The notes under the pieces: model-generated
The model's input: only the letters and a program-made list of their open reading frames with translations
What the model was told of the DNA's origin: nothing
Databases searched by the model: none
NCBI GenBank assembly: GCA_017447265.1
Contig: JAFSOA010000001.1
Span: forward strand, 372,001-436,000
Length of the DNA: 64,000 bases
Origin: Bacteroidales bacterium
Lineage (GTDB): Bacteria > Bacteroidota > Bacteroidia > Bacteroidales > UBA932
Direction: 5' to 3'
Shown here: positions 1-64,000 of the stretch, in pieces
Layout of the letters: every line of letters starts with the position of its first letter
Position numbering within the stretch: the first letter of the stretch is position 1
Translations under genes and position numbers: made by a program

Positions 1-2
1 TC

Positions 3-413
3 AATCGTCGGAATATCATCCAGGTGAAGATCAATTCCAACGACAGATTGTTGGCCGGCAGTCAACCGATGGATGTCAGCCAGCTGAAGGACAAGATCAA
101 AGAATTCATGACCAACCCTTACGACGACCCGAACCTTCCTGAGAAAGAAGTCCAGGATATCCCGGGTCTCGGACCGGTTCCCGTCTCCAAAGGCGTCATT
201 TCGTTGCAGAACGACCGCGGTACCACGTACCAGGCCTACATCACCGTCCAGAACGAGCTGATCAAGGCCATCAACGAACTCCGCGACGATTTCTCGATGA
301 AGACTTTCGGAAAGAAGTACTCGAAGCTTAGCGACGAGCAGCAGGAGATGGTCCGCAAGGCCGTCCCGCAGAAGATTTCCGAAGCGGAGCCGAAGGACGT
401 CAGAAAGAAATAG
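3..413 (+). CDS. exbD: ExbD/TolR-family biopolymer transport protein (5' end outside window)
   Basis: The reading frame is open to the left edge of the window, so the N-terminus with the transmembrane helix is missing; a GTG at 24 is internal, not a start. What remains matches the periplasmic part of Bacteroidota ExbD proteins, with the typical NANDxLL-like stretch (here NSNDRLLAGSQ) followed by a DVSQLKDKIKEF helix. ExbD works with ExbB as the proton-driven motor for TonB. A second ExbD gene follows after 11 nt, and an exbB gene would be expected just upstream, outside the window. The C-terminus is lysine/arginine rich. Confidence 0.8.
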   Translation, partial: NRRNIIQVKINSNDRLLAGSQPMDVSQLKDKIKEFMTNPYDDPNLPEKEVQDIPGLGPVPVSKGVISLQNDRGTTYQAYITVQNELIKAINELRDDFSMKTFGKKYSKLSDEQQEMVRKAVPQKISEAEPKDVRKK

Positions 414-424
414 GAGAATTCAGT

Positions 425-907
425 ATGGCAAAATTCATCAAAGAAAACAAAGGCGAACTTCCGCAGATGAATACCTCGTCCCTGCCGGACATCGTGTTCA
501 TCATCCTGATGTTCTTCATGGTGTGTACCTCCATGCGTCAGAACGAGACGAAGGTCCGCGTCACCACCCCGATGGCGACGGAGATTGCGAAACTCGACCG
601 GAAGGACCTGGCTACCTATATCTATATTGGAACGCCCTCGCAGCAGTACCAGAAAGAGTACGGTACGGATTCCCGTATCCAGCTCAACGACGTCATCTGC
701 AAGGACAACACCGACCTGAGCCCGATCCGCGACTTCATCGCCGCAGAGCGTGAGAAAATCTCCGAGGTCGACCGTCCGTTCATGCAGGTCAACATCAAAG
801 CCGACAAGGACACCCGCATGGGTATCATCACCGACGTGAAGCAGGAGCTCCGTCGCTGCTCGGCCTTGAAGATCATGTATGGTGCTCGCAAAGGCGCTCA
901 GAAATAG
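425..907 (+). CDS. exbD: ExbD/TolR-family biopolymer transport protein
   Basis: This 160-residue protein has a short cytoplasmic N-terminus and a single transmembrane helix at about residues 20-38, containing the motif SLPDIVFIILMFFMV. Asp22 in that motif sits where ExbD/TolR proteins carry the proton-translocating aspartate. The rest is a periplasmic domain. It follows another exbD at 11 nt spacing and is closed by a strong terminator hairpin, so it is the last gene of an ExbB/ExbD-type operon. Paired, non-identical ExbD proteins are common in Bacteroidota, where they energise TonB-dependent outer-membrane uptake. Which TonB it serves cannot be read from here. Confidence 0.85.
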   Translation: MAKFIKENKGELPQMNTSSLPDIVFIILMFFMVCTSMRQNETKVRVTTPMATEIAKLDRKDLATYIYIGTPSQQYQKEYGTDSRIQLNDVICKDNTDLSPIRDFIAAEREKISEVDRPFMQVNIKADKDTRMGIITDVKQELRRCSALKIMYGARKGAQK

Positions 908-922
908 CGAACGCTTGAAGTG

Positions 923-955
923 AAGAGAGGGTGGTTTCGTGCCACCCTTTCTTTT
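923..955 (+). terminator. Rho-independent terminator after exbD operon
   Basis: A stem of about 12 bp (923-934 with 942-953, one G-T pair) with core AGGGTGG/CCACCCT and a 7-nt loop runs directly into CTTTTAT. It lies 15 nt past the exbD stop and ahead of the alkaline phosphatase gene, so it separates the two transcription units. Confidence 0.8.
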
Positions 956-974
956 ATCTGTCAGACAAATTGGT

Positions 975-2195
975 ATGAAGAGAATCATCGATATCCTGGC
1001 AGCGGCCGCCCTGCTTTTCCTGGCGGTCTCCTGTACGCCGCAGGAAAAACATGCGAAATATGTATTCTACTTTATCGGCGACGGCATGGGTATGACCCAC
1101 GTGGCCGCCGCTGAAGCGTATCTGGCCCAGGAACGCGGCGTGATCGGCATGGATCCGCTGTGCTTTACGCAGTTCCCCGTGATGGGCGAGGCCACGAGCT
1201 TTTCGGCCAGCAACATCATCACCGATTCTGCTGCGGCCGGTACCGCGCTCTCGACCGGAGAGAAGACCACCAACGGTATGCTCTGCATCGCACCGGACTC
1301 TACGACCCGGCAGACAAGCATCGCCTACAAGATTCATGATGCCGGATACAGTGTGGGCGTGATGTCCACGACGCCGATCAACCATGCCACGCCGGCCGCC
1401 TTCTTCGGCCACAACATCAAGCGCGGCAACTACTATGAAATCGGTTCAGAACTCCCCGGCAGCGGCTTCGAGTTCTTCGCCGGCGGCGGCCTGTATCACC
1501 CGAAAGGCAAGGAGGGAAATGAAGAAGTCTCGCTCTGGGACAAGATCACCGAGGGCGGCTATACCCTGGCTTTCGGCTATGAGGATTTCCAGGCCAAGAA
1601 AGACGCCGGACACATCGTCCTGATCCAGGCAGAAGGTTCGGAAGAGATCTGCCCCTATGCGCTCGGCCGCCCCGAGGGCGCGCTGACCCTTTCCCAGATC
1701 GTGGATGCCGCCATCACCGTGCTCGAACGCAATCCGAAGGGATTCTTCCTGATGGCCGAAGGCGGACTGATCGACTGGACCTCCCACAGCCAGGATCTGG
1801 CCGGCACCATCTTCGAGGTGCTGGATTTCGACCAGGCCGTCGCCGTGGCGAACGCCTTCTATGAGCGCCATCCCGATGAGACCCTGATCGTCGTGACGGC
1901 CGATCACGAAACGGGCGGCATCGCCCTGGGCCGCAAGGGTTACACCTTCGACCTGACCGTCATCGACAAGATCCATTCTGCCTCCGCCACCACCGACGTG
2001 GAGCAGTACATGAACGACCCGAAGTCGATCGACAGCGTCAACGAGGAAGCCCGCATCGGCTGGACGACTTATTCGCACTGCGGTGGCCCCGTGCCCGTAT
2101 GGGCCAAAGGTGTCGGCGCCGAGCGTTTCGCCGCCCGGCAGGACAACACCGATATTCCCAAGAAAATCTGCGCCGCCATGGGCGTGCAGTTTTAA
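975..2195 (+). CDS. phoA: Alkaline phosphatase lipoprotein
   Basis: The protein belongs to the alkaline phosphatase family: a phosphate-monoester hydrolase using a serine nucleophile and bound metals. I see the metal-binding GDGMG near residue 36, the nucleophile in TDSAAAGTA (Ser85) and the distal metal motif ADHETGG near the C-terminus. The start at 975 is preferred over an upstream in-frame ATG at 939 because it gives a clean lipoprotein signal, MKRIIDIL followed by a hydrophobic stretch and LAVSC, with Cys20 as lipidation site. It is therefore likely anchored at the outer or inner membrane facing the periplasm or outside. The downstream gene begins 9 nt later and may be co-transcribed. 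Length (406 residues) is normal. The gene symbol is a family label only. Confidence 0.88.
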   Translation: MKRIIDILAAAALLFLAVSCTPQEKHAKYVFYFIGDGMGMTHVAAAEAYLAQERGVIGMDPLCFTQFPVMGEATSFSASNIITDSAAAGTALSTGEKTTNGMLCIAPDSTTRQTSIAYKIHDAGYSVGVMSTTPINHATPAAFFGHNIKRGNYYEIGSELPGSGFEFFAGGGLYHPKGKEGNEEVSLWDKITEGGYTLAFGYEDFQAKKDAGHIVLIQAEGSEEICPYALGRPEGALTLSQIVDAAITVLERNPKGFFLMAEGGLIDWTSHSQDLAGTIFEVLDFDQAVAVANAFYERHPDETLIVVTADHETGGIALGRKGYTFDLTVIDKIHSASATTDVEQYMNDPKSIDSVNEEARIGWTTYSHCGGPVPVWAKGVGAERFAARQDNTDIPKKICAAMGVQF

Positions 2196-2204
2196 GCATA
2201 TTCG

Positions 2205-3743
2205 ATGAGACGCTTTCTCACCCTTTGTCTGATCGCGCTGACCGTGGCAGTTCCTGCTCTCGCGCAGGAACTGCCCAAGCGCGAATTCCGTGGAGCGTGG
2301 TTGCACATCGTCGGCAACCAGCAGATCAGGACGCTCACGCGCGAGCAGATCCAGGACTGGTTCACCGCCACGCTCGACAGCCTGCAGGACATGGGCTGCA
2401 ATGCCGTGATCTTCCAGGTCCGGCCCCAGGCCGATGCTTTCTACGCATCGGACATCGAGCCCTGGACCCGCTTCCTCACCGGTGAGCAGGGCGTCGCCCC
2501 CGATCCCTTCTGGGATCCGCTCCAATTCATGATCGAGCAGAGCCATGCCCGCGGCATGGAGCTGCACGCCTGGTTGAACCCTTACCGGGTGACGTCGAAC
2601 AACCAGGAGCAGCTGGCTCCCACCCATCTCTACTTCCGGAAACCGGAGATATTCAAGCGTTATGGGAAGCAGCTGTATTTCGATCCGGGTGAGCCGGAAG
2701 CCATCGCGCACACCGTGCGCGTGATTGCCGACATCGTGACCCGCTACGATGTCGACGCTATCCATTTCGACGACTATTTCTATCCTTATCCCGAGCCCTT
2801 CGAGGAATTCCACGACGACGCCTCTTTCGTCAAGTACGGCCCGGCGCAAGGCTTCGAATACTGGCAGAAGAACGACTGGCGCCGGCACAACGTGGAGACG
2901 TTGATCCATGCGGTCAACGATACCATCAAGGCTATCAAGCCGTGGGTGCGTTTCGGCATTTCGCCGTTCGGCATCCACCGCAACAAGAAAGATACCCCCG
3001 ACGGCAGCGGCAGCGAAACGGACGGGCTCTCGAACTACGAACAGCTCTTCGCCGACGTGCCCGCCTGGGCGGAAAAAGCGTATATCGACTACATCGTGCC
3101 GCAGCTGTACTGGCGCATCGGCTTCGCCCGGGCGGACTACGATGTGTTGATTCACTGGTGGAACGAAAAGAACTATAAAGGACAACTCTATATCGGGCAG
3201 AGCATCTCGACTTTCAGCGCGCCCGACCTGGACAATCCGGACGTGACGCAGACGGCCCGCAAGATGCAACTGGTCCGCGACCTTCCGAACGTTGACGGCA
3301 ATGTGTGGTGGCCCGGCTGGTCGCTCGCGCCTCATGCACAGCCCTGGTACGCGTCCCGGCCCGTCCCGGCCGGTGACCGTCCCTTCTCGCTGCAGGATTC
3401 CCTCCGCACGATCTATCAGCGCAACCTGGCCCTGATTCCGGCCTATACCGATCTGGATGCCGTGGCTCCCGAGCCCGTCGCCTGGATCAAGGTTTCCGGC
3501 AAGAGCCTGGTCTGGGAGCCGGTGGAGACGGACGATGTGCTGCAGCAGCCGCATTTCTATGTGGTCTACCGCTTCGCCGCCGGCGAGGCTGTCGACCTGA
3601 CGCGCAGCGATGCCATCGTGAAGATCACGCGTGAGAAGCACTTCAAGCCCGCGGAAAAGCGGGACGGCCGGCATCAGTATGTGGTGACGGTGGTCGACCG
3701 GTGCTGGAACGAAAGCGGGGGCTCCCCAGTAATGAAATGGTAA
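2205..3743 (+). CDS. Glycosyl hydrolase-like 10 (DUF187/YngK-type) secreted protein
   Basis: The 512-residue protein has a Sec signal peptide ending in ALAQ (about residue 21). It is followed by the GHL10 TIM-barrel family signature: FRGAWLH near the N-terminus, then GCNAVIFQVRPQADAFY, GMELHAWLNPYR, DAIHFDDYFYPYP and FGISPFG. These are hallmarks of the UPF0748/DUF187 family, distantly related to glycoside hydrolases and found on bacterial cell envelopes. The C-terminal ~100 residues look like a fibronectin-III-type domain, as is usual in this family. The substrate is not established; a cell-wall or polysaccharide glycan is a reasonable guess. It lies 9 nt behind the alkaline phosphatase. Confidence 0.85.
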   Translation: MRRFLTLCLIALTVAVPALAQELPKREFRGAWLHIVGNQQIRTLTREQIQDWFTATLDSLQDMGCNAVIFQVRPQADAFYASDIEPWTRFLTGEQGVAPDPFWDPLQFMIEQSHARGMELHAWLNPYRVTSNNQEQLAPTHLYFRKPEIFKRYGKQLYFDPGEPEAIAHTVRVIADIVTRYDVDAIHFDDYFYPYPEPFEEFHDDASFVKYGPAQGFEYWQKNDWRRHNVETLIHAVNDTIKAIKPWVRFGISPFGIHRNKKDTPDGSGSETDGLSNYEQLFADVPAWAEKAYIDYIVPQLYWRIGFARADYDVLIHWWNEKNYKGQLYIGQSISTFSAPDLDNPDVTQTARKMQLVRDLPNVDGNVWWPGWSLAPHAQPWYASRPVPAGDRPFSLQDSLRTIYQRNLALIPAYTDLDAVAPEPVAWIKVSGKSLVWEPVETDDVLQQPHFYVVYRFAAGEAVDLTRSDAIVKITREKHFKPAEKRDGRHQYVVTVVDRCWNESGGSPVMKW

Positions 3744-3745
3744 AT

Positions 3746-3797
3746 TGTCATCCCGAACATTGTCATTCTGATGTCATCCCGAACATTGTCATTCTGA
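3746..3797. repeat. Perfect tandem duplication of a 26-bp unit
   Basis: Positions 3746-3771 and 3772-3797 are identical 26-bp units beginning TGTCATCCCGAACATTG and ending CATTCTGA. They fill most of the space between the DUF187 gene stop and asnS. The sequence following the second copy (ACGAAGTGAAGAATCT) resembles the repeat found at 25267-25295. Confidence 0.9.
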
Positions 3798-3821
3798 ACG
3801 AAGTGAAGAATCTATAATAGT

Positions 3822-5201
3822 ATGAAACGAATCAAGGATTATTTAAGCGGACAGCCCCAACAGGACGTTGTGGTGAAGGGGTGGGTTCGTACCAAACGTG
3901 GCAACAAGAATGTGGCGTTCATCGCCCTGAACGATGGCTCGACAATCAACAATATTCAGGTGGTCTGTGACTTGCAGAACTTCGACGAAGCGCTGATGAA
4001 GCAGATCACCACCGGCGCCTGCCTGTGTGTGAGCGGCGACCTGGTCCCCTCGATGGGCAGTGGCCAGGCCGTGGAGGTCCAGGCCCGTTCGATCGAGGTC
4101 TACGGCACCGCCGACCCGGAAAGCTATCCGCTTCAGAAGAAGGGCCACAGCATGGAATTCCTGCGTGAGATCGCGCACCTGCGTCCCCGCACGAATACCT
4201 TCGGCGCCGTGCTCCGCATCCGCCACGCCATGGCTTTCGCCATTCATAAATTCTTCAACGACAAAGGCTTCTACTATCTCCATACGCCGCTGATCACGGC
4301 GAGCGACGCCGAGGGCGCCGGCGAGATGTTCCAGGTCACCACCCTCGACCTCGACAATCCGCCGCGCACCGAGGACGGCAAGATCGACTACAGCCAGGAT
4401 TTCTTCGGCCGGCTGACCTCGCTGACCGTGAGTGGCCAGCTTGAAGGCGAGCTCGGTGCGACGGCCCTGGGCAGCATCTATACCTTCGGCCCGACTTTCC
4501 GCGCCGAGAATTCCAACACGCCGCGACACCTGGCCGAGTTCTGGATGGTGGAGCCGGAGATGGCCTTCTATGACGTAAACGACCTGATGGACCTCGAAGA
4601 GGAGTTCATCAAGTACCTGGTGCAGTACGCCCTTGACAACTGCCAGGACGATCTGGCGTTCCTCAACAAGATGATCGATCCGGAGCTCATCGAACGCCTC
4701 AAGAGCGTCGTCAGCACGGAGTTCGTGCGTCTGACCTATACCGAAGGCATCAAGATCCTCGAGGCGAGCGGCCAGAAGTTCGAGTTCCCGGTGGCCTGGG
4801 GCGTGGACCTGCAGAGCGAGCATGAGCGCTACCTCGTGGAGAAGCATTTCGGCAAGCCGGTGATCCTGACCGACTATCCGAAAGACATCAAAGCCTTCTA
4901 CATGAAGCAGAACGACGACGGCAAGACGGTCCGCGGTACGGACGTGCTCTTCCCGAAGATCGGCGAGATCATCGGCGGCAGCGAGCGCGAGGCTTCGCTC
5001 GAGAAGCTGAACAGGCGCATCGCCGAGCTGCACATGGACACGAAGAACCTGTGGTGGTACATCGACACCCGCCGCTTCGGTACCTGCCCGCACAGCGGCT
5101 TCGGCCTTGGTTTCGAACGCCTGCTGCTCTTTGTCACCGGCATGAGCAACATCCGCGACGTGATTCCGTTCCCGCGTACGCCCAAGACAGCAGAATTCTA
5201 A
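3822..5201 (+). CDS. asnS: Asparaginyl-tRNA synthetase
   Basis: This class II aminoacyl-tRNA synthetase charges tRNA-Asn with asparagine. The N-terminal ~105 residues form the OB-fold anticodon-binding domain ([22 protein letters not shown]). The catalytic core carries motif 2 ([21 protein letters not shown]) and motif 3 ([15 protein letters not shown]), with the asparagine-type loop HPDxxAFY-equivalent region. The 459-residue length fits AsnRS and not AspRS, which is about 590 residues in bacteria. No clear TAnnTTTG promoter is visible in the 78-nt upstream gap, which is occupied by a tandem repeat. Expression may depend on read-through or an atypical promoter. Confidence 0.95.
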
Positions 5202-5229
5202 ACCTGACTCATACTTAAACAAAATAACT

Positions 5230-5856
5230 ATGTTGGTAATCGGCATCGCAGGGGGCTCCGGCTCCGGCAAGACAACGGTTGTCAAGGAGATTGCGCGCAG
5301 GATGCAGCCGCAAGAAAATGTAGTGGTGATCCCGCAGGACTCCTACTACAAGGATCAGGGACATCTTCCCATGGAGGAGCGCCAGGCCCTGAACTTCGAC
5401 CACCCGGATTCCATCGACTGGAAGCTGCTCGTGGCCCAGCTCCGGGACCTCAAGGCCGGCAAGGCCATCGATGAGCCCACTTATTCCTACATCACCTGTA
5501 CCCGGCAGGCCGAAACGGTCCATGTCGAGCCGGCCGACATCATCATCATCGAGGGCATCCTCATCTTCACCTGCAAGGAGCTGATGAAGGAACTCGACAT
5601 CAAAGTGTTCGTGGATGCCGACGACGACGACCGGCTGATGCGGGTCATCACGCGCGACATCGTGGAGCGCGGCAAGAACGTGGAATGGGTGATCGACCGC
5701 TATACCAAGACGGTCAAGCCGATGTACCTGCAGTTTATTGCGCCAAGCAAGCGCTATGCCGATATCATCGTCCCGCAGGGCGGGCATAACAAAGTGGCTA
5801 TCAATGTATTGCTTTCCGGCGTTCGGAAGATGGCCCGTGAAAAAGAACAGGAGTAG
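5230..5856 (+). CDS. udk: Uridine kinase
   Basis: The 208-residue cytosolic protein phosphorylates uridine and cytidine to UMP and CMP in pyrimidine salvage. The P-loop GIAGGSGSGKTT is at residues 5-16. The QDSYYKD segment and the NFDHPDSIDW segment are the nucleoside-binding motifs of the family, and DRLMRVITRDIVERG is the lid region. It starts 28 nt after asnS, and its TAG stop directly abuts the ATG of the TonB-like gene (0 nt gap), so these two are translationally linked. Confidence 0.95.
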   Translation: MLVIGIAGGSGSGKTTVVKEIARRMQPQENVVVIPQDSYYKDQGHLPMEERQALNFDHPDSIDWKLLVAQLRDLKAGKAIDEPTYSYITCTRQAETVHVEPADIIIIEGILIFTCKELMKELDIKVFVDADDDDRLMRVITRDIVERGKNVEWVIDRYTKTVKPMYLQFIAPSKRYADIIVPQGGHNKVAINVLLSGVRKMAREKEQE

Positions 5857-6591
5857 ATGAAGTTTTGGGGCGGCAGGAACAAGGAGGACCGGGTCGGATT
5901 CTACACGACCCTGGTGTTCCATTTGGCCGTCCTGATCATCCTGCTGCTGGTCTCGATCAGCCGCGTGGCGTCGACCGAGACGTCTTTCGTGCTCGACTTC
6001 ACGAAACAGGAGGAACTGGAGAAGCTGCAGCGGGAAGTGGAACTGCAGGAGCAGGTGGCCCGGAACCTGGAGGACCAGCTGGCCCGCCAGCCGCAGCAGC
6101 GTATCCGCAACGTGGCGGTCGATGCGGGCAGCAAACTCAAGGACGACCGTTTCAAGAATCCTTCCGAAGTCTACGACGAGGCGAAGGAGCTGCAGCGCAA
6201 GCTGGATGCTTCCCGACGTGACGCCATGGCGCAGAAGGCCGCCGATGAAGCGGTGGACTTGAACCAGCCCAGGAAAGGGGAGGAAACGGCTGAACCGGCC
6301 CCTGCTTTCAAGGGCCCGTCCGTGATTTCCTACGAGGTCGAAGGCCGCAAGGCCCTGAACCTGCCGGTGCCGGCCTATAAAGGCTACGGGGCCGGTGACG
6401 TGCTGGTCGACATCGTCGTCAACCAGGCGGGCCGTGTGACCTCCGCCAAAGTCCGCGCCGAGGGGTCGTCGGCGGATGCTTCCCTCCATGCCTTTGCGGT
6501 CGAGGCGGCCAAACGCTCCCGTTTCTCCGCCACCAACGAAGCCGTCAAATCCCAGCCCGGCTGGATACTATATCGTTTTATTGCACAATAA
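5857..6591 (+). CDS. TonB-like energy transducer protein
   Basis: The 244-residue protein has a short cytoplasmic N-terminus and one transmembrane helix at about residues 17-37 (TLVFHLAVLIILLLVSISRV). A charged, coiled-coil-prone spacer follows (EELEKLQREVELQEQVARN), then an Ala/Pro-rich segment and a C-terminal domain from about residue 155 resembling TonB C-terminal domains (GYGAGDVLVDIVVNQAGRVTSAKV). It probably couples inner-membrane energy to an outer-membrane partner. The TonB motif is less canonical than in true TonB, so a TonB/TolA-like role is also possible. Its stop codon touches the left arm of the inverted repeat at 6593-6723. Confidence 0.7.
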   Translation: MKFWGGRNKEDRVGFYTTLVFHLAVLIILLLVSISRVASTETSFVLDFTKQEELEKLQREVELQEQVARNLEDQLARQPQQRIRNVAVDAGSKLKDDRFKNPSEVYDEAKELQRKLDASRRDAMAQKAADEAVDLNQPRKGEETAEPAPAFKGPSVISYEVEGRKALNLPVPAYKGYGAGDVLVDIVVNQAGRVTSAKVRAEGSSADASLHAFAVEAAKRSRFSATNEAVKSQPGWILYRFIAQ

Positions 6592-6592
6592 T

Positions 6593-6723
6593 GGGGGATT
6601 GTTACGAACGTTTTGCTCACCTTCGCAGGCACAGCCTGCTCGTCCCTCCCAAGCAAGCTTGGGCCCCTCCCGTTCATGAGCCACGGGCGGCTACGTTCGC
6701 AAAACGTTCGTAGCAATCCCCAT
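6593..6723. repeat. Large inverted-repeat element with three inner hairpins
   Basis: Outer arms 6593-6616 and 6699-6723 are near-perfect reverse complements (core GATTGTTACGAACGTTTTGC against GCAAAACGTTCGTAGCAATC). Inside lie three smaller hairpins: GCAGGC/GCCTGC at 6625-6639, CCCAAGC/GCTTGGG at 6648-6663 and CCCG/CGGG at 6669-6687. The whole can fold as a cloverleaf-like structure of about 131 nt between the TonB-like gene and the symporter. It could be a non-autonomous mobile element, a processed RNA structure or a terminator; there is no strong U-tract immediately at the stem base. Confidence 0.75.
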
Positions 6724-6736
6724 AGATAGTTTTTAT

Positions 6737-7693
6737 ATGAGACCTGAAATTGAAGCCGCTATTGACAGCATCAACGTTACCCTGAATGCGGGGGGCATGA
6801 ATACCATCAACATCGTCCTCGCTTTCGTCATGTATGGCGTGGCACTCGGCATCAAGCCGCATATGTTTGTCGATGTCTTCAAGAAACCCAAGTCCGTGGT
6901 GGTCGGAGTATGCTGCCAGCTTGTCCTGCTGCCGCTCCTGTCCTTTCTGCTGGCGCTTCTGATGGACAAGGCAGGCTGGATTTCCTGGACGATGGCGTTG
7001 GGCATGATCCTCGTGGCTTCCTGCCCGGGCGGCAACATCTCCAACTTCATCAGCTCGCTCTCGAAGGCAAACATCGAGCTGTCGGTTTGTCTGACGGCGA
7101 TCAGCACGGCGCTGGCCGTCTTCATGACGCCCTTCAATTTCTGGCTTTACGGCAACCTTTTCCTCAAGTTCGCGGCCGTCCATGGCGAGGTGCCTTACCT
7201 GACGATCCCGCTTTGGGATGTTTTCAAGACCATCTTCATCCTGCTCGGCATCCCCTTGACCCTGGGCATCCTGACATCGCACTACCTGCCGAAAGTGGCT
7301 GAAAAAATGAAGAAACCGTTCCAGTATGTGAGCGTGATCTTTTTCCTGGTGATGGTGGTTCTTTCGTTCATGGGCAACATGGACGCCTTCCTTAAATGCA
7401 TCAAGTACATTTTCGTGATTGTGCTGATCCACAACCTGCTGGCGTTGAGCACGGGATTCAGTGTGGCTTCCATCTTCCGGCTGCCGCGCCGTGACCGCCG
7501 CACGCTGACCATCGAGACAGGCATCCAGAACTCGGGGCTCGGCCTGGTGCTGCTGCTCGGCACCTCGATCTTCGCCGCCCTTCCGCCGCACGGCGGCATG
7601 CTGGTCATCACGGCCTGGTGGGGTGTCTGGCACATCGTTTCCGGCCTGACCGTCGCCGCCTTCTTCAACCGCTCGAAGAAGCCGCTGGACTAG
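6737..7693 (+). CDS. Bile acid:sodium symporter family transporter
   Basis: This polytopic inner-membrane protein of 318 residues shows about nine to ten hydrophobic segments and belongs to the BASS superfamily. The diagnostic segment SCPGGNISNFISSLSKAN corresponds to the conserved CPGG(x)xSN sodium/substrate-site motif. A second half-site is at TIETGIQNSGLGLVL, matching the E-x-G-x-Q-N motif. Members move bile acids, pantoate or other organic anions with sodium, and the substrate here is not predictable. It is preceded by the 131-nt inverted-repeat element and followed by a 211-nt gap. Confidence 0.85.
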   Translation: MRPEIEAAIDSINVTLNAGGMNTINIVLAFVMYGVALGIKPHMFVDVFKKPKSVVVGVCCQLVLLPLLSFLLALLMDKAGWISWTMALGMILVASCPGGNISNFISSLSKANIELSVCLTAISTALAVFMTPFNFWLYGNLFLKFAAVHGEVPYLTIPLWDVFKTIFILLGIPLTLGILTSHYLPKVAEKMKKPFQYVSVIFFLVMVVLSFMGNMDAFLKCIKYIFVIVLIHNLLALSTGFSVASIFRLPRRDRRTLTIETGIQNSGLGLVLLLGTSIFAALPPHGGMLVITAWWGVWHIVSGLTVAAFFNRSKKPLD

Positions 7694-7797
7694 TCTGCCG
7701 CGAAAGGCATCCGGGCGCCGTTTTTTCCCCTTCGTGACAGGGAAATGGGATCAAAGCTTAGACAGAGAATCCGACGTAAGATTACTATAATTTTTAG

Positions 7798-7828
7798 TTG
7801 TTAAACTAAATTTTTTAGTATATCTTTG
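7798..7828 (+). promoter_or_regulatory. Bacteroidota-type promoter (-33 TTG, -7 TATCTTTG)
   Basis: TTG at 7798-7800 is followed 20 bp later by TATCTTTG at 7821-7828, a perfect TAnnTTTG element. It lies about 75 nt before the outer-membrane protein start. The AT-rich stretch TTTAGTTGTTAAACTAAA around the -33 is partly palindromic and might bind a regulator. The rest of the 7694-7904 gap shows nothing else I can identify beyond a run of T at 7723-7728. Confidence 0.75.
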
Positions 7829-7904
7829 CAAAAAGATCTCTCATCCGAAAACCTGCAAAGAAAGAAAAGGAATAACTTTTGCAGGCATCGTGCGTCCTTA
7901 CTTC

Positions 7905-10883
7905 ATGATGAAACGTATTTTTATTCTTCTATGCTGCCTGCTGTCCACGACGGCAGCCCGGGCTCAGTTCATTCCCGGCGGTCTTTTTGAACGGAACCAG
8001 GGCTCCGTCATCGTCAAGGCGCTGGAAACCGGCACCGACAAACCGATTCCCTATGCTTCTGCCTACCTGACGGCCAAGAACGACACCCTCATCACCAATT
8101 TCACCCTGACCGACACCACCGGCCGGGCGCGCATAGAAAAGGTGACGCGCGGCACCTACATCCTGACCGTCGAGATGCTGGGATACAAGACCTACAACAA
8201 AGAATGCTATTTCTCCTTTGACTGGGAAAGGGATTCTGTAGACCTGGGCATCATTCATATGTCGGAAGACGCCGAGATGCTCGACGCCGCCCATGTGTCG
8301 GCCATCGGCAACCCGATCGAGATCAAGCAGGATACCATCATCTTCAACGCTGCTTCGTTTATCATGGGGGAAAACTCGATGCTGGAAGACCTGCTCAAGC
8401 GCATGCCGGGCATGGAAGTATCTAAAGACGGTACGGTGAAATACAACGGCGAGACCATCCAGAAAATCACGGTCGGCGGCAAGACCTTCTTTTTCGACGA
8501 CCCGAAGATGGCGCTCAAGAACCTGCCCGCCAAGGTGGTCGACAAAGTGAAGGTTATCGACAAAGTAAGTGACTCGGAGCAATTTACGGGCGTAGCCACC
8601 GACCGGGAGAAAGTGATGGACCTGGAGTTCAAGCAGGAGTTCCAGAAGGGCTGGTTCGGAAACGCGACGGCCGGCGCCGGCACGACGGTGGCCGGTGACC
8701 GCAAGGATGAGATGGTCGACAACCGCGGCTTCCTTTATACGGGCAACGTGATGGCCTCCGGCTACAACGAAAAGGACCAGATCACCCTGGTGGGCGGTGC
8801 CTACAACGCGCCGATTTCGGAAGACAACGCCGTGTTCGTGATCCGGTCCGGCGATGACGAGGATGCCACACGGGTCCTGATCGGCGGCGGTCTCGGCGGC
8901 GGAATCCAGACCTATGCCCAGACTGGCGTCAATTACAATACGACGCGCATCAAGGGACTGGAGAGCACGGCGGCGGCCAACTACAACCATTCCTTCAACG
9001 ACTCCCGCAGCCGCTCGGAAAGGACGACCTTCGTGCAGAGCGGCAGCGACATCTTCACCGATACCGATAACAAGAACTTCACGACCAACGACAACGTGAA
9101 AGTCAACCTGGAGCTGAAGAATACCAACCGGAAGAAAGTCCTCTTCACCTTTGAGCCCACCTTCCGCTATGCCGGCGGAAAAACGGAGCGCTACAACGAC
9201 AACGCCTCGTCGAATGTCAACGACGGACAGCAACTCAACAGCGCATCGTCAAAGAATTACGCGGAATCCCGCCAGTTCTCGCACAACGCTTTCATCAGCC
9301 TGGGCCTCAAGGAACTGGGCGGCAACAAGAACCGCAGCATCACCCTGTCCGGCAACTATTCCCTGACGGATTATGACGCGGACAGCCGCGAGTTCTCGCA
9401 GACCTTCCTGCAGGCATCGCCGGATCCTGTGACCCGCGACTTGTTCTACGTGACGGACAACCGCAATTACAGCGGGAACGTTCGCCTGGCCTACAACGAG
9501 CCGATTGCGGAGCGTTGGACATTGTCGGTCAACGTCAACAGTTCCGGTTCCTGGCGCAACAACGGCAAGGACGCTTTTGACCGCAGTTCCGGTACGCCGG
9601 GATTCAGCCCTTCGGTCATCGACAAAAAGGACTACACGAAACGCAATGACTATTACTCTTCCTACACGAAGAATACATACATATACTTCAACGAAAGCGT
9701 ACAGTTCCAGTACAAGAAAGACCGGACTTCCGTGCAACTGGGTGCCCAGATGCAGGAAACCCTCAACGAGACCCGTGCCAAGTCGCTGGGTCGCGAGACG
9801 GAATCCGGACTGGGCGAGTGGCTCTTCGACTGGAACCCGTATCTCAACTTCCGCTGGATGAAGCAGCAGAACAGTTTCAACTTCTACTACAACGGACGCT
9901 CGACCCGACCGTCGGCCACCAACCAGCTTCCCGTGCTCGATATCTCCGTGCCGACGCGGCTCAGGATGGGCAATATCTACCTGAGGCCGGCGTACGGTCA
10001 CTATCTCAACGGGAGTGTCTATCTCAACAACCCGCAGAAGCAGCTCAGCTTCAATGTCTATCTGAATACCGCCATGAACCAGCGCCAGATGGTGACGGCC
10101 AGCTGGTTCGACGACGACGGCATCCAGTACAGCATTCCGGTCAACTCGGCCAAACCCGCGCTCTCGGCTTCGATCTATTCCGGCGCGCAGATTCCGATGT
10201 CCCGCGACAAAAAATGGAAACTGTCGTTGGGTCTGAGTCTTTCTGAAAACCGCTCGGTGAGCTACCAGAACACCCGTCGCCTCTCCGGACTGGATGTCGA
10301 CACCTTCGACTATGCCCAGTTCATGGAGAGTTTCTGGGGCGATGAAAGCGGCAATCTCTTCTACTCCGGCCAAAGCGGATTCAGCGAGAGCATCACCAAC
10401 AGTTTGTCACTCTCGCCGCGCCTCGGATTGGAATTCCGCGGAAATGCGTTTACTGCCTCCCTGGATGGCGGAACCTCTTTCCAGTCGGCTCATTATTCCC
10501 TTGACAGCAAGGCCGACACGAAGACCTGGAGCAGTACCGTTTCGCTGGATCTGGAATGGGAGACCAAGCACGGATGGGAGCTGGTGAATTACATGAACTA
10601 CCACTTCTACCACGGCTTCCCCGAAGGGTACAACCTTCCGTACCTGATGTGGGAATTCAGCATCACCAAGAACATCAAGCAGTTCTCCATCGGTTTCCAC
10701 GCCAGTGACATCCTGAACAGCACGCGTACCACCCGCCACATCACGACCGAGAACTACGTCGAGGACTCGATGTACAACCAGCTGGGCCGCCACTTCTTCA
10801 TCACCTTTAAGTGGAACTTCGGCAAACTCAACGCCGCCCAGAGCCGCAAGGCAAGCCAGGCCGCGATGGGCATGATGTTCTGA
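7905..10883 (+). CDS. Outer-membrane beta-barrel protein with CarboxypepD-like N-terminal domain
   Basis: The roughly 993-residue protein starts with a signal peptide (MMKRIFILL to ARAQ). A GTG at 7890 would add five residues with no benefit, so 7905 (or 7908) is preferred. Residues about 35-115 form a carboxypeptidase-regulatory-like beta-sandwich (VIVKALETGTDKPIPYASAYL), followed by a plug-like region (GMEVSKDGTVKYNGETIQKITVGG). The remaining ~750 residues are rich in alternating aromatic strands and end in FITFKWNFGKL, as in the Bacteroidota outer-membrane beta-barrel family related to TonB-dependent receptors. It is probably an uptake or assembly protein of the outer membrane. No SusD partner lies beside it. 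Confidence 0.82.
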   Translation: MMKRIFILLCCLLSTTAARAQFIPGGLFERNQGSVIVKALETGTDKPIPYASAYLTAKNDTLITNFTLTDTTGRARIEKVTRGTYILTVEMLGYKTYNKECYFSFDWERDSVDLGIIHMSEDAEMLDAAHVSAIGNPIEIKQDTIIFNAASFIMGENSMLEDLLKRMPGMEVSKDGTVKYNGETIQKITVGGKTFFFDDPKMALKNLPAKVVDKVKVIDKVSDSEQFTGVATDREKVMDLEFKQEFQKGWFGNATAGAGTTVAGDRKDEMVDNRGFLYTGNVMASGYNEKDQITLVGGAYNAPISEDNAVFVIRSGDDEDATRVLIGGGLGGGIQTYAQTGVNYNTTRIKGLESTAAANYNHSFNDSRSRSERTTFVQSGSDIFTDTDNKNFTTNDNVKVNLELKNTNRKKVLFTFEPTFRYAGGKTERYNDNASSNVNDGQQLNSASSKNYAESRQFSHNAFISLGLKELGGNKNRSITLSGNYSLTDYDADSREFSQTFLQASPDPVTRDLFYVTDNRNYSGNVRLAYNEPIAERWTLSVNVNSSGSWRNNGKDAFDRSSGTPGFSPSVIDKKDYTKRNDYYSSYTKNTYIYFNESVQFQYKKDRTSVQLGAQMQETLNETRAKSLGRETESGLGEWLFDWNPYLNFRWMKQQNSFNFYYNGRSTRPSATNQLPVLDISVPTRLRMGNIYLRPAYGHYLNGSVYLNNPQKQLSFNVYLNTAMNQRQMVTASWFDDDGIQYSIPVNSAKPALSASIYSGAQIPMSRDKKWKLSLGLSLSENRSVSYQNTRRLSGLDVDTFDYAQFMESFWGDESGNLFYSGQSGFSESITNSLSLSPRLGLEFRGNAFTASLDGGTSFQSAHYSLDSKADTKTWSSTVSLDLEWETKHGWELVNYMNYHFYHGFPEGYNLPYLMWEFSITKNIKQFSIGFHASDILNSTRTTRHITTENYVEDSMYNQLGRHFFITFKWNFGKLNAAQSRKASQAAMGMMF

Positions 10884-10944
10884 TGTAGGGCTTTTGAACG
10901 CGACAGTCCCACGGCGCAAGAAGAGCGGCTTTGTGAAGGCAGCG

Positions 10945-12330
10945 CTAGCGGCTGACCCGCTGGAAGACGATGGGAGTGGTGCTGAAGTCGGCGGCTATGC
11001 TGGTCCAGCCCTGGATCTCCAGGCAGCTGTCGTCGTCGTAGACTTTGGCCTGCATCTTCTTGCCTTTGGGAGTAGGCTGTGGTACGTAGCTGTATGTCAT
11101 GTCACCTTCCTTCCAGAAGCCATCCTCGATATAGAAGCCCGTATCGTATTTGTAGAGCGTCAGTTGAAGGTCAGAGCCGTTCTGACCGTCCACGGTGTAG
11201 GCAAATGAGTAGCAGAAACGTCGGCCGGAGAGCAGATACCCCGTGCCGTCGCCGCGAAACACCCAGGTGTAGGATCCGATGCCAAAAGAAGAAGCGGCAC
11301 TCTTGGTGAATCCCGTCCAGCGCCCCACGATCGGAGACTTCTTGTCCTTTTCCGGTATGCCGTACTTCGGGTCACCCTTTTTGCTCGAGAAAGGATCTGA
11401 TTTCTGCTTGTACCAAGGATAGGTCACGAAGGTGAACGCCCGGTCAAAAACCTTGTTGAACTCGTCCCAGGAACGAGCAGTAAATTCGATCGTATCGCCC
11501 GCCGCGAAGACGCAGAGATAGTCATATCCTTTGTACGCGCCCGGACCCGACTGATAGTTGGTCAGCCAGTAATTGAAAGGATCATAGGCGACTTCTTCCT
11601 TGCCATTCTTGAGCGTCTTGACAGTCCGCAGGTAACCTGTGCCGTCTTGCTTGAAATGGCTTACCTCAGAGATGGAGAAGGGCAGTTCGGCATAAAGTTC
11701 AACCTGGTCGTCGATGCCGCTGCCGTTTACGCCGCCGATGTCGTGATGAAGATGCAACCAGTCACTTTGCCAAGTACCCTCCAGGAGCTTGGGTGCTCCT
11801 TCGGCACTCTTCACGACTTCGGTACTGATGAGCAGGAGGCATTTCACGTCGCTGACCTCCTGAAGGAACTGTAAATATTCTCCCATGGTGGAGAATACGA
11901 TTCGCTCCCCGGAAGGCTTGTAGACGCCAGTGATGTCATCATACACGCCACAGATCAGGTGATACACTGTTTCACCGTGCCATTTCATCTGGTATACTTG
12001 TGTCGGGGCTCCGAGTGCATGCCCCTTGACGGTTTCCCGCAATGCCTCTGGAAGATTCTGGTAGGGGACGTGGTTCACGGGGACCGCCCAGCTTATATAA
12101 CCCACTTCCTGATAGAGACTCGTGATATCCATCAGCCGCAGGGTCATGTTGCGGTTTTCCACATAGAAGGTGCCGATCTCCACCCCGTACGATTCGTCGG
12201 GGAGAACCGGCTCCCCGCCGCCACCCGGGTTGTCGACCGGATCGCACCCGGCCAGCAACAGGGTCAGCGCCAGCAGCATCGCAAAGAAACCGGTTTTACC
12301 GGTCTTATTATCAGAATTTCGGTTTTTCAT
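10945..12330 (-). CDS. Hypothetical lipoprotein, lipocalin-like repeats
   Basis: The 461-residue protein has a lipoprotein signal with LLLAGC, lipidation at Cys29 and a glycine/proline linker after it. No enzymatic motif is recognised. Two segments look like repeats of the Bacteroidota lipocalin-like domain: LLEGTWQSDWLHL at about residue 180 and IVGRWTGFTKSAASS at about residue 330. Each begins with a G-x-W motif and later has FKQDGTGYL / FRGDGTGYLL and alternating beta-strand sequence. A surface-exposed or periplasmic ligand-binding role is inference only. It converges on the outer-membrane protein gene, with 61 nt between stops. Confidence 0.75.
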   Translation of the reverse strand: MKNRNSDNKTGKTGFFAMLLALTLLLAGCDPVDNPGGGGEPVLPDESYGVEIGTFYVENRNMTLRLMDITSLYQEVGYISWAVPVNHVPYQNLPEALRETVKGHALGAPTQVYQMKWHGETVYHLICGVYDDITGVYKPSGERIVFSTMGEYLQFLQEVSDVKCLLLISTEVVKSAEGAPKLLEGTWQSDWLHLHHDIGGVNGSGIDDQVELYAELPFSISEVSHFKQDGTGYLRTVKTLKNGKEEVAYDPFNYWLTNYQSGPGAYKGYDYLCVFAAGDTIEFTARSWDEFNKVFDRAFTFVTYPWYKQKSDPFSSKKGDPKYGIPEKDKKSPIVGRWTGFTKSAASSFGIGSYTWVFRGDGTGYLLSGRRFCYSFAYTVDGQNGSDLQLTLYKYDTGFYIEDGFWKEGDMTYSYVPQPTPKGKKMQAKVYDDDSCLEIQGWTSIAADFSTTPIVFQRVSR

Positions 12331-12345
12331 ATATACTCAAATACA

Positions 12346-12353
12346 CAAATGTA
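12346..12353 (-). promoter_or_regulatory. -7 element (TACATTTG) for the lipoprotein gene
   Basis: The minus strand reads TACATTTG 16 nt before the lipoprotein ATG, a perfect TAnnTTTG. No convincing -33 TTTG is seen at 19-21 bp spacing. Confidence 0.6.
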
Positions 12354-12455
12354 CGAAATCTTGCGTCAAGGAGTCCCAAGCAATGGTTTTTTTGCATGGT
12401 TTCCGCAAATTTTTCGTTTTTCTCCGAAAAATATTAGGAAATAAGAAAAAAGTTG

Positions 12456-12463
12456 TATCTTTG
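12456..12463 (+). promoter_or_regulatory. -7 element (TATCTTTG) for the blaI-blaR operon
   Basis: TATCTTTG, a perfect TAnnTTTG, lies 30 nt before the blaI-like ATG. The upstream A/T-rich region lacks an obvious -33 TTTG. I do not see a classic BlaI/MecI TACA-n-TGTA operator here. Confidence 0.6.
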
Positions 12464-12493
12464 CAGAGGAGATAATCCCGTAAAGAAACAAAA

Positions 12494-12856
12494 ATGGAGA
12501 AACTGACCGCCAAAGAAGACGAAATCCTGCGGATGTTCTGGGCCTACGGCCCGATGTTCATCCAGGACCTGCTCAAGCACTTCCCGGACCCGAAACCGCA
12601 CTACAATACCGTCGCCACCCAGGTCGGATTCCTGGAGGAGAAAGGATATGTCGGCCGCGAGAAATTCGCCAATGCCTACCGCTATTACGCCCTTGTGGAC
12701 GAGCGCGGCTTCGCCGACCAGGTGATTTCCGATACCGTCGAGAAATTCTACGCCAACTCCTACGCGAGCGTGGTCTCGCGCTTCGTGGAAGAAGACAAGA
12801 TGGATCTCGATGAGCTCAAGGCGCTCATCGCTCAAATTGAAAACCAGCGAAAATGA
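12494..12856 (+). CDS. blaI: BlaI/MecI/CopY-family transcriptional repressor
   Basis: The 120-residue winged-helix protein begins MEKLTAKEDEILRMFW, the canonical N-terminus of the penicillinase-repressor family. Its recognition helix region (PHYNTVATQVGFLEEKGYVGRE) is typical, and the C-terminal half is the dimerisation region. The family represses its own operon and is inactivated by proteolysis triggered by an M56 sensor. That sensor is encoded immediately downstream with a 4-nt overlap. In Bacteroidota such pairs often control envelope-stress or housekeeping envelope functions and not beta-lactamase; no beta-lactamase gene is present nearby. Confidence 0.9.
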   Translation: MEKLTAKEDEILRMFWAYGPMFIQDLLKHFPDPKPHYNTVATQVGFLEEKGYVGREKFANAYRYYALVDERGFADQVISDTVEKFYANSYASVVSRFVEEDKMDLDELKALIAQIENQRK

Positions 12857-14160
12857 GCCAGTTTCTCTTATATGTCCTGAAGTGCGCGCTCCTGCTGGGC
12901 GTGTTCGACGCCTTCTTCCTGCTGGTGATGCGGCGCAGCGGATGGTTCCGCTTCAACCGCATTGTCCTGCTCGCCGGCAGCGTGCTGTGCCTGCTGTTGC
13001 CACTGATTCCGGTGCGGCTCCCGTCTCAGACCCTCTATTCCCAGTGGATCGAGCCGGTCTTTGTGGTCGCATACAGCAACAGCGCGCCCGTTGTCGAAAC
13101 CTCCGAAGCGGCGGCCCCGGGAATGCCCTTGTGGCAGAACCTTGTGCTGGCAATTTACGCTGCCGGCGCGTTGACGACCTTCGCTTTCTACGTTCGCTCT
13201 TACGGCAGCATGTTCCGGCTGCTCCGGCACACACCTGGCGAAAGGCACTCCGGCTACACGCTCCATTTGTTGGACCGGGAAATGCCCTCCTTCAGCTGGA
13301 TGCGGCACATCGTCATCGCGCGCAGCGACTACGCGCACTATCCCGCCATCCTGACCCACGAACGGGCACACGTCCGCTGCGGTCACTCCGTGGATCTGCT
13401 TCTCTCTTCGGCATTGACCGTCCTGCAGTGGTTCAATCCGCTGGTGTGGATCTGCCGGACCGAGCTCAAACTGCTCCACGAATACGAAGCCGACGACTTC
13501 GTCCTCAACCAAGGCATCGATGCAACGCAATACCAATTATTACTCGTGAAGAAAGCCGTGGGGGAAAAACGCTTCCTCCTGGCCAACGGTTTTAATCACG
13601 CCCAACTCAAAAACCGTATTACGATGATGCAAACCACCACCAAGGCAGTCTGGAAGAAATTCTCCCTGCTGCTGCTCTTTCCGCTGCTGGCTGCCGCCAT
13701 GCTGCTGCTGGCAGAATGTACTTCCAAAGAGACCGGAGACCTGACGGAGCCGGCGGTCAGCGAACAGGCGCAGCCCGTTGTTGAAAGCCCGGCAGCCGAA
13801 GCGGAAACCCAGGCGGAACCGGCCGACGAGAGCGATGCCATTCCTTTTGTGCTGGTCGAGACCAAGCCCCAGTTCGATGGCGGTGACGCCAACAACTTCT
13901 CCCGTTGGGTGAACCAGCGGCTGCATTATCCGCCTGAGGCGAAGCAAAAGGGGCTCCAGGGCCGCGTGACGGTCCAGTTTACCGTCGAAAAAGACGGCAG
14001 TGTCACGGGTGTGAAAGTGCTGCGCGGTGTCCATCCGATCCTCAATGAAGAGGCGGTGAGAGTCGTCTCCCAGTCCCCGAAATGGACGCCCGGCACCGTC
14101 AAGGGCGAGCCGGCCCGGGTCGTCTACAACTTCCCGCTCGTCTTTCAGCTAAGTAAATGA
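12853..14160 (+). CDS. blaR1: BlaR1/MecR1-type M56 peptidase with C-terminal TonB domain
   Basis: This 435-residue membrane protein has helices at about residues 3-25, 35-53, 95-115 and 270-288. The M56 zinc-metalloprotease motif HERAH is at residues 169-173, with a downstream ExxxD-type ligand region near YEADDF (212-216). After the last helix the protein has a Glu/Ala/Pro-rich linker and then a TonB C-terminal domain at about 335-432 (PQFDGGDANNF, YPPEAKQKGLQGRVTVQF). Instead of the beta-lactam sensor domain of staphylococcal BlaR1 it carries this TonB-like domain. It overlaps blaI and the next gene by 4 nt (ATGA) each. It probably senses an envelope cue and releases the repressor. Confidence 0.85.
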   Translation: MSQFLLYVLKCALLLGVFDAFFLLVMRRSGWFRFNRIVLLAGSVLCLLLPLIPVRLPSQTLYSQWIEPVFVVAYSNSAPVVETSEAAAPGMPLWQNLVLAIYAAGALTTFAFYVRSYGSMFRLLRHTPGERHSGYTLHLLDREMPSFSWMRHIVIARSDYAHYPAILTHERAHVRCGHSVDLLLSSALTVLQWFNPLVWICRTELKLLHEYEADDFVLNQGIDATQYQLLLVKKAVGEKRFLLANGFNHAQLKNRITMMQTTTKAVWKKFSLLLLFPLLAAAMLLLAECTSKETGDLTEPAVSEQAQPVVESPAAEAETQAEPADESDAIPFVLVETKPQFDGGDANNFSRWVNQRLHYPPEAKQKGLQGRVTVQFTVEKDGSVTGVKVLRGVHPILNEEAVRVVSQSPKWTPGTVKGEPARVVYNFPLVFQLSK

Positions 14161-15344
14161 AACGGACCGCTTATCTGCCGTTTGTGCTGGCCGCCGTGAT
14201 GACTGTCGTCACGGCGGCGGCACAGCCCGCGGACTCGCTCCGCCGGGAGGCGCTTGCCGAAGCGCGGTACCTGAAGAGCATCTTCAAGACCGATGCGGCC
14301 ATCGAGCGGCTGTCGACGCTGGTACGGCCGGAGGTCTTCGACGAGGAAGTCCTCGCCGAGCTGGCGGACTGCCATTTTACCAACGGCGATTACGCCACGG
14401 CGGCAGGCACCTACCAATTGTTGAGCCTGCGTGCACCGGACAACCTCTTCTACCAGATCCGGGAGCTGCAGCTCGCGTTCCGGATGAAGGATTACCCGGT
14501 CTGTGTGAGTCTCGCCCGGGGCGTGCTGGCGCGGGATTCCATCCCGGCTGTGGTTGCGCTGGCCGGTGATGCGTGGAACCTCGCCGGGCAGAGCGATTCG
14601 GCGCTCGTCTACTACCGGCAGGCGCTCGCGCTGAAGCCCCTGAACGAAGCGGTCGTGAGCAAGGCCGCGAACATCCTGCTGAGCGACAAGGACTACGAAG
14701 GCGTGATCGCGATGACGGGCGACTATCTGGCGCTCGATCCCGACAATTTCACCGTGGCGCCCATCCGGGGCCTGGCGTATTACCTGAATTCCCAATACGA
14801 TTCGTCTCTCGTGATCTTCCAGCAGCTGGAAAAGCTGGGTGTCGACAACTATGCCCTGCATTACTATCTCGGGCAGAGTCTCTGGCATGCGAATGTGGTC
14901 TACGCGGCAGAGCCGGAGTTGCGGAAAGCCTGGGCCCTTGATTCCTCGGATGCGAACCTGGCCTGGACCATTGCGGCTGTCCGGTCCGACATGCGCCTGC
15001 CCTTCGACAAGCAGGTCAAGCCCTGGCTCGAAAAGGCAAGTGCCATGATCCAGCCCGACTCGTCGATCGTTTCCCGGATCCACCAGCAATATGGTACAGG
15101 CTATTACGGGGAGGAACAGTTTGACAAGGCCATTCCGCACTATCAGGAAGCGTACCGCTACAACCCCTCCTTCATCCAGGCCCTGTCGACCATCGCCTAT
15201 TGTTACGAACGCCAGAAGAAATACAGGCAGGCCCTGGAATACTACGAAAAGTATCTGAAGCTCGCCCGCCCCGGCTCCCGTGGCTACGAATTCGCCAAAA
15301 AATCCATCGAGATGATCAAGGTCGAACTCTTCATGGAAGAGTAG
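14157..15344 (+). CDS. Secreted/periplasmic TPR-repeat protein
   Basis: The 395-residue protein has a signal peptide (cleavage after about AAAQP, residue 22) and then an almost entirely helical body of tetratricopeptide-like repeats. These include the clear units DNLFYQIRELQLAFRMKDY, SDSALVYYRQALALKPL, FDKAIPHYQEAYRYNP and YRQALEYYEKYLKLA. TPRs mediate protein-protein contact. The 4-nt overlap with the M56 sensor gene puts it in the same operon, so it probably acts in the periplasm with that sensor. No enzymatic motif is visible. A terminator-like hairpin follows at 15361. Confidence 0.8.
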   Translation: MKRTAYLPFVLAAVMTVVTAAAQPADSLRREALAEARYLKSIFKTDAAIERLSTLVRPEVFDEEVLAELADCHFTNGDYATAAGTYQLLSLRAPDNLFYQIRELQLAFRMKDYPVCVSLARGVLARDSIPAVVALAGDAWNLAGQSDSALVYYRQALALKPLNEAVVSKAANILLSDKDYEGVIAMTGDYLALDPDNFTVAPIRGLAYYLNSQYDSSLVIFQQLEKLGVDNYALHYYLGQSLWHANVVYAAEPELRKAWALDSSDANLAWTIAAVRSDMRLPFDKQVKPWLEKASAMIQPDSSIVSRIHQQYGTGYYGEEQFDKAIPHYQEAYRYNPSFIQALSTIAYCYERQKKYRQALEYYEKYLKLARPGSRGYEFAKKSIEMIKVELFMEE

Positions 15345-15360
15345 TGAAGGCGCGAGGGGT

Positions 15361-15379
15361 CTGGGGGCTGTGCCCCCAG
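15361..15379 (+). terminator. Hairpin after the TPR gene
   Basis: CTGGGGGC and GCCCCCAG form a perfect 8-bp stem with a 3-nt loop, 17 nt past the stop codon. A second hairpin, AGAAGC/GCTTCT, follows at 15388-15402. The tract after the first stem is A-rich and not T-rich, so termination on the plus strand is plausible but not certain. Confidence 0.5.
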
Positions 15380-15404
15380 TAGAAAAAAGAAGCGAAGCTT
15401 CTCA

Positions 15405-15447
15405 CTCCACAAAGAAAGCAGGCCAAAAGCCTGCTTTCTTTGTGGAG
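15405..15447 (-). terminator. Perfect 19-bp palindrome overlapping the tRNA-Ala 3' end
   Basis: Positions 15405-15423 and 15429-15447 are perfect reverse complements with a 5-nt loop. The arm at 15429-15447 includes the last five bases of the tRNA (15443-15447), so the hairpin stem is built partly from the acceptor 3' strand. On the minus strand it follows the tRNA and probably acts as terminator or processing signal. Confidence 0.65.
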
Positions 15448-15515
15448 TATACGAGGATCGAACTCGTGACCTTTAGATTGCGAACCTAACGCTCTACCAA
15501 CTGAGCTAATACCCC
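15443..15515 (-). tRNA. tRNA-Ala, anticodon CGC
   Basis: The minus strand folds as a 73-nt cloverleaf: acceptor GGGGTAT/ATACTCC, D-arm GCTC/GAGC, anticodon stem TTAGG/TCTAA with loop TTCGCAA (anticodon CGC, reading GCG), and T-arm ACGAG/CTCGT with TTCGATC loop. The acceptor contains a G3-U70 pair, the alanine identity element, which supports Ala. CCA is not encoded (the bases after A73 are CAA). Confidence 0.93.
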
Positions 15516-15526
15516 GCTTGCGACCG

Positions 15527-15557
15527 CAAAAGTAAAGGATTTCCCGCAAATGTGCAA
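15527..15557 (-). promoter_or_regulatory. Promoter of the tRNA-Ala gene
   Basis: On the minus strand TTG (15557-15555) is followed after 20 bp by TACTTTTG (15534-15527), a full TAnnTTTG element, 12 nt before the first tRNA base. Confidence 0.7.
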
Positions 15558-15591
15558 CAATATCTGATCGTCCCCTTGCCGCGAAAAGCAG

Positions 15592-16902
15592 TTAGCGGCG
15601 GCCGAGGCCGTTAATCCAGGTCGCCAGGATGCCGAGCACCTCCGGGGCGAAGGTCTCTTCGATGAGCGGATACTCGTCCGGGAAACCGGTCGTGCAGTGC
15701 TGGAAGAGATGGTTCAGGCCGTCGCAGGCCGCGATGCGGCGGTTCGGCAGGGATGCCGGCAGGCCTTCCTTCAGGGCGCCGAGGTTTCGGACGGCATCGA
15801 CCTGCGTGTCGCGCGTGCCGTTCAGGGCCAGGACGGGGCAGTTGATCTGCCCGAGGCGCCGGGAGACGTCGAGCTTGACGAAAGAGCGCAGGTACGGCAT
15901 GTTCAGCTGCGCCTGTACGGCCTGCAGATTCTGGCGGAGCCCGTCCGGAAGTTTGAAGTCCTCTGCTTTCGGATACGGACGGCCTTCCGCTACGGCGGCA
16001 AAGGTCTCTTCCAGCGCCTGGCAATAACGTTCCGTCGTCTGTGCGTCGACACCCGCTTTCGGGAGTGCCGCGCGGTTCTGTGCAATCAGCGTCTCCGCAC
16101 CCGAGACCACCATGCCGGCCAGCGAGACGATGAAATCCGCTTTGCCTTCTGCGGCCAGCATCAGTGCGATGGTGCCGCCCTCGCTGTGCCCGAGTACACC
16201 GACCCGGTCGAAACGCATACGCAGCAGCGCCACGCCCGCGGCAGCATCTTCTTTCAGGTCTTCCGTCGTGCAATGCACCACGTCGCCGGTCGATTCGCCG
16301 AAGCCGCGGTCGTCATAGCGCAGCGTGGCGACGCCCCGCCGGGCCAGGCAGTCGGCAATCACGGCGAACGGCTTGTGCTCGAAGAGCTCTTCATCGCGGT
16401 TCTGCAGCCCGCTGCCCGTCACCATCAGCAGGACAGGCGTCGAGCGGTCGTATCCTTCCGGCAGGGTCAGGGTGCCGCGCAGGACCGCGTCGCCGTTGGT
16501 GAAGCTGAGTTCTTCGGTCGCGTAAGGGAAGGGCGGCTGCGGTGTCTGGGGCCGGTTGCGGACCGGGGTCCCCGGTGAAAGGGTCAGCGGAAACTTCACG
16601 CCATGCTGCGTGAAGGTGCCCACGAGTTTGTCGCCCATGCGGAATCCTTCAAAAGTCGCATGGAGGGAAGCCATGTCGATGTGCGTGGCGCCCAGCTCCG
16701 TGAGCCTGGCCGCAGCGGGAATACCCCGCGCACCCTGGTCGGGCACGTCGAGCTTGCAGCCCTCGTCCGTAAAGTGGAACACCAGCGTCAGTTTCGTTCC
16801 CTGGACATCGATGGCACCCGACCAGCTCCCTTCGGGAAGCTGGGCCCGGCACAGACTGCCCGCGAGGAGCAGCAGCAAAGCGGAAAGGATTATCTTTTTC
16901 AT
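15592..16902 (-). CDS. Secreted alpha/beta hydrolase (S33-like)
   Basis: The 436-residue protein starts at MKKIILSALLLLLAGSLCRAQ, a Sec signal peptide; the open frame extends far upstream but crosses the promoter, so 16902 (or 16911) is the likely start. Residues about 22-110 form a beta-rich N-terminal domain (GSWSGAIDVQGTKLTLVFHF). From about 130 comes an alpha/beta-hydrolase fold with LLMVTGSGLQNRDEE (oxyanion region), the nucleophile elbow GHSEGG and a late GLNHLFQ that supplies the catalytic His. This architecture is common among secreted Bacteroidota esterases/peptidases, but the substrate is unknown. It is transcribed divergently from the rSAM-associated lipoprotein. Confidence 0.85.
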   Translation of the reverse strand: MKKIILSALLLLLAGSLCRAQLPEGSWSGAIDVQGTKLTLVFHFTDEGCKLDVPDQGARGIPAAARLTELGATHIDMASLHATFEGFRMGDKLVGTFTQHGVKFPLTLSPGTPVRNRPQTPQPPFPYATEELSFTNGDAVLRGTLTLPEGYDRSTPVLLMVTGSGLQNRDEELFEHKPFAVIADCLARRGVATLRYDDRGFGESTGDVVHCTTEDLKEDAAAGVALLRMRFDRVGVLGHSEGGTIALMLAAEGKADFIVSLAGMVVSGAETLIAQNRAALPKAGVDAQTTERYCQALEETFAAVAEGRPYPKAEDFKLPDGLRQNLQAVQAQLNMPYLRSFVKLDVSRRLGQINCPVLALNGTRDTQVDAVRNLGALKEGLPASLPNRRIAACDGLNHLFQHCTTGFPDEYPLIEETFAPEVLGILATWINGLGRR

Positions 16903-16919
16903 AACAGTCATCTTGCTCC

Positions 16920-16949
16920 GAAAGATAGTGAATAATCTGAGGAAGCCAA
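16920..16949 (-). promoter_or_regulatory. Promoter of the alpha/beta hydrolase gene
   Basis: On the minus strand TTG (16949-16947) and TATCTTTC (16927-16920) are 19 bp apart. The -7 element has one mismatch to TAnnTTTG. It lies 17 nt before the ATG at 16902 and supports that start. Confidence 0.55.
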
Positions 16950-16970
16950 GCAGTCTTCTTAAAAAAACCT

Positions 16971-16978
16971 TATCTTTG
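16971..16978 (+). promoter_or_regulatory. -7 element (TATCTTTG) for the rSAM-associated lipoprotein
   Basis: A perfect TAnnTTTG lies 5 nt before the ATG at 16984 and 17 nt before the ATG at 16996. If 16984 is the start the mRNA would be practically leaderless. Confidence 0.6.
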
Positions 16979-16983
16979 TAAAA

Positions 16984-17469
16984 ATGTACGATCGTATGAA
17001 AACGCACAAATCCCATACCCGAAAAGAGAAAGGCGGGTTTTTCGCCCTGTTGCTGGCCCTGGTAGGCATCAGCACGACCGGATGCGTCTGCATGTACGGC
17101 TCTCCCACGGCGGACTGGGCCGTCAAGGGAAAGGTCATCGATGAAAACGGACAGCCGGTCCCGGGCCTGCAGGTGGCGCTCGGCAACCGGATGGACAACG
17201 AGCCCGGCGTCATCTATGACGAAAACTACTGGCCGCTCGATACCCTGCAAACGGGCCCGGACGGTGTGTATCAAGTCGTTTCCAGCGGGTTCCCGCTCTC
17301 GAAACTGCAGATCGACGTGAAGGATATCGACGGCGAAGCGAACGGCGGCGAATTCAATGATGCTACGCTGGTCATTAGCGACTTCAAGTTCGAAGAGGGG
17401 AAAGGCCCCTGGTATTCCGGCCACGCCGACATCCAGGTTCCCGACATCGTCGTCAAGAAGAAAAACTGA
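16984..17469 (+). CDS. Radical-SAM-associated putative lipoprotein
   Basis: The small protein (161 residues, or 157 if started at 16996) has a basic N-terminus, the hydrophobic segment FFALLLALVGISTTGC with lipidation Cys, and the family hallmark MYGSPTADWAVKGKVIDENGQPVPGLQVAL. It matches the Bacteroidota family known as the putative lipoprotein of the rSAM/lipoprotein system. The second part is a carboxypeptidase-regulatory-like beta-sandwich ending in a lysine tail. The partner radical SAM gene is normally adjacent but is not found on either side here, so this copy is an orphan within the window. Function of the family is unknown. Confidence 0.75.
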   Translation: MYDRMKTHKSHTRKEKGGFFALLLALVGISTTGCVCMYGSPTADWAVKGKVIDENGQPVPGLQVALGNRMDNEPGVIYDENYWPLDTLQTGPDGVYQVVSSGFPLSKLQIDVKDIDGEANGGEFNDATLVISDFKFEEGKGPWYSGHADIQVPDIVVKKKN

Positions 17470-17488
17470 CGTCAATCATCCACTACGG

Positions 17489-17590
17489 CTACTGACCCGC
17501 AGCGGCGCCCTTGAGCTGGAGGTAGCCGCGGAAGCCCTTCATCGGGTCCGCATCGGACGGGAAGGACAGTTTCCGTGACGACGGCGCTCT
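17489..17590 (-). pseudogene. Possible remnant of a protein C-terminus
   Basis: Between truB and the lipoprotein gene the minus strand encodes about 33 codons (ending ADPMKGFRGYLQLKGAAAGQ, stop at 17489-17491) in a frame offset from truB. The composition is protein-like, and the G-F-R-G-Y pattern resembles C-termini of secreted Bacteroidota proteins. No start codon or body remains. It may be debris of a decayed gene or chance coding. Confidence 0.2.
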
Positions 17591-18410
17591 AATCCGGGAA
17601 CTGCTTCTGTGTGCCGTTGGGCGATGAAGCAGAAAGCATGGAGCGCAACCGGAATTCACCGCTGGCGGTCCTTCGCAGGGCGGTAAGGTAGGCGCCGGAG
17701 CCCAGGGCGAGGCCGAGGTCCCGGGCCAGGGAACGGATGTAGGTGCCGCGGGAGCAGCGGATGCGGAGTACCGCGGCGGGACGGGTCCCGTCGCTGGTCG
17801 AAGAAGTGTGGTAGTTGTGGATGTTGCGGACGACGGGGTCGACCGTGTAGCCGTCGCCCGTCATCACGTTGTGCAGCGTGAATCCTTCCAGTGTGATGCT
17901 ATAGATTTCGATCCGGTTGGTCTTGAGCTCGACCGGCTCGCCGCTGCGGGCATATTCGTAGGCCCGGAGGCCGTTTATGATCTTGGCCGAGAAGAGCGGC
18001 GGTACCTGGTCCTGCGGACCGATGAAGGCGGGCAGGGCGGCACGGACGGCTTCTTCGGTGATATGTTCGTAAGGAAAATACTGGTCGATGGGCTGCTCCA
18101 GGTCGAAAGACGACGTGGTGGCGCCGAATTCGACCGTGGCCAGGTATTCCTTTTCGGAAGCCTGCAGTACCTCCGCAAGCTTGGTGGCCTTGCCGATGCA
18201 CACCAGTAGCAAGCCCGTGGCGAGCGGGTCAAGGGTGCCGGCGTGGCCGACTTTCAGCTTGCGGAGGCCAAAGTGTTTCTGCAGGGTAAATTTGCATTTG
18301 CGCACCAGGTCGGCGGAGGTCCAGCGGTAGGGTTTGTCCAAAGGGAGGACGATCCCGTCGGGATAATCCGCCAGGTCGTGCGAGAGATGCGCTTCGAAGA
18401 AGGCGGCCAT
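17589..18410 (-). CDS. truB: tRNA pseudouridine(55) synthase
   Basis: TruB isomerises U55 in the T-loop of tRNAs. The catalytic motif KVGHAGTLDPLATGLL is present, with the nucleophilic Asp in GTLDP, as are the conserved LDKPYRWTS near the N-terminus and YLATVEFGATTSS. The RCSRGTYIRSLARDLG segment is the conserved C-terminal core motif. I chose the ATG at 18410, which gives 273 residues beginning MAAFFEAHL; an upstream GTG at 18440 would overlap rpiB. The gene sits at the end of the long minus-strand run, downstream of rpiB and gltX, all translation- or sugar-related genes attached to the division cluster. Confidence 0.93.
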   Translation of the reverse strand: MAAFFEAHLSHDLADYPDGIVLPLDKPYRWTSADLVRKCKFTLQKHFGLRKLKVGHAGTLDPLATGLLLVCIGKATKLAEVLQASEKEYLATVEFGATTSSFDLEQPIDQYFPYEHITEEAVRAALPAFIGPQDQVPPLFSAKIINGLRAYEYARSGEPVELKTNRIEIYSITLEGFTLHNVMTGDGYTVDPVVRNIHNYHTSSTSDGTRPAAVLRIRCSRGTYIRSLARDLGLALGSGAYLTALRRTASGEFRLRSMLSASSPNGTQKQFPD

Positions 18411-18432
18411 GCCGTCTTCGACTGGACATCCG

Positions 18433-18864
18433 TCAAGCACAAGGAATCTTCTCGATGCGGCGCTGGTGTCTTCCACCTTCAAATTCGGTTTCAAGCCAGG
18501 TCTTGACGATGAGGCGCGCCATCGGAAGGGTGATGAAGCGGGCTGGCATGACCAGGACGTTGGCATTGTTGTGCTGTTTGACGAGGGCGCCGATCGCGCG
18601 GTTCCAGGCCAGTCCGGCGCGGACGGCCGGATGGTGGTTGAGGGTCATGGCCATGCCGTTGCCGGTGCCGCAGAGGGCGATGCCACGGTCCACTTCGCCT
18701 TTCTCGATGCCTTCTGCGAGGGCATGCGCGAAGTCGGGGTAGTCGACGCTCGATGTTCCGTGGGTTCCATAATCCACGACGGAGATACCTTTCCGCCGCA
18801 AATAGGCGATCAATTGCTGTTTGTATTCGTAGCCAGCATGATCCGATGCAAGTCCGATTTTCAT
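18433..18864 (-). CDS. rpiB: Ribose 5-phosphate isomerase B
   Basis: The 143-residue enzyme interconverts ribose 5-phosphate and ribulose 5-phosphate in the pentose phosphate pathway. The N-terminus MKIGLASDHAGYEYK holds the conserved SDHAG substrate motif, and LCGTGNGM carries the active-site cysteine of the RpiB type. Its ATG overlaps the gltX stop by 4 nt, so translation is coupled to the aminoacyl-tRNA synthetase. The length and motifs are fully canonical for RpiB/LacAB. Confidence 0.95.
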   Translation of the reverse strand: MKIGLASDHAGYEYKQQLIAYLRRKGISVVDYGTHGTSSVDYPDFAHALAEGIEKGEVDRGIALCGTGNGMAMTLNHHPAVRAGLAWNRAIGALVKQHNNANVLVMPARFITLPMARLIVKTWLETEFEGGRHQRRIEKIPCA

Positions 18865-20417
18865 GATTTCAATGTTGCTATGCCTTTGTCAATCCTCCTG
18901 AGGACCTCGTCCTTGCCCATGATGGCCATCATGTCGGCGACGCCGGGACCGACCGACTTGCCGACGAGGAAGAGGCGGAGGGTGTTCATCACCTTGCCCA
19001 TCGGCCAGGCGTTTTCGCGGATCAGGTTTTCGACCGACTCGCCGACATGCTCCTTCGTGAAGGGTTCGATGCCGGCGATGAAATCGCGGACCTGCGGGAT
19101 GATGGCCGGAATGTCGTCTTTCCAGAACTTGGCGACGGCCGCCGGGTCGTATTCCGCCGGTACCTCAAAGAAGAACGAAGTTGCGTCATGGAATTCGGTG
19201 GGGAAGTGGACGCGCTCGCGCATGAGCTCGAGCACGCCGCCGATGTATTCATCGCTGAAGGCGGCCACACGCGGGCCTTCGGCGGCACGGAATTCGGCCA
19301 CCAACTTCTCGACGGGCCGCATCCGCAGGTACTCTTGGTTGAACCATTTCGCCTTGTCCGGATTGAAGCGGGCACCCGACTTGACGACGCGCTCCAGGGT
19401 AAACACTTTCACGAGTTCGTCGAGCGTGAAAATCTCCTGCTCCGTGCCCGGGTTCCAGCCCAGGAAGGCCAGCATGTTGACGAAGGCCTCGGGGTAGTAG
19501 CCGTCTTCGCGGTAGCCGCGTGACACTTCGCCCTCGGCATTGACCCAGCGCAGCGGGAACACCGGGAAACCGAGGCGGTCGCCGTCGCGTTTGCTGAGCT
19601 TGCCTTTGCCGTCGGGCTTGAGCAGCAGCGACAGATGCGCGAAGCGCGGTTGCGTGTCCTGCCAGCCGAAGGCTTCATACAACAGGTAGTGCAGGGGCAG
19701 GGAAGGCAGCCATTCTTCGCCGCGGATGACCTCGGTGATTTCCATCAGGTGGTCATCGACGATGTTGGCCAGGTGGTAGGTCGGGAGCTCGTCCACGCGC
19801 TTCCACAATACTTTGTCGTCCAGCGTGTTGCTATTGACTTCGATGTGGCCGCGGATGAGGTCGTCCATGGCGACGGTGCGGTTCTCGGGGATCTTGAAAC
19901 GGATGGTCCAGCCCGTCTCTTCGGCGACGCGGCGCGCGACCTCGTCGGCCGGCAGCGTCAGCGAATTCTTCAAGGAACCGCGCGTCTCCCAGTTGTAGGT
20001 GAAAGTCTTCTTCTCGGCTTCGGCCGCCGTGCGGAGCGCGGTCAGCTCTTCGGCCGTGTCGAAGGCATAGTAGGCGAAACCCTTCTCAACCAGTTCTTCC
20101 GCATATTTGCGGTAGATGCCGCGACGCTGGGACTGGCGGTAGGGGGCGTGCGGATGCCGGGCCGAAGCGGTTTCCACCACATTGCCCGCTGCATCCACGC
20201 CCTCGTCGGGGTAGATGCCGCACCAGCGGAGTGCCTCGATGATATAGGCCTCGGCGCCCGGCACGAAGCGCTGGGAGTCGGTATCTTCAATGCGGAGGAT
20301 AAAGTCTCCGCCCGCCTGCTTGGCGTAGAGGTAGTTATAGAGCGCCGTGCGGACGCCGCCCATGTGGAGCGGGCCCGTGGGACTGGGCGCGAAGCGGACT
20401 CTGCGTCTTCTTTCCAT
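18861..20417 (-). CDS. gltX: Glutamyl-tRNA synthetase
   Basis: This class I synthetase of 518 residues charges tRNA-Glu. The HIGH motif is in SPTGPLHMGGVRTALYNYL (about residues 11-29), and the KMSKS equivalent is GKLSKRDG. The core segment TLDDKVLWKRVDELPTYHLANIVDDHLM is typical of GluRS. The C-terminal ~170 residues form the anticodon-binding domain. It begins 4 nt after the ftsZ stop and overlaps rpiB by 4 nt, an unusual continuation of the division cluster. No promoter motif is visible between ftsZ and gltX. Confidence 0.95.
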   Translation of the reverse strand: MERRRRVRFAPSPTGPLHMGGVRTALYNYLYAKQAGGDFILRIEDTDSQRFVPGAEAYIIEALRWCGIYPDEGVDAAGNVVETASARHPHAPYRQSQRRGIYRKYAEELVEKGFAYYAFDTAEELTALRTAAEAEKKTFTYNWETRGSLKNSLTLPADEVARRVAEETGWTIRFKIPENRTVAMDDLIRGHIEVNSNTLDDKVLWKRVDELPTYHLANIVDDHLMEITEVIRGEEWLPSLPLHYLLYEAFGWQDTQPRFAHLSLLLKPDGKGKLSKRDGDRLGFPVFPLRWVNAEGEVSRGYREDGYYPEAFVNMLAFLGWNPGTEQEIFTLDELVKVFTLERVVKSGARFNPDKAKWFNQEYLRMRPVEKLVAEFRAAEGPRVAAFSDEYIGGVLELMRERVHFPTEFHDATSFFFEVPAEYDPAAVAKFWKDDIPAIIPQVRDFIAGIEPFTKEHVGESVENLIRENAWPMGKVMNTLRLFLVGKSVGPGVADMMAIMGKDEVLRRIDKGIATLKS

Positions 20418-20421
20418 GGCT

Positions 20422-21687
20422 TTACTCGCCCGCTGGCGTCTCCTTGACTTCCTGTGTTACATTTACTTTTTCAGGGTTCAGCATGCGTTCGCGGCGGATG
20501 CAGGCCGGCTCGTCTTCGAGTTCCTTGATCAGGCGGACATCCTCCACGATGAGGGCGGGGATGCCGGTCACGCGCTTCTTGTTGAGGAGCTTGCCGTCGT
20601 CCGGGGCGATGGGCGTGCCTTTCTTGCGGTTCTGGAACAGGTCCTTGCGGTAGGGGACTTCGATGCGGTTGCCCTTGTTGACCTCGTTCTCGTCGATGAC
20701 CGGAAGCTGCCACATCTCGAAGCCGGTGGCGATGATGGTGACGCTGATCTTGCCGCCCATCGAATCGTCGAAGACGATACCGCGCTTGAAGTTGATGGTA
20801 GCGCCGGTGTACTGCGAGGTGAACTCCATGATCTGGGAGAGTTCTTCCATCGAGATGCCGTTCTCCGCGTCGGAGCTGCCGGTGATGTTGATCAGGGCAT
20901 TCTTGACGCTGCGCAGGTTCAGGTCATTCAACAGCGGCGACTTGAGAGCCATTTCGACGGCCTTGATGGCACGGTCGTCGCCCTCGGCTTCGCCGATACC
21001 CATGATGGCGACGCCGCTGTTTTTCATGACCTTCTTGACATCAGCAAAGTCCACGTTGATGTAGCCGCTGCTGGTGATGATCTCGGCGATGCTCTTGACA
21101 GCCGTCGCCAGGACCTCGTCGGCCTTGTTGAAAGCGGTGAAGATGTTCATCTTGCCGTAGAGCTGATAAAGCTTCTGGTTGTCGATCACCAGGATGCTGT
21201 CCACGTGTTTGCTGAGCTCCTTGATGCCTTCGATGGCGCGGTAGAGTGCCTCCTTTCCTTCATCGCGGAAGGGGACGGTGACCACGCCGACCGTCAGCAT
21301 GCCTTGTTCCTTGGCGGTCTTGGCCACGAGCGGAGCCGCACCGGTGCCGGTGCCGCCGCCCATGCCGCAGGTCACGAAGACCATCTGCGTATCGCCTCCG
21401 AACAGTTTTCCGATCTCTTCGATCGATTCTTCGGCGGCCTGACGGCCGACCGTATAGTCAGTGCCGGCACCCAGACCTTTGGTCAGGATGGGGCCGATTT
21501 GCAGCTTGGTGGGAACAGGACTCTTCTGCAATGCCTGGGTGTCGGTGTTACAGATCACAAAGTCGACATCCTTGAGTCCCAAGGAATACATATAGGAAAC
21601 GGCATTGTTGCCACCGCCGCCCACACCGACGACGGTGATGATGTTACCGCGTTTTTCCCAGTTTTGAGGGATCAAATCTGCGTCCAT
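20422..21687 (-). CDS. ftsZ: Cell division protein FtsZ
   Basis: This tubulin-like GTPase of 421 residues assembles the cytokinetic ring. GTP-binding motifs are VGVGGGGNNAV near residue 20 and the tubulin signature GMGGGTGTGAAPL at about 108-120. The T7 loop NVDFADVKKVM follows. The C-terminal tail has a segment (LEDEPACIRRERML) like the conserved peptide that docks FtsA, followed by about 17 extra residues ending VTQEVKETPAGE. It lies 5 nt after ftsA in the operon. Confidence 0.97.
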   Translation of the reverse strand: MDADLIPQNWEKRGNIITVVGVGGGGNNAVSYMYSLGLKDVDFVICNTDTQALQKSPVPTKLQIGPILTKGLGAGTDYTVGRQAAEESIEEIGKLFGGDTQMVFVTCGMGGGTGTGAAPLVAKTAKEQGMLTVGVVTVPFRDEGKEALYRAIEGIKELSKHVDSILVIDNQKLYQLYGKMNIFTAFNKADEVLATAVKSIAEIITSSGYINVDFADVKKVMKNSGVAIMGIGEAEGDDRAIKAVEMALKSPLLNDLNLRSVKNALINITGSSDAENGISMEELSQIMEFTSQYTGATINFKRGIVFDDSMGGKISVTIIATGFEMWQLPVIDENEVNKGNRIEVPYRKDLFQNRKKGTPIAPDDGKLLNKKRVTGIPALIVEDVRLIKELEDEPACIRRERMLNPEKVNVTQEVKETPAGE

Positions 21688-21692
21688 ATCTC

Positions 21693-23141
21693 TTAAGCGT
21701 TATTGTTGTCAGAAAATAACATATCGATGAAGCTCGGGCCCTTCTTCTCTTTTTCCTTCTCTTTCCTCTTCCGCTCTTCTTCGGCGGCTTTGCGCTCTTT
21801 TTCGAGGCGCTTACGCTCTTCCTTGGCACGGCGTTCCTCCTCTTTGCGGCGTTCCCGCAGCTCCCTGTTGGACAAGACCGGTTCTGCCGCCTGGTCGACC
21901 TTCTCCTCTTCGAAGAGGGTCTCCTGGATGCGCCGTGCCTCTTCCTGCTGGGCGGGCTTGGCCTCCGCTTCCTGGTCGATGGCGTGCGAGAGCATCGGGT
22001 CGAGGGCTTCCAGCAGCAGGCCGACGACCGTAGATGCGTAGACGTCGTAGGCTTCTTCGACGCTGCCGTTGTCGATGGAACCCTGCGGGGCGGCCAGACG
22101 GACCTTCTGGCCGAGCAGGGAACTGGCAAGCTGGAGCAGGTCTTCGTGGTGGCTGACGCCGCCGGTGATGACCACGCCCGAAGAAATGCGGCGGGCATAA
22201 CCCGACTGTTCGATGACATAGCGGACGGCGTCGAGAATCTCGCTCAGGCGGGCCTCCACGGTCCGGATGAGCAGGCTCATCTCGAGTTCGCCTTCCACCG
22301 TTTCGTTCTCGCTCTTGAGCACCAGCTTCTTGTTTTCAACGGCGTATTCTTCGCAGCAGCGTCCGTGACGCAGTTTGACCATCTCGGCCCAGTCGCGGGT
22401 GATGTTGGCCACGTTCTTGATGTCGCCGGTCACCGACTCTCCGCCGAAAGGAATGATGGCCACGTGGCGGACGATGTTGTCCTTGACGATGGCCACTTCC
22501 GTGGAACCCTTGCCGATGTCGACCAGCGCTACGCCGTTTTCCATTTCGGGACGGCTCAGGACGGCGCGGGCGGAAGCGATGGCGTTGAGAATGGCCTTGC
22601 CGGGCTTCAGATCCAGTTTCCTGAGGATGCCGGTGCGGCGGTCGAGGAGTGACTTGCGCCCGTAGAAGAGTTTGAAATCCACCTCGAGCTGGCCGCCCAC
22701 CATGCCGATGATCTCGTCGTAGGTGATGCCGATGCGGTCTTCGGTGCTGTACTTCTGGGGAACGGCTTCAAAAACGATTTCGCCGTCTTCGAGCGCGGTT
22801 TTGTACCGGGCCCGGGTAATCTGGCGAACCTCTTCTTCCATGATGTAGGAAGACGGGTCGCGGCGGGTGAGTTGGATGGGCACGTTCTTGCTGTGAAGTA
22901 CCCTGCCTGAGAGGCCGAAGGTGATGCTTTCGATCTCCTCGGGAAAATCGGCCTTTGCCTGATCGACCAGTCCGCGGACCACCTCTTCGACCTTGAAGTC
23001 GTTGACGATCTCTCCGCTCTCGATACCGGCCGACGGGACGTCGTGGTAGCTCACGATCCTGACGCCGCTGTCGGTCTTCTCACCGACGGCCAGCGCGATC
23101 TTGGAGCTGCCGAAATCCAATGCTGCTGCGTATCTGCTCAT
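21693..23141 (-). CDS. ftsA: Cell division protein FtsA with charged tail
   Basis: This actin-like ATPase tethers FtsZ to the membrane. The start at 23141 (MSRYAAALDFGSSKIA) overlaps the ftsQ stop by ATGA and is preferred over an in-frame ATG at 23153. Phosphate-1 motif LDFGSSKIALAVGE and LVDIGKGSTEVAIV are present, with the SHS2/1C domain between them. After the actin-like core, the C-terminus has about 75 extra residues rich in Arg/Lys/Glu (REERRKEEERRAKEERKRL) that should form a long charged helix. It ends in SFIDMLFSD, an amphipathic segment that may be the membrane-targeting sequence. Confidence 0.95.
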   Translation of the reverse strand: MSRYAAALDFGSSKIALAVGEKTDSGVRIVSYHDVPSAGIESGEIVNDFKVEEVVRGLVDQAKADFPEEIESITFGLSGRVLHSKNVPIQLTRRDPSSYIMEEEVRQITRARYKTALEDGEIVFEAVPQKYSTEDRIGITYDEIIGMVGGQLEVDFKLFYGRKSLLDRRTGILRKLDLKPGKAILNAIASARAVLSRPEMENGVALVDIGKGSTEVAIVKDNIVRHVAIIPFGGESVTGDIKNVANITRDWAEMVKLRHGRCCEEYAVENKKLVLKSENETVEGELEMSLLIRTVEARLSEILDAVRYVIEQSGYARRISSGVVITGGVSHHEDLLQLASSLLGQKVRLAAPQGSIDNGSVEEAYDVYASTVVGLLLEALDPMLSHAIDQEAEAKPAQQEEARRIQETLFEEEKVDQAAEPVLSNRELRERRKEEERRAKEERKRLEKERKAAEEERKRKEKEKEKKGPSFIDMLFSDNNNA

Positions 23142-23914
23142 AGCTGCCTGCAAATTATCTGTTGGTTATACTTAAGATTGATTGTCTTGTAATGTGTTTT
23201 CTCATCCATCTGGGGCTCGATGTAGCGCCACCAGGCATCCAGTTTCTGGAACTTGGTGTCGAAGTCAGCGGCGTCGCCGAAGATGATGGTGGGACCCGGT
23301 GTGCGGGTGTAGAGCAAGATATCCCCGTTCGACGCGATGTCGAGCTGGGTAATCTCGCGCTTGAGCACGGGCTTGCTGTCGATGTAACGCGCCATTTCCA
23401 CCATTCCGCAAGTCCAGTCGCGTTCAGCGGCAGGCGCGAAGCCCTTGTGGCTTAGCTCCAGTTGAAGCGGGATGTTGCCGGTGACCACGGGCACGTCCGC
23501 GGCTTTGCGTACCGGGAAAAGGTAGCCTTCCGGGTCGGCGTACCAGCGCGCCTGGCCGTTTTCGAAGCGGATGACGGGCTTGCGCTGGGTGATACGGACG
23601 GCCAGGGTCCGGTCGTCCGCAGTAAAGACCTGCGCGCTGACCACTTCGCCCAGGCTGCGGACCTGCGATTCGAGCTTGTGCAGGTCGATGCTGTCGATGG
23701 GCTGGCCGAGGCTCTGTCTGGCAAGCAGGCGGAATATCTCCTCCCGGTCCACGATATGGCTTTCGAGCGAGTCGAGCAGGATCACATCCACCTGCCGGCA
23801 GCGGGCTTGCCGCTGTCCCTGGGTTACCAGCTGGCCGGTGAAATAGAAGTAACTGCCCAGCAGGCCGCCCGAGAGCAGCACGATCAGTGAGGTAAGGAGG
23901 ATGCGTCGGGTCAT
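23138..23914 (-). CDS. ftsQ: Cell division protein FtsQ
   Basis: This bitopic inner-membrane protein of 258 residues has one transmembrane helix at about residues 5-25. A periplasmic POTRA-like region follows (VDVILLDSLESHIVDREEIFRLL), then a beta domain (LAVRITQRKPVIRFENG, typical of FtsQ/DivIB). FtsQ links the early and late divisome. It overlaps murC and ftsA by 4 nt each. Sequence divergence from proteobacterial FtsQ is large, but position and architecture are standard for Bacteroidota. Confidence 0.9.
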   Translation of the reverse strand: MTRRILLTSLIVLLSGGLLGSYFYFTGQLVTQGQRQARCRQVDVILLDSLESHIVDREEIFRLLARQSLGQPIDSIDLHKLESQVRSLGEVVSAQVFTADDRTLAVRITQRKPVIRFENGQARWYADPEGYLFPVRKAADVPVVTGNIPLQLELSHKGFAPAAERDWTCGMVEMARYIDSKPVLKREITQLDIASNGDILLYTRTPGPTIIFGDAADFDTKFQKLDAWWRYIEPQMDEKTHYKTINLKYNQQIICRQL

Positions 23915-25272
23915 GCGAGGGTCTTGAGCCAGTTGGCGATGGGTTCGATAAAACGGTCGACGTCCCCGGCGCCGAAGGTCACCAGGCAGTCGATGGGGCG
24001 GGTCTTCAGGTGGTCCATGAGCTGTTCTTTCGGAATCAACACCTTGTCACGGAGGGTCACCTTGTCGAAGATGAGTTCGGCGTTTACGCCCGGAATAGGC
24101 TCTTCACGGGCCGGATAGATGGGCAGGAGGATCAGAGCGTCCAGGCCGCTGAGCGCTTCGGCGAATTCCGATGCGAAATCGCGGGTCCGGGTGTAGAGGT
24201 GCGGCTGGAAGATGCCGAGCAGCGTCCGGCCGGGGAAGATGTTGCGCATCGAGCTGATGGCCGCCTTGATCTCGTTGGGATGATGGGCGTAGTCGTCGAT
24301 GTAGGCGATGCGCGGGGTATTGACATGGATGTCGAAGCGCCGCTTGACCCCCTGGAAACTGGCCAGGGCGTCCCGGATGGCGCCGGGTGCGGTGCCATGC
24401 AGCAGGGCGATGGCCGATGCGGCCACGGCGTTTTCCACGTTGACCCAGCCCGGGATGCCGACGCTGCAGTGTTCAATACGTCCGCCCGGATGGTTCAGGG
24501 TGAAGTCGAAGCGTCCGCCTTCCAGCGGCCGGATGTCCGATGCATAGAAGTCGCAGGGGGTGTCGTAGGCATAACGCCAGACCTTGGCGCTGGTCCGGGC
24601 CAGGGGCACGTCGACGCCATGCTTGACTACGACGGCGCCGTCGGCGTCGACCTGGGCGGTAAACTGGCCGAAAGCCTCGACCACGTGCGCGTGGTCGTTG
24701 TAGATGTCTAGGTGGTCGGCATCGGTGGCCGTCACCACGGCGATATGGGGGTGCAGCTGCAGGAAGGAGCGGTCGAACTCGTCGGCTTCGGCCACGAGGA
24801 CCGGATTCCGGCTCAGCAGCAGGTTGGTGTCGTAGTTTTTCGAGATGCCACCCAGAAAGGCGCTGCAGCCTTCGCCGGCAGCGGTCAGGATATGGGCGAG
24901 CAGGGTGCTCGTCGTCGTCTTGCCATGGGTGCCCGACACGGCGAGGCATTCCTGGCCGCGTGCGATCTCGCCCAGCGCCTTCGAGCGTTTGCACAGAGGA
25001 TAGCTGTGCCCGCGCACGTACTGCAGTTCTTTGAAGTCTTCGGGAATGGCGGGCGTATAGATCACCAGGGTGTGGGGGATGTCCTGCGGGATGGCCGTCA
25101 CGTCGTCTTCGTAATGGATGGCAATGCCCTCGGCTTCCAGTTCGCGGGTGAGGGCGGAGGGTGTACGGTCATAGCCGGACACTTCGTAGCCCTGGTGCTT
25201 GAAATAGCGGGCGATGGCGCTCATGCCGATGCCGCCGATGCCGATGAAATAATAGTGGGAGTAGCTTGTCAT
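23911..25272 (-). CDS. murC: UDP-N-acetylmuramate--L-alanine ligase
   Basis: MurC adds L-alanine to UDP-MurNAc with ATP, the first amino-acid step in peptidoglycan precursor synthesis. The 453-residue protein shows the N-terminal Rossmann motif GIGGIGMSAIARYFK, the ATP loop SGTHGKTTTSTLLAHIL, the central DYAHHPNEIKAAI and the C-terminal LGIFQPHLYTRTRDF, all MurC-specific. Its start codon lies inside a dispersed repeat (25267-25295) that separates it from murG by 19 nt. It overlaps ftsQ by 4 nt. Confidence 0.96.
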   Translation of the reverse strand: MTSYSHYYFIGIGGIGMSAIARYFKHQGYEVSGYDRTPSALTRELEAEGIAIHYEDDVTAIPQDIPHTLVIYTPAIPEDFKELQYVRGHSYPLCKRSKALGEIARGQECLAVSGTHGKTTTSTLLAHILTAAGEGCSAFLGGISKNYDTNLLLSRNPVLVAEADEFDRSFLQLHPHIAVVTATDADHLDIYNDHAHVVEAFGQFTAQVDADGAVVVKHGVDVPLARTSAKVWRYAYDTPCDFYASDIRPLEGGRFDFTLNHPGGRIEHCSVGIPGWVNVENAVAASAIALLHGTAPGAIRDALASFQGVKRRFDIHVNTPRIAYIDDYAHHPNEIKAAISSMRNIFPGRTLLGIFQPHLYTRTRDFASEFAEALSGLDALILLPIYPAREEPIPGVNAELIFDKVTLRDKVLIPKEQLMDHLKTRPIDCLVTFGAGDVDRFIEPIANWLKTLA

Positions 25273-25295
25273 GCTGAGCGGAGCGAAGAATCTAT
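25267..25295. repeat. Dispersed repeat copy at the murG-murC junction
   Basis: The plus strand here (TGTCATGCTGAGCGGAGCG followed by AAGAATCTA) matches 3790-3817 at about 25 of 29 positions. Read on the minus strand it contains the murG stop codon (TAG at 25294-25292), the whole intergenic space and the murC ATG (25272-25270). Confidence 0.75.
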
Positions 25296-26398
25296 TTGAC
25301 GAGTTTCAATATTTCTTTGGCGATGACCTCCGACGCGTCCTTGCGCCCGAGAGTCAGGATATTCTTTTCCAGCTCTGCCAGACGGGCGTCATCGCTGATG
25401 AGCCTTTCCACTGTGTCGATCAGCTTCGTGTCTGCTTCGGCGTCGCGGACCATCAGGGCCGCGTCCTTGTTGACCAGGGCCATCGCATTGTGCGTCTGGT
25501 GGTCTTCCGACACGTTGGGCGAAGGGACGAAGATCGTGGCTTTTCCGGCTACGCAGAGTTCCGAGATCGTGCCGGCGCCCGCGCGCGAGACCAGCAGGTC
25601 GGATACGGCGTAGGCCAGGTCCATCCGCTGGATGAAATCCGTATAGAAGAGGTTGGGTACCGTGCGCCCCTCCATGAACGCATCCACGCCGCTCTTGTAG
25701 AATTTGCCGCACTGCCAGATCACCTGGTAGCCGGCCTTTGCGGCGCGGTGTTCCACCCAGTCGCGCATCACGCGGTTCAGGGTGCCGCAGCCCAGGCTGC
25801 CGCCCACCACGAAGAGGGTCTTCCTGGCGGGGTCGAGACCATAGAAGCGGTAACCCTCTTCCCGCTGTTCTTTCGTCGCCGGAGCGATCTCCTTGCGGAT
25901 CGGATTGCCGGTGAGGATGATGCGGTCGGCGGGGAAGAAGCGCTCCATGCCCTCGTAAGCCGTGCAGATGCAGGCGGCGCGCTTTGAAAGGATCTTGTTG
26001 GTCAGGCCCGCATAGGAATTCTGCTCCTGGATGAGGCAGGGGATGCCTTTGCGGGAAGCGCTCCACAACAGTGGCGCGCTGGCGTAGCCGCCCACGCCCA
26101 CAGCGACATCCGGCTTGAACTCCCGGATGATGTCACCGGCTTTGCGGACGCTTTTGGCCACTTTGAAGGGAAGGGCGAGGTTCTTGAGTGAGAGCTTGCG
26201 CTGCAGGCCCGCCACAGGCAGGCCGATGATCTTGTAGCCTGCTGCCGGAACACGCTCCATTTCCATTTTGCCTTCCGCCCCTACGAAGAGGATCTCCGCT
26301 TCGGGGCAGCATTCCTTGATCGAACCTGCGATGGAAAGGGCCGGGAAGATGTGTCCGCCCGTTCCGCCGCCACTGATGATGATGCGAGGTTTATTCAT
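25292..26398 (-). CDS. murG: Undecaprenyl-PP-MurNAc-pentapeptide GlcNAc transferase
   Basis: MurG (368 residues) is a peripheral membrane GT28 enzyme that makes lipid II from lipid I. The N-terminal G-loop SGGGTGGHIFPALSIA is clear, followed by VGVGGYASAPLLW, EQNSYAGLTNK and the C-terminal domain VVGGSLGCGTLN and SRAGAGTISELCVAGK for UDP-GlcNAc binding. The ATG overlaps the ftsW stop by 8 nt, giving translational coupling. Its stop codon is inside the dispersed repeat that also carries the murC start. Confidence 0.96.
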   Translation of the reverse strand: MNKPRIIISGGGTGGHIFPALSIAGSIKECCPEAEILFVGAEGKMEMERVPAAGYKIIGLPVAGLQRKLSLKNLALPFKVAKSVRKAGDIIREFKPDVAVGVGGYASAPLLWSASRKGIPCLIQEQNSYAGLTNKILSKRAACICTAYEGMERFFPADRIILTGNPIRKEIAPATKEQREEGYRFYGLDPARKTLFVVGGSLGCGTLNRVMRDWVEHRAAKAGYQVIWQCGKFYKSGVDAFMEGRTVPNLFYTDFIQRMDLAYAVSDLLVSRAGAGTISELCVAGKATIFVPSPNVSEDHQTHNAMALVNKDAALMVRDAEADTKLIDTVERLISDDARLAELEKNILTLGRKDASEVIAKEILKLVK

Positions 26399-27716
26399 CG
26401 GGAGTCGTATAATTGTATTCAGTCGTTTCAGTGCTGTTCTGGTAGCCGTCCGCTGCGGCGATGCTGGTCACCATGGCCGCTTCTTGCGCCTCCCGGGCGG
26501 CACGTTCCAGCGCGTCCTGTTTTTCGAGCTGCTTGTTGACCGAGAGAATCATGCCGAAAGCCCCGCTCAGCACCAGGTAGGCGGTGCCGCCGTGGCTGAT
26601 CAGGGGCAGGGTGTGGCCGGTGATGGGCAGGATGCGCACGTTCACCAGAATGTGCAGGAAGGCCTGGGTGGTGATCAGGAAGGCGAGGCCCACGATCAGC
26701 ACGCTGGAATAGGTGGCTTTGCAGCGTTGGCAGAGCCGTATGCAGCGGAAGAGGAATATCAGGTAGAGCAGGATGACGAAGATCCCGCCCATCAGACCGT
26801 ATTCCTCCACGATAAAGGCATAGATGAAGTCCGAGAAGGCCATGGACAGGGAATAGCGCTGGGTGCTCTTGCCCGGGCCCTTGCCGAAGATGCCGCCTTC
26901 GGAGATGGCGACCTTCGCATTTTCGCTCTGGCGGTCCTTGTCCATGAGTTGCTGCTGTTCGGTGCGCGAGAGGTTCTCCAGGTCTTCCTCCTCTTTCTGG
27001 AAGTGGGCGGTCAGACGGCCTTCCACCGTTCCGAAACGGTTGAAGAGCTTGCCCACGCCCGACTCGAGCCGCTGGGGCCGGCCGGCGAAGAAAGCATGGT
27101 AGGTGAGGAACATCATCAGCACGATGATGAACAGGATGCCCACCGTAATGCCCAGGTTCTTCAGGCTTACATTCATGAAGAAGAGGATCAGGAACGAGAT
27201 CAGGCCGATCAAAAGGGCGGAGGAGAAGCTGTTCTGCATGATCAGCAGGCAGACCACGCCGACGGGCAGCAGGATCTTCAGGGCGAACTGCTTGAAATCG
27301 TCGAGGTCGTCGCCCCAGATCTCGAGCGCGCGGGCCAGGTAGAGAATCACGCCGATCTTGGCGAACTCGAATACCTGGAAGGTGCGTCCGAAGAGCCGGA
27401 TGCCGCGGATGGCGCCGTTGATCTCCACCCGGAAGCCCGGCAGGAAGAGCAGCAGCAGCAGGAACACGGAGCTGCCGAAAATGACGAAGGAGAAGGTGCG
27501 GTAGAAACGCAGCGGAATCAGGTAGCAGATGAGCAGCGCCAGGAAACCCATCAGCACCGATTTGGTCTGCTCCATGAAGATGGCGACCTTGCTGATGCCG
27601 CGGGAAGAGGCCAGGAAGCTGCTCGACGAAAAGACGGCAGCGATCGAAATCATGGCGAAAAACACCACGATGATCCAGATGACCCGGTCTCCCTTGAGTT
27701 TCCAGAACTGCTTCAT
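26391..27716 (-). CDS. ftsW: Peptidoglycan glycosyltransferase FtsW
   Basis: This SEDS-family integral membrane protein of 441 residues has about ten transmembrane helices. FtsW polymerises lipid II into septal glycan together with FtsI. The conserved SEDS segments include an extracytoplasmic loop with GPGKSTQRYSLSMAFSDFIYAFIVEEYGLMGG and the late motif LPLISHGGTAYLV. The loop between helices 7 and 8 is long. The C-terminal ~50 residues are cytoplasmic and polar. The start lies 1 nt past the murD stop, and murG overlaps its end. Confidence 0.94.
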   Translation of the reverse strand: MKQFWKLKGDRVIWIIVVFFAMISIAAVFSSSSFLASSRGISKVAIFMEQTKSVLMGFLALLICYLIPLRFYRTFSFVIFGSSVFLLLLLFLPGFRVEINGAIRGIRLFGRTFQVFEFAKIGVILYLARALEIWGDDLDDFKQFALKILLPVGVVCLLIMQNSFSSALLIGLISFLILFFMNVSLKNLGITVGILFIIVLMMFLTYHAFFAGRPQRLESGVGKLFNRFGTVEGRLTAHFQKEEEDLENLSRTEQQQLMDKDRQSENAKVAISEGGIFGKGPGKSTQRYSLSMAFSDFIYAFIVEEYGLMGGIFVILLYLIFLFRCIRLCQRCKATYSSVLIVGLAFLITTQAFLHILVNVRILPITGHTLPLISHGGTAYLVLSGAFGMILSVNKQLEKQDALERAAREAQEAAMVTSIAAADGYQNSTETTEYNYTTPDE

Positions 27717-27717
27717 G

Positions 27718-29049
27718 CTACAGCCTCCTTACCGCTTCCTTGAACTGGCGTCCGCGGTCCTCGTAGTTCTTGAACAGGTCGAAACTGGCGCAGCAGGGAC
27801 TCAGCAGCACCGTGTCGCCCGAAACAGCGAGATCCGCGCATTGATTGACACATTCTTCAGCCGAGCGGGTCTCGAAGACGGGCACCATCCCGCCGAAGAA
27901 ATCCTTGATCTTCTTGTTGTCCACGCCCAGGCAGACAATGGCTTTCACCTTCTCGCGCACCAGGTCTGCGATGGGGGCGTAGTCATTGCCCTTGTCGGTG
28001 CCGCCCAGGATCAGGACGATCGGGGTCTGGACGCTTTCCAGGGCGTACCAGGTGGAGTTGACGTTGGTAGCCTTCGAGTCGTTGACGTAGAGCACGCCGC
28101 CCACGGTCATCACTTTCTCCATGCGGTGTTCCACGCCTTCGAAGGTGGTCAGCGACCGGCGGATGGTCTCGTTGGTGACCTTCATGATTTTGCCGGTGAT
28201 AGCCGCCGCCATCGAGTTGTATACGTTGTGCCGGCCTTCCAGGGCCAGGTCCTGCACCAGGATGTCGAATTCGTCGCCGTCGTAGCGCACCCGCAGGGTG
28301 TCGTTCTCAAGCCAGGCGCCTTCCTCGACCGTGCCGTTCTGGGTGAACGGCAGCTTCTTGGCCTGGACCACGATCTTGTTGAGTTCGCCGATGGTCACTT
28401 CGTCGTCGGAGCAGAAGATGAAGCAGTCTTCCGGCTTCATGTTGCGCGTGATGCGGAACTTGGCGTTGATATAGTTCTGGAAGCAGTGGTCGTAGCGGTC
28501 GAGGTGGTCGGGCGTGATGTTCATCAGCACCGCGATGTCGGCCTTGAAGTCGTACATGCCGTCGAGTTGGAAACTGCTGAGCTCCAGGACGTAAATGTCA
28601 TGCTTCTCCGTGGCCACCTGCATGGCGTAGCTCTTGCCGATGTTGCCGCCGAGGCCCACGTTCAGGCCGGCGTTCTGCAGCAGGTAGTAGATCAGCGAGG
28701 TGGTCGTGGTCTTGCCGTTGCTGCCGGTGATGCAGATTTTCTTGGCCGTGTCGTAGTAGCCGGCGAATTCGATCTCGGAGATGACGGGCGTGCCCTGCTC
28801 GCGCAGGCGTACCACCAGCGGTGCCGTCTCGGGGATGCCGGGGCTCTTGATCACGAGATCGGCGTCGAGCACCTTTTCGGGGGTGTGGCCGCCTTCTTCA
28901 AAAGGGATTTCCCATTTCTGCAACTGGCTGCGGAACTGCTCCTTGAGCGTACCGCTGTCCGAGAGGAAGGTGTCGTAGTGCTGGACTTTCGCCAGGACTG
29001 CCGCGCCCACGCCGCTTTCGCCGCCGCCGAGAATGACTGCTCTTTTCAT
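27718..29049 (-). CDS. murD: UDP-N-acetylmuramoylalanine--D-glutamate ligase
   Basis: MurD (443 residues) adds D-glutamate to UDP-MurNAc-L-Ala. Features are the N-terminal GGGESGVGAAVLAK, the ATP loop ITGSNGKTTTTSLIYYLL and the acceptor segment NITPDHLDRY. VNDSKATNVNSTWYAL (KATN motif) and LILGGTDKGNDY are MurD-specific in the C-terminal domain, followed by LSPCCASFDLFKNYEDRG. Gaps are 2 nt to mraY and 1 nt to ftsW. Everything is canonical. Confidence 0.96.
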   Translation of the reverse strand: MKRAVILGGGESGVGAAVLAKVQHYDTFLSDSGTLKEQFRSQLQKWEIPFEEGGHTPEKVLDADLVIKSPGIPETAPLVVRLREQGTPVISEIEFAGYYDTAKKICITGSNGKTTTTSLIYYLLQNAGLNVGLGGNIGKSYAMQVATEKHDIYVLELSSFQLDGMYDFKADIAVLMNITPDHLDRYDHCFQNYINAKFRITRNMKPEDCFIFCSDDEVTIGELNKIVVQAKKLPFTQNGTVEEGAWLENDTLRVRYDGDEFDILVQDLALEGRHNVYNSMAAAITGKIMKVTNETIRRSLTTFEGVEHRMEKVMTVGGVLYVNDSKATNVNSTWYALESVQTPIVLILGGTDKGNDYAPIADLVREKVKAIVCLGVDNKKIKDFFGGMVPVFETRSAEECVNQCADLAVSGDTVLLSPCCASFDLFKNYEDRGRQFKEAVRRL

Positions 29050-29051
29050 GC

Positions 29052-30242
29052 TTATCTGATTTTCAAGGTTACGATGGTGATGACCGCCAGCAGGATCGAT
29101 ACGATCCAGAACCGCACGACGATCTTGTTTTCAGGATGGATCTGGGCCGGTTTCTGCAGCAGCGCGTCCGGGTTCTCCTTCTGGTAGTGGTGGTGCAGGG
29201 GAGACATGCGGAAGATGCGCACACCGGTGCCGGTCTTTTTCTTGGTATATTTAAAGTAGTACCGCTGGATGATCACGGAGAGGCTCTCCACGACGAAAAT
29301 GCCGCAGAGGATGGGGAGCAGGAGCTCCTTCCGGATGACGACGGCCAGTACGGCGATGATGCCGCCCAGCGCCAGGGAACCCGTGTCGCCCATGAACACC
29401 TGCGCCGGGAAGGCATTGTACCACAGGAAGCCCAGCAGGGCGCCCACGAAGCAGAACACGTAGACGGTCACTTCGCCGATGTTGGGGAGGTACATGATGT
29501 TGAGGTATTCGGCAAAGCCGGTGTGACCGGACAGGTAGGCGAGCACGCCGAGCGTCGCTCCGATGATGGCCGAGACACCCGCCGCCAGGCCGTCCATGCC
29601 GTCGGTCAGGTTGGCGCCGTTGGAGACGGCGGTGATGATGAAGGTGATGACGAGCACGTAGACGCCGCCCTGCAGGGCGCGGACCACGGGGCCGGAGAAG
29701 GGAACCAGCCATTTATAGTCAAACTCGTTGCCCTTGAAGAAAGGAATGGTGGTGCGGCTGTAGCTCATGCCCGGGTCGGCCGTGAGATAGAGGGTCAGGC
29801 CCACGATCACGCCCAGCAGCACCTGGCCCACGATCTTGTACTTGCCGTTGAGCCCGTCCTTGTTGTGCTTGAATACCTTGATATAGTCGTCGAGGAAGCC
29901 CAGCAGGCCGAGCCAGACGGTCGTCAGGATCAGCAGCAGGATGTTGACGTTGGTCAGGTCGCCGAAGAGCAGGATCGGAATCAGGATCGAGATCAGGATG
30001 ATGATGCCGCCCATGGTGGGGGTTCCCTTTTTCTGCAGCTGGCCTTCCAGGCCCAGGTCGCGGATGGTCTCGCCAATCTGTTTCTTCTGCAGCATGGCGA
30101 TGATCCGCTTGCCCACGAGCATCGAGGTCAGGATGGCCACGACGGCGCAGCTGATGCCACGGAACGAGATGTAGTGCATCAGACCGGCGCCCGGGAAGTC
30201 GTATCCGGCGTTGTTGAGGTATTCAAAGAGATGATAGAGCAT
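29052..30242 (-). CDS. mraY: Phospho-MurNAc-pentapeptide transferase
   Basis: MraY is an integral membrane transferase that moves phospho-MurNAc-pentapeptide to undecaprenyl phosphate (lipid I). The 396 residues include about ten helices, the cytoplasmic motif [13 protein letters not shown], the catalytic region [10 protein letters not shown] with the DD pair, [15 protein letters not shown] and the C-terminal [10 protein letters not shown] loop. The protein is longer than the ~360-residue E. coli enzyme, as in other Bacteroidota with extended loops. It follows murE after 12 nt. Confidence 0.96.
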
Positions 30243-30254
30243 AGGGTTTCTCGT

Positions 30255-31715
30255 TTATTTCATTTCTGCAAAGGTTTCGGCGATGACTTCCTTGTCGTCG
30301 AAGTGGATCTTGGTCGTGCCGATGATCTGATAGTCTTCGTGTCCCTTGCCGGCGACCAGGATCACGGCGCCTTCCGGAGCGGTCATCAGGGCGGTGCGGA
30401 TGGCCTCGCGGCGGTCGGTGATGAACAGGCTCTTGGCGCGGGCCGGGGTGTCCATGCCGGCGCGGATTTCCTGGATGATAGCCTCGGGGTCTTCGGTGCG
30501 CGGATTGTCGGAGGTGACCACGACGCGGTCGGCGTATTTGGCGGCGATGGCCCCCATCTCGGGGCGCTTGGTGCGGTCGCGGTCGCCGCCGCAGCCGAAC
30601 ACGCACACCAGGCAGCGGTCCTGGCAGGTCTCGCGGAGTGTCTTCAGGGCGTTCTCCAGTGCGTCGGGCGTGTGGGAATAGTCCACTACGCCGGTCAGGT
30701 CTTTCCCGCCACGGACAAAGTCGAGCCGGCCGGCCACCGGGCCGAGGGCGCTCAGCTGCACCAGCACCTCTTCGGGCTTGGCGCCGAGCAGCACGGCCGT
30801 GCTGTATACGGCCAGCAGGTTGTAGGCGTTGTGCGCGCCGATGAAACGCGTCCAGACCTGGGTGCCGTCCAGGCTGACCAGCATGCCTTCCAGGCTCTCT
30901 TCCACGATCTTGCAGCGGAAGTCGGCCATGCGCTTGCAGGCATAGGTGCGGATCTGCGCACGCGTGTTCTGCACCATCACTTCGCCGTTCCGGTCGTCGA
31001 TGTTGGTGAGGGCGAACGCCTCTTTCGGCAGTTCGTCGAAGAAGCGTTTCTTGCAGTCGCGGTAGGCGGCGAAGGTCTTGTGGTAGTCGAGGTGGTCGTG
31101 GGTCAGGTTGGAGAAGATGGCCACCTTGAACTGCAGGCCGGCGATACGCTCCTGGTCTACGGAGTGGGAACTCACTTCCATGAAGCAGTAGCTGCAGCCT
31201 TTCTCCACCATCCGGGCCAGCAGGCCGTTGAGTTCGATGGGGTCGGGGGTGGTGTGGGAGGTCTCCAGCCGTTCGCCGTCGATGAAGTTGGCGATGGTGG
31301 AGATCAGGCCGCAGGCCCATCCCAGCTGGGTGAAAAGGTTGTAGAGCAGGGTGACGGTCGTGGTCTTGCCGTTGGTGCCGGTGATGCCCACCAGGTTCAG
31401 CTTGCCCGACGGGTGGTCATACCAGTTGTCGGCGGCCAGGGCGAGGGCCTTGCGGCTGTCCGCCACTTTCACCAGAGTGGTGTCGCCGAGGCTGTCCGCG
31501 TCCGGGATGTCATTCTGGTAGAGAACGGCGCTGGCGCCGGCTGCGACGGCCTTGGCGATATAGGCGTGTCCGTCGACAGCCGTTCCCGCCACGGCGATGA
31601 AGAGGGCGCCGGGGCGGCAGGTCCGCGAGTCGAAGGTCAGAAAAGTGATATCCCGGTCCAACTCACCGCGGGTGGCCACGACGTCGATGCCTTTCAATAT
31701 GCTAGTCAGTTTCAT
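30255..31715 (-). CDS. murE: UDP-MurNAc-tripeptide synthetase (probably meso-DAP-adding)
   Basis: MurE (486 residues) adds the third amino acid of the stem peptide. It has the ATP loop GITGTNGKTTTVTLLYNL, SSHSVDQERI, NLTHDHLDYH and VVDYSHTPDALENAL. The C-terminal motif SDNPRTEDPEAI matches the DNPR signature associated with meso-diaminopimelate-specific MurE, so the organism should have DAP-type peptidoglycan. The start overlaps the ftsI stop by 14 nt. Confidence 0.96.
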   Translation of the reverse strand: MKLTSILKGIDVVATRGELDRDITFLTFDSRTCRPGALFIAVAGTAVDGHAYIAKAVAAGASAVLYQNDIPDADSLGDTTLVKVADSRKALALAADNWYDHPSGKLNLVGITGTNGKTTTVTLLYNLFTQLGWACGLISTIANFIDGERLETSHTTPDPIELNGLLARMVEKGCSYCFMEVSSHSVDQERIAGLQFKVAIFSNLTHDHLDYHKTFAAYRDCKKRFFDELPKEAFALTNIDDRNGEVMVQNTRAQIRTYACKRMADFRCKIVEESLEGMLVSLDGTQVWTRFIGAHNAYNLLAVYSTAVLLGAKPEEVLVQLSALGPVAGRLDFVRGGKDLTGVVDYSHTPDALENALKTLRETCQDRCLVCVFGCGGDRDRTKRPEMGAIAAKYADRVVVTSDNPRTEDPEAIIQEIRAGMDTPARAKSLFITDRREAIRTALMTAPEGAVILVAGKGHEDYQIIGTTKIHFDDKEVIAETFAEMK

Positions 31716-33759
31716 GCTGCTTGTATTGTTCTTTCAGTTTGAGGGTGATGTTCTTTTCCCTGACGGTGTCGCCGGCGGCCGGAAGCTGGCTTTCCACGAT
31801 GCCCTGGCCCTCGAAAGAGACCTGGTAGCCCGATTTTTCGAGCAGGGCGAGCGCTTCGCGCAGTCCCATTCCTTTCACGTTCGGCACGAGTCCTTTGTGG
31901 ATGTCTTCCTGTCCCTGGAACGACAGCATGCCGTCGTTCTGCGGGAGCGCGCCTTTCTTCGGCAGCGGGTCCTGCCAGTCTACGGCCGAAGCGTAGATGC
32001 CTTCGGCGACCTGCCGGAAGACCGGGCCGCACCAGGTGGCACCGTAGAAGTTTCCGAAGGTCGGTTCGGAATAGACCACGGCAATCATGGTATACTTGGG
32101 CGATTCGTAGGGGAAGAAACCCACGAAGGTGGCCTGGTGCATCTTGTGACCCGCCCTGTCCTCATATCGGCCTGTGTTGGGGAAGACGATACGGGCGGTG
32201 CCTGTCTTGCCGGCCACTTTCACCGGGCAGCCCTGGAAGACGCGGTGGCCCGTGCCGCCTTCCGATTCGACCACGCCGCGCATGGCGCGCCACATCTCAT
32301 GGGCCGTCTCCTTGCTGCAGATGGTGCCGATCTTCTCCGGTTTGAATTCCTTGACAATCTCCCCGTCCTTCTGGTAGTTGCGCACCAGGTGCGGGCGCAT
32401 CATCACGCCTTCGTTGGCGAGTGCGTTGTAGAAGTTGAGCGTATGGAGCGGGGTGATTTCCACGGTGTAGCCCATGGCGGTCTGGGGCAGATCCTTCATG
32501 TTCCAGGCCCCCGGATTGACCTTCCGGTCGGGGTCCTTGAGGTGTGCATGGGCCATGCCCTTGAGGTCAAACGGGAAGTCGTAGGTGATGCGGCGCTCCT
32601 CGGTGAGTTTCCGGAAGAATTCCTTCGGGTTTTTGTCGTAATATTTGACCGCCTGCATGCGGAAAATGTTGTTGGAGGAGATTTCGAAGGCCCGCAGGAC
32701 GGAGATCGTGCCCGGATAGTTTCTCAGGTAAGAGTCCTCGAAGGGCTTGCCGCCGCCGTAGTTCCAGATGACGGGGGCGGGGACCACGGTCTCGAGCGTG
32801 AGCTTCTTGTCTTCGAGGAGGGTGGTGAGGGTGGCGCCCTTGAAGACGCTGCCCGGTTCGCCCTTGCGGCCGATGGCGTAATTGTAGGTCTCGTCGAAGC
32901 CGCCCTTTCCGTTCTTCTCAAGATTGACCATGGCCTTGATCTCGCCGGTGGCGACTTCCATCACCACGACGGTACCCGCATGGACTTCATTGGTTTTGCG
33001 GAGGACGTCCATCAGGGCGTTCTGGGCCAGGTCCTGCATGTCGATGTCGAGGGTCAGCTGCACGTCGAGGCCGTCCACGGGCTGGATGGTCTCGCGGTCG
33101 GTATCCACAATCCAGTTGCGGCCTTCGGTCAGCCGCATCGGCTGGATGCCGTCGGTGCCGCGCAGGATGGAGTCGCAGCTGCCTTCGATGCCGATGGTCG
33201 GAATCTCGCTCTGGTCCTTGATGTAGCCGAGGGTACGGAAGCCCAGGCGGCCGTAAGGGTAGGTGCGGTGGTCCACCTTCACCTCGTCGCGTCCGCCGCG
33301 TCCGCGACCTTCCCGCAGGATGGGGAAGGAGGAAACTTCCTTCATCTCCTGGTAGGTGAGGAGGCGCCGGTTGAGGAAGAGATAGCGGCGTCCGCCCTTG
33401 AGGCCTTCCTTGCGGCGCTCTACGATTTCTTTCTTGTACTGGGCGGCCTTCTTGTCTTTGTAGAAATTGGCCAGGCAGATGGCCAGGGAGTCGATGCCGC
33501 TGGCGAAGAGGGCGGAGTCGGGCTGCACGCAGTCCATGCCCATGCGGTACTCGGGGATGGAGAAGGCCAGGTAGCGTCCGTCGTCGGCGAGGATGCTGCC
33601 GCGGGTGCAGGGAAGCACGTCTTCACGGGTCGTCTTTTTCGAATAGCTGCGCCCGGGCTTGTTGATGAACTGCAGGTTCACGATCTGCCCTGCTGCCACC
33701 AGTGCCATCAGCACGAACAGCAGATAGAAAGCGCCGACTTTATGGATATTGACCTGCAT
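31702..33759 (-). CDS. ftsI: Division transpeptidase (PBP2/FtsI type) with PASTA domain
   Basis: This class B penicillin-binding protein crosslinks septal peptidoglycan. A transmembrane helix is near the N-terminus (FYLLFVLMALVAAGQIV), followed by a dimerisation domain and the transpeptidase core. The core has SxxK in GSVFKGATL, SxN in SSNNIF and KTG in GKTGTARIV. The last ~65 residues form a PASTA domain (LVPNVKGMGLREALALLEKSG), as in SpoVD-like proteins. I start it at 33759 (MQVNIHK), 4 nt after the ftsL stop; an alternative ATG at 33780 would overlap ftsL and add MNWTNRA. Confidence 0.93.
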   Translation of the reverse strand: MQVNIHKVGAFYLLFVLMALVAAGQIVNLQFINKPGRSYSKKTTREDVLPCTRGSILADDGRYLAFSIPEYRMGMDCVQPDSALFASGIDSLAICLANFYKDKKAAQYKKEIVERRKEGLKGGRRYLFLNRRLLTYQEMKEVSSFPILREGRGRGGRDEVKVDHRTYPYGRLGFRTLGYIKDQSEIPTIGIEGSCDSILRGTDGIQPMRLTEGRNWIVDTDRETIQPVDGLDVQLTLDIDMQDLAQNALMDVLRKTNEVHAGTVVVMEVATGEIKAMVNLEKNGKGGFDETYNYAIGRKGEPGSVFKGATLTTLLEDKKLTLETVVPAPVIWNYGGGKPFEDSYLRNYPGTISVLRAFEISSNNIFRMQAVKYYDKNPKEFFRKLTEERRITYDFPFDLKGMAHAHLKDPDRKVNPGAWNMKDLPQTAMGYTVEITPLHTLNFYNALANEGVMMRPHLVRNYQKDGEIVKEFKPEKIGTICSKETAHEMWRAMRGVVESEGGTGHRVFQGCPVKVAGKTGTARIVFPNTGRYEDRAGHKMHQATFVGFFPYESPKYTMIAVVYSEPTFGNFYGATWCGPVFRQVAEGIYASAVDWQDPLPKKGALPQNDGMLSFQGQEDIHKGLVPNVKGMGLREALALLEKSGYQVSFEGQGIVESQLPAAGDTVREKNITLKLKEQYKQHETD

Positions 33760-33763
33760 AGCC

Positions 33764-34156
33764 CTATTTGTCCAGTTCAATGCGTTTGGGCGGTTTGACC
33801 GGAGCGTGCAGCTTCGAGCCGCTCGCTTTCAGCAGACCGTCGATCCGGGTGCGGTTGTTCATGCCCACCAGGTCGAGGGTGCGTTGCTGGTAACTGATGC
33901 GCAGTTCCTGCAGCGCCCGCTCGTTTTTCTGTACTTTCACGAGGTTCTGTTCCACCATGAGGCTCCAGGCGATGGAGGCACAGATGATGAGGAACACGAA
34001 GAAGATGAAACCGAGCTGACGGTCCACGCCCCATTCGATCAGCTTGTCCCCGCTCAGGTAGCTGACCACCTTGTCGAAAATCCGTCTGAGACGGCCTTTT
34101 TTCCGACGCTGGTCCTGATTCTGGTCCTGGTCCTGGTTCTTGTTCCGTTTCTTCAT
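33764..34156 (-). CDS. ftsL: FtsL-like division protein
   Basis: This small bitopic protein (130 residues) lies between rsmH and ftsI, the standard position of ftsL. A polar N-terminus with a Gln/Asp repeat (QDQDQNQDQ) precedes one transmembrane helix at about residues 48-67 (LGFIFFVFLIICASIAWSL). A short periplasmic coiled-coil-prone segment follows (NLVKVQKNERALQELRISYQQ). FtsL bridges FtsQ/B and FtsW/I. Sequence identity to model FtsL proteins is low, so the call rests on position and topology. The Q/D tract is encoded by imperfect CTGGTC hexamer repeats at about 34108-34147. Confidence 0.8.
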   Translation of the reverse strand: MKKRNKNQDQDQNQDQRRKKGRLRRIFDKVVSYLSGDKLIEWGVDRQLGFIFFVFLIICASIAWSLMVEQNLVKVQKNERALQELRISYQQRTLDLVGMNNRTRIDGLLKASGSKLHAPVKPPKRIELDK

Positions 34157-34160
34157 CGTC

Positions 34161-35030
34161 TTACTGCCTTTCGGCGACCCTCAGTTTTGCGCTGCGCGCG
34201 CGCGTGTTGGAAGAAATTTCTTCCTCGGCGGGAAGAATGGGTTTCTTGTTCACACGCTGGAGCTGTCCTGCCTGACAGCCATCCCTGATTGCGGTCTTGA
34301 CGATGCGGTCTTCGATAGAATGGTATGTAATGACGGCCAGCCGTGCTCCTTGCCCGAGCGATCGGAAAGCCCCTTTCATAAACCCCTCCAATGAAGCCAT
34401 CTCGCCATTGACTTCAATCCTCAGCGCTTGGTATATCTTTGCCAAATATTTATGTTCAAATAATTTAGGCAGAACAGGTGCTAGCGCTCTGCCTAAATCG
34501 TCCGTGGTCTTCAACGGACTTCTCTCCCGGGCCGAAACCACCAGTTCCGCAACCCGCCTGCTGCTCTCTACCTCGCCGTAAAGCCGGAAGATCCTTTCCA
34601 GGTCTTCCCCACTATAACTATTTACTATATCAGCCGCACACACCGGTGCGTCAGCATTCATGCGCATGTCCAGCGGCGCGTTTTCGAAACGGAAGGAGAA
34701 GCCTCGTTCTCCCGTATCGAACTGGTGCGACGATACGCCCAGGTCCGCCAGTATTCCATCCACCGCCGCATATCCGTAGTACTTCACGAAGTTGTGCACA
34801 AAGCGGAAATCATTGTGGACAACGGTCAGTCTCGGATCATCGGGCGCATTGGCCAGGGCGTCCTGGTCTTTGTCAAAAGCGATCAGCCGGCCTTTCGGAC
34901 CGAGATGCTTCAGAATCTCGCGGCTGTGGCCGCCTCCGCCAAAGGTCGCATCCACGTAGACACCGTCTTCGCGAATGGCAAGCGCCGAAATGCTCTCGTT
35001 GAGAAGGACGGGAGTGTGGTACGCAGACAT
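34161..35030 (-). CDS. rsmH: 16S rRNA (cytosine(1402)-N4)-methyltransferase
   Basis: RsmH (MraW) methylates C1402 in the decoding centre of 16S rRNA with SAM. The 289-residue protein shows YHTPVLLNESISAL, the SAM-binding loop VDATFGGGGHSREIL, ILADLGVSSHQFD, RGFSFRFENAPLDMRMN and the late AVITYHSIEDRIVK, all diagnostic. It lies 18 nt after mraZ. Its conserved partnership with mraZ at the head of the division cluster is retained. Confidence 0.96.
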   Translation of the reverse strand: MSAYHTPVLLNESISALAIREDGVYVDATFGGGGHSREILKHLGPKGRLIAFDKDQDALANAPDDPRLTVVHNDFRFVHNFVKYYGYAAVDGILADLGVSSHQFDTGERGFSFRFENAPLDMRMNADAPVCAADIVNSYSGEDLERIFRLYGEVESSRRVAELVVSARERSPLKTTDDLGRALAPVLPKLFEHKYLAKIYQALRIEVNGEMASLEGFMKGAFRSLGQGARLAVITYHSIEDRIVKTAIRDGCQAGQLQRVNKKPILPAEEEISSNTRARSAKLRVAERQ

Positions 35031-35048
35031 TTCGGGAATCTCCTTCTG

Positions 35049-35495
35049 CTAACCGAGGATCTTTTCGGCCAGCGCCACGAAGTCCTCGCTCTCCATCTCT
35101 CGCTCCTCGTACTTCTTCTTGTCCCAGATCTCGATCATGTGGTTGCTTCCCGCAAAGACGACTTCCTTGTCGATGCCCGCCTTCTCGAGGAGGGTCTTGG
35201 GAATGGTCATGCGTCCCAACTTGCCGTCCGGCTCTACGTCCGCAGTGCCTCTCATGTATTCCCGCCAGAAGGTATCGTGCTCCCTGTTGAAGGGGTTCAA
35301 ACGGCTTCTGACCGCTTCGGAATCCTTTTCCCACTCATCGTAGGCGTACATTTCGAGGCACTCTGCGAAGAGAGACTTTTTAACTACGAAGCGAAGGTTG
35401 GCACCTTCGCCCATACTGGATTTGAAGGCGGAAGGGAAGATCAGTCTCCCCTTGTCGTCGACCTTTGCCTTGTAGCAACCGATAAACTTCGCCAT
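35049..35495 (-). CDS. mraZ: Transcriptional regulator MraZ
   Basis: MraZ is an AbrB/SpoVT-like DNA-binding protein of 148 residues that forms rings and represses its own operon in other bacteria. The first half IGCYKAKVDDKGRLIFPSAF and the second half GRMTIPKTLLEKAGIDKEVVFAGS are the two swapped-hairpin repeats with the DxxGR signature present in variant form. It is the first gene of the 16-gene minus-strand run. Three TGGAA repeats at exact 10-bp spacing lie just upstream of its -7 element, consistent with autoregulation. Confidence 0.93.
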   Translation of the reverse strand: MAKFIGCYKAKVDDKGRLIFPSAFKSSMGEGANLRFVVKKSLFAECLEMYAYDEWEKDSEAVRSRLNPFNREHDTFWREYMRGTADVEPDGKLGRMTIPKTLLEKAGIDKEVVFAGSNHMIEIWDKKKYEEREMESEDFVALAEKILG

Positions 35496-35527
35496 CGTAT
35501 CCTATATGCGTTCAGTGATGTGTGTTG

Positions 35528-35535
35528 CAAAGTTA
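35528..35535 (-). promoter_or_regulatory. -7 element (TAACTTTG) of the mraZ/dcw operon
   Basis: The minus strand carries TAACTTTG 32 nt before the mraZ start, a perfect TAnnTTTG. It is the only clear promoter ahead of the 16-gene run ending at truB. Confidence 0.7.
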
Positions 35536-35543
35536 AGAAAATT

Positions 35544-35568
35544 TTCCACATTCTTCCAAATAATTCCA
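35544..35568 (-). promoter_or_regulatory. Probable MraZ-binding site (three TGGAA repeats, 10-bp period)
   Basis: On the minus strand TGGAA occurs at 35568-35564, 35558-35554 and 35548-35544, each exactly 10 bp apart. Known MraZ sites in other bacteria are short TGGGN-type repeats separated by 5-nt spacers, the same period. The array covers the -33 region, so bound MraZ would block RNA polymerase. Confidence 0.6.
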
Positions 35569-35667
35569 AAAATTTACACCAACAATTTTATCAACAACAA
35601 AAAAACCGTCCGGGACATCCTCGAACGGTTTATTTCTGCATCCTGCCGGACGCGATCCGGTATCTTG

Positions 35668-37593
35668 CTAGTTCCTTTCCGTGACGAAACGGAAGAAGGG
35701 CTCGATGTCTTTCTTGTCGGGGAAGCGCGCGATGTAGCAGTGGTTGCCCAGGTCGTCGGAGAGGGCGTCGGGAACGCGTCCCTGGAAGCTGATGGCCGCC
35801 CCGTATTTCTCCATGATTTCCTGATGGCTGTGCGCATAGGCCAGACCGTCGCGACGGGAGGCGTAGCCGCAGTAGAACGGCTCGCCCTCCGGCTTGCGCC
35901 GCTCGTCGAAGGCCACCATGTCGGCCCAGATCTGGAACACGTCGGTGGAGTGGGCGTAGTTCATCATGTCGGGGGTGTAGCCGCCCGGCGGGCGCATGTT
36001 GACCTCCAGACCCACGTAGTCGCCTTTCTTGCCCAACCCTTCACGGTCGCGGTCGAGCTGGAAGAATTCCAGGTGCACGAAACGGCCCGGCGTGTTGAAG
36101 GCCTTGACCGTGCGGCGGCCGATGGCGGCGAGTTTCGCCGGCACCGTCTTGTTGACCCAGTAGCAGGTGTCCAGGTTGCCGTGCACGATGTCCATGATGG
36201 GCGTGGGGAACACGGAATTGTTTTCGAAGACCGGTTCCAGGCGTGAATTATAGATCGCATCGTAGCTCACGAGCAGGCCCGTGATGAATTCTTCGATGAC
36301 GAAGCGTCCGAAATCGGGATGGGCTTCGAACCAGGCTTCCAATTCCGCGTCGCTCTGCAGCTTGAAGGTGCCGGAGGCTCCCATGCCGCTGTCAGGCTTG
36401 GCAATGACCGGATAGCCGGTCTTCCTGACGAAAGCGCGGATGGCGTCCATGCCCTCGGAGCCCTTGACCTGCCGGGCCGTCGGGATGCCGCCCAGCGCAT
36501 AGTATTTCTTCATTTCGGACTTGTTGCGGATGGCCGCGATCCGGTCGCTGTGAATGCCGGAGGTGATGTTGAAATCGGTCCGCAGGCGGGCGTCCTGCTC
36601 CAGCCAGTATTCGTTGTTCGACTCGATCCAGTCGATCTTGCCGTACTTGTGGGCAAACCAGGCTACGGCACGGTACATTTCGGCGTAGTCTTCCAGGTTG
36701 TTCACTTTATAATAGTCCGTGAGATTCTGGCGAAGTTCCCACGGCAGGTTCTCGTAGTTGGTGTCCGCAATACCCAGCACGTTGACGCCGTTGTGTCTGG
36801 CGCCGGCACAGAAGTGCCAGTAGGTCTGCGGGAAGTGGGGGGAAATGAAAATCAGGTTCATGAATGAATAGGATGTATTCTCGTCACAGATGCGGTGCAT
36901 GGTGCCGCCGGAAATCTCCCAGGCTTCACCGTAAAGGACGCTGCGGCCGTCCTTGACCCGGATGTAGCCGCCGTCGGGGAAGGTGTAGAAGCGGCGGCCC
37001 AGGCTGTCCGGGAACGCCACGTCTTCGAGCAGGCGCCGGCCGTCCACCCGGTAGTTGCGCACCTGCTCCAGGTGCGGGATCAGGTTGATGTCTGTCAGTC
37101 CCAGGCCGGTCAGCCAGCGCCGGTAGGCGGGATCGACCACTTCGCCGGGCAGTTCCGGGTGGGCGTATACTTTGTCGGCGCAGTTCATGGAGCCGGCGCT
37201 GCAGCCCATCACCACGCCGGGAAAGTCCTGCAGGAGTTTCCGCAGGCCGATCTCGTGGATGAAGCGGTTCTGGGTGGGGGTATGGCCGCCGCAGAGCACC
37301 ACCCAGTCGGCCTGCCGCACCAGTTCGGCGGCCCGGTGGGCGTTGCGGCGCTCAAGCATCGTGATGGTGCCGGTCCGGATGCCGGACTTGTGGATGCAGT
37401 CGCTCATGCCTTTCTTCACCGAGCGGGTGAAGCCGCGGTCGTCGGGGGCGGCGCTGATGAGCAGTACGCGGGGGGCGCGGCGGCCGCCGGTGGCTTCGTT
37501 CAAAGCGGCTTGTACGGCCGCCAGGAAGCCATTGTCTGTTGTGAAATGGTCTTCTCCGTAGCGGGTTGGACTTCCGGTGAGAAAGAGTGTCAT
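35668..37593 (-). CDS. Fusion of S51-type (cyanophycinase/PepE-like) peptidase and ATP-grasp ligase
   Basis: Residues 1 to about 240 form a peptidase S51-like class I glutamine-amidotransferase fold: LFLTGSPTRYG start, VLCGGHTPTQNRFI, the nucleophile motif GCSAGSMN (Ser132) and NLIPHLEQ (His174). Residues 245-641 form an ATP-grasp enzyme: MNLIFISPHFPQTYWHF, IESNNEYWLE, VIAKPDSGMGASGTF (Lys399), FVIEEF (Glu434/435) and LEVNMRPPGG (Glu530, Asn532 for metal). Both active sites look intact. The junction contains an ATG (36861) that could also start the ligase alone. One half cleaves amide/peptide bonds and the other makes them; the substrate is unknown. A -7 element ends only 8 nt before the ATG. 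Confidence 0.85.
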   Translation of the reverse strand: MTLFLTGSPTRYGEDHFTTDNGFLAAVQAALNEATGGRRAPRVLLISAAPDDRGFTRSVKKGMSDCIHKSGIRTGTITMLERRNAHRAAELVRQADWVVLCGGHTPTQNRFIHEIGLRKLLQDFPGVVMGCSAGSMNCADKVYAHPELPGEVVDPAYRRWLTGLGLTDINLIPHLEQVRNYRVDGRRLLEDVAFPDSLGRRFYTFPDGGYIRVKDGRSVLYGEAWEISGGTMHRICDENTSYSFMNLIFISPHFPQTYWHFCAGARHNGVNVLGIADTNYENLPWELRQNLTDYYKVNNLEDYAEMYRAVAWFAHKYGKIDWIESNNEYWLEQDARLRTDFNITSGIHSDRIAAIRNKSEMKKYYALGGIPTARQVKGSEGMDAIRAFVRKTGYPVIAKPDSGMGASGTFKLQSDAELEAWFEAHPDFGRFVIEEFITGLLVSYDAIYNSRLEPVFENNSVFPTPIMDIVHGNLDTCYWVNKTVPAKLAAIGRRTVKAFNTPGRFVHLEFFQLDRDREGLGKKGDYVGLEVNMRPPGGYTPDMMNYAHSTDVFQIWADMVAFDERRKPEGEPFYCGYASRRDGLAYAHSHQEIMEKYGAAISFQGRVPDALSDDLGNHCYIARFPDKKDIEPFFRFVTERN

Positions 37594-37600
37594 ACCGCCG

Positions 37601-37608
37601 CAAAGATA
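37601..37608 (-). promoter_or_regulatory. -7 element (TATCTTTG) just before the S51/ATP-grasp start
   Basis: TATCTTTG on the minus strand ends 7 nt before the ATG at 37593, implying an mRNA with almost no leader. It directly abuts the mscL terminator (shared base 37608). Confidence 0.6.
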
Positions 37609-37637
37609 AAAAAAAGCCCTGAATTGGGCTTTTTTTT
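37608..37637 (-). terminator. Terminator after mscL (symmetrical)
   Basis: Eight A, GCCC, a 6-nt loop, GGGC and eight T form a 12-bp stem-loop with a T tract in either direction. On the minus strand it follows mscL by 17 nt. Confidence 0.85.
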
Positions 37638-37654
37638 ATCCGGGGCTGCTTGCT

Positions 37655-38083
37655 TTATTTCTTTTTCAGTTCGTCGCGGATTTCGCGGAGGAGCTGGATG
37701 TCTTCGGGAACGACGGGCTCGGCCGGTTCCGGAGCGGGTTCTTCTGCTTTTTTGCGGGTCATCTTGTTGATGCCTTTCAGGACGAAGAAGATGCAGAGCG
37801 CGATGATGAAGAAGTCGACGGCGGCCTGGATGAAGTTGCCGTAGGTGAGGTTGACGGCCGGTTTTACGACTTCGCCGGCGGCGTCGAGCACTTCGTGACG
37901 AAGGGTGACGGCCAGCTTGGTGAAATCGACGTTGCCCAGCAGCGCGCCGATGAGCGGCATGATGATGTCGGAGACGAGCGAAGAGACGATCTTGCCGAAC
38001 GCACCGCCGATGACCACACCGACGGCCATGTCCATCACATTGCCCTTGAGGGCGAATTCCTTGAATTCTTTAACGAGTCCCAT
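37655..38083 (-). CDS. mscL: Large-conductance mechanosensitive channel
   Basis: MscL (142 residues) is a homopentameric inner-membrane channel opened by membrane tension that releases solutes during osmotic downshock. The N-terminal amphipathic helix [17 protein letters not shown]1 ([22 protein letters not shown] with its glycine-rich pore face), the periplasmic loop, TM2 ([20 protein letters not shown]) and the C-terminal bundle with [10 protein letters not shown]-like motif (here [14 protein letters not shown]) are all present. It is flanked by its own promoter and terminator and is monocistronic. Confidence 0.97.
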
Positions 38084-38117
38084 AGTAGTATAAATTTTAG
38101 TTTATAAATGTGCGATG

Positions 38118-38146
38118 GCGATTCCCGGTCTGGCAGGGAATGACGT
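38118..38146. repeat. REP-like palindrome in the mscL leader
   Basis: ATTCCC (38121-38126) pairs with GGGAAT (38136-38141) around a GGTCTGGCA loop and is followed by GACG. The pattern resembles short GC-rich intergenic palindromes of the type CCGG-CAAG-CCGG seen at 42651 and 47433. It lies in the mscL 5' leader. Confidence 0.4.
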
Positions 38147-38154
38147 AATCCTCA

Positions 38155-38162
38155 CAAATATA
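38155..38162 (-). promoter_or_regulatory. -7 element (TATATTTG) for mscL
   Basis: The minus strand has TATATTTG immediately after the O-methyltransferase stop, about 70 nt before the mscL ATG, so the leader includes the palindrome at 38118-38146. Confidence 0.55.
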
Positions 38163-38163
38163 A

Positions 38164-38799
38164 TCATTTTTTCCGGATGATGTTCAAGCCGTCGCGCAGC
38201 GGAAGAATGAAATTGTCCACGCGCGTGTCGCCGGCCACCAGGTCGTTGAAGGCCAGGATGCCGCGGGTCTGCTGGTCGCGGGGCGGCTCCTCGGCGCAGA
38301 CCTTGCCGTCCCAGAGCACATTGTCGGCCACGATGAGACCGCCCGGCGCGACGAGGTCGAACACCGCCTGGTAGTACGCGACATAGTCCCGTTTGTCGGC
38401 ATCGATGAACACGAGTTCGTAAGGGCCTGTCAGGGCCGGCAGGATGTCGAGGGCGTCGCCGATGTGCAGCCGGATGCGGTCGGCCAGACCCGCCCGTGCG
38501 AAACCCGCACGGATAAGGTCTTCCATCTCGTCGTTGATCTCGAGGGTGTCGATGCGTCCGCCTTCGGGCAGGGCGCTTGCCATCCAGAGGGTTGAATAAC
38601 CCGAGAAAGTGCCGATTTCCAGCACCTGCCGCGGCCGGAGGAGCTGCACGAACTGCCGCAGCAGCGCCCCGACCTCGGGACCGGAGACCTGGCGGCCATG
38701 ACTGGTCCGCAGCCAGGACTGGCGCTCCACCCACGAAAGGGCTTCCCCTTGCGGGGTGGACATCTCCCGAACGTAGCGTTCCAGCGCGTCCATGGTCAT
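38164..38799 (-). CDS. Class I SAM-dependent O-methyltransferase
   Basis: The 211-residue protein is of the catechol-O-methyltransferase-like family 3. It has the SAM motif VLEIGTFSGYSTLWMASALP, the acidic LEINDEM, FIDADKRDYVAYYQAVFDLV and DNVLWDGKV, where DADK and DN supply metal and SAM contacts. The start at 38799 forms an ATGA overlap with the M16 peptidase gene; longer in-frame extensions run through that gene and are rejected. The physiological acceptor is unknown. It is the second gene of the M16-methyltransferase pair. Confidence 0.9.
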   Translation of the reverse strand: MTMDALERYVREMSTPQGEALSWVERQSWLRTSHGRQVSGPEVGALLRQFVQLLRPRQVLEIGTFSGYSTLWMASALPEGGRIDTLEINDEMEDLIRAGFARAGLADRIRLHIGDALDILPALTGPYELVFIDADKRDYVAYYQAVFDLVAPGGLIVADNVLWDGKVCAEEPPRDQQTRGILAFNDLVAGDTRVDNFILPLRDGLNIIRKK

Positions 38800-40037
38800 A
38801 TGAAAATCAAGGTACTGAGACGCTCCTCCGCAAACACGTCGCGGGCCACCTGCTGCAGGCTTTCCGGCGTGATGGCTTCGATGCGGCGGCGCACCTCCTC
38901 GTCGGGCATGATCTTGCCGAAAACCAGCATGCTCTTGGCCATGGAAAGGGCCTGGGCCTCGCCATTGTCGGCGGCGACGGCCAGCTGGCCGATCAGCTGG
39001 CGTTTGGCCACGCGCAAAGCACGCTCCGTCAGGGGCTTTTCGCGCACTGCTGCCAATTCGGCACGGACCAGTTCCAGGCATTTTTCCAGATTGGGCTTTT
39101 CGCAGCCGAAATAGATGAGCATCGAGCCGCTGTCGGCGAACTGCGTGAACGACGCGTCGATGGTGTAGACCAGGGCGTTCTTCTCACGCAGCCGCTGGTT
39201 GAGGCGCGAGTTGGCACTCGGGCCGCCGAGCAGGTTGGCCAGCAGGATCAGTTCCATGCGGCGGTCGTCGTAGAAAGAAAACGCCGTCGTGCCTACGATG
39301 CAATTGATCTGGTGGTTCTTCTTGGCGACTTCCTTCTCGAAACGGGGCGGCATGGGCAGTTGCGCCGGGACGGCGGGCCGGGCCGGCCGTGCGGCGGGCC
39401 TGTACTCTGCCGGTATATAGTTGGAGACGGCCTGGAGGGCAATCTTTTCGGCCCGCTGCTGGGTCATGTTGCCCACAATGGCGATGCACATGCGCTCCGG
39501 GCGGAAATTCTCGCGCACATAGGCCTGGAGGGCGGCAGAATCGATGGTCTTCAGGCTCCGGGTCGTGCCCAGGATCGGGCGGGCCAGGGGGCTGGGCTCA
39601 AAGAGCAGGCGCTCGAATTCCTCGAAGATGCATTCCGACGGAGAATCCTTGTACATGTTGATCTCGTCGATCACCACGCAGCGCTCCTTGTCGAGTTCTT
39701 TCTGCGGGAAGGTGGAGGTGAAAGCCAGCTCGAAGAGCAGATCCACTGCTTTGGCCGTATCTTCTTTCAATACCGTCGAATAGAGCACCGTCTCCTCCTT
39801 GGCGGTGTAGGCGTTGAGTTCGCCGCCGAGGACTTCGAGCCGGTTGCTGATCTGCTGCGGCGTACGCCGGGCCGTGCCCTTGAAGAGCATGTGTTCGGTC
39901 ATGTGGGCGATGCCGCTGTGGGCTTCGGGCTCATTGCGTGTTCCCGACTGGATGGCCAGGGCGCAGTACGCCACCTGCGAGCGTGTGCGGCGGAAAGCGA
40001 ACTGCAGGCCGCAGTCGAAAGTCTTTGTGTAAATCAT
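38796..40037 (-). CDS. M16-family zinc metallopeptidase
   Basis: The 413-residue protein has the inverted zinc motif HMTEH in GIAHMTEHMLFKGT (about residues 42-54) and a downstream Glu ligand in the segment ELDKERCVVIDEI. It resembles mitochondrial-processing-peptidase-like PqqL/YmxG proteins of about 410 residues, with the second, inactive-like half from about residue 220. There is no signal peptide, so it is probably cytosolic. Its -7 element ends 4 nt before the ATG, and its promoter region overlaps that of divergent dnaX. Confidence 0.9.
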   Translation of the reverse strand: MIYTKTFDCGLQFAFRRTRSQVAYCALAIQSGTRNEPEAHSGIAHMTEHMLFKGTARRTPQQISNRLEVLGGELNAYTAKEETVLYSTVLKEDTAKAVDLLFELAFTSTFPQKELDKERCVVIDEINMYKDSPSECIFEEFERLLFEPSPLARPILGTTRSLKTIDSAALQAYVRENFRPERMCIAIVGNMTQQRAEKIALQAVSNYIPAEYRPAARPARPAVPAQLPMPPRFEKEVAKKNHQINCIVGTTAFSFYDDRRMELILLANLLGGPSANSRLNQRLREKNALVYTIDASFTQFADSGSMLIYFGCEKPNLEKCLELVRAELAAVREKPLTERALRVAKRQLIGQLAVAADNGEAQALSMAKSMLVFGKIMPDEEVRRRIEAITPESLQQVARDVFAEERLSTLIFI

Positions 40038-40041
40038 GCGG

Positions 40042-40049
40042 CAAAAATA
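40042..40049 (-). promoter_or_regulatory. -7 element (TATTTTTG) for the M16 peptidase gene
   Basis: TATTTTTG on the minus strand fits TAnnTTTG and ends 4 nt before the ATG at 40037. The transcript would begin at or next to the start codon. Confidence 0.6.
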
Positions 40050-40062
40050 GACATTTTATTGC

Positions 40063-40070
40063 TATATTTG
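40063..40070 (+). promoter_or_regulatory. -7 element (TATATTTG) for dnaX
   Basis: TATATTTG fits TAnnTTTG and ends 6 nt before the dnaX ATG at 40077. The intergenic gap to the divergent gene is only 39 bp. Confidence 0.65.
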
Positions 40071-40076
40071 CAGACT

Positions 40077-41891
40077 ATGGAACAATTCATCGTATCAGCC
40101 CGGAAGTACAGGCCCAACAGCTTCGAGACGCTGCTGGGACAGGAAAATATTGCACGGGCGCTCAAGAACTCGATCCTGCGGGGCCAGCTGGCGCACGCAT
40201 ATCTGTTCTGCGGCCCGCGCGGCGTGGGAAAGACCAGTGCCGCCCGCATTTTTGCGAAGACCATCAACTGCGCCAATCCAGGCCCGGACCTCGAGCCCTG
40301 CGGTGAATGTGAATCCTGCCGCTCCTTTGCGGAAGGCCGTTCCTACAGCATCCACGAGCTCGACGCGGCCTCCAACAACTCGGTCGACGACATCCGCGCC
40401 CTGACCGACAAGGTGCGCATTCCGCCGCAGGTGGGCCGTTACAGCGTCTACATCATCGACGAGGTCCACATGCTCTCGCAGCAGGCCTTCAACGCGTTTC
40501 TCAAGACCCTCGAGGAGCCGCCGGCCCACGCCATCTTCATCCTGGCCACGACCGAGAAGCACAAGATTCTCCCGACCATCCTCTCGCGCTGCCAGACCTA
40601 CGACTTCAACCGCATCAGTGTCGACGACATGGTGCGCAATATGAAGGACATCGCCGCCAAGGAAGGGGTGACGGTGAGCGATGACGCCCTGCATATCATC
40701 GCCCAGAAGGCCGACGGCGCCATGCGCGACGCGCTGACGCTCTTCGACCAGACGGTGGCTTTCTGCGGCAGGGAGATCAGCTACGAACAGGTGATCAAAA
40801 ACCTGAACGTGCTGGATTACGACTACTATTTCAACCTGACGGACAACTTCCTTTCCGGCGACTATGCGCAGGCGATGCTCACTTTCGACGAGATTCTGTC
40901 GAAAGGGTTCAACGCCCAGAGTTTCATCGGCGGTCTGAGCAGTCATTTCCGCGACCTGCTCGTCTGCAAGAACGACGCTTCGCGGACGCTGCTCGAACTG
41001 GCGCCCAGCGTCGCGGCCCGTTACCGCGAATTCGCCGCCCGCTGCGAGCCCGGCTTTCTCTTCGAGGCCTTGAACATCACCACGGCCTGCGAGACCGCCT
41101 ACAAGCAAAGCGGCAACCCCCGCCTCCTTATCGAGTTTGCCTTGATGAAGATCTGCAACATTACGGCAAACTTCGCCGCCGCGTCTCGTGAGCTTAATCC
41201 CAAGGCACAACCGGAACCGGTCGTGTCTGCGGGCACTCGCCACGACCGAACCGCGGTTGTTCCACCAGGCCAACCCACCGCTCACGAGCCTGCCAGTTCA
41301 CAGAACATGAAAGGCGAAAGCGGAGGCGAAGCTGCGGGTGATTTCCGGAGCCGCGAGCATTTTTCAGCGAGCGGGACGGAAATCAGAGCAGCGGAGCCGA
41401 AGCCATCAGCGCCCCGGCCGGAGGTGAAGAAAACGCATTCGACCGGATTGTCCATCAAGGAGATGATGGCCCAGGCCAAACAGGAGCCGGCCGCGGCGGC
41501 CGAGGCCGATGCCCAGAACCCGGCGCCCGGCGTCCCCGATGCCACCAAGCTGGCCGATATCTGGAAGAGCCTGGCGGAAAGCGAGAGCAAGATGCCCCGC
41601 CTTTCGTCGGCCATCGCCAACGCCACACCCGCCATGGACGGCAAAGACATCCACTTCGTGGTCGGCAACCTGGCCCAGAAAGAATGGATCGACCGCAACT
41701 GCCGCCCCCGCATGGAAGCCTTTCTCCAGAAACAGTTCGCCGACAGGGAGATCCGCCTGATCGTCGATGTGAAAGAAGCCAGGGAGACCGGACGCGGCAT
41801 GTACATGCCCTCCGACAAGGCAAAGTTTTTGCAGGAGTCTTCGCCCGAATTCAATGCCCTGCGTAAAGATTTTGAACTCGAGATCAGCTAA
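40077..41891 (+). CDS. dnaX: DNA polymerase III subunit gamma/tau
   Basis: DnaX (604 residues) is the AAA+ clamp-loader ATPase. The N-terminus MEQFIVSARKYRPNSFETLLGQ leads to Walker A GPRGVGKTS, a four-cysteine zinc site (CANPGPDLEPCGECESC), Walker B VYIIDEVHML and sensor 1/SRC (ILSRCQTYDF). After the collar domain, a low-complexity linker covers about residues 375-460, followed by a C-terminal tau-like domain. The start at 40077 is chosen because it gives the canonical N-terminus and is preceded by a -7 element; the open frame upstream is antisense to the M16 gene. I see no clear slippery heptamer for a shorter gamma form. Confidence 0.95.
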   Translation: MEQFIVSARKYRPNSFETLLGQENIARALKNSILRGQLAHAYLFCGPRGVGKTSAARIFAKTINCANPGPDLEPCGECESCRSFAEGRSYSIHELDAASNNSVDDIRALTDKVRIPPQVGRYSVYIIDEVHMLSQQAFNAFLKTLEEPPAHAIFILATTEKHKILPTILSRCQTYDFNRISVDDMVRNMKDIAAKEGVTVSDDALHIIAQKADGAMRDALTLFDQTVAFCGREISYEQVIKNLNVLDYDYYFNLTDNFLSGDYAQAMLTFDEILSKGFNAQSFIGGLSSHFRDLLVCKNDASRTLLELAPSVAARYREFAARCEPGFLFEALNITTACETAYKQSGNPRLLIEFALMKICNITANFAAASRELNPKAQPEPVVSAGTRHDRTAVVPPGQPTAHEPASSQNMKGESGGEAAGDFRSREHFSASGTEIRAAEPKPSAPRPEVKKTHSTGLSIKEMMAQAKQEPAAAAEADAQNPAPGVPDATKLADIWKSLAESESKMPRLSSAIANATPAMDGKDIHFVVGNLAQKEWIDRNCRPRMEAFLQKQFADREIRLIVDVKEARETGRGMYMPSDKAKFLQESSPEFNALRKDFELEIS

Positions 41892-41894
41892 GCG

Positions 41895-42647
41895 ATGAAA
41901 CTTTTTTGCACGAACCTGGTCAAGAAATACGGCAAGCGGACGGTCGTCAAAGGCGTCTCCATTGAAGTGGAGCAAGGCGAAATCGTCGGCCTGCTCGGCC
42001 CGAACGGCGCCGGCAAGACCACCAGCTTCTATATGATTACCGGCCTGATCAAGCCCAACTCCGGACGCATCTTCCTCGGCGAAGAAGAAATCACCAGCCT
42101 CCCGATGTACCGCCGCGCCCAGAAGGGCGTGGGCTACCTGGCCCAGGAGGCCTCGGTCTTCCGGACCATGAGCGTCGAGCACAACATCCTCTCCGTCATG
42201 GAGATGGCTGGCTTCGACAAGGTGTACCGCACGGAACGCCTCGAGCAGCTGATCGATGAATTCGGTCTGCAGAAGGTGCGCAAAAGCATGGGTGTACAGT
42301 TGTCCGGCGGTGAACGCCGCCGCTGCGAGATCGCCCGGGCCCTGGCCATCAACCCCAAGTTCATCCTGCTCGACGAACCTTTCGCCGGCGTCGACCCGAT
42401 CGCCGTGGAAGACATCCAGCACATCATCGCCAAGCTCAAGACCATGAACATCGGTGTGATCATCACCGACCACAACGTCCATGAGACCCTGGCCATCACC
42501 GACCGCGCCTATCTGCTCTATGAGGGCTCCATCCTCGAGAGCGGCACGGCCCAGCAACTGGCCGACAACCCCGAGGTTCGCAAGAAATACCTCGGCCAGA
42601 ATTTCGAACTCCGCAAGGCGGTATTACACGAAAGAGTAGAGGACTAG
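41895..42647 (+). CDS. lptB: LPS export ABC transporter ATP-binding protein
   Basis: The 250-residue ATPase powers lipopolysaccharide extraction from the inner membrane with LptFG. Walker A is GPNGAGKTT, the Q-loop region is VGYLAQEASVFRTMSV, the ABC signature is LSGGERRR and Walker B is FILLDEPFAGVDP, followed by the H-loop DHNVHETL. The AQEASVF and DPIAVEDIQ segments are LptB-typical. It follows dnaX after 3 nt, so the two are co-transcribed. The lptFG genes are not in the window. Confidence 0.93.
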   Translation: MKLFCTNLVKKYGKRTVVKGVSIEVEQGEIVGLLGPNGAGKTTSFYMITGLIKPNSGRIFLGEEEITSLPMYRRAQKGVGYLAQEASVFRTMSVEHNILSVMEMAGFDKVYRTERLEQLIDEFGLQKVRKSMGVQLSGGERRRCEIARALAINPKFILLDEPFAGVDPIAVEDIQHIIAKLKTMNIGVIITDHNVHETLAITDRAYLLYEGSILESGTAQQLADNPEVRKKYLGQNFELRKAVLHERVED

Positions 42648-42650
42648 ACG

Positions 42651-42665
42651 CCGGATCAAGTCCGG
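42651..42665. repeat. REP-like palindrome CCGGA-TCAAG-TCCGG
   Basis: A perfect 5-bp inverted repeat around TCAAG lies between the convergent lptB and scpB genes. The same core (CCGG, CAAG, CCGG) appears at 47433-47449. Confidence 0.5.
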
Positions 42666-42673
42666 AAGGGCTT

Positions 42674-43474
42674 TCAGTCGTCCAGATCGGACGCTTTCCC
42701 TGTATATTGAGGAGCGCGTTTCTCCAGGAAGGAGTGGATGCCTTCCAGATAGTCTGTACCCTGGTAGACCTTCGTGCGGAAAGCATTGATGCGCTCGAAG
42801 GTTTCCGAGGGCATCACGTTGGCCGCCTTGCTCAGGATGCGGAACTGCCGCTTGATGGCGCTGATGCTCATCACGCTGTTGCGCCGCAGCGGGGCCAGGA
42901 ACTGGGTCTCCAGCATCCCGTCCAACTCTTCTGGAGGGGCGATGCGGTTGATCAGGCCGACGTTCAGGGCGTCCTGGGCCGTGATGGGCTGGGCCAGGAA
43001 GAACATCTCGCGGGCTTTGTTGATGCCCAGCTGGTTGATGAAATGGATGATGCCCGAGGCGTTATAGGGAATGCCGATCTTGGCCGGCGTGATGGCGAAG
43101 GTGGCGTTGTCGGTGCTCACGATCATGTCGCACGACAGGCAGAGGTCGCAGGCGCCACCCCAGACAGTACCGCTCACACAGGCAATCACCGGAATGGGAA
43201 CGTCCTGCACGCTGCGGAGGAGCCGCTCCATGGGAACGTCATAGGCCAACGGGTCTTCTCCGTTCTGGGGAAGCTCCCGGATGTCGTGGCCGGCGCTCCA
43301 TACGCCCTTGTTGCACTGGGCCTTGAGAACGATGCCCACACATTCCTGGCGGTATGCATTCTGGACGGCCTCGGCCAGCTCCTGGCACATTTGCGTGCTC
43401 AGGCAATTGAAGTGTTCGGCATTCTGCATCTCCACAAAGCAGATGCGGTCTTGGATGGTGCTGTTTACTAACAT
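42674..43474 (-). CDS. scpB: Methylmalonyl-CoA decarboxylase (crotonase fold)
   Basis: The 266-residue protein belongs to the enoyl-CoA hydratase/isomerase superfamily. It specifically matches E. coli ScpB/YgfG in the WSAGHDIRELPQNGEDPLAYD and SGTVWGGACDL segments, TPAKIGIPYN and FERINAFRTKVY. ScpB decarboxylates methylmalonyl-CoA to propionyl-CoA, which fits propionate-producing Bacteroidales. Oxyanion-hole glycines are in SAGHD and WGG. It overlaps the upstream small Cys-rich gene by 7 nt and converges on lptB. Identification is by remembered family similarity, not alignment. Confidence 0.85.
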   Translation of the reverse strand: MLVNSTIQDRICFVEMQNAEHFNCLSTQMCQELAEAVQNAYRQECVGIVLKAQCNKGVWSAGHDIRELPQNGEDPLAYDVPMERLLRSVQDVPIPVIACVSGTVWGGACDLCLSCDMIVSTDNATFAITPAKIGIPYNASGIIHFINQLGINKAREMFFLAQPITAQDALNVGLINRIAPPEELDGMLETQFLAPLRRNSVMSISAIKRQFRILSKAANVMPSETFERINAFRTKVYQGTDYLEGIHSFLEKRAPQYTGKASDLDD

Positions 43475-43749
43475 GATGCTTCTTCTTTATGTTCTCCGAA
43501 AGCGCAGCCGTCACAGCCGGTTTCCGGACAGGTATCAGGCCGCAGTCCCTGGGCTGCGGCCTGAGGATTCCGTTTTTTCCACAATCGCAGTTCTTCCTCC
43601 TTGGCACAGATGATGCCCTGCTTGCGCAGCACCTTGTTGTGGGAGATCTCGCCGTCAGGGAATTTGCCGTCTTTCTTCACCAGGATGGTGACAGCCAGAC
43701 CGGCAACGCCGAGCGCCAGCAACAGGACGGCCAGGAGGAACACTTTCAT
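43468..43749 (-). CDS. Small membrane-anchored Cys-rich protein
   Basis: The 93-residue protein has one N-terminal transmembrane helix (residues 3-24) followed by KKDGKFPDGEISHNKVLRK, a pattern seen in small conserved Bacteroidota membrane proteins. The C-terminal tail has cysteines at 48, 74, 79, 82 and 93, including a CxxxxCxxC cluster able to bind metal or an Fe-S cluster. No named function is recognised. It sits between nadE (5-nt gap) and scpB (7-nt overlap), so it is part of the engB-prs-nadE-scpB run. Confidence 0.7.
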   Translation of the reverse strand: MKVFLLAVLLLALGVAGLAVTILVKKDGKFPDGEISHNKVLRKQGIICAKEEELRLWKKRNPQAAAQGLRPDTCPETGCDGCAFGEHKEEASC

Positions 43750-43754
43750 CGTAC

Positions 43755-44600
43755 TCAGAGCTGCTTGAAGGGGGGTACGATCGGATGGTCGCCCACGGTC
43801 AGCACGGGCGGGATCTGCAGGGCCTTGAAGGCTGCGCCGCGCTTGAGCCGGACGATGCGCTCAACCAGGGCGGCGTCGGTGCCGCGGGCCACGACCTCTT
43901 CGGGTGTAAGCTCCTCTTCGCACAAGGCGTGAAGCACCGGGTCGAGCGCTTCATAGGCCGGCAGCGAGTCGGTGTCCTTCTGGTTCGGGCGCAACTCGGC
44001 GGACGGCGCTTTGGTCAGGATGGACTGCGGAATCACGTCCTTGCCGTGCAGGCGGTTCTCATAGTGCGAGAGCTCGTAGACCTGGACCTTGTAGAGGTCG
44101 GCAATCACCATGATCGCGCCGCAGAGGTCGCCGTACAGCGTGCCGTAGCCCGTGAACAACTCACTCTTGTTCGAGGTGTTGAGCAGCAGCGCGTCGAAGC
44201 GGTTCGACCAGGTCATCAGGATCGTGCCCCGGAGGCGGGCCTGCAGGTTTTCCTGCGCCACGCTCCACTGGCCGTCTGCGAAGAACGACGCCATGGCGTC
44301 CATGGCCTGGTCGTAGACGGGACCGATGGGGACGATGTCGTAGCTGATGCCCAGGTTCCGGGCGAGGGCCACGGAGTCCGCGACCGAGCCCTCGGTCGAG
44401 AAGGCCGAGGGCATCAGGATGCCATGCACGTTCTCGGCACCGAGGGCGTCGACCGCCAGAGCGGCCACGATGGCCGAATCGATGCCGCCGGACAGGCCCA
44501 GCACGGCGCGGGTCTTGCCCGCACCCGCAAAGTAGCTGCGGATTTTGGCGACAAGCCGTTCGTGGACGGCCTCAATCGTGATACCGGGCTCGAGAATCAT
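43755..44600 (-). CDS. nadE: NAD+ synthase (ammonia-type length, no glutaminase domain)
   Basis: The 281-residue protein performs the last step of NAD synthesis, amidating deamido-NAD with ATP. The PP-loop LSGGIDSAIVAALAVDALG is at about residues 35-53. LLNTSNKSELFTGYGTLYGD and PSAELRPNQKDTDSLP are the substrate-binding segments. The N-terminal nitrilase-like glutaminase domain of the ~550-650 residue enzymes is absent, so ammonia would be the nitrogen donor unless a separate glutaminase partners with it. The C-terminal PPVLTVGDHPI differs from the usual glutamine-dependent ending. Gap to prs is 3 nt. Confidence 0.93.
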   Translation of the reverse strand: MILEPGITIEAVHERLVAKIRSYFAGAGKTRAVLGLSGGIDSAIVAALAVDALGAENVHGILMPSAFSTEGSVADSVALARNLGISYDIVPIGPVYDQAMDAMASFFADGQWSVAQENLQARLRGTILMTWSNRFDALLLNTSNKSELFTGYGTLYGDLCGAIMVIADLYKVQVYELSHYENRLHGKDVIPQSILTKAPSAELRPNQKDTDSLPAYEALDPVLHALCEEELTPEEVVARGTDAALVERIVRLKRGAAFKALQIPPVLTVGDHPIVPPFKQL

Positions 44601-44603
44601 GGC

Positions 44604-45554
44604 TTAGCTGCGGATGAACAGGTCGCTGACCGGTTCGTTATGATAGATGCGGTCGATCACATCGGCGAAGACCTCGGTCATCGACAGGACGGTGAAGCGC
44701 GAATTGTCTTTTTCCGGCCGGAGCGGGACCGTGTCGGCTACGATGAATTCCTGGATGGGCGAAGCGTTGATCCGGTCGTAGGCGGGGCCCGAAAGGATCG
44801 GGTGCGTGCAGACCGCCCGGACACTTGCCGCGCCGCGTTCCATCAGGACATCGGCGCATTTGGTGATGGTGCCGGCCGTGTCGACCATGTCGTCGACGAT
44901 CACCACGTTGCGGCCTTCGATCTCGCCGATGGCGGTCATGCTGCCGATCACGTTGGCTTTCGAGCGGTCCTTATGGCAGATGATCAGCGGGGCATTGAGG
45001 TGCTTGGCATAGACGTTGGCTTTTTTGGCACCGCCCATATCGGGTGAGGCGATCGACAGGTTCTCGATGTTCATCGCCCTGACATACGGAATGAAGATGG
45101 AAGTGGCCCAGAGGTGGTCGACGGGAATGTCGAAGAAACCCTGGATCTGGGCGGCATGCAGCTCGCAGGTCATCACGCGGTCGCAGCCGGCAGCCGTCAG
45201 CATGTTGGCCACGAGCTTGGAGGCGATGGAGACGCGGGGACGGTCCTTGCGGTCCTGGCGGGCCCAGCCGAAGTAGGGGATCACGGCGATCACCTTGTAG
45301 GCGGAGGCGCGGCGGGCGGCATCGATCATCAGCAGGAGTTCGAAGAGGTTGTCGGCCGGCGGGTTGGTGCTCTGGACGATAAACACCGTGGCGCCGCGGA
45401 CGCTTTCAGTAAACTGCGGCTGGAATTCGCCGTCGCTGAAGACGGTCAGTTCCGAGTCGCCGAGTTTCGTGTTCAGTTTCTTCGCGATCTGCTCTGCGAA
45501 CCTGTGGGAGTTGTTGCAGGCGAAGATCTTCAGTTTGTGATCGTATTCTTCCAT
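44604..45554 (-). CDS. prs: Ribose-phosphate pyrophosphokinase
   Basis: PRPP synthetase (316 residues) transfers pyrophosphate from ATP to ribose 5-phosphate, supplying nucleotide, NAD, His and Trp synthesis. The family signature is in the region DRVMTCELHAAQIQGFF, with YFGWARQDRKDRPR before it. The PRPP loop VIVDDMVDTAGTI is present, as is the flexible KDRSKANV loop. Placement directly before nadE fits NAD metabolism, because PRPP is needed for the NAD precursor. It is 33 nt after engB. Confidence 0.96.
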   Translation of the reverse strand: MEEYDHKLKIFACNNSHRFAEQIAKKLNTKLGDSELTVFSDGEFQPQFTESVRGATVFIVQSTNPPADNLFELLLMIDAARRASAYKVIAVIPYFGWARQDRKDRPRVSIASKLVANMLTAAGCDRVMTCELHAAQIQGFFDIPVDHLWATSIFIPYVRAMNIENLSIASPDMGGAKKANVYAKHLNAPLIICHKDRSKANVIGSMTAIGEIEGRNVVIVDDMVDTAGTITKCADVLMERGAASVRAVCTHPILSGPAYDRINASPIQEFIVADTVPLRPEKDNSRFTVLSMTEVFADVIDRIYHNEPVSDLFIRS

Positions 45555-45587
45555 GGAAGTTCAATAGTGTGTGAGATATAGTAGAAG

Positions 45588-46184
45588 TTATAGTTGGTCG
45601 AGGATGGATCCGATGTAGTCGAGGATGGCTTCGGTACCCTGTCCGGTCTCGGCGGAACTGCAGAAGGTGGGCGGGAGCTCCTCCCAGGTTTCGCGCAGGA
45701 TTTCCGCGTTGTGCTCCACCTGCGCCTTGAGCGCGTTCACGCCCAGCTTGTCGCACTTGGTGTAGATCAGGGCGAAGGGGATGCCTTCGGCGCCGAGTTC
45801 GGTGATGAAGTCGCGGTCGATCTGCTGCAGCTCGTGCCGTGCGTCGAGCAGGACGAAAAGCAGCACCATCTCCTCGCTGTGGAGGATGTAGTCGCTGATG
45901 ATCTCCTGCAGTTTCTCGCGGCCCTTCTTGCCCATGCGGGCATAGCCGTAGCCGGGCAGGTCCACGAGATACCAGGCGCCGTTGATCAGGAAATGGTTGA
46001 CAAGTTGGGTTTTACCGGGGGTGGAAGAGGTATGGGCGAGGCCGTTGACACCGCAGAGGCGGTTGATCAGCGACGATTTTCCGACGTTGCTCCGTCCGAT
46101 GAAGGCGAATTCCGGATGACGGACTTTCGGCTTCTGGTCAGTGTGCTGGCTGCTTCCGGCAAAGGTGGCCTGCTTGATGAGCAT
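45588..46184 (-). CDS. engB: Ribosome-biogenesis GTPase EngB/YsxC
   Basis: This small TRAFAC GTPase (198 residues) is needed for 50S subunit assembly. G1 is GRSNVGKSSLIN, G2/G3 includes TPGKTQLVNHF and VDLPGYGYA, and G4 is YTKCDKLG. An ATG at 46208 gives a longer frame, but it overlaps the -7 element TACTTTTG, so the internal ATG at 46184 (MLIKQATFAGSS) is the likely start. It opens a minus-strand run engB-prs-nadE-small protein-scpB and is divergent from xseA. Confidence 0.94.
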   Translation of the reverse strand: MLIKQATFAGSSQHTDQKPKVRHPEFAFIGRSNVGKSSLINRLCGVNGLAHTSSTPGKTQLVNHFLINGAWYLVDLPGYGYARMGKKGREKLQEIISDYILHSEEMVLLFVLLDARHELQQIDRDFITELGAEGIPFALIYTKCDKLGVNALKAQVEHNAEILRETWEELPPTFCSSAETGQGTEAILDYIGSILDQL

Positions 46185-46205
46185 GGGTACGGAGAATTGG
46201 ATATG

Positions 46206-46213
46206 CAAAAGTA
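46206..46213 (-). promoter_or_regulatory. -7 element (TACTTTTG) for engB
   Basis: TACTTTTG fits TAnnTTTG on the minus strand, 21 nt before the ATG at 46184. Its overlap with the upstream ATG (46208) rules that start out. Confidence 0.6.
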
Positions 46214-46237
46214 CGAAAAAAATCGAGATAATTTATG

Positions 46238-46245
46238 TATATTTG
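46238..46245 (+). promoter_or_regulatory. -7 element (TATATTTG) for xseA
   Basis: TATATTTG ends 6 nt before the xseA ATG at 46252, the same spacing as at dnaX, giving a nearly leaderless transcript. Confidence 0.65.
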
Positions 46246-46251
46246 TAGGAA

Positions 46252-47496
46252 ATGGCGGAGAAGAAATCCATCGGTCTGCTGGCCCTGCAGGAGCAGGTGA
46301 AAAATGCGCTTGACACGCATTTCCCGGGCTATGTCTGGCTGCGGGCCGAGATCAGTGAGCTGAAGCAGCATCCTTCGGGACACTGCTATCTCACGCTGGT
46401 GGAAAAAGACCCGGATTCCAATGCGCTGCTGGCCAAGGCGTCCGCCATCGCCTGGGCTTCTTCCTGGCGGATGATCCGCCCGTTTTTTGAAGGGCAGACG
46501 GGGCGTCCGCTGGCGGTGGGCATGGAGATTCTGGTCCGGGTGCAGGTGAGTTACTCGGTGATGTACGGGCTGACGCTGGTGGTCTATGACATCGACCCCT
46601 CCTTCACGGTAGGAGAACTGGAGCTGGCCCGGCAGCGGACCATGGCCCGGCTCGAAGCCGAAGGGATGTTCGGGATGAACGCCCAGCTCGAACTCCCGCT
46701 GCTGCCCCGGCGTCTGGCGGTGATCACGAGCGAGACAGCGGCGGGCTGGCGCGATTTCCAACGGCAGCTCTCCGGCAACGAAAATGGCTTCCGCTTCCAG
46801 TTGCGGCTGTTCCCGGCGCTGATGCAGGGCGAAGCCGCGCCGGCGAGCATCATTGCGGCGCTCGACGCCGTGGCGGCCGAAGAAGAGGCCTTCGATGCCG
46901 TGCTCATCCTCCGGGGCGGCGGCGGGGCCATGGACCTCGTGTGTTTCGACGACTATGAGCTGGCCGTCAACGTGGCGCAGTTCCCCTTGCCGGTGCTCAC
47001 GGCCATCGGGCACGACCACGACTACCACATCGCCGACATGGTCGCCCATACCCATGTGAAAACGCCCACGGCGCTGGCGGACTGGTTGATCGACCGTTTT
47101 GCCGCGGAAGCCTGGCAGATCGATACCTTGCTCCAGCGCCTGCACCTGGCTGTCCGGACGCATGCGATGTCGCAGACCAGCGTGCTCGATGCCCTGAGAC
47201 AGCGGATCGAACGGGCCGTGTCGGACCGTCACGCCGAAGTCCGGCACCGCCTCGACCTGCTGGAACGGCGCCTTGACGCCGTCGATCCCCTGCGCGCCCT
47301 CGAACGCGGCTTTCTCATCGCCCTGAAAGACGGCCGCCGCGCCGCCACCGCCGCCGCCTTCACCCCCGGCGACCGCCTCTCCGTCATGTTTCGCGACGGT
47401 GTGGTCGAGGCGCTTGTGCAACGGATTGAGATTCCGGGACAAGCCCGGACCCGAGCGGAGCGAGAGCCGCGGCCAGCGGGAGCGAATGACGAATGA
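46252..47496 (+). CDS. xseA: Exodeoxyribonuclease VII large subunit
   Basis: XseA (414 residues) is the catalytic subunit of the single-strand nuclease ExoVII. The N-terminal OB-fold is LRAEISELKQHPSGHCYLTLVEKD. The catalytic domain has VITSETAAGWRDF, LILRGGGGAMDLVCFDDYELA and AIGHDHDYHIADMVAHTHVKTPTALADWLI. The last ~20 residues (GQARTRAEREPRPAGANDE) are encoded by a REP-like GC-rich sequence at 47433-47490 and look like a late extension. xseB follows after 28 nt. Confidence 0.94.
   Translation: MAEKKSIGLLALQEQVKNALDTHFPGYVWLRAEISELKQHPSGHCYLTLVEKDPDSNALLAKASAIAWASSWRMIRPFFEGQTGRPLAVGMEILVRVQVSYSVMYGLTLVVYDIDPSFTVGELELARQRTMARLEAEGMFGMNAQLELPLLPRRLAVITSETAAGWRDFQRQLSGNENGFRFQLRLFPALMQGEAAPASIIAALDAVAAEEEAFDAVLILRGGGGAMDLVCFDDYELAVNVAQFPLPVLTAIGHDHDYHIADMVAHTHVKTPTALADWLIDRFAAEAWQIDTLLQRLHLAVRTHAMSQTSVLDALRQRIERAVSDRHAEVRHRLDLLERRLDAVDPLRALERGFLIALKDGRRAATAAAFTPGDRLSVMFRDGVVEALVQRIEIPGQARTRAEREPRPAGANDE
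47433..47449. repeat. REP-like palindrome TCCGGG-ACAAG-CCCGGA inside the xseA tail
   Basis: A perfect 6-bp inverted repeat around ACAAG is followed by GAGCGGAGCGAGAG. It falls within the last codons of xseA, where the reading frame continues through the repeat. Confidence 0.5.
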
Positions 47497-47524
47497 TAGG
47501 GGAAAGACGCATAAAGTTAGAATT

Positions 47525-47716
47525 ATGGAGAAGGATAAAAAATACGAAGAAGTCTTCGCCGAGCTGGAGGCTCTGGTGAAGAAGATCGAGGACCCGGAGC
47601 GGGATCTGACCGCGATCGGGGAGGATGTGAAAAAGGCGATGGCGCTCATTAAGTGGTGCCGGGCCTATGTGCAGGGAAACCTGGAAGAAGTCGAAAAAAC
47701 AATGAAGGAAGAATAA
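47525..47716 (+). CDS. xseB: Exodeoxyribonuclease VII small subunit
   Basis: XseB (63 residues) is the helical small subunit that wraps around the XseA coiled coil. The sequence MEKDKKYEEVFAELEALVKK, then LDAIGEDVKKA-like DLTAIGEDVKKAMALIKWCRAY, matches the family pattern FEExLxxLExIVxxLE. The start at 47525 is chosen because upstream in-frame codons read through the REP-like sequence and give non-homologous residues. It lies 28 nt after xseA and 1 nt before glgB. Confidence 0.9.
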   Translation: MEKDKKYEEVFAELEALVKKIEDPERDLTAIGEDVKKAMALIKWCRAYVQGNLEEVEKTMKEE

Positions 47717-47717
47717 T

Positions 47718-49691
47718 ATGAAAATCTACGAGAAAGACCCGTGGCTTGCGCCTTTCAAGAACGCTGTGGATGGACGCAACCAGCAGATCCTGCGAGTGAA
47801 AGATTCCATCGCCGGCAAAGGAAAACCCCTGAAGAAAGCCATCAACGGCAGCCTGTATTATTGCCTCCACCGCGAGAACGGGGAATGGGTGTTCCGCGAG
47901 TGGGCGCCCAATGCGTCCAAGATCTTCCTGACCGGCGATTTCAACGGCTGGCGCCGGAGCGATGAATGGGCCCTGAAGCCGACAGGCGGCGGCAACTGGG
48001 AGTTGCGTGTGCCCGGCGACAAAGTGGCTCATGGCGACCTCTACAAGTGGTTCGTCGAGTGGCCCTGCGGCGGCGGAGAGCGCATCCCCGCCTATGCCAC
48101 CCGCTGCATCCAGGACCCGGAGACCAAAGTCTTCTGCGCCCAGGTCTGGGAGCCGGCCAAGGCGTATCGCTGGCGCAAGAAACGCGGCCCGAAAATCGAC
48201 AACCCCCTCATCTACGAGACCCATATCGGCATGAGTACCGAGGAACAGAAAGTGGGCTCCTTCACCGAATTCCGGGAAAAAGTGCTGCCGCGTGTCATCG
48301 AGACGGGTTATAATACCCTGCAGATCATGGCTTTGCAGGAACATCCCTATTATGGCAGCTTCGGCTACCAGGTGTCCAGCTTCTTTGCGTTGAGCAGCCG
48401 CTTCGGCACGCCCGAGGAGTTCAAGGCGCTGGTCGACGCGGCCCACCAGGCCGGCATCGCCGTCATCATGGACGTGGTCCACAGCCATGCCGTGAGCAAC
48501 GAGGTGGAAGGCCTCAGCCGCCTCGACGGTTCCTACACCACCTACTTCCACGACGGCCCCCGCGGACAGCATCCCGCCTGGGGCTCGCGCTGCTTCGACT
48601 ACGGCAAGGGCCCGACCATCCACTTCCTGCTCTCGAACCTGAAGTACTGGATGGAAGAATACTGTCTCGACGGATTCCGCTTCGACGGCGTGACAAGCAT
48701 GCTCTACTACGACCATGGACTGGAGCGCGACTTCACGTCGTACGACTGCTATTTCGACGGCGGGCAGGACGGGGATGCGATTACCTACCTGGGCCTGGCC
48801 AATATCCTGGTCAAGGAGCTGAACCCCCATGCTTTCACCATCGCCGAAGATATGTCGGGCATGCCCGGCCTGGCCGCTCCCATCGCCGACGGCGGCATCG
48901 GTTTCGACTACCGCATGAGCATGGGCATCGCCGACCACTGGATCAAGTGGATCAAGGAGCGCAGCGACTGGGACTGGAGCATGGGCGAGATCTGGCACGA
49001 GCTCTCGGGCAAGCGCCCCGACGAACGCACCATCAGCTATGCCGAGTGCCACGACCAGGCGCTGGTGGGCGACAAGACCATCATCTTCCGCCTCATCGAC
49101 CAGGAAATGTACTGGAGCATGAACATCGGCTCCCAGAACATGACCATCGACCGCGGCATCGCCCTGCACAAGATGATCCGCCTCGTGACCCTGGCTACGG
49201 CCGGCGACGGCTATCTGACGTTCATGGGCAACGAATTCGGACATCCTGAGTGGATCGACTTCCCGCGCGAGGGCAATGACTGGTCGTTCTTCTATGCGCG
49301 CCGCCAGTGGTCGCTGGTCGACAATCCCGGCCTGCGCTACCATGGGCTCTGGCGCTTCGAACAGGCCATGCTGCAGCTGGCCCGCGAGGACGCGCTGCTG
49401 GCCGTGCCGCCCACCTGCCTGCGCTGCGACGAGGAGAAGAAAGTGTTGTTGCTGGAGCGTGCAGGCTTGATCTTCGCCTTCAATTTCAACCCGGAGCATT
49501 CCTTCGACAACTACGGTTTTGAAGTGCCGGCCGGCAGCTATGCGCTGGTGCTCGACAGCGATGCGCCGGAGTTCGGCGGCTTCTCCCGCAACGATCCCGG
49601 CATGCTTCACCACACGGTCCGGGAATGGGACAGGGACACGCTCCATCTCTACCTGCCGAGCCGTACTGTTCAGGTATTGAAGAAGCTATAA
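47718..49691 (+). CDS. glgB: 1,4-alpha-glucan branching enzyme (GH13)
   Basis: The 657-residue enzyme introduces alpha-1,6 branches into glycogen. A CBM48-type N-terminal domain (FREWAPNASKIFLTGDFNGW) precedes the GH13 barrel with MDVVHSHAV, the nucleophile Asp in LDGFRFDGVTSMLYYDHG, the acid/base Glu in TIAEDMSGMPG and the transition-state Asp in AECHDQALVGD. It is of the eukaryote-like (GH13_8) type rather than the proteobacterial GlgB type. It starts 1 nt after xseB and begins a five-gene glucan cluster. The following gene has its own promoter. Confidence 0.95.
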   Translation: MKIYEKDPWLAPFKNAVDGRNQQILRVKDSIAGKGKPLKKAINGSLYYCLHRENGEWVFREWAPNASKIFLTGDFNGWRRSDEWALKPTGGGNWELRVPGDKVAHGDLYKWFVEWPCGGGERIPAYATRCIQDPETKVFCAQVWEPAKAYRWRKKRGPKIDNPLIYETHIGMSTEEQKVGSFTEFREKVLPRVIETGYNTLQIMALQEHPYYGSFGYQVSSFFALSSRFGTPEEFKALVDAAHQAGIAVIMDVVHSHAVSNEVEGLSRLDGSYTTYFHDGPRGQHPAWGSRCFDYGKGPTIHFLLSNLKYWMEEYCLDGFRFDGVTSMLYYDHGLERDFTSYDCYFDGGQDGDAITYLGLANILVKELNPHAFTIAEDMSGMPGLAAPIADGGIGFDYRMSMGIADHWIKWIKERSDWDWSMGEIWHELSGKRPDERTISYAECHDQALVGDKTIIFRLIDQEMYWSMNIGSQNMTIDRGIALHKMIRLVTLATAGDGYLTFMGNEFGHPEWIDFPREGNDWSFFYARRQWSLVDNPGLRYHGLWRFEQAMLQLAREDALLAVPPTCLRCDEEKKVLLLERAGLIFAFNFNPEHSFDNYGFEVPAGSYALVLDSDAPEFGGFSRNDPGMLHHTVREWDRDTLHLYLPSRTVQVLKKL

Positions 49692-49735
49692 TACTATCAA
49701 GAGATAATATAAGTATAAATACCAAAATTCTTTTG

Positions 49736-49743
49736 TAACTTTG
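49736..49743 (+). promoter_or_regulatory. -7 element (TAACTTTG) for the debranching-enzyme operon
   Basis: TAACTTTG fits TAnnTTTG in an A/T-rich gap, 23 nt before the debranching-enzyme ATG. It probably drives the run from 49767 to ribF. Confidence 0.65.
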
Positions 49744-49766
49744 CGCGATTAAATACCTGTGAGACC

Positions 49767-51704
49767 ATGGCTTATTTGCAATTCAACAAGGCGGAGCTCG
49801 TGAATCTCGAATACTCCCTGAAGCGGGAGCTGCTGGCCACCAACCGGGCCGGCGGTTACTGCAACACGACCATCGTGGGGTGCAACACCCGGAAGTATCA
49901 CGGTTTGCTGGCCGTTCCGATCGACCGTTTCGGCGGGCACCGCTACATGCTTCTGTCGGCCCTCGACGAGACGCTGCTGCAGCATGGCATGCCTTTCAAC
50001 CTGGGCATCCACTGCTACGGAGACATCTACGAGCCCCGCGGGCACAAATATATCGTCGATTTTGAGATGGATCCCTTCCCGGTCATTACCTACCGGGTCG
50101 GCGGTATGCTGTTCAAGAAAGAGATCCTCTTCGTGGTGGGTTCCGGACAGCTGCTCATCCGCTATACCCTGCTGGATGCGCACTCCCACACGGTCCTGCG
50201 CCTGAAGCCGTACCTGGCGTACCGCAGCATCCATGCGCTGACCGTGGCCAATCCGGAAGCCGACACGCACTACCGCTCCGAGGAAGGCGGCGTGTCGTTC
50301 TGCCTCTACAAGGGCTTCCCGCGCCTGCATCTCCAGCTTTCCAAGAAAAGCGACTACGTCCACGCACCGGACTGGTACAAGAATATCGTCTACAAGGAAG
50401 AATACCGCCGCGGCTTCGACTGCATGGAAGACCTGCTGGTACCGGGCTTCTTCGAACTGCCGATGGCGAAAGGGGAGAGCATCGTTTTCTCCGCTTCCAC
50501 CGAGCCGGTCTCACACCGCAACCTCAAGGCGCAGTTCACCCGGGAAGCCAAGCGCCGCATGCCGCGTGACAACTATGACGACTGCCTGAAAGCCGCCGCC
50601 GAGCAGCTCTTTGCGGAAGAGGGACCGCTCTCCCGTATCTGCACCGGTTTCTCCTGGCACGAGATCGGCGGCATGCGCGAGACGGCCATCGCCCTTCCGG
50701 GCCTGACCCTCTGCAACAACGGCGACGTAAAGCGCTTCGAAAAGATCCTTTCCGACCTGATTTCGGTGCAGAAGAAAGCTTTCCTGAAGGGCAGCGACCA
50801 GGTGGAATCGCCGCTGCGGCTCACGGAAGCCGTGCAGCAGCTGATCCAGTTTACCGGCGATGCGGAAGCTGCCTGGAGCAAATATGGCAAGTTCCTCAAA
50901 CAGGTGATCGAGAGTTACCTGAACGGCCGTCCGGAGGTGACGCTGCACGACAACGGCCTGCTCTGGGCCGAGAAGCCGGGCGTCGCCCTGAGCTGGATGA
51001 ACGCCTATATCGACGGCAAGCCCGTGACAGAGCGCCGTGGCTATCAGGTAGAAACCAACTGCCTCTGGTACAATGCCATCTGCTTCGTCCTCGAGATGGA
51101 GGGCCGCTTCGGCAAAGCCGGCAGCTTTACGAAACGCTGCCAGGAAGTGAAAGCCGCGGTCGAAGCCTGCTTTTTCGATACCTTCTGGGTGGAAGCCCGC
51201 CATCACCTGGCGGACTATGTCGGTGAAGAGGGCCAGAACGTGTTTACGCGACCCAACCAGCTCTATGCCTGCTCCCTGCCGTACAGCCCTGTTTCGGAAG
51301 AGGTCCAGGCCGAGATCCTGCATGCCGTGGAGCGCGAACTCGTGACCACGCGCGGCATCCGCACCCTCTCGCCGAAGAATCCGCTCTACCGCTCCCGCTA
51401 CGACGGCAACCAGATCGAGCGCGACACGGCCACCCACAACGGCTGTACCCGTCCCTGGCTGCTGGGCGCCTATGTGACCGGCTGCTTCAAACTCTTCGGC
51501 CCTTCGTTCGTGCGCAAGGCGCAGGAACTGGTCGACGGCTTCCAGGAAGACCTGAACGTCCACGGCATCGCCGCAGTGGCTGAGATCTACGACGGAGATC
51601 CGCCGTATTTCCCGCACGGCGCCATCAACTCGGCGCTCAGTGTGGCGGAAATCATCCGGGTGAAATATCTCATCAAGAAAAATAAGGAGGAGGAATCGTT
51701 ATGA
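49767..51704 (+). CDS. Glycogen debranching enzyme (amylo-alpha-1,6-glucosidase type)
   Basis: The 645-residue protein has an N-terminal beta-sandwich domain (LLATNRAGGYCNTTIVGCNTRKYHGLLV-like) and a C-terminal (alpha/alpha)6 domain of the GDE family. The latter has GFSWHEIGGMRETAIALPGL (catalytic Asp region replaced here by HEIGGMRE) and LHDNGLLWAEKPG followed by VETNCLWYNA. It removes alpha-1,6-linked glucose from limit dextrins. It has no N-terminal 4-alpha-glucanotransferase half as in eukaryotic enzymes. In the usual family pattern G-F-P-W-F-x-D-W-G-R-D-x-x-I the Asp residues stand out; here the corresponding segment reads FSWHEIGGMRETAI, so the second Asp is Glu. It overlaps the GT4 gene by 4 nt. 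Confidence 0.88.
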   Translation: MAYLQFNKAELVNLEYSLKRELLATNRAGGYCNTTIVGCNTRKYHGLLAVPIDRFGGHRYMLLSALDETLLQHGMPFNLGIHCYGDIYEPRGHKYIVDFEMDPFPVITYRVGGMLFKKEILFVVGSGQLLIRYTLLDAHSHTVLRLKPYLAYRSIHALTVANPEADTHYRSEEGGVSFCLYKGFPRLHLQLSKKSDYVHAPDWYKNIVYKEEYRRGFDCMEDLLVPGFFELPMAKGESIVFSASTEPVSHRNLKAQFTREAKRRMPRDNYDDCLKAAAEQLFAEEGPLSRICTGFSWHEIGGMRETAIALPGLTLCNNGDVKRFEKILSDLISVQKKAFLKGSDQVESPLRLTEAVQQLIQFTGDAEAAWSKYGKFLKQVIESYLNGRPEVTLHDNGLLWAEKPGVALSWMNAYIDGKPVTERRGYQVETNCLWYNAICFVLEMEGRFGKAGSFTKRCQEVKAAVEACFFDTFWVEARHHLADYVGEEGQNVFTRPNQLYACSLPYSPVSEEVQAEILHAVERELVTTRGIRTLSPKNPLYRSRYDGNQIERDTATHNGCTRPWLLGAYVTGCFKLFGPSFVRKAQELVDGFQEDLNVHGIAAVAEIYDGDPPYFPHGAINSALSVAEIIRVKYLIKKNKEEESL

Positions 51705-52990
51705 GAGTCCTGATGTTCGGCTGGGAGTTCCCGCCCCATATCGCGGGAGGTCTGGGCACGGCCTGCTACGGCATGACCAAGGGCCTGGCCCATTGCGGCG
51801 TGGAGGTACTGTTCGTGATGCCTTCCGCCAGCGGCGACGAAGACCAGAGCGCCGTGCGCATCATCAACGCCAGCGACGTGGCCGTATACGATGCGTTTGC
51901 CAACACCGACGAATTCCTGGGCAAGGTCCAGTTCCTGCGCGTCGGTTCCAACCTGCATCCCTATATCGACCCGGTCGATTTCACCGACCTGGTGGAAGAG
52001 GAACGGCGCAGCCAGAACGAGGAATTCAAGTTCTATTTCCGCCAGAAATACAAGTTCTCCGGCAAGTACGGCAAAAACCTCATGGAAGAGGTCTCGCGCT
52101 ACGCCATGGTCGGCGGTGCGATTGCCGCCGAAGAACAGTTCGATGTGATCCATGCCCACGACTGGCTGACCTACTACGCCGGCATCGCCGCCAAGCGCGT
52201 GTCGGGCAAGCCGCTGGTCATCCATGTCCATGCCACCTCCTTCGACCGCGGCAGTGCCGACAGCATCGACACCCGTGTCTTCGAGATCGAGCAGCGCGGC
52301 ATGCAGGAAGCCGACAAGGTCATCACCGTCAGCGACCTGACCCGCAACATCGTCATCACCAAGTACGGCATCGATCCCGCCAAGGTCGTGACGGTCCACA
52401 ATGCCGTGGACTTCTCCGGCCGCGAGAAAATCTCGGTCCAGCGCGGCGTCCATGACAAAGTCATCACCTTCCTGGGCCGCATCACCTTCCAGAAGGGTCC
52501 CGAATATTTCATCGAAGCAGCCGCGAAGGTGCTCAAGGTCTGCCCCAACACCCGCTTCGTGATGGCGGGCAGCGGCGACATGATGAACCGCTGCGTCCGC
52601 TATGTGGCGAAACTCGGCATTGCCGACCGCTTCTACTTCACGGGCTTCCTGCGCGGCGACGACGTACAGAAGATGTTCGCCCTTTCCGATGTGTACGTGA
52701 TGCCTTCGGTGTCCGAACCTTTCGGCATTTCGCCGCTCGAGGCCATGAAATCGGATGTGCCGACCATCATCTCGAAGCAGTCGGGTGTGGCCGAGGTGCT
52801 GAAGTATGCCATCAAAGTCGACTTCTGGGATGTCAACGCCCTGGCCGATGCTATGTACGGCCTGCTCAACTATCCGGCGCTTCCGCGCCTGGCATCGGAG
52901 CGCGGTCGCGAAGAGGTGGACAATCTCAAATGGGATGCTGCCGCCGTGAAGGTGCGCGACGTCTATCAGTCGGCCATTGAGGGTCAATAA
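51701..52990 (+). CDS. GT4-family glycosyltransferase (starch-synthase-like)
   Basis: The 429-residue GT-B enzyme begins MRVLMFGWEFPPHIAGGLGT, the donor/acceptor loop of starch-synthase-like GT4/GT5 enzymes. It has DVIHAHDWLTYYAG, then EADKVITVSDLTRNI, ITFLGRITFQKGPEYFIEAA and the C-terminal SVSEPFGISPLEAMKSDVP, in which the EPFG motif binds the nucleotide. Conserved GDE-GT4-GH57 gene trios occur in Bacteroidota glucan storage, so it probably elongates an alpha-glucan or makes a primer. The specific sugar donor cannot be read from sequence. It overlaps the debranching gene by ATGA. Confidence 0.88.
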   Translation: MRVLMFGWEFPPHIAGGLGTACYGMTKGLAHCGVEVLFVMPSASGDEDQSAVRIINASDVAVYDAFANTDEFLGKVQFLRVGSNLHPYIDPVDFTDLVEEERRSQNEEFKFYFRQKYKFSGKYGKNLMEEVSRYAMVGGAIAAEEQFDVIHAHDWLTYYAGIAAKRVSGKPLVIHVHATSFDRGSADSIDTRVFEIEQRGMQEADKVITVSDLTRNIVITKYGIDPAKVVTVHNAVDFSGREKISVQRGVHDKVITFLGRITFQKGPEYFIEAAAKVLKVCPNTRFVMAGSGDMMNRCVRYVAKLGIADRFYFTGFLRGDDVQKMFALSDVYVMPSVSEPFGISPLEAMKSDVPTIISKQSGVAEVLKYAIKVDFWDVNALADAMYGLLNYPALPRLASERGREEVDNLKWDAAAVKVRDVYQSAIEGQ

Positions 52991-53010
52991 GACAATAAAA
53001 AAGTAACGCT

Positions 53011-54216
53011 ATGAATAAGTCAGTTTGTTTTTACTTCCAGGTCCATCAGCCCGACCGTCTGCGGCAGTTCCGCTTCTTCGACATCGGCAATGACTTCCAC
53101 TACCTCGATGATTTCTCCAACCGGACCATCGTGCGCCGTGTGGCCGAGCGCTGCTATCTCCCGGCCAACAAGATGCTGCACGACCTGATCCTTCGCAATA
53201 ACGGCGCCTTCAGGGTGGCTTTCTCCATTTCCGGCACCGCCATCGAGCAGTTCGAGCGCTATGTGCCCGAAGTGATCGACAGTTTCAAGGCCCTCGCCGC
53301 CACCGGCTGTGTGGAGTTCCTGAGTGAGACCTATTCCCACTCGCTCTCTTCGCTGGCCTCGATGACCGAGTTCAAGAAGCAGGTGAAGCTGCACGCCGAC
53401 CTGATGAAGCGCCTCTTCGGGGTCAAGCCCACCGTGTTCCGCAACACGGAGCTCATCTACTCCGACATGATCGGCGCCGCCGTGGCGGACTTGGGCTACG
53501 AGGTGATGCTGACCGAAGGAGCCAAGCACATCCTGGGCTGGAAGAGCCCGAACTTCGTGTATGCCAATGCCATCAACCCGCGCATGAAGGTCCTGCTCCG
53601 CAACTTCACCCTGAGCGACGACATCGCGTTCCGCTTCTCCGACAGGGGCTGGAACAGCTGGCCGCTGACGGCCGAGAAGTTCGCCGACTGGGCCGTTTCC
53701 GCCCTGGAGAAAGACGATGTGCTCAACCTCTTCATGGATTATGAGACCTTCGGCGAGCACCAGCGCAGCGCGAGCGGCATCTTCGACTTCATGAATGCCC
53801 TCCCGGCCGCGGTCCTTTCCCGCAACCTCTCTTTCTGCACCCCTTCCGAGGCGGCCCGCACGTACCAGCCGGTGGCCCCGCTGCACGTCCCGTATCCCAT
53901 TTCCTGGGCAGACGAGGAGCGCGACACCAGTGCCTGGCTCGGCAACGACCTGCAGGAGGAAGCTTTCAACAAGCTTTATGCGCTGGAGGCCGACGTATAC
54001 AAAACCAAAGACGACAACCTGGTCAGCATCTTCCGCAAGCTGCAGGAGAGCGACCATTTCTATTACATGTGCACCAAATTCTTCTCCGACGGCAGTGTCC
54101 ACAGCTATTTCAACCCGTACGACACGCCGTATGAGGCCTTCATCAACTATATGAACGTGCTCGCAGACTTTGAACTGCGCATCAAGGAGAAACTCAAAGC
54201 CAAGAAAACCAAGTAA
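53011..54216 (+). CDS. GH57-family alpha-amylase/glucanotransferase
   Basis: The 401-residue protein begins with VCFYFQVHQPDRL, the conserved HQP of GH57. Motifs include NNGAFRVAFSISGTAIEQ, EFLSETYSHSL with the family's conserved Glu-His region, VFRNTELIYSDM (the catalytic nucleophile Glu in NTE) and the later MDYETFGEH carrying a catalytic Asp. Members hydrolyse or transfer alpha-1,4-glucan chains. No signal peptide is seen, so it acts in the cytoplasm on stored glucan. It lies 20 nt after the GT4 gene and 5 nt before the synthase-phosphorylase fusion. Confidence 0.9.
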   Translation: MNKSVCFYFQVHQPDRLRQFRFFDIGNDFHYLDDFSNRTIVRRVAERCYLPANKMLHDLILRNNGAFRVAFSISGTAIEQFERYVPEVIDSFKALAATGCVEFLSETYSHSLSSLASMTEFKKQVKLHADLMKRLFGVKPTVFRNTELIYSDMIGAAVADLGYEVMLTEGAKHILGWKSPNFVYANAINPRMKVLLRNFTLSDDIAFRFSDRGWNSWPLTAEKFADWAVSALEKDDVLNLFMDYETFGEHQRSASGIFDFMNALPAAVLSRNLSFCTPSEAARTYQPVAPLHVPYPISWADEERDTSAWLGNDLQEEAFNKLYALEADVYKTKDDNLVSIFRKLQESDHFYYMCTKFFSDGSVHSYFNPYDTPYEAFINYMNVLADFELRIKEKLKAKKTK

Positions 54217-54221
54217 GCAAG

Positions 54222-57200
54222 ATGGAAGAAAAATTCACGATGCCCGACTACCTGTTTGAATCCAGTTGGGAAGTTTGCAACAAGGTAGGCGGAATACACA
54301 CCGTTATTGCCACCAAAGCCCTCTATTTAGGAACCTCTTTCAAGAAACATCATCATATCCATATCGGACCCGATGTCTGGCGTGATGTCAGGCAGAACCC
54401 GGAATTCACGGAAGACCCCACCCTGTTCCGCTCCTGGCGACGCCATGCGGCGGAGGAGGGGCTCCGCATCCGCGTCGGTCACTGGAACGTCGCCGGCGAT
54501 CCGGTGGCGATCCTGGTCGACTTTACGCCCTTCATCAGCCACAAGGACGACATCCTCACCGAGCTGTGGAAAAGCTTCGGCGTGGACTCCATCAGCGGCG
54601 GCTGGGATTATGTCGAGTCGGCCCTGTTCGGCTATGCCGCCGGCAAGGTAATCGAGAGCTTCGTGCGCTACAATGTCAAGCCGCACGAGAAGGTGCTGGC
54701 CCAGTTCCACGAGTGGATGACGGGCGCCGGCCTGCTCTATGTGAAAATGACCAACCTGCCCATCGGCACCATCTTCACCACCCATGCGACGGTGGTGGGC
54801 CGTTGCGTGGCAGGCAAGAATATTCCGCTGTATGACGGACTGGAGAGCCTGCAGGCCGACCAGCTGGCGCACGAATACGGCGTGGTGGCCCGCCACTCGC
54901 TCGAGAAAGCGGCTGCGACGGCATCCGACGTGTTCACCACGGTGAGCGAGATCACCGGCCGTGAGTGCAAACAGTTCCTGGGCCGGGAGTGCGACGTGAT
55001 CACGCCCAACGGCTTCGAGAACAGCTTTACGCCCAGTGACGACCAGTATGACGCCTGTCGCGCCGCCGCCCGCCAGAAACTCCTGGAGGTGGCCTCGGCG
55101 ATGGCCGGGGAAGGCTTTACCGACGAAAGTCTGCTGGTAGGCATCGGCGGACGCTACGAATACAGCAACAAAGGCATCGACGTCTTCATCGACGCCCTGG
55201 CCAAGCTCTCCAACAGCTACAGCGGACGCAGGATCCTGGCCTTCATCATGGTCCCTTCCGGCAACAACGGTCCGGACCGGGAGCTCCTCAACAAGCTGAG
55301 CGGCATCAACAGCCCGTATACCACCCAGACCAGCCATTACCTGATGGACGACTATGACATCGTCACCCGCCGGCTGCGCGAGCTGCAGCTCGTCAACGCC
55401 GTCGGCTCCAATCTCGATGTCTTCTTCCTGCCCACCTACCTGAACGGCGACGACGGCGTGTTCAACATGCGTTACTACGACCTGCTGCCGGGTCTCGACC
55501 TGACCGTCTTCCCGTCGTACTACGAGCCGTGGGGTTATACGCCGCTTGAGTCGCTCGCCTTCAGCGTGCCGACCGTCACGACCTCGCTGGCCGGCTTCGG
55601 CCTCTGGGTCCGCTCCCATGCCACCGAGCCGCACCCGGGCATCACGGTCATCGAACGCAACGACGCCAACTATTCGGAAGTGGTCAACGCTGTCGCCAGG
55701 CGCATTATCGAAGCAGCCGAAGAGACGCCCGAACAGGCTGCCTCCGACCGGGCCAACGCCAAGCAGGTCTCCGAGATCGCCCTCTGGAGCAACAATATCG
55801 TCTACTACAAGGCAGCCTATACCAAAGCCATCGTAAAGGTGCGGGCTGAGCGCAAGAACTTCACGGAGATTCCCGACGACCACCAGCCGATGGCCCGCTA
55901 CTCGGCTGGCCAGCCTTCCTGGACGGGCATTTTCATCAGCCGTGAGCTGCCCGAGCGGCTCAAGCATCTCGACGCCCTGGCCAAGAACCTCTGGTGGTGC
56001 TGGAACGAATCGGCCATCGACCTGTTCCGCAACATCGATCCGAAGCTCTGGAAAGAAACCAACGGCAATCCGCTGCTCTTCCTCGACAAGATTCCGCTCA
56101 AGCAGTACCGCAAGCTGGAGCAGGATCCTGATTTCCTGGCGCGCCTGGACAAAGTCTACGCCGAATTCGAGGCCTATATGGCCGAGAAAGATTCGCGGAA
56201 AGGCGCCCATGTGGCTTATTTCTGCATGGAGTACGGTATCGACACCTCGCTGAAAATCTATTCGGGCGGCCTGGGCATCCTGGCCGGTGACTACCTGAAG
56301 GAAGCGTCCGACATGAAAGTCCACATGACCGCCATCGGCCTGCTGTACCGCCACGGCTATTTCACCCAGCGCCTGTCCGCCTATGGCGACCAGATCGCCG
56401 ACTACACGCCGCAGGACTTTACGAAGATTCCGGCTTCGCCCGTGCGCGATGAAAACGGCAACTGGCTGACGGTCAGCGTCGCTTTCCCGGGACGAAACCT
56501 CAATGCCCGTATCTGGCGCGTGGAAGTGGGCCGTACCGACCTCTATCTGCTTGACACCGACTACGAAGACAATCTGCCCGAAGACCGCCAGGTGACGCAC
56601 CAGCTTTACGGCGGCGACTGGGAGAACCGCCTGAAGCAGGAAATGCTGCTGGGTGTGGGCGGTGTCCGTGCCCTACGGGCCCTGGGCATCCATGCCGATG
56701 TATATCACTGCAATGAGGGCCATGCCGCCTTCAATGGCTTCGAGCGCCTGCGCGAACTGATCCAGATCGACAATCTTTCGTATCCCGAGGCTCTGGAAGT
56801 GGTACGCGCCTCTTCGCTCTTCACCACGCATACCCCGGTCCCGGCCGGTCATGACGCCTTTACGGAAGACCTGCTCCGTGTCTACATCTCGCACTATCCG
56901 GAGCGCATGAAGATCGACTGGCAGACCTTCATGAGCCTGGGCAAGATCCATCCCGAGAATCCGGGCGAGAAGTTCTCCATGAGCTTCCTGGCGGCCAACC
57001 TGTCGCAGGAAATCAACGGCGTGAGCTGGCTGCACGGCCGTGTGAGCCAGAATATCTTCGCCCCGATGTGGCCCGGTTACCTGCCCGAGGAACTTCATGT
57101 GAGCTCGGTCACCAACGGCGTCCACTATCCCACGTGGACGGCACCGGAATGGAAAGAGATTCACGAAAAGGTGTTCGGCAAGGAATTCAAGACGCACCAC

Positions 57201-58448
57201 TACGACAAACGCTGCTTCGAGGGTATCTACGAAGTGCCCGACGAGAAGATCTGGCGCATCCGCCAGACCCTGCGCAAGCGCCTGATCGACGCCATCAAGG
57301 ACCTGATGACCGACACGACGCTCACCAGCCACTACTCGCCGCACGAGATCGTCAAGATCCGCAAGACCCTGCGCGACGACGTGCTGACCATTGGCTTCGC
57401 CCGCCGCTTCGCCACCTATAAGCGTGCGACGCTGCTTTTCAGCAACCTCGACCGCTTGAACGATATCGTCAACAACCCGCAGCACCCCGTGCAGTTCCTC
57501 TTCGCCGGCAAGGCGCATCCCGCCGACAAGGCCGGCCAGGACCTGATCAAGCGTATCATCGACATCTCCAAGATGCCGCAGTTCCTGGGCAAGATCGTCT
57601 TCGTGCCGAACTACGACATCACCATCGCCAAGCTGCTCGTGCAGGGCGTGGACGTCTGGATGAACAACCCGACCCGTCCGCAGGAAGCTTCCGGCACCAG
57701 TGGCGAGAAGGCCGTGATGAACGGTGTCATGCACTTCTCCGTGCTCGACGGCTGGTGGGTGGAAGGCTACAGACCGGGCGCCGGCTGGGCCCTCCGCATG
57801 GAGCGTACCTACGATAACCAGTCGTTCCAGGACGACCTCGATTCGTCGACCATCTACAACATCCTTGAGACCGAGATCGTGCCGAGTTTCTACAACAAGG
57901 ATACCTACGGCATCTCCAAGACCTGGATTGAGACCATCAAGAACACCGTGGCGCAGGTGGCCTGCAACTTCACCACCAACCGCATGATGAACGACTACTG
58001 CGTGAAGTACTACGAGCCGCTGAAGGAGCGTTCCGACAAGCTGATTGCCAACGACTTCGCCATGGCGCGCGACATCGCTTTCTGGAAGAAGCGGGTGCGC
58101 CGCGAGTGGGACGGCATCGAGGTCCGCTCGTTCAACCAGAACAGCGGGGTGCACTCCCTGCTCAACATGGGCCAGACCTACGATTCCGAGCTGGTGCTCT
58201 ACCTCGGCGAACTCGATCCCGAAGATATCGGCGCTGAAATCCTGTTGACCGAGCAGAATGCGAAAGGCGAACGCCACATCGTGTCGCTCTTCGACTTCAA
58301 ACTGGTCGATTGCCAGGATGGTGTCGCCACCTATCGTGCGACCATCGTACCGGAGTTCTCCGGCACGTATGAGGCTGCGGGCAGGCTCTATGCCAAGAAC
58401 CCCGACCTGCCGCACCGCCAGGACTTTGAATTGGTGAAATGGCTGTAG
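54222..58448 (+). CDS. Glycogen synthase (GT3-like) fused to alpha-glucan phosphorylase (GT35)
   Basis: This is a 1408-residue bifunctional enzyme. Residues 1 to about 545 resemble eukaryotic-type glycogen synthase: [61 protein letters not shown] and [18 protein letters not shown], a donor-binding motif. From about 555 comes the short-type alpha-glucan phosphorylase: [58 protein letters not shown] and the pyridoxal-phosphate region around [20 protein letters not shown]. One polypeptide would both make and phosphorolyse alpha-glucan. It overlaps ribF by 10 nt. Confidence 0.93.
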   Translation: [1408 protein letters not shown]

Positions 58449-59332
58449 CGGCGACCGGCTTTTTCGACGGCGTGCATCTGGGACACAAGCAAGTGATCGA
58501 CCAGTTGTGCGCCGTCGCCCGTGAGCGGGGGGAGGAGAGTCTGCTGGTGACTTTCTGGCCGCATCCGCGCAGTGTGCTGCAGCAGGACGCCGACCGGCTG
58601 CGCCTGCTTTCCACCCTGCAGGAGAAGCGCGCGCGCTGCCTGTCTTATGGGGTGGACCGCTTCGAGGTGCTGCCATTCGATCTGGCTTTCAGTGAGTTGT
58701 CCGCCGAAACCTTCATCCGGGAATACCTCGTCGAGCGCCTGGGCGCGACGGCGCTGGTGCTGGGTTACGACCACCGGCTGGGCCATGACGCCTTCGCTTC
58801 GACCGCTGAAATGATGGCGACCGTGGCCCGCTGCGGCGTGACGCCGGTGCGGGTGGAAGCCTTCTCCCGGGGGCTGGATGTGGTGATCAGCTCCACACAG
58901 ATCCGCCGCGCGCTCTTTGCGGGCGACGTGGCCCTCGCCGAGCGTATGCTGGGCTACTGCTATGGCCTCCATGGCGTGGTGGTGTCCGGCAACCGCATCG
59001 GCCGCACCATCGGTTTTCCGACCGCCAACATGCAGCTCTACGAGCCCCTGAAACTCGTTCCTGCCGACGGCGTGTACGCCGTGCGCGTGCACGTGCTGGG
59101 CAGGACCTGGCAGGGCGTCTGCAACATTGGTATTCGTCCGACGGTGGGAGCTGGCGGCGCCCGGACCATCGAAACCCACATCCTCGACTTCGACCGGGAG
59201 ATCTACGGACTGGACCTTGACATCGAGTTCTGCGCCCGGCTTCGCGACGAGAAGCGCTTCGATTCCCTGGATCAGCTCAAGGAACAATTGTGCATCGACC
59301 GCAAAAAGGCGGGCGAAATTGTGGTTGTGTAA
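58439..59332 (+). CDS. ribF: Bifunctional riboflavin kinase/FAD synthetase
   Basis: RibF (297 residues) converts riboflavin to FMN and then FAD. The N-terminal adenylyltransferase has GFFDGVHLGHKQVIDQL and VISSTQIRRALFAGDV. The C-terminal kinase has GNRIGRTIGFPTANM, DGVYAVRVHVLG and IETHILDFDREIYG. The N-terminus is about a dozen residues shorter than in many homologues, because the gene begins within the last codons of the synthase-phosphorylase gene in another frame. Alternative upstream starts would require a much longer overlap. Confidence 0.94.
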   Translation: MAVAATGFFDGVHLGHKQVIDQLCAVARERGEESLLVTFWPHPRSVLQQDADRLRLLSTLQEKRARCLSYGVDRFEVLPFDLAFSELSAETFIREYLVERLGATALVLGYDHRLGHDAFASTAEMMATVARCGVTPVRVEAFSRGLDVVISSTQIRRALFAGDVALAERMLGYCYGLHGVVVSGNRIGRTIGFPTANMQLYEPLKLVPADGVYAVRVHVLGRTWQGVCNIGIRPTVGAGGARTIETHILDFDREIYGLDLDIEFCARLRDEKRFDSLDQLKEQLCIDRKKAGEIVVV

Positions 59333-59341
59333 AATTATTTG

Positions 59342-59349
59342 TATATTTG
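59342..59349 (+). promoter_or_regulatory. -7 element (TATATTTG) for greA
   Basis: A perfect TAnnTTTG lies 67 nt before the greA ATG, giving a leader of about 60 nt that contains the hairpin at 59367-59400. Confidence 0.65.
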
Positions 59350-59366
59350 CAGAAAGATTGAACGTT

Positions 59367-59400
59367 GAAAGGGTCCCACACGGATGGGATTCTTTTCTTT
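59367..59400 (+). promoter_or_regulatory. Terminator-like hairpin in the greA leader
   Basis: TCCCA (59374-59378) pairs with TGGGA (59385-59389); the stem can be lengthened through G-T pairs and GAAA/TTTTC. The stem is followed by TTCTTTTCTTTTTAACTG and further T residues, all before the greA ATG. It resembles an intrinsic terminator and could attenuate greA. Confidence 0.5.
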
Positions 59401-59416
59401 TTAACTGTTTTTTATA

Positions 59417-59887
59417 ATGGGAGAAGCACACTATGTAACACAGGAAGGGCTCGACAAGCTCCGCGAAGAGCTGGCGGCCATGATCGCCGAGCGTCCTGTC
59501 ATCTCGAGAGCCATTGCCGAAGCGCGCGACAAGGGTGACCTGTCGGAAAATGCCGAATATGATGCGGCACGCGAGGCGCAGGGCATGCTCGAACTCAAGA
59601 TCAGCAAAATGCAAGACCTGATCGCCAACGCCAAGGTGATCGACGAATCGAAAATCAATACCGATACGGTCCAGATGCTGACCAAGGTCAAGTTGAAGAA
59701 CCTGGCCAACGGCTCCACCGTATCCTACACCTTCGTGGGCGAAAGCGAAGCCAACATCCTGCAGGGCAAGCTGGCCATGACCACGCCGATCGGCAAGGCC
59801 CTGATGGGCCACCACAAGGGCGACGTGGTCGATGTGACCGTCCCCTCCGGCATCATCAAGTTTGAAATCCTCGAAATCTCCATTTAG
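59417..59887 (+). CDS. greA: Transcription elongation factor GreA
   Basis: GreA (156 residues) rescues backtracked RNA polymerase by stimulating transcript cleavage. The N-terminal coiled coil contains TQEGLDKLREELAAM and the tip KGDLSENAEYDAAREAQ with the conserved acidic residues. The C-terminal FKBP-like domain ends in ISTPIGKALMGHHKGDVVDV-like MTTPIGKALMGHHKGD. It has its own promoter and a terminator-like leader hairpin, and a HIT gene follows after 2 nt. Confidence 0.96.
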   Translation: MGEAHYVTQEGLDKLREELAAMIAERPVISRAIAEARDKGDLSENAEYDAAREAQGMLELKISKMQDLIANAKVIDESKINTDTVQMLTKVKLKNLANGSTVSYTFVGESEANILQGKLAMTTPIGKALMGHHKGDVVDVTVPSGIIKFEILEISI

Positions 59888-59889
59888 CC

Positions 59890-60291
59890 ATGGCATCCAT
59901 TTTCAGCCGCATCGTCGCGGGCGAGATTCCTTCCTGGAAGGTGGCGGAAGACGCGAACTATTACGCTTTCCTCGACATCAATCCACTGAACGAAGGACAC
60001 ACCCTCGTCATTCCCAAGAAAGAAGTCGACTACATCTTCGACCTGGATGAAGAGACCTATGCCGGACTCTGGCAGTTTGCCGCGAAAGTGGCCAGGGCGG
60101 TCCGCGCCGCTGTCCCGTGCAAGCGGGTGGGGGTGGCCGTGCTGGGCATGGAGGTTCCCCACACCCACATCCACTTGGTGCCGCTCCAGACCGAAGGAGA
60201 CCTGGATTTCCGCAAGCCCAAGAAGCAACTGAAGCCCGAGCAGTTCGCCGCCATCGCCGCGTCGATCGCCGCCGCTTTCCAAGCGCAATAA
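59890..60291 (+). CDS. HIT-family (Hint-like) nucleotide hydrolase
   Basis: The 133-residue protein has the histidine-triad motif HTHIHLVPL with all three histidines plus the N-terminal FSRIVAGEIPSWKVAEDAN and FLDINPLNEGHTLVIPKK segments typical of Hint purine nucleoside phosphoramidases. The family removes AMP from lysine or other amides; the cellular substrate is unknown. It lies 2 nt after greA and 5 nt before the TlpA-like gene, so the three form an operon. Confidence 0.93.
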   Translation: MASIFSRIVAGEIPSWKVAEDANYYAFLDINPLNEGHTLVIPKKEVDYIFDLDEETYAGLWQFAAKVARAVRAAVPCKRVGVAVLGMEVPHTHIHLVPLQTEGDLDFRKPKKQLKPEQFAAIAASIAAAFQAQ

Positions 60292-60296
60292 GCCCC

Positions 60297-61433
60297 ATGA
60301 AACGTATCCTTTCCTTCTTTGCCGCAGTCGGCCTGCTGGCCGCCTGCAACCAGGCCCCGACGGCGCAGATCAGCGCCACCGTCGAGAACGCCAAGGATTC
60401 TTCCGTGGTGCTCCAGAAGCTCAACTACAACCGCCTGCTGGCGGTCGACACCATCAAGACCGACGCCCAGGGCCGCTTCAACTACAAAGTGAAGCTTACC
60501 GGCAACGATCCGTACTTCTACTATCTCTACCTGGGCGGCAGCCCGGTGGCTTCGATGATCCTGCGTCCTTCCGACAAGGTGAGCATTACTGTACCGGCGA
60601 CCGGCGCTTTCACCATCACCGGTTCCGAAGAATCCACCCTTTTCCAGGAAGTCAACACCCGATTCGCCGAAGCGACCGCCGAGATGGCGGCTCTCACGGC
60701 TAAGGTGAACGAGGAGACGCCCGCCGCCGAGATCAATGCGCTGAACCAGCGGCTGGGCAAGCTCTATGTCGACTACAAGCGTGAGGCCATCAAGCATGTG
60801 GTCACGCATCCGAAGTCCATTACCTCCGCCGTGGTCCTGTTCCAGAAGTTCACTGACGAACTTCCGGTCTTCGGCCAGGAGACCGACGCTATCCTCTTCA
60901 AGAATACGCTCGATTCCCTGACGCTGGTCTATCCGAAATCCGAATATGTGCTGGCCCTACGTGACGCGGTCGACGCCCGCCAGCGCGGACTCGAGTTCTC
61001 GACCCGCTTCGGCGACGTCGACGTGGTCAGTTTCCCCGACCTGGAACTGCCCGATGTGAAGGGCGAACGGCAAAAGCTTTCCGACCAGAAGGGAAAGGTG
61101 CTCATCCTCTCTTTCTGGAGCGTGGGCCAGACCGAGTACAAGATGTTCAACGTGGACCTGAAGGAGCTCTATGACGCCTATCACGACAAGGGCCTGGAAA
61201 TCTACCAGGTGAGCCTCGACATCGACAAGCCCAGCTGGGCCGCCACCGTCCGCAGCCAGGGTCTGCCCTGGATCAACGTGAACGACGGCCTGGGTGTGCA
61301 GTCGCCGTCCGTCGTGGCCTACAACGTGGTCAAGATTCCGACGATGTTCGTCTTCGACCGTGCCGGCGACATCGTGGGAAGCGACGTTTTCGACAAGGAA
61401 GCGCTGGAGTCGCTGATCCGGAAAAATCTGTAG
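60297..61433 (+). CDS. DUF4369/TlpA-like lipoprotein lacking the CXXC motif
   Basis: The 378-residue lipoprotein has LLAAC (Cys17). Residues about 25-120 resemble DUF4369 (ISATVENAKDSSVVLQKLN, beta-rich), and the C-terminal ~140 residues have a thioredoxin-like fold (FPDLELPDVKGERQKLSDQKGKVLILSFW). At the place where TlpA/ResA proteins have WCxxC, this protein reads FWSVGQTEYK (about 273-282), so both redox cysteines are missing. The cis-proline region KIPTMFVFD is kept. It therefore is probably not a thiol oxidoreductase; it may be a structural or binding derivative. The start at 60297 is chosen for its lipobox. Confidence 0.85.
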   Translation: MKRILSFFAAVGLLAACNQAPTAQISATVENAKDSSVVLQKLNYNRLLAVDTIKTDAQGRFNYKVKLTGNDPYFYYLYLGGSPVASMILRPSDKVSITVPATGAFTITGSEESTLFQEVNTRFAEATAEMAALTAKVNEETPAAEINALNQRLGKLYVDYKREAIKHVVTHPKSITSAVVLFQKFTDELPVFGQETDAILFKNTLDSLTLVYPKSEYVLALRDAVDARQRGLEFSTRFGDVDVVSFPDLELPDVKGERQKLSDQKGKVLILSFWSVGQTEYKMFNVDLKELYDAYHDKGLEIYQVSLDIDKPSWAATVRSQGLPWINVNDGLGVQSPSVVAYNVVKIPTMFVFDRAGDIVGSDVFDKEALESLIRKNL

Positions 61434-61435
61434 CC

Positions 61436-62137
61436 TCAAAGAATGGCGTGCTTGCTCACGCCGGCTACGAAGTCTTTCAAATAGAAGGGTTCAAAGTACG
61501 CAACGTCTTTGAACTCTTTTTTTTGCAGGGCGGCCCGGGCTGGCTGCAGCATGGCCGGGGCCAGGGGAAAACAAGGCTGGAAACGGGCATTGGGATGCCG
61601 GCAGATGGCCTGGAACTTCTCTACACCCGTGCCGATGAAGAGTACATTGCCGGCTTCCAGTTCCTGCTGGTAACTCGTCTCGTCGAGGATGACGGCGGCG
61701 GTGTCGGTACACTTCCGGCCTTCGGCGTCGAAGGTGGCGGCATAGACTTCCATGCGGCGCGCGTCGAGCATCGCGATGATCCGATCGTTCGGACTGTCAA
61801 GGCGGGCTTGTTCCGGCCTCTCGGCCTGGCAGGCGAGAATCTGCAGGGTATCGATGCCCAGCAGGGGCTTGGCGGCGCCGAAACAGATGCCCTTGGCCGT
61901 CGATACGCCGACGCGCAGGCCGGTGTACGAGCCGGGGCCTTCGCTCACGGCTACGGCGTCGAGGTCGGCGGGGGTCAGCCCCGCTTCCTGCAGCACTTCC
62001 ACGATATAGGGTGCCAGCAGGGACGACTGGATCCGCGGCGTTTCATCAATCCGCCGGGCCAGGATCCGTGCCCCTTCCGAGAGAGCCACGGAACAGCACT
62101 CGGTGCTGGTTTCGATCATCAGGATTCTTTCGTTCAT
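61436..62137 (-). CDS. tsaB: tRNA threonylcarbamoyladenosine biosynthesis protein TsaB
   Basis: TsaB (233 residues) is the non-catalytic dimer partner of TsaD in making the t6A37 modification. ILMIETSTECCSVALSEG and AVSEGPGSYTGLRVGVSTAKGICFG are the family's ASKHA-fold motifs. The ATG at 62137 (MNERILMIE) is preferred over a TTG at 62143. The gene overlaps none of its neighbours except by closeness: it starts 3 nt after the efflux gene stop, and its stop is 2 nt from that of the convergent lipoprotein gene. Confidence 0.93.
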   Translation of the reverse strand: MNERILMIETSTECCSVALSEGARILARRIDETPRIQSSLLAPYIVEVLQEAGLTPADLDAVAVSEGPGSYTGLRVGVSTAKGICFGAAKPLLGIDTLQILACQAERPEQARLDSPNDRIIAMLDARRMEVYAATFDAEGRKCTDTAAVILDETSYQQELEAGNVLFIGTGVEKFQAICRHPNARFQPCFPLAPAMLQPARAALQKKEFKDVAYFEPFYLKDFVAGVSKHAIL

Positions 62138-62139
62138 CG

Positions 62140-63291
62140 TCAATGTCGTTTAGCGGACAGTTTCAGCTTCCGCCCTTCGCTGATTCCCTGGGAAATGGCT
62201 TCCGGCGGTCCTGTGACCACCCGGTCCGTTTCCGAAAGGCCTTCCCGGATTTCGATCCGGTCGCGTTCCTGGATGCCGGTAGCTACGTTCCGCAGGCGGG
62301 CGGCCTCTCCGGCTCCGGCCACCCACACGCAGGTTTCCCGGTTGCGGGTGAAGACCGCCCCGACCGGCACGGTCAGGCAAGAATCCCGCCGGTCCGTCAG
62401 GATGTTCACCGCCGCGGACATGCCCGGCAGGAATTTCAAAGAATCGGGCAGCAGTTCTATCCGGACGCCAAAGTTAGCAACTTTTGCAGAATTCGCAATC
62501 TGCACGACCTTTCCACGGAAGCTCCGGCGCGGGTAGGCGTCGATCTCGACCCGCACGCTGTCGCCTGTCTCGATGCGGACGATGTCGCTTTCCCCGACCT
62601 CGACCGTGACTTCCATGCGGCTGAAATCGGCGATGCGGAAGAGTTCCGTGCCGCTCATCTGGCTGGTGCCGACCACACGTTCTCCCTTTTCCACTTCCAT
62701 ATGGGATATGATGCCGTCGATGGGTGCGTAGAGGCTGGTTTTCAACAGGTTCTCCCGGGCTTCCTTGAGCTGGGCCTCGCCGCTGCGGACCGCGTATTCG
62801 GCGGCCTTGAGGCTGCTCTGCGCAATCTCCAGTTCGGTCTTCGCCCGCTGCAGTTCCGCGGTGGAAACGGCGCTCTGTTCGAAGAGAAGCTGGGCCCGCT
62901 CGCAGTTGATCCGGGCCTGGTGAGCCTCCGCACGCTGGCGGGTGTACTGGGCGCGCAGCGTTCCCAACGATGCGCTCGCCCGGTCTACCTGCGACAGGTA
63001 CAGGTCCTGCCGGATGCGCAGGATCAGGTCGCCGGCACGCACCCGGTCGCCTTCCTTGGCGTAGATATCCACGATTTCCCCCGACACGTCGGGCGTGATC
63101 TTGACTTCTACCACCGGGCGGATGAGGCCCGAGGCCGGAACAGTTTCAACCAGGGTGGCACGCAGGGGATGTTCCGCCGTCACTTCGAGCCGGCCGGCCT
63201 TGCCGGGGCGCAGCAGCAGGAGCAGCAGGAGTGCCGCCGCGGCCAGCAGCCAGCGTTTCTTTTTCCGGGGTATCTGCGGGAGGAATTTCAT
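62140..63291 (-). CDS. RND-type efflux membrane-fusion protein (HlyD family)
   Basis: The 383-residue periplasmic adaptor has one N-terminal helix (KRWLLAAAALLLLLLLRPG), then a lipoyl-like half (PVVEVKITPDVSGEIVDIYAKEGDRVRAGDLILRI), a long alpha-hairpin and the second lipoyl half (LLKTSLYAPIDGIISHM). A beta-barrel region (VTVEVGESDIVRIETGDSVRVEID) and a membrane-proximal domain follow. It bridges an inner-membrane transporter and TolC. Its ATG overlaps the TolC-like stop by ATGA. Neighbouring transporter genes would be downstream of tsaB or upstream of the TolC gene; none is in the window. Similar proteins also pair with MacB-like ABC transporters. Confidence 0.9.
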   Translation of the reverse strand: MKFLPQIPRKKKRWLLAAAALLLLLLLRPGKAGRLEVTAEHPLRATLVETVPASGLIRPVVEVKITPDVSGEIVDIYAKEGDRVRAGDLILRIRQDLYLSQVDRASASLGTLRAQYTRQRAEAHQARINCERAQLLFEQSAVSTAELQRAKTELEIAQSSLKAAEYAVRSGEAQLKEARENLLKTSLYAPIDGIISHMEVEKGERVVGTSQMSGTELFRIADFSRMEVTVEVGESDIVRIETGDSVRVEIDAYPRRSFRGKVVQIANSAKVANFGVRIELLPDSLKFLPGMSAAVNILTDRRDSCLTVPVGAVFTRNRETCVWVAGAGEAARLRNVATGIQERDRIEIREGLSETDRVVTGPPEAISQGISEGRKLKLSAKRH

Positions 63292-64000
63292 GGCCGGTAG
63301 CGTTCGAGCAGCCGCAACTGGAAGAGATACTGCCATTTGGCCTGCAGGTATTCGGAAACGGCTTTCAGCCGGTTGTTGCGGGCCACGAGGTAGTCGAGGG
63401 CGGTGGCCGCGCCCAGGTTATATTTGGCTTCGGTGATTTCGAGCAGGCTCTGCATGGCCTGCAGGGTCTCCTCCGAGGAGAGGTAGCGCTGCAGGCAGTT
63501 CTCGGCTTCGATGCCGGCGCTCCGCATTTCTTCGAGCACCTGAGTCTGCATCTTCTCGGCGGTCAGCCGGGCCATTTCCAGGGCTAGCCGGCTTTTTTTC
63601 AACTGCGTGGCCGCTTGCCAGCTGTCGAAGATCGGGATGCAGAGGCGCAATGTGACGGAAGGATTCCGGTTTTCGTCCAGCTGGGTGCGGAAAGGGCTGT
63701 CGTTCGTGCTGCTGTAGAAGCTGCCGTAGCTGGCCGCTGCGCTCAGCGAGGGAAAGAAGCGCCCTTTGGCGGCCCGTTCTTCAAACTGCCGCTGGGCGAT
63801 GCGGGCTTCGGCGCTGCGGAGGCGCGGATCCCACTGGAGCCAGGCTTCGGTCTGGGCGTCAGTGAGCAGGCTGACCCGCACGGCGACCGTGTCAGGCCCG
63901 AAGTGTTCGCCGACGGAGAATGGGGTGTCGCCGGGCAGATTCATCAGCCGGGTCAGCGCGAGCGTAGCCGTGCGGACACGGGTTTCGGCGCTCACCAGGG
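63288..64000 (-). CDS. TolC-family outer-membrane efflux protein (5' end outside window)
   Basis: The frame is open to the right edge; only the C-terminal ~237 residues are visible. They show the TolC repeat pattern: a helical hairpin (RSAEARIAQRQFEERAAKGRFFPSLSAAASYG), beta strands (NPSVTLRLCIPIFDSWQAATQLKKSRLALEMA) and the second helical hairpin ending YLQAKWQYLFQLRLLERY. It forms the outer-membrane exit channel for the membrane-fusion protein encoded directly after it, with a 4-nt overlap. The absence of a signal peptide is due to truncation. Confidence 0.88.
   Translation of the reverse strand, partial: LVSAETRVRTATLALTRLMNLPGDTPFSVGEHFGPDTVAVRVSLLTDAQTEAWLQWDPRLRSAEARIAQRQFEERAAKGRFFPSLSAAASYGSFYSSTNDSPFRTQLDENRNPSVTLRLCIPIFDSWQAATQLKKSRLALEMARLTAEKMQTQVLEEMRSAGIEAENCLQRYLSSEETLQAMQSLLEITEAKYNLGAATALDYLVARNNRLKAVSEYLQAKWQYLFQLRLLERYRP

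Follow-up and report, generated by a model that had tools for sequence, protein, structure and literature searches.

The window, a stretch of 64,000 nucleotides from a Bacteroidales genome, carries a gene in which an S51-type serine hydrolase is fused in frame to an ATP-grasp ligase. The fusion and the catalytic residues of both halves are conserved in its homologues, many unfused relatives of the ligase are paired with a hydrolase of another family, and the fusions are nested among these hydrolase-paired ligases in the ligase tree. From a comparison of sequences we consider, with moderate confidence, that the protein would be a bifunctional enzyme in which an amide ligase is joined to a serine hydrolase that cuts the ligase's product or an analogue of it, the S51 domain having replaced an ancestral partner of the PF00756 family. 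The original prediction, made from the letters of this DNA alone, had proposed a make-and-break pair on one chain; this general idea is supported, as are the conserved in-frame fusion and the expected catalytic residues in both halves.

Table 1. Features of the fusion gene, in window coordinates.
Feature	Position	Strand	Extent	Basis or remark
Fusion gene, S51-type serine hydrolase + ATP-grasp ligase	35668..37593	-	641 codons	ORF, Pfam, profile, homologous loci
N-terminal S51 half	36874..37593	-	residues 1-240	PF03575 over cut-off
C-terminal ATP-grasp half	35671..36861	-	residues 245-641	profile match to 4wd3
Putative promoter element TATCTTTG	37601..37608	-	ends 7 nt before ATG	TAnnTTTG type

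The reading frame (Table 1) starts with ATG, encodes 641 amino acids and has no internal stop. The best 80 of 590 stretches confirmed in a genome-contig search were taken as homologous loci; they are 69-92% identical to the fusion, and the organisms in their record titles are uncultured members of the Bacteroidales, Bacteroidia or Prevotellaceae, with ruminant stomachs a common source. All 80 hold one frame of 630-670 codons, matching the fusion from residue 1 (79 loci) or 7 (L054) to residues 637-641; in L077 the best piece stops at residue 593, and the 3' end may be frameshifted. Across 85 aligned fusions (the window's own, those of L002-L081 and those of L163-L166; as L166 repeats the contig of L036, 84 are distinct), the junction from G222 to N246 has an identical residue count in every one. 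The 641-codon fusion is thus borne out by an intact frame and by 80 of 80 homologous loci, and the fusion gene is no assembly artefact: single-frame loci and constant junction length rule out an assembly or sequencing error at 36861, and the former exclude the loss of a stop codon at about that position, which had been considered when the fusion was first proposed. The residues named at that time, Ser132 (in GCSAGS), His174, Lys399, Glu434/435, Glu530 and Asn532, are correctly placed and invariant in all 85. It had also been suggested that an internal ATG at 36861 could yield the ligase alone. This codon does lie at the junction, as Met245, at a position matching the start of unfused ligases, but the residue is Val in 5 of the 85 fusions, and a separate ligase made from it is therefore no conserved or general feature.

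The N-terminal half matches Peptidase_S51 (PF03575) over residues 22-176 with 31.2 bits (cut-off 23.9), and Ser132, Glu147, His174 and Asp207 are invariant in the 85 aligned fusions (84 distinct). The Ser-His-Asp/Glu set of the S51 family is present as Ser132, His174 and Asp207, the third residue being assigned by analogy. In the portions of PMC9239234 and PMC11078827 that bear on this, the triads are S134-H170-D198 in Streptomyces Orf2 and S133-H168-D196 in MccG, the Asp following the His by 28 residues in both, and the third catalytic residue of PepE is a Glu 35 residues after it. By analogy, Asp207, which follows His174 by 33 residues, is likely to be the third triad residue. Orf2 Asp147, described as lying near the substrate pocket (PMC11078827, in part), may correspond to Glu147, which perhaps binds substrate. 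Like PepE, CphB, MccG and Orf2, the S51 half passes the PF03575 cut-off and keeps the Ser, the His and a later acidic residue; unlike them, it is fused to a ligase and resembles solved S51 enzymes weakly, the best match being the peptidase DR_1070 (E 0.0035). Some S51 proteins are without peptidase activity, according to a section of PMC9239234.

Residues 366-487 of the fusion contain matches to five ATP-grasp-type Pfam models, all under their cut-offs (best score 21.6 bits against 23.2), and unfused homologues pass such a cut-off (21.8 against 19.8 in L150, 28.7 against 27 in L157, 31.7 against 27 in L188). For a profile built from 50 homologues, the best solved match is the L-amino acid ligase 4wd3, which we take to be RizA (E 1.4e-15, profile positions 288-547; second-best solved match 2e-7), and in the alignment the two coincide at the ATP-site Lys, the HLE motif and the E-x-x-x-R motif. 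Lys399, Glu434, Glu435, Glu509, Glu530, Asn532 and Arg534 are invariant in the 85 aligned fusions (84 distinct), as is Gly403; Glu509 and Arg534 thereby extend the set of residues named earlier. Lys399, Glu434/435, Glu509, Glu530 and Asn532 are presumably the ATP and Mg ligands expected of the ATP-grasp superfamily, so that homology to a solved enzyme and the expected ligands are both present. The best solved match of the fusion, with the ATP site aligned, is thus to one of the ATP-grasp L-amino acid ligases (4wd3; BacD; BL00235). The fusion differs in that Asn532 aligns with an Ala of 4wd3 and that the C-terminal family model of these ligases is absent from the six Pfam models matching the fusion.

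Unfused relatives of the ligase reveal a second kind of partner. A PF00756 alpha/beta-hydrolase ('putative esterase') adjoins the ligase on the same strand in 21 of 31 loci, 19 times downstream and twice upstream, and GxSxG and HDWxWW occur in 21 of 21 of these hydrolases (with Pfam assignment for those scanned). No such hydrolase is found at any of 83 fusion loci, and no S51 gene lies near any of the 31 unfused ligases within the surrounding DNA examined. This pairing, in 21 of 31 unfused-ligase loci against 0 of 83 fusion loci, is a new observation. The check proposed with the original prediction, whether the two domains are fused or adjacent in other genomes, thus turned up a different arrangement, the gene beside 21 of 31 unfused ligases being that of a non-homologous hydrolase. 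The ligase half is 59% (L150) and 57% (L151) identical to ligases of such pairs, in which, by contrast, the hydrolase belongs to another family and has its own gene. The text available to us from the open-licence PMC literature holds no name or function for the pair.

Among the pairs are some from Peptoclostridium (Bacillota; in P. acidaminophilum the ligase is EAL2_RS13890 and the hydrolase EAL2_RS13885), from Sinorhizobium and Pararhizobium (Alphaproteobacteria) and from genomes of the window's class; 11 of the 21 belong to one family (f206) and are not independent, and two of the 31 unfused-ligase loci, L159 and L160, are near-copies. Within 299 genomes of the window's family the hydrolase occurs once (E up to 1e-10), adjoining an unfused ligase, and its three best relatives in the plasmid collection (46-49% identity) are genes adjoining the ligase; no ligase was found near H64, H67 and H71, the three inspected of 12 weaker plasmid hydrolases (about 32% identity). 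At four distant ATP-grasp loci (23-25% identity), the hydrolase is adjacent in L172 and L173 and not in L174 and L175. The run at L172:5715-13424 comprises two PF00756 hydrolases, an M17 aminopeptidase, the ATP-grasp protein, an unassigned gene, a glutamate-cysteine ligase of family 2 and a class I amidotransferase, and L173 is built like it (annotation being for L172 only); such a run is perhaps a small-peptide pathway. Pairing is not universal. Ten of the 31 unfused ligases have neither PF00756 hydrolase nor S51 gene nearby in the DNA examined (the contig of one, L154, ends about 0.8 kb past the gene), so a cutter is not required, and for the six of them that belong to the window's family no hydrolase and no S51 gene was detected anywhere in the genome, so that a partner is not obligatory.

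The search covered the window's phylum, plasmids, phage records and one genome-contig scan that was filled by close relatives. The fusion is present in 31 of 299 genomes of the same family (with one internal stop each in G830 and G880) and in 14 of 40 of the same genus; another 7 of the 299 hold an unfused ligase of 49-66% identity. Among 295 genomes of the same order, the window's own included, there are six unfused ligases (39-59% identity) and no fusion besides that of the window. In a tree of the ligases with f206 as outgroup, the fusions, L156 apart, form one group nested among hydrolase-paired ligases, and the hydrolase-paired sister pair L112/L113 joins them at 99/96. This tree holds 15 fusions, 17 unfused ligases of an earlier tree (L143, L146 and L160 left out) and 7 of the 11 f206 ligases (L178, L184, L186 and L187 missing); ten of its forks are open, and some branches, deep ones included, are long. 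The same join is seen in the earlier tree, of 24 fusions and 19 unfused ligases (L146 left out), in which the outgroup does not form one side of a branch. On the tree with the f206 outgroup, 5 changes account for the state of the partner, against a mean of 16.4 when shuffled, and 0 of 200 shuffles gave a value as low. The shortest account of the S51 domain is one gain and one loss, the latter in L156; the fusions fall on one side of a branch, with no loss in L156, in 6% of 200 bootstrap trees. The ligase of L156 (genome G800), placed among the fusions and without S51, follows an AMP-binding enzyme gene at a distance of about 12 nt. The simplest history is one in which a ligase accompanied by the alpha/beta-hydrolase lost this hydrolase and gained a fused S51 hydrolase.

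As to the source of the S51 domain, relatives of it occur as stand-alone genes on Lactococcus plasmids (36-41% identity among the matches listed) and in one faecal fragment. A search of 246 further genomes from the phylum yielded no S51 gene of the fusion kind, and the domain therefore looks imported. GC3 is equal in the two halves (0.846 and 0.843) and gives no sign of recent import, so the event, if it took place, was not recent. A viral origin was also considered and rejected, scans of viral_contigs giving no relative and four 'phage' records being unverified faecal fragments. Nor do the stand-alone S51 genes of L145 and L149 share a preceding gene, the two that stand there not being homologous.

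The genes around the fusion are housekeeping genes that vary from locus to locus. In the window, the adjoining stretch 27718-35495 (minus strand) encodes mraZ, rsmH, an ftsL-like gene and a PASTA penicillin-binding protein (by Pfam), and continues with murE, mraY and murD (recognised from sequence); mscL lies on the fusion's other side, opposite this division and cell-wall cluster. An operon with the cluster was rejected, MraZ being found in just 7 of 80 homologous loci (L002-L006, L010 and L036; directly after the fusion in six, displaced in L002) and different neighbours elsewhere, such as MutS, EF-G, S2, EF-Ts and an ATP synthase-type subunit (10 proteins in 4 loci). A TAnnTTTG motif, presumably the Bacteroidota -7 element, lies no more than 60 nt upstream of the fusion in 60 of the 80 loci, at -12 to -17 in 51 of them, and is found in 0 of 80 between -120 and -61. 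In the window, the putative promoter would produce a leaderless or nearly leaderless mRNA, and the position of the motif, together with the changing neighbours, suggests that the fusion has a near-leaderless promoter of its own. A promoter and terminator scan of 35400-37750 found none, and a search of the whole window for TAnnTTTG with a -33 element gave 4 matches against 1.23 expected, none of them at the fusion. The same TAnnTTTG spacing is seen at five window ORFs of at least 90 codons, with starts at 16984 (+), 40077 (+), 46252 (+), 40037 (-) and 37593 (-).

How might the two halves work together? According to the reading that we prefer, the C-terminal half would, like L-amino acid ligases, use ATP to activate a carboxylate for coupling with an amine, so that a small amide or dipeptide is formed, and the N-terminal half would cut an amide bond as a serine hydrolase with Ser132, His174 and Asp207, its target being most likely the ligase's product or a close analogue. 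With both halves active on a common substrate, the two opposed active sites on one chain would set the amount or the identity of the product. The ancestral ligase would have had a gene to itself and a PF00756 alpha/beta-hydrolase as its partner, and in one gut Bacteroidales lineage the S51 domain would have replaced this partner and become fused. That one hydrolase fold has apparently been exchanged for another next to the same ligase suggests that the ligase's task includes cutting. To our knowledge, few enzymes combine opposed sites for making and breaking in a single chain. In E. coli, Gss joins an amidase and a synthetase in this way. The account of TryS in part of PMC11124245 likewise describes an N-terminal half that cuts an amide and a C-terminal ATP-grasp half, the same amide being made and undone. 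The fusion resembles both in having the cutter first and the ATP-grasp domain second on one chain, but their cutter is a cysteine/histidine amidase whereas that of the window is an S51 serine hydrolase, and neither the CHAP nor the glutathionylspermidine synthetase model is among its six Pfam matches (E up to 10). The fusion is no member of the Gss/TryS group, though it may work alike.

Two other readings of the fusion appear unlikely, and to the same degree. In one, the hydrolase would act upstream of the ligase without undoing its product: the S51 half would cleave an Asp-X or isoAsp-X dipeptide or amide, and the freed amine or acid would feed the ligase, which makes something different. S51 enzymes do cut Asp-X and isoAsp-X (PMC11078827, in part), and the constant junction length in all 85 fusions is consistent with a fixed geometry; however, the partner in the relatives is a non-homologous hydrolase, and such a fold swap suits a shared cutting task better than a channel. 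In the other, both halves would be active on different substrates and fusion would just equalise their amounts. The stand-alone S51 genes of Lactococcus plasmids and the faecal fragment, the unfused ligases with neither partner and the retention of the ligase in L156 after its seeming loss of S51 all agree with this, but both halves and their catalytic residues are kept in 85 of 85 fusions while the neighbours vary, and a hydrolase recurs next to the ligase in other phyla.

That the S51 half supplies the ATP-grasp half with ammonia, in the manner of carbamoyl phosphate synthetase, is very improbable. The S51 fold resembles that of class I glutamine amidotransferases, amidotransferase plus ATP-grasp is a known combination, and stand-alone relatives are annotated as 'Type 1 glutamine amidotransferase-like'; yet all 85 fusions have Ser132 at the nucleophile position, where glutamine amidotransferases have a Cys, the family matched is PF03575 and no GATase model is among the six Pfam matches, and in the relatives the partner of the ligase is a hydrolase of the esterase type. 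Least credible of all is the metabolism of a cyanophycin-like polymer, to which the original prediction had linked the gene. Cyanophycin synthetase does have an ATP-grasp domain. Cyanophycinase is an S51 peptidase (PMC9239234, in part) and residues 356-439 match TIGR02068 weakly (E 0.00065), but this match reaches 17.8 bits against a cut-off of 850, a synthetase passes that cut-off in 0 of 16 fusion genomes (as against 1 of 14 control genomes, the window's own genome being 79% complete), the S51 half bears just a weak likeness to solved S51 enzymes and the ligase half is better matched by 4wd3, so that the link is not supported.

A hint of the chemistry involved comes from sister ligases. In L150 and L151, which come from the same taxonomic order as the window, the ligase and its PF00756 hydrolase lie inside family 2 encapsulin operons. 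L150 encodes a family 2 encapsulin shell, which passes the cut-offs of NF041163 and NF041162, ThiS, ThiF, cysteine synthase-like and serine acetyltransferase-like genes, and a cysteine desulfurase whose closest model is the encapsulin cargo one (695 bits, where 800 is the cut-off); by similarity, L151 has the shell, desulfurase, ThiF, synthase-like and transferase-like genes, plus JAB and DsrE genes. For cysteine-desulfurase encapsulin operons, part of PMC8346489 puts serine O-acetyltransferases and rhodaneses first in enrichment among the accessory genes and names neither the ligase nor the hydrolase; the paper has 0 occurrences of the term 'ligase'. These operons hint at a sulfur or cysteine link for the ligase, and a cysteine-related amide as its substrate is a guess drawn from the cysteine operons of the sister ligases. 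However, other hydrolase-paired ligases have unrelated contexts. A PF19307 shell protein turned up in 0 of 16 genomes with the fusion, though the control gave no signal in any of its 14 genomes either.

With this in mind, one may speculate further, although we think it quite unlikely that the whole of the following is right: ligase and serine hydrolase would form a widespread, unnamed system whose cutter was swapped and fused in the window's lineage, the amide would be a storage or carrier metabolite for cysteine or sulfur, and the fusion would be a TryS-like reversible enzyme making a new bacterial thiol conjugate. The ligase-hydrolase pair itself occurs in three bacterial groups and lies in two encapsulin sulfur operons, and the apparent fold swap offers a direct route to the product, through comparison of the ligase with and without its cutter.
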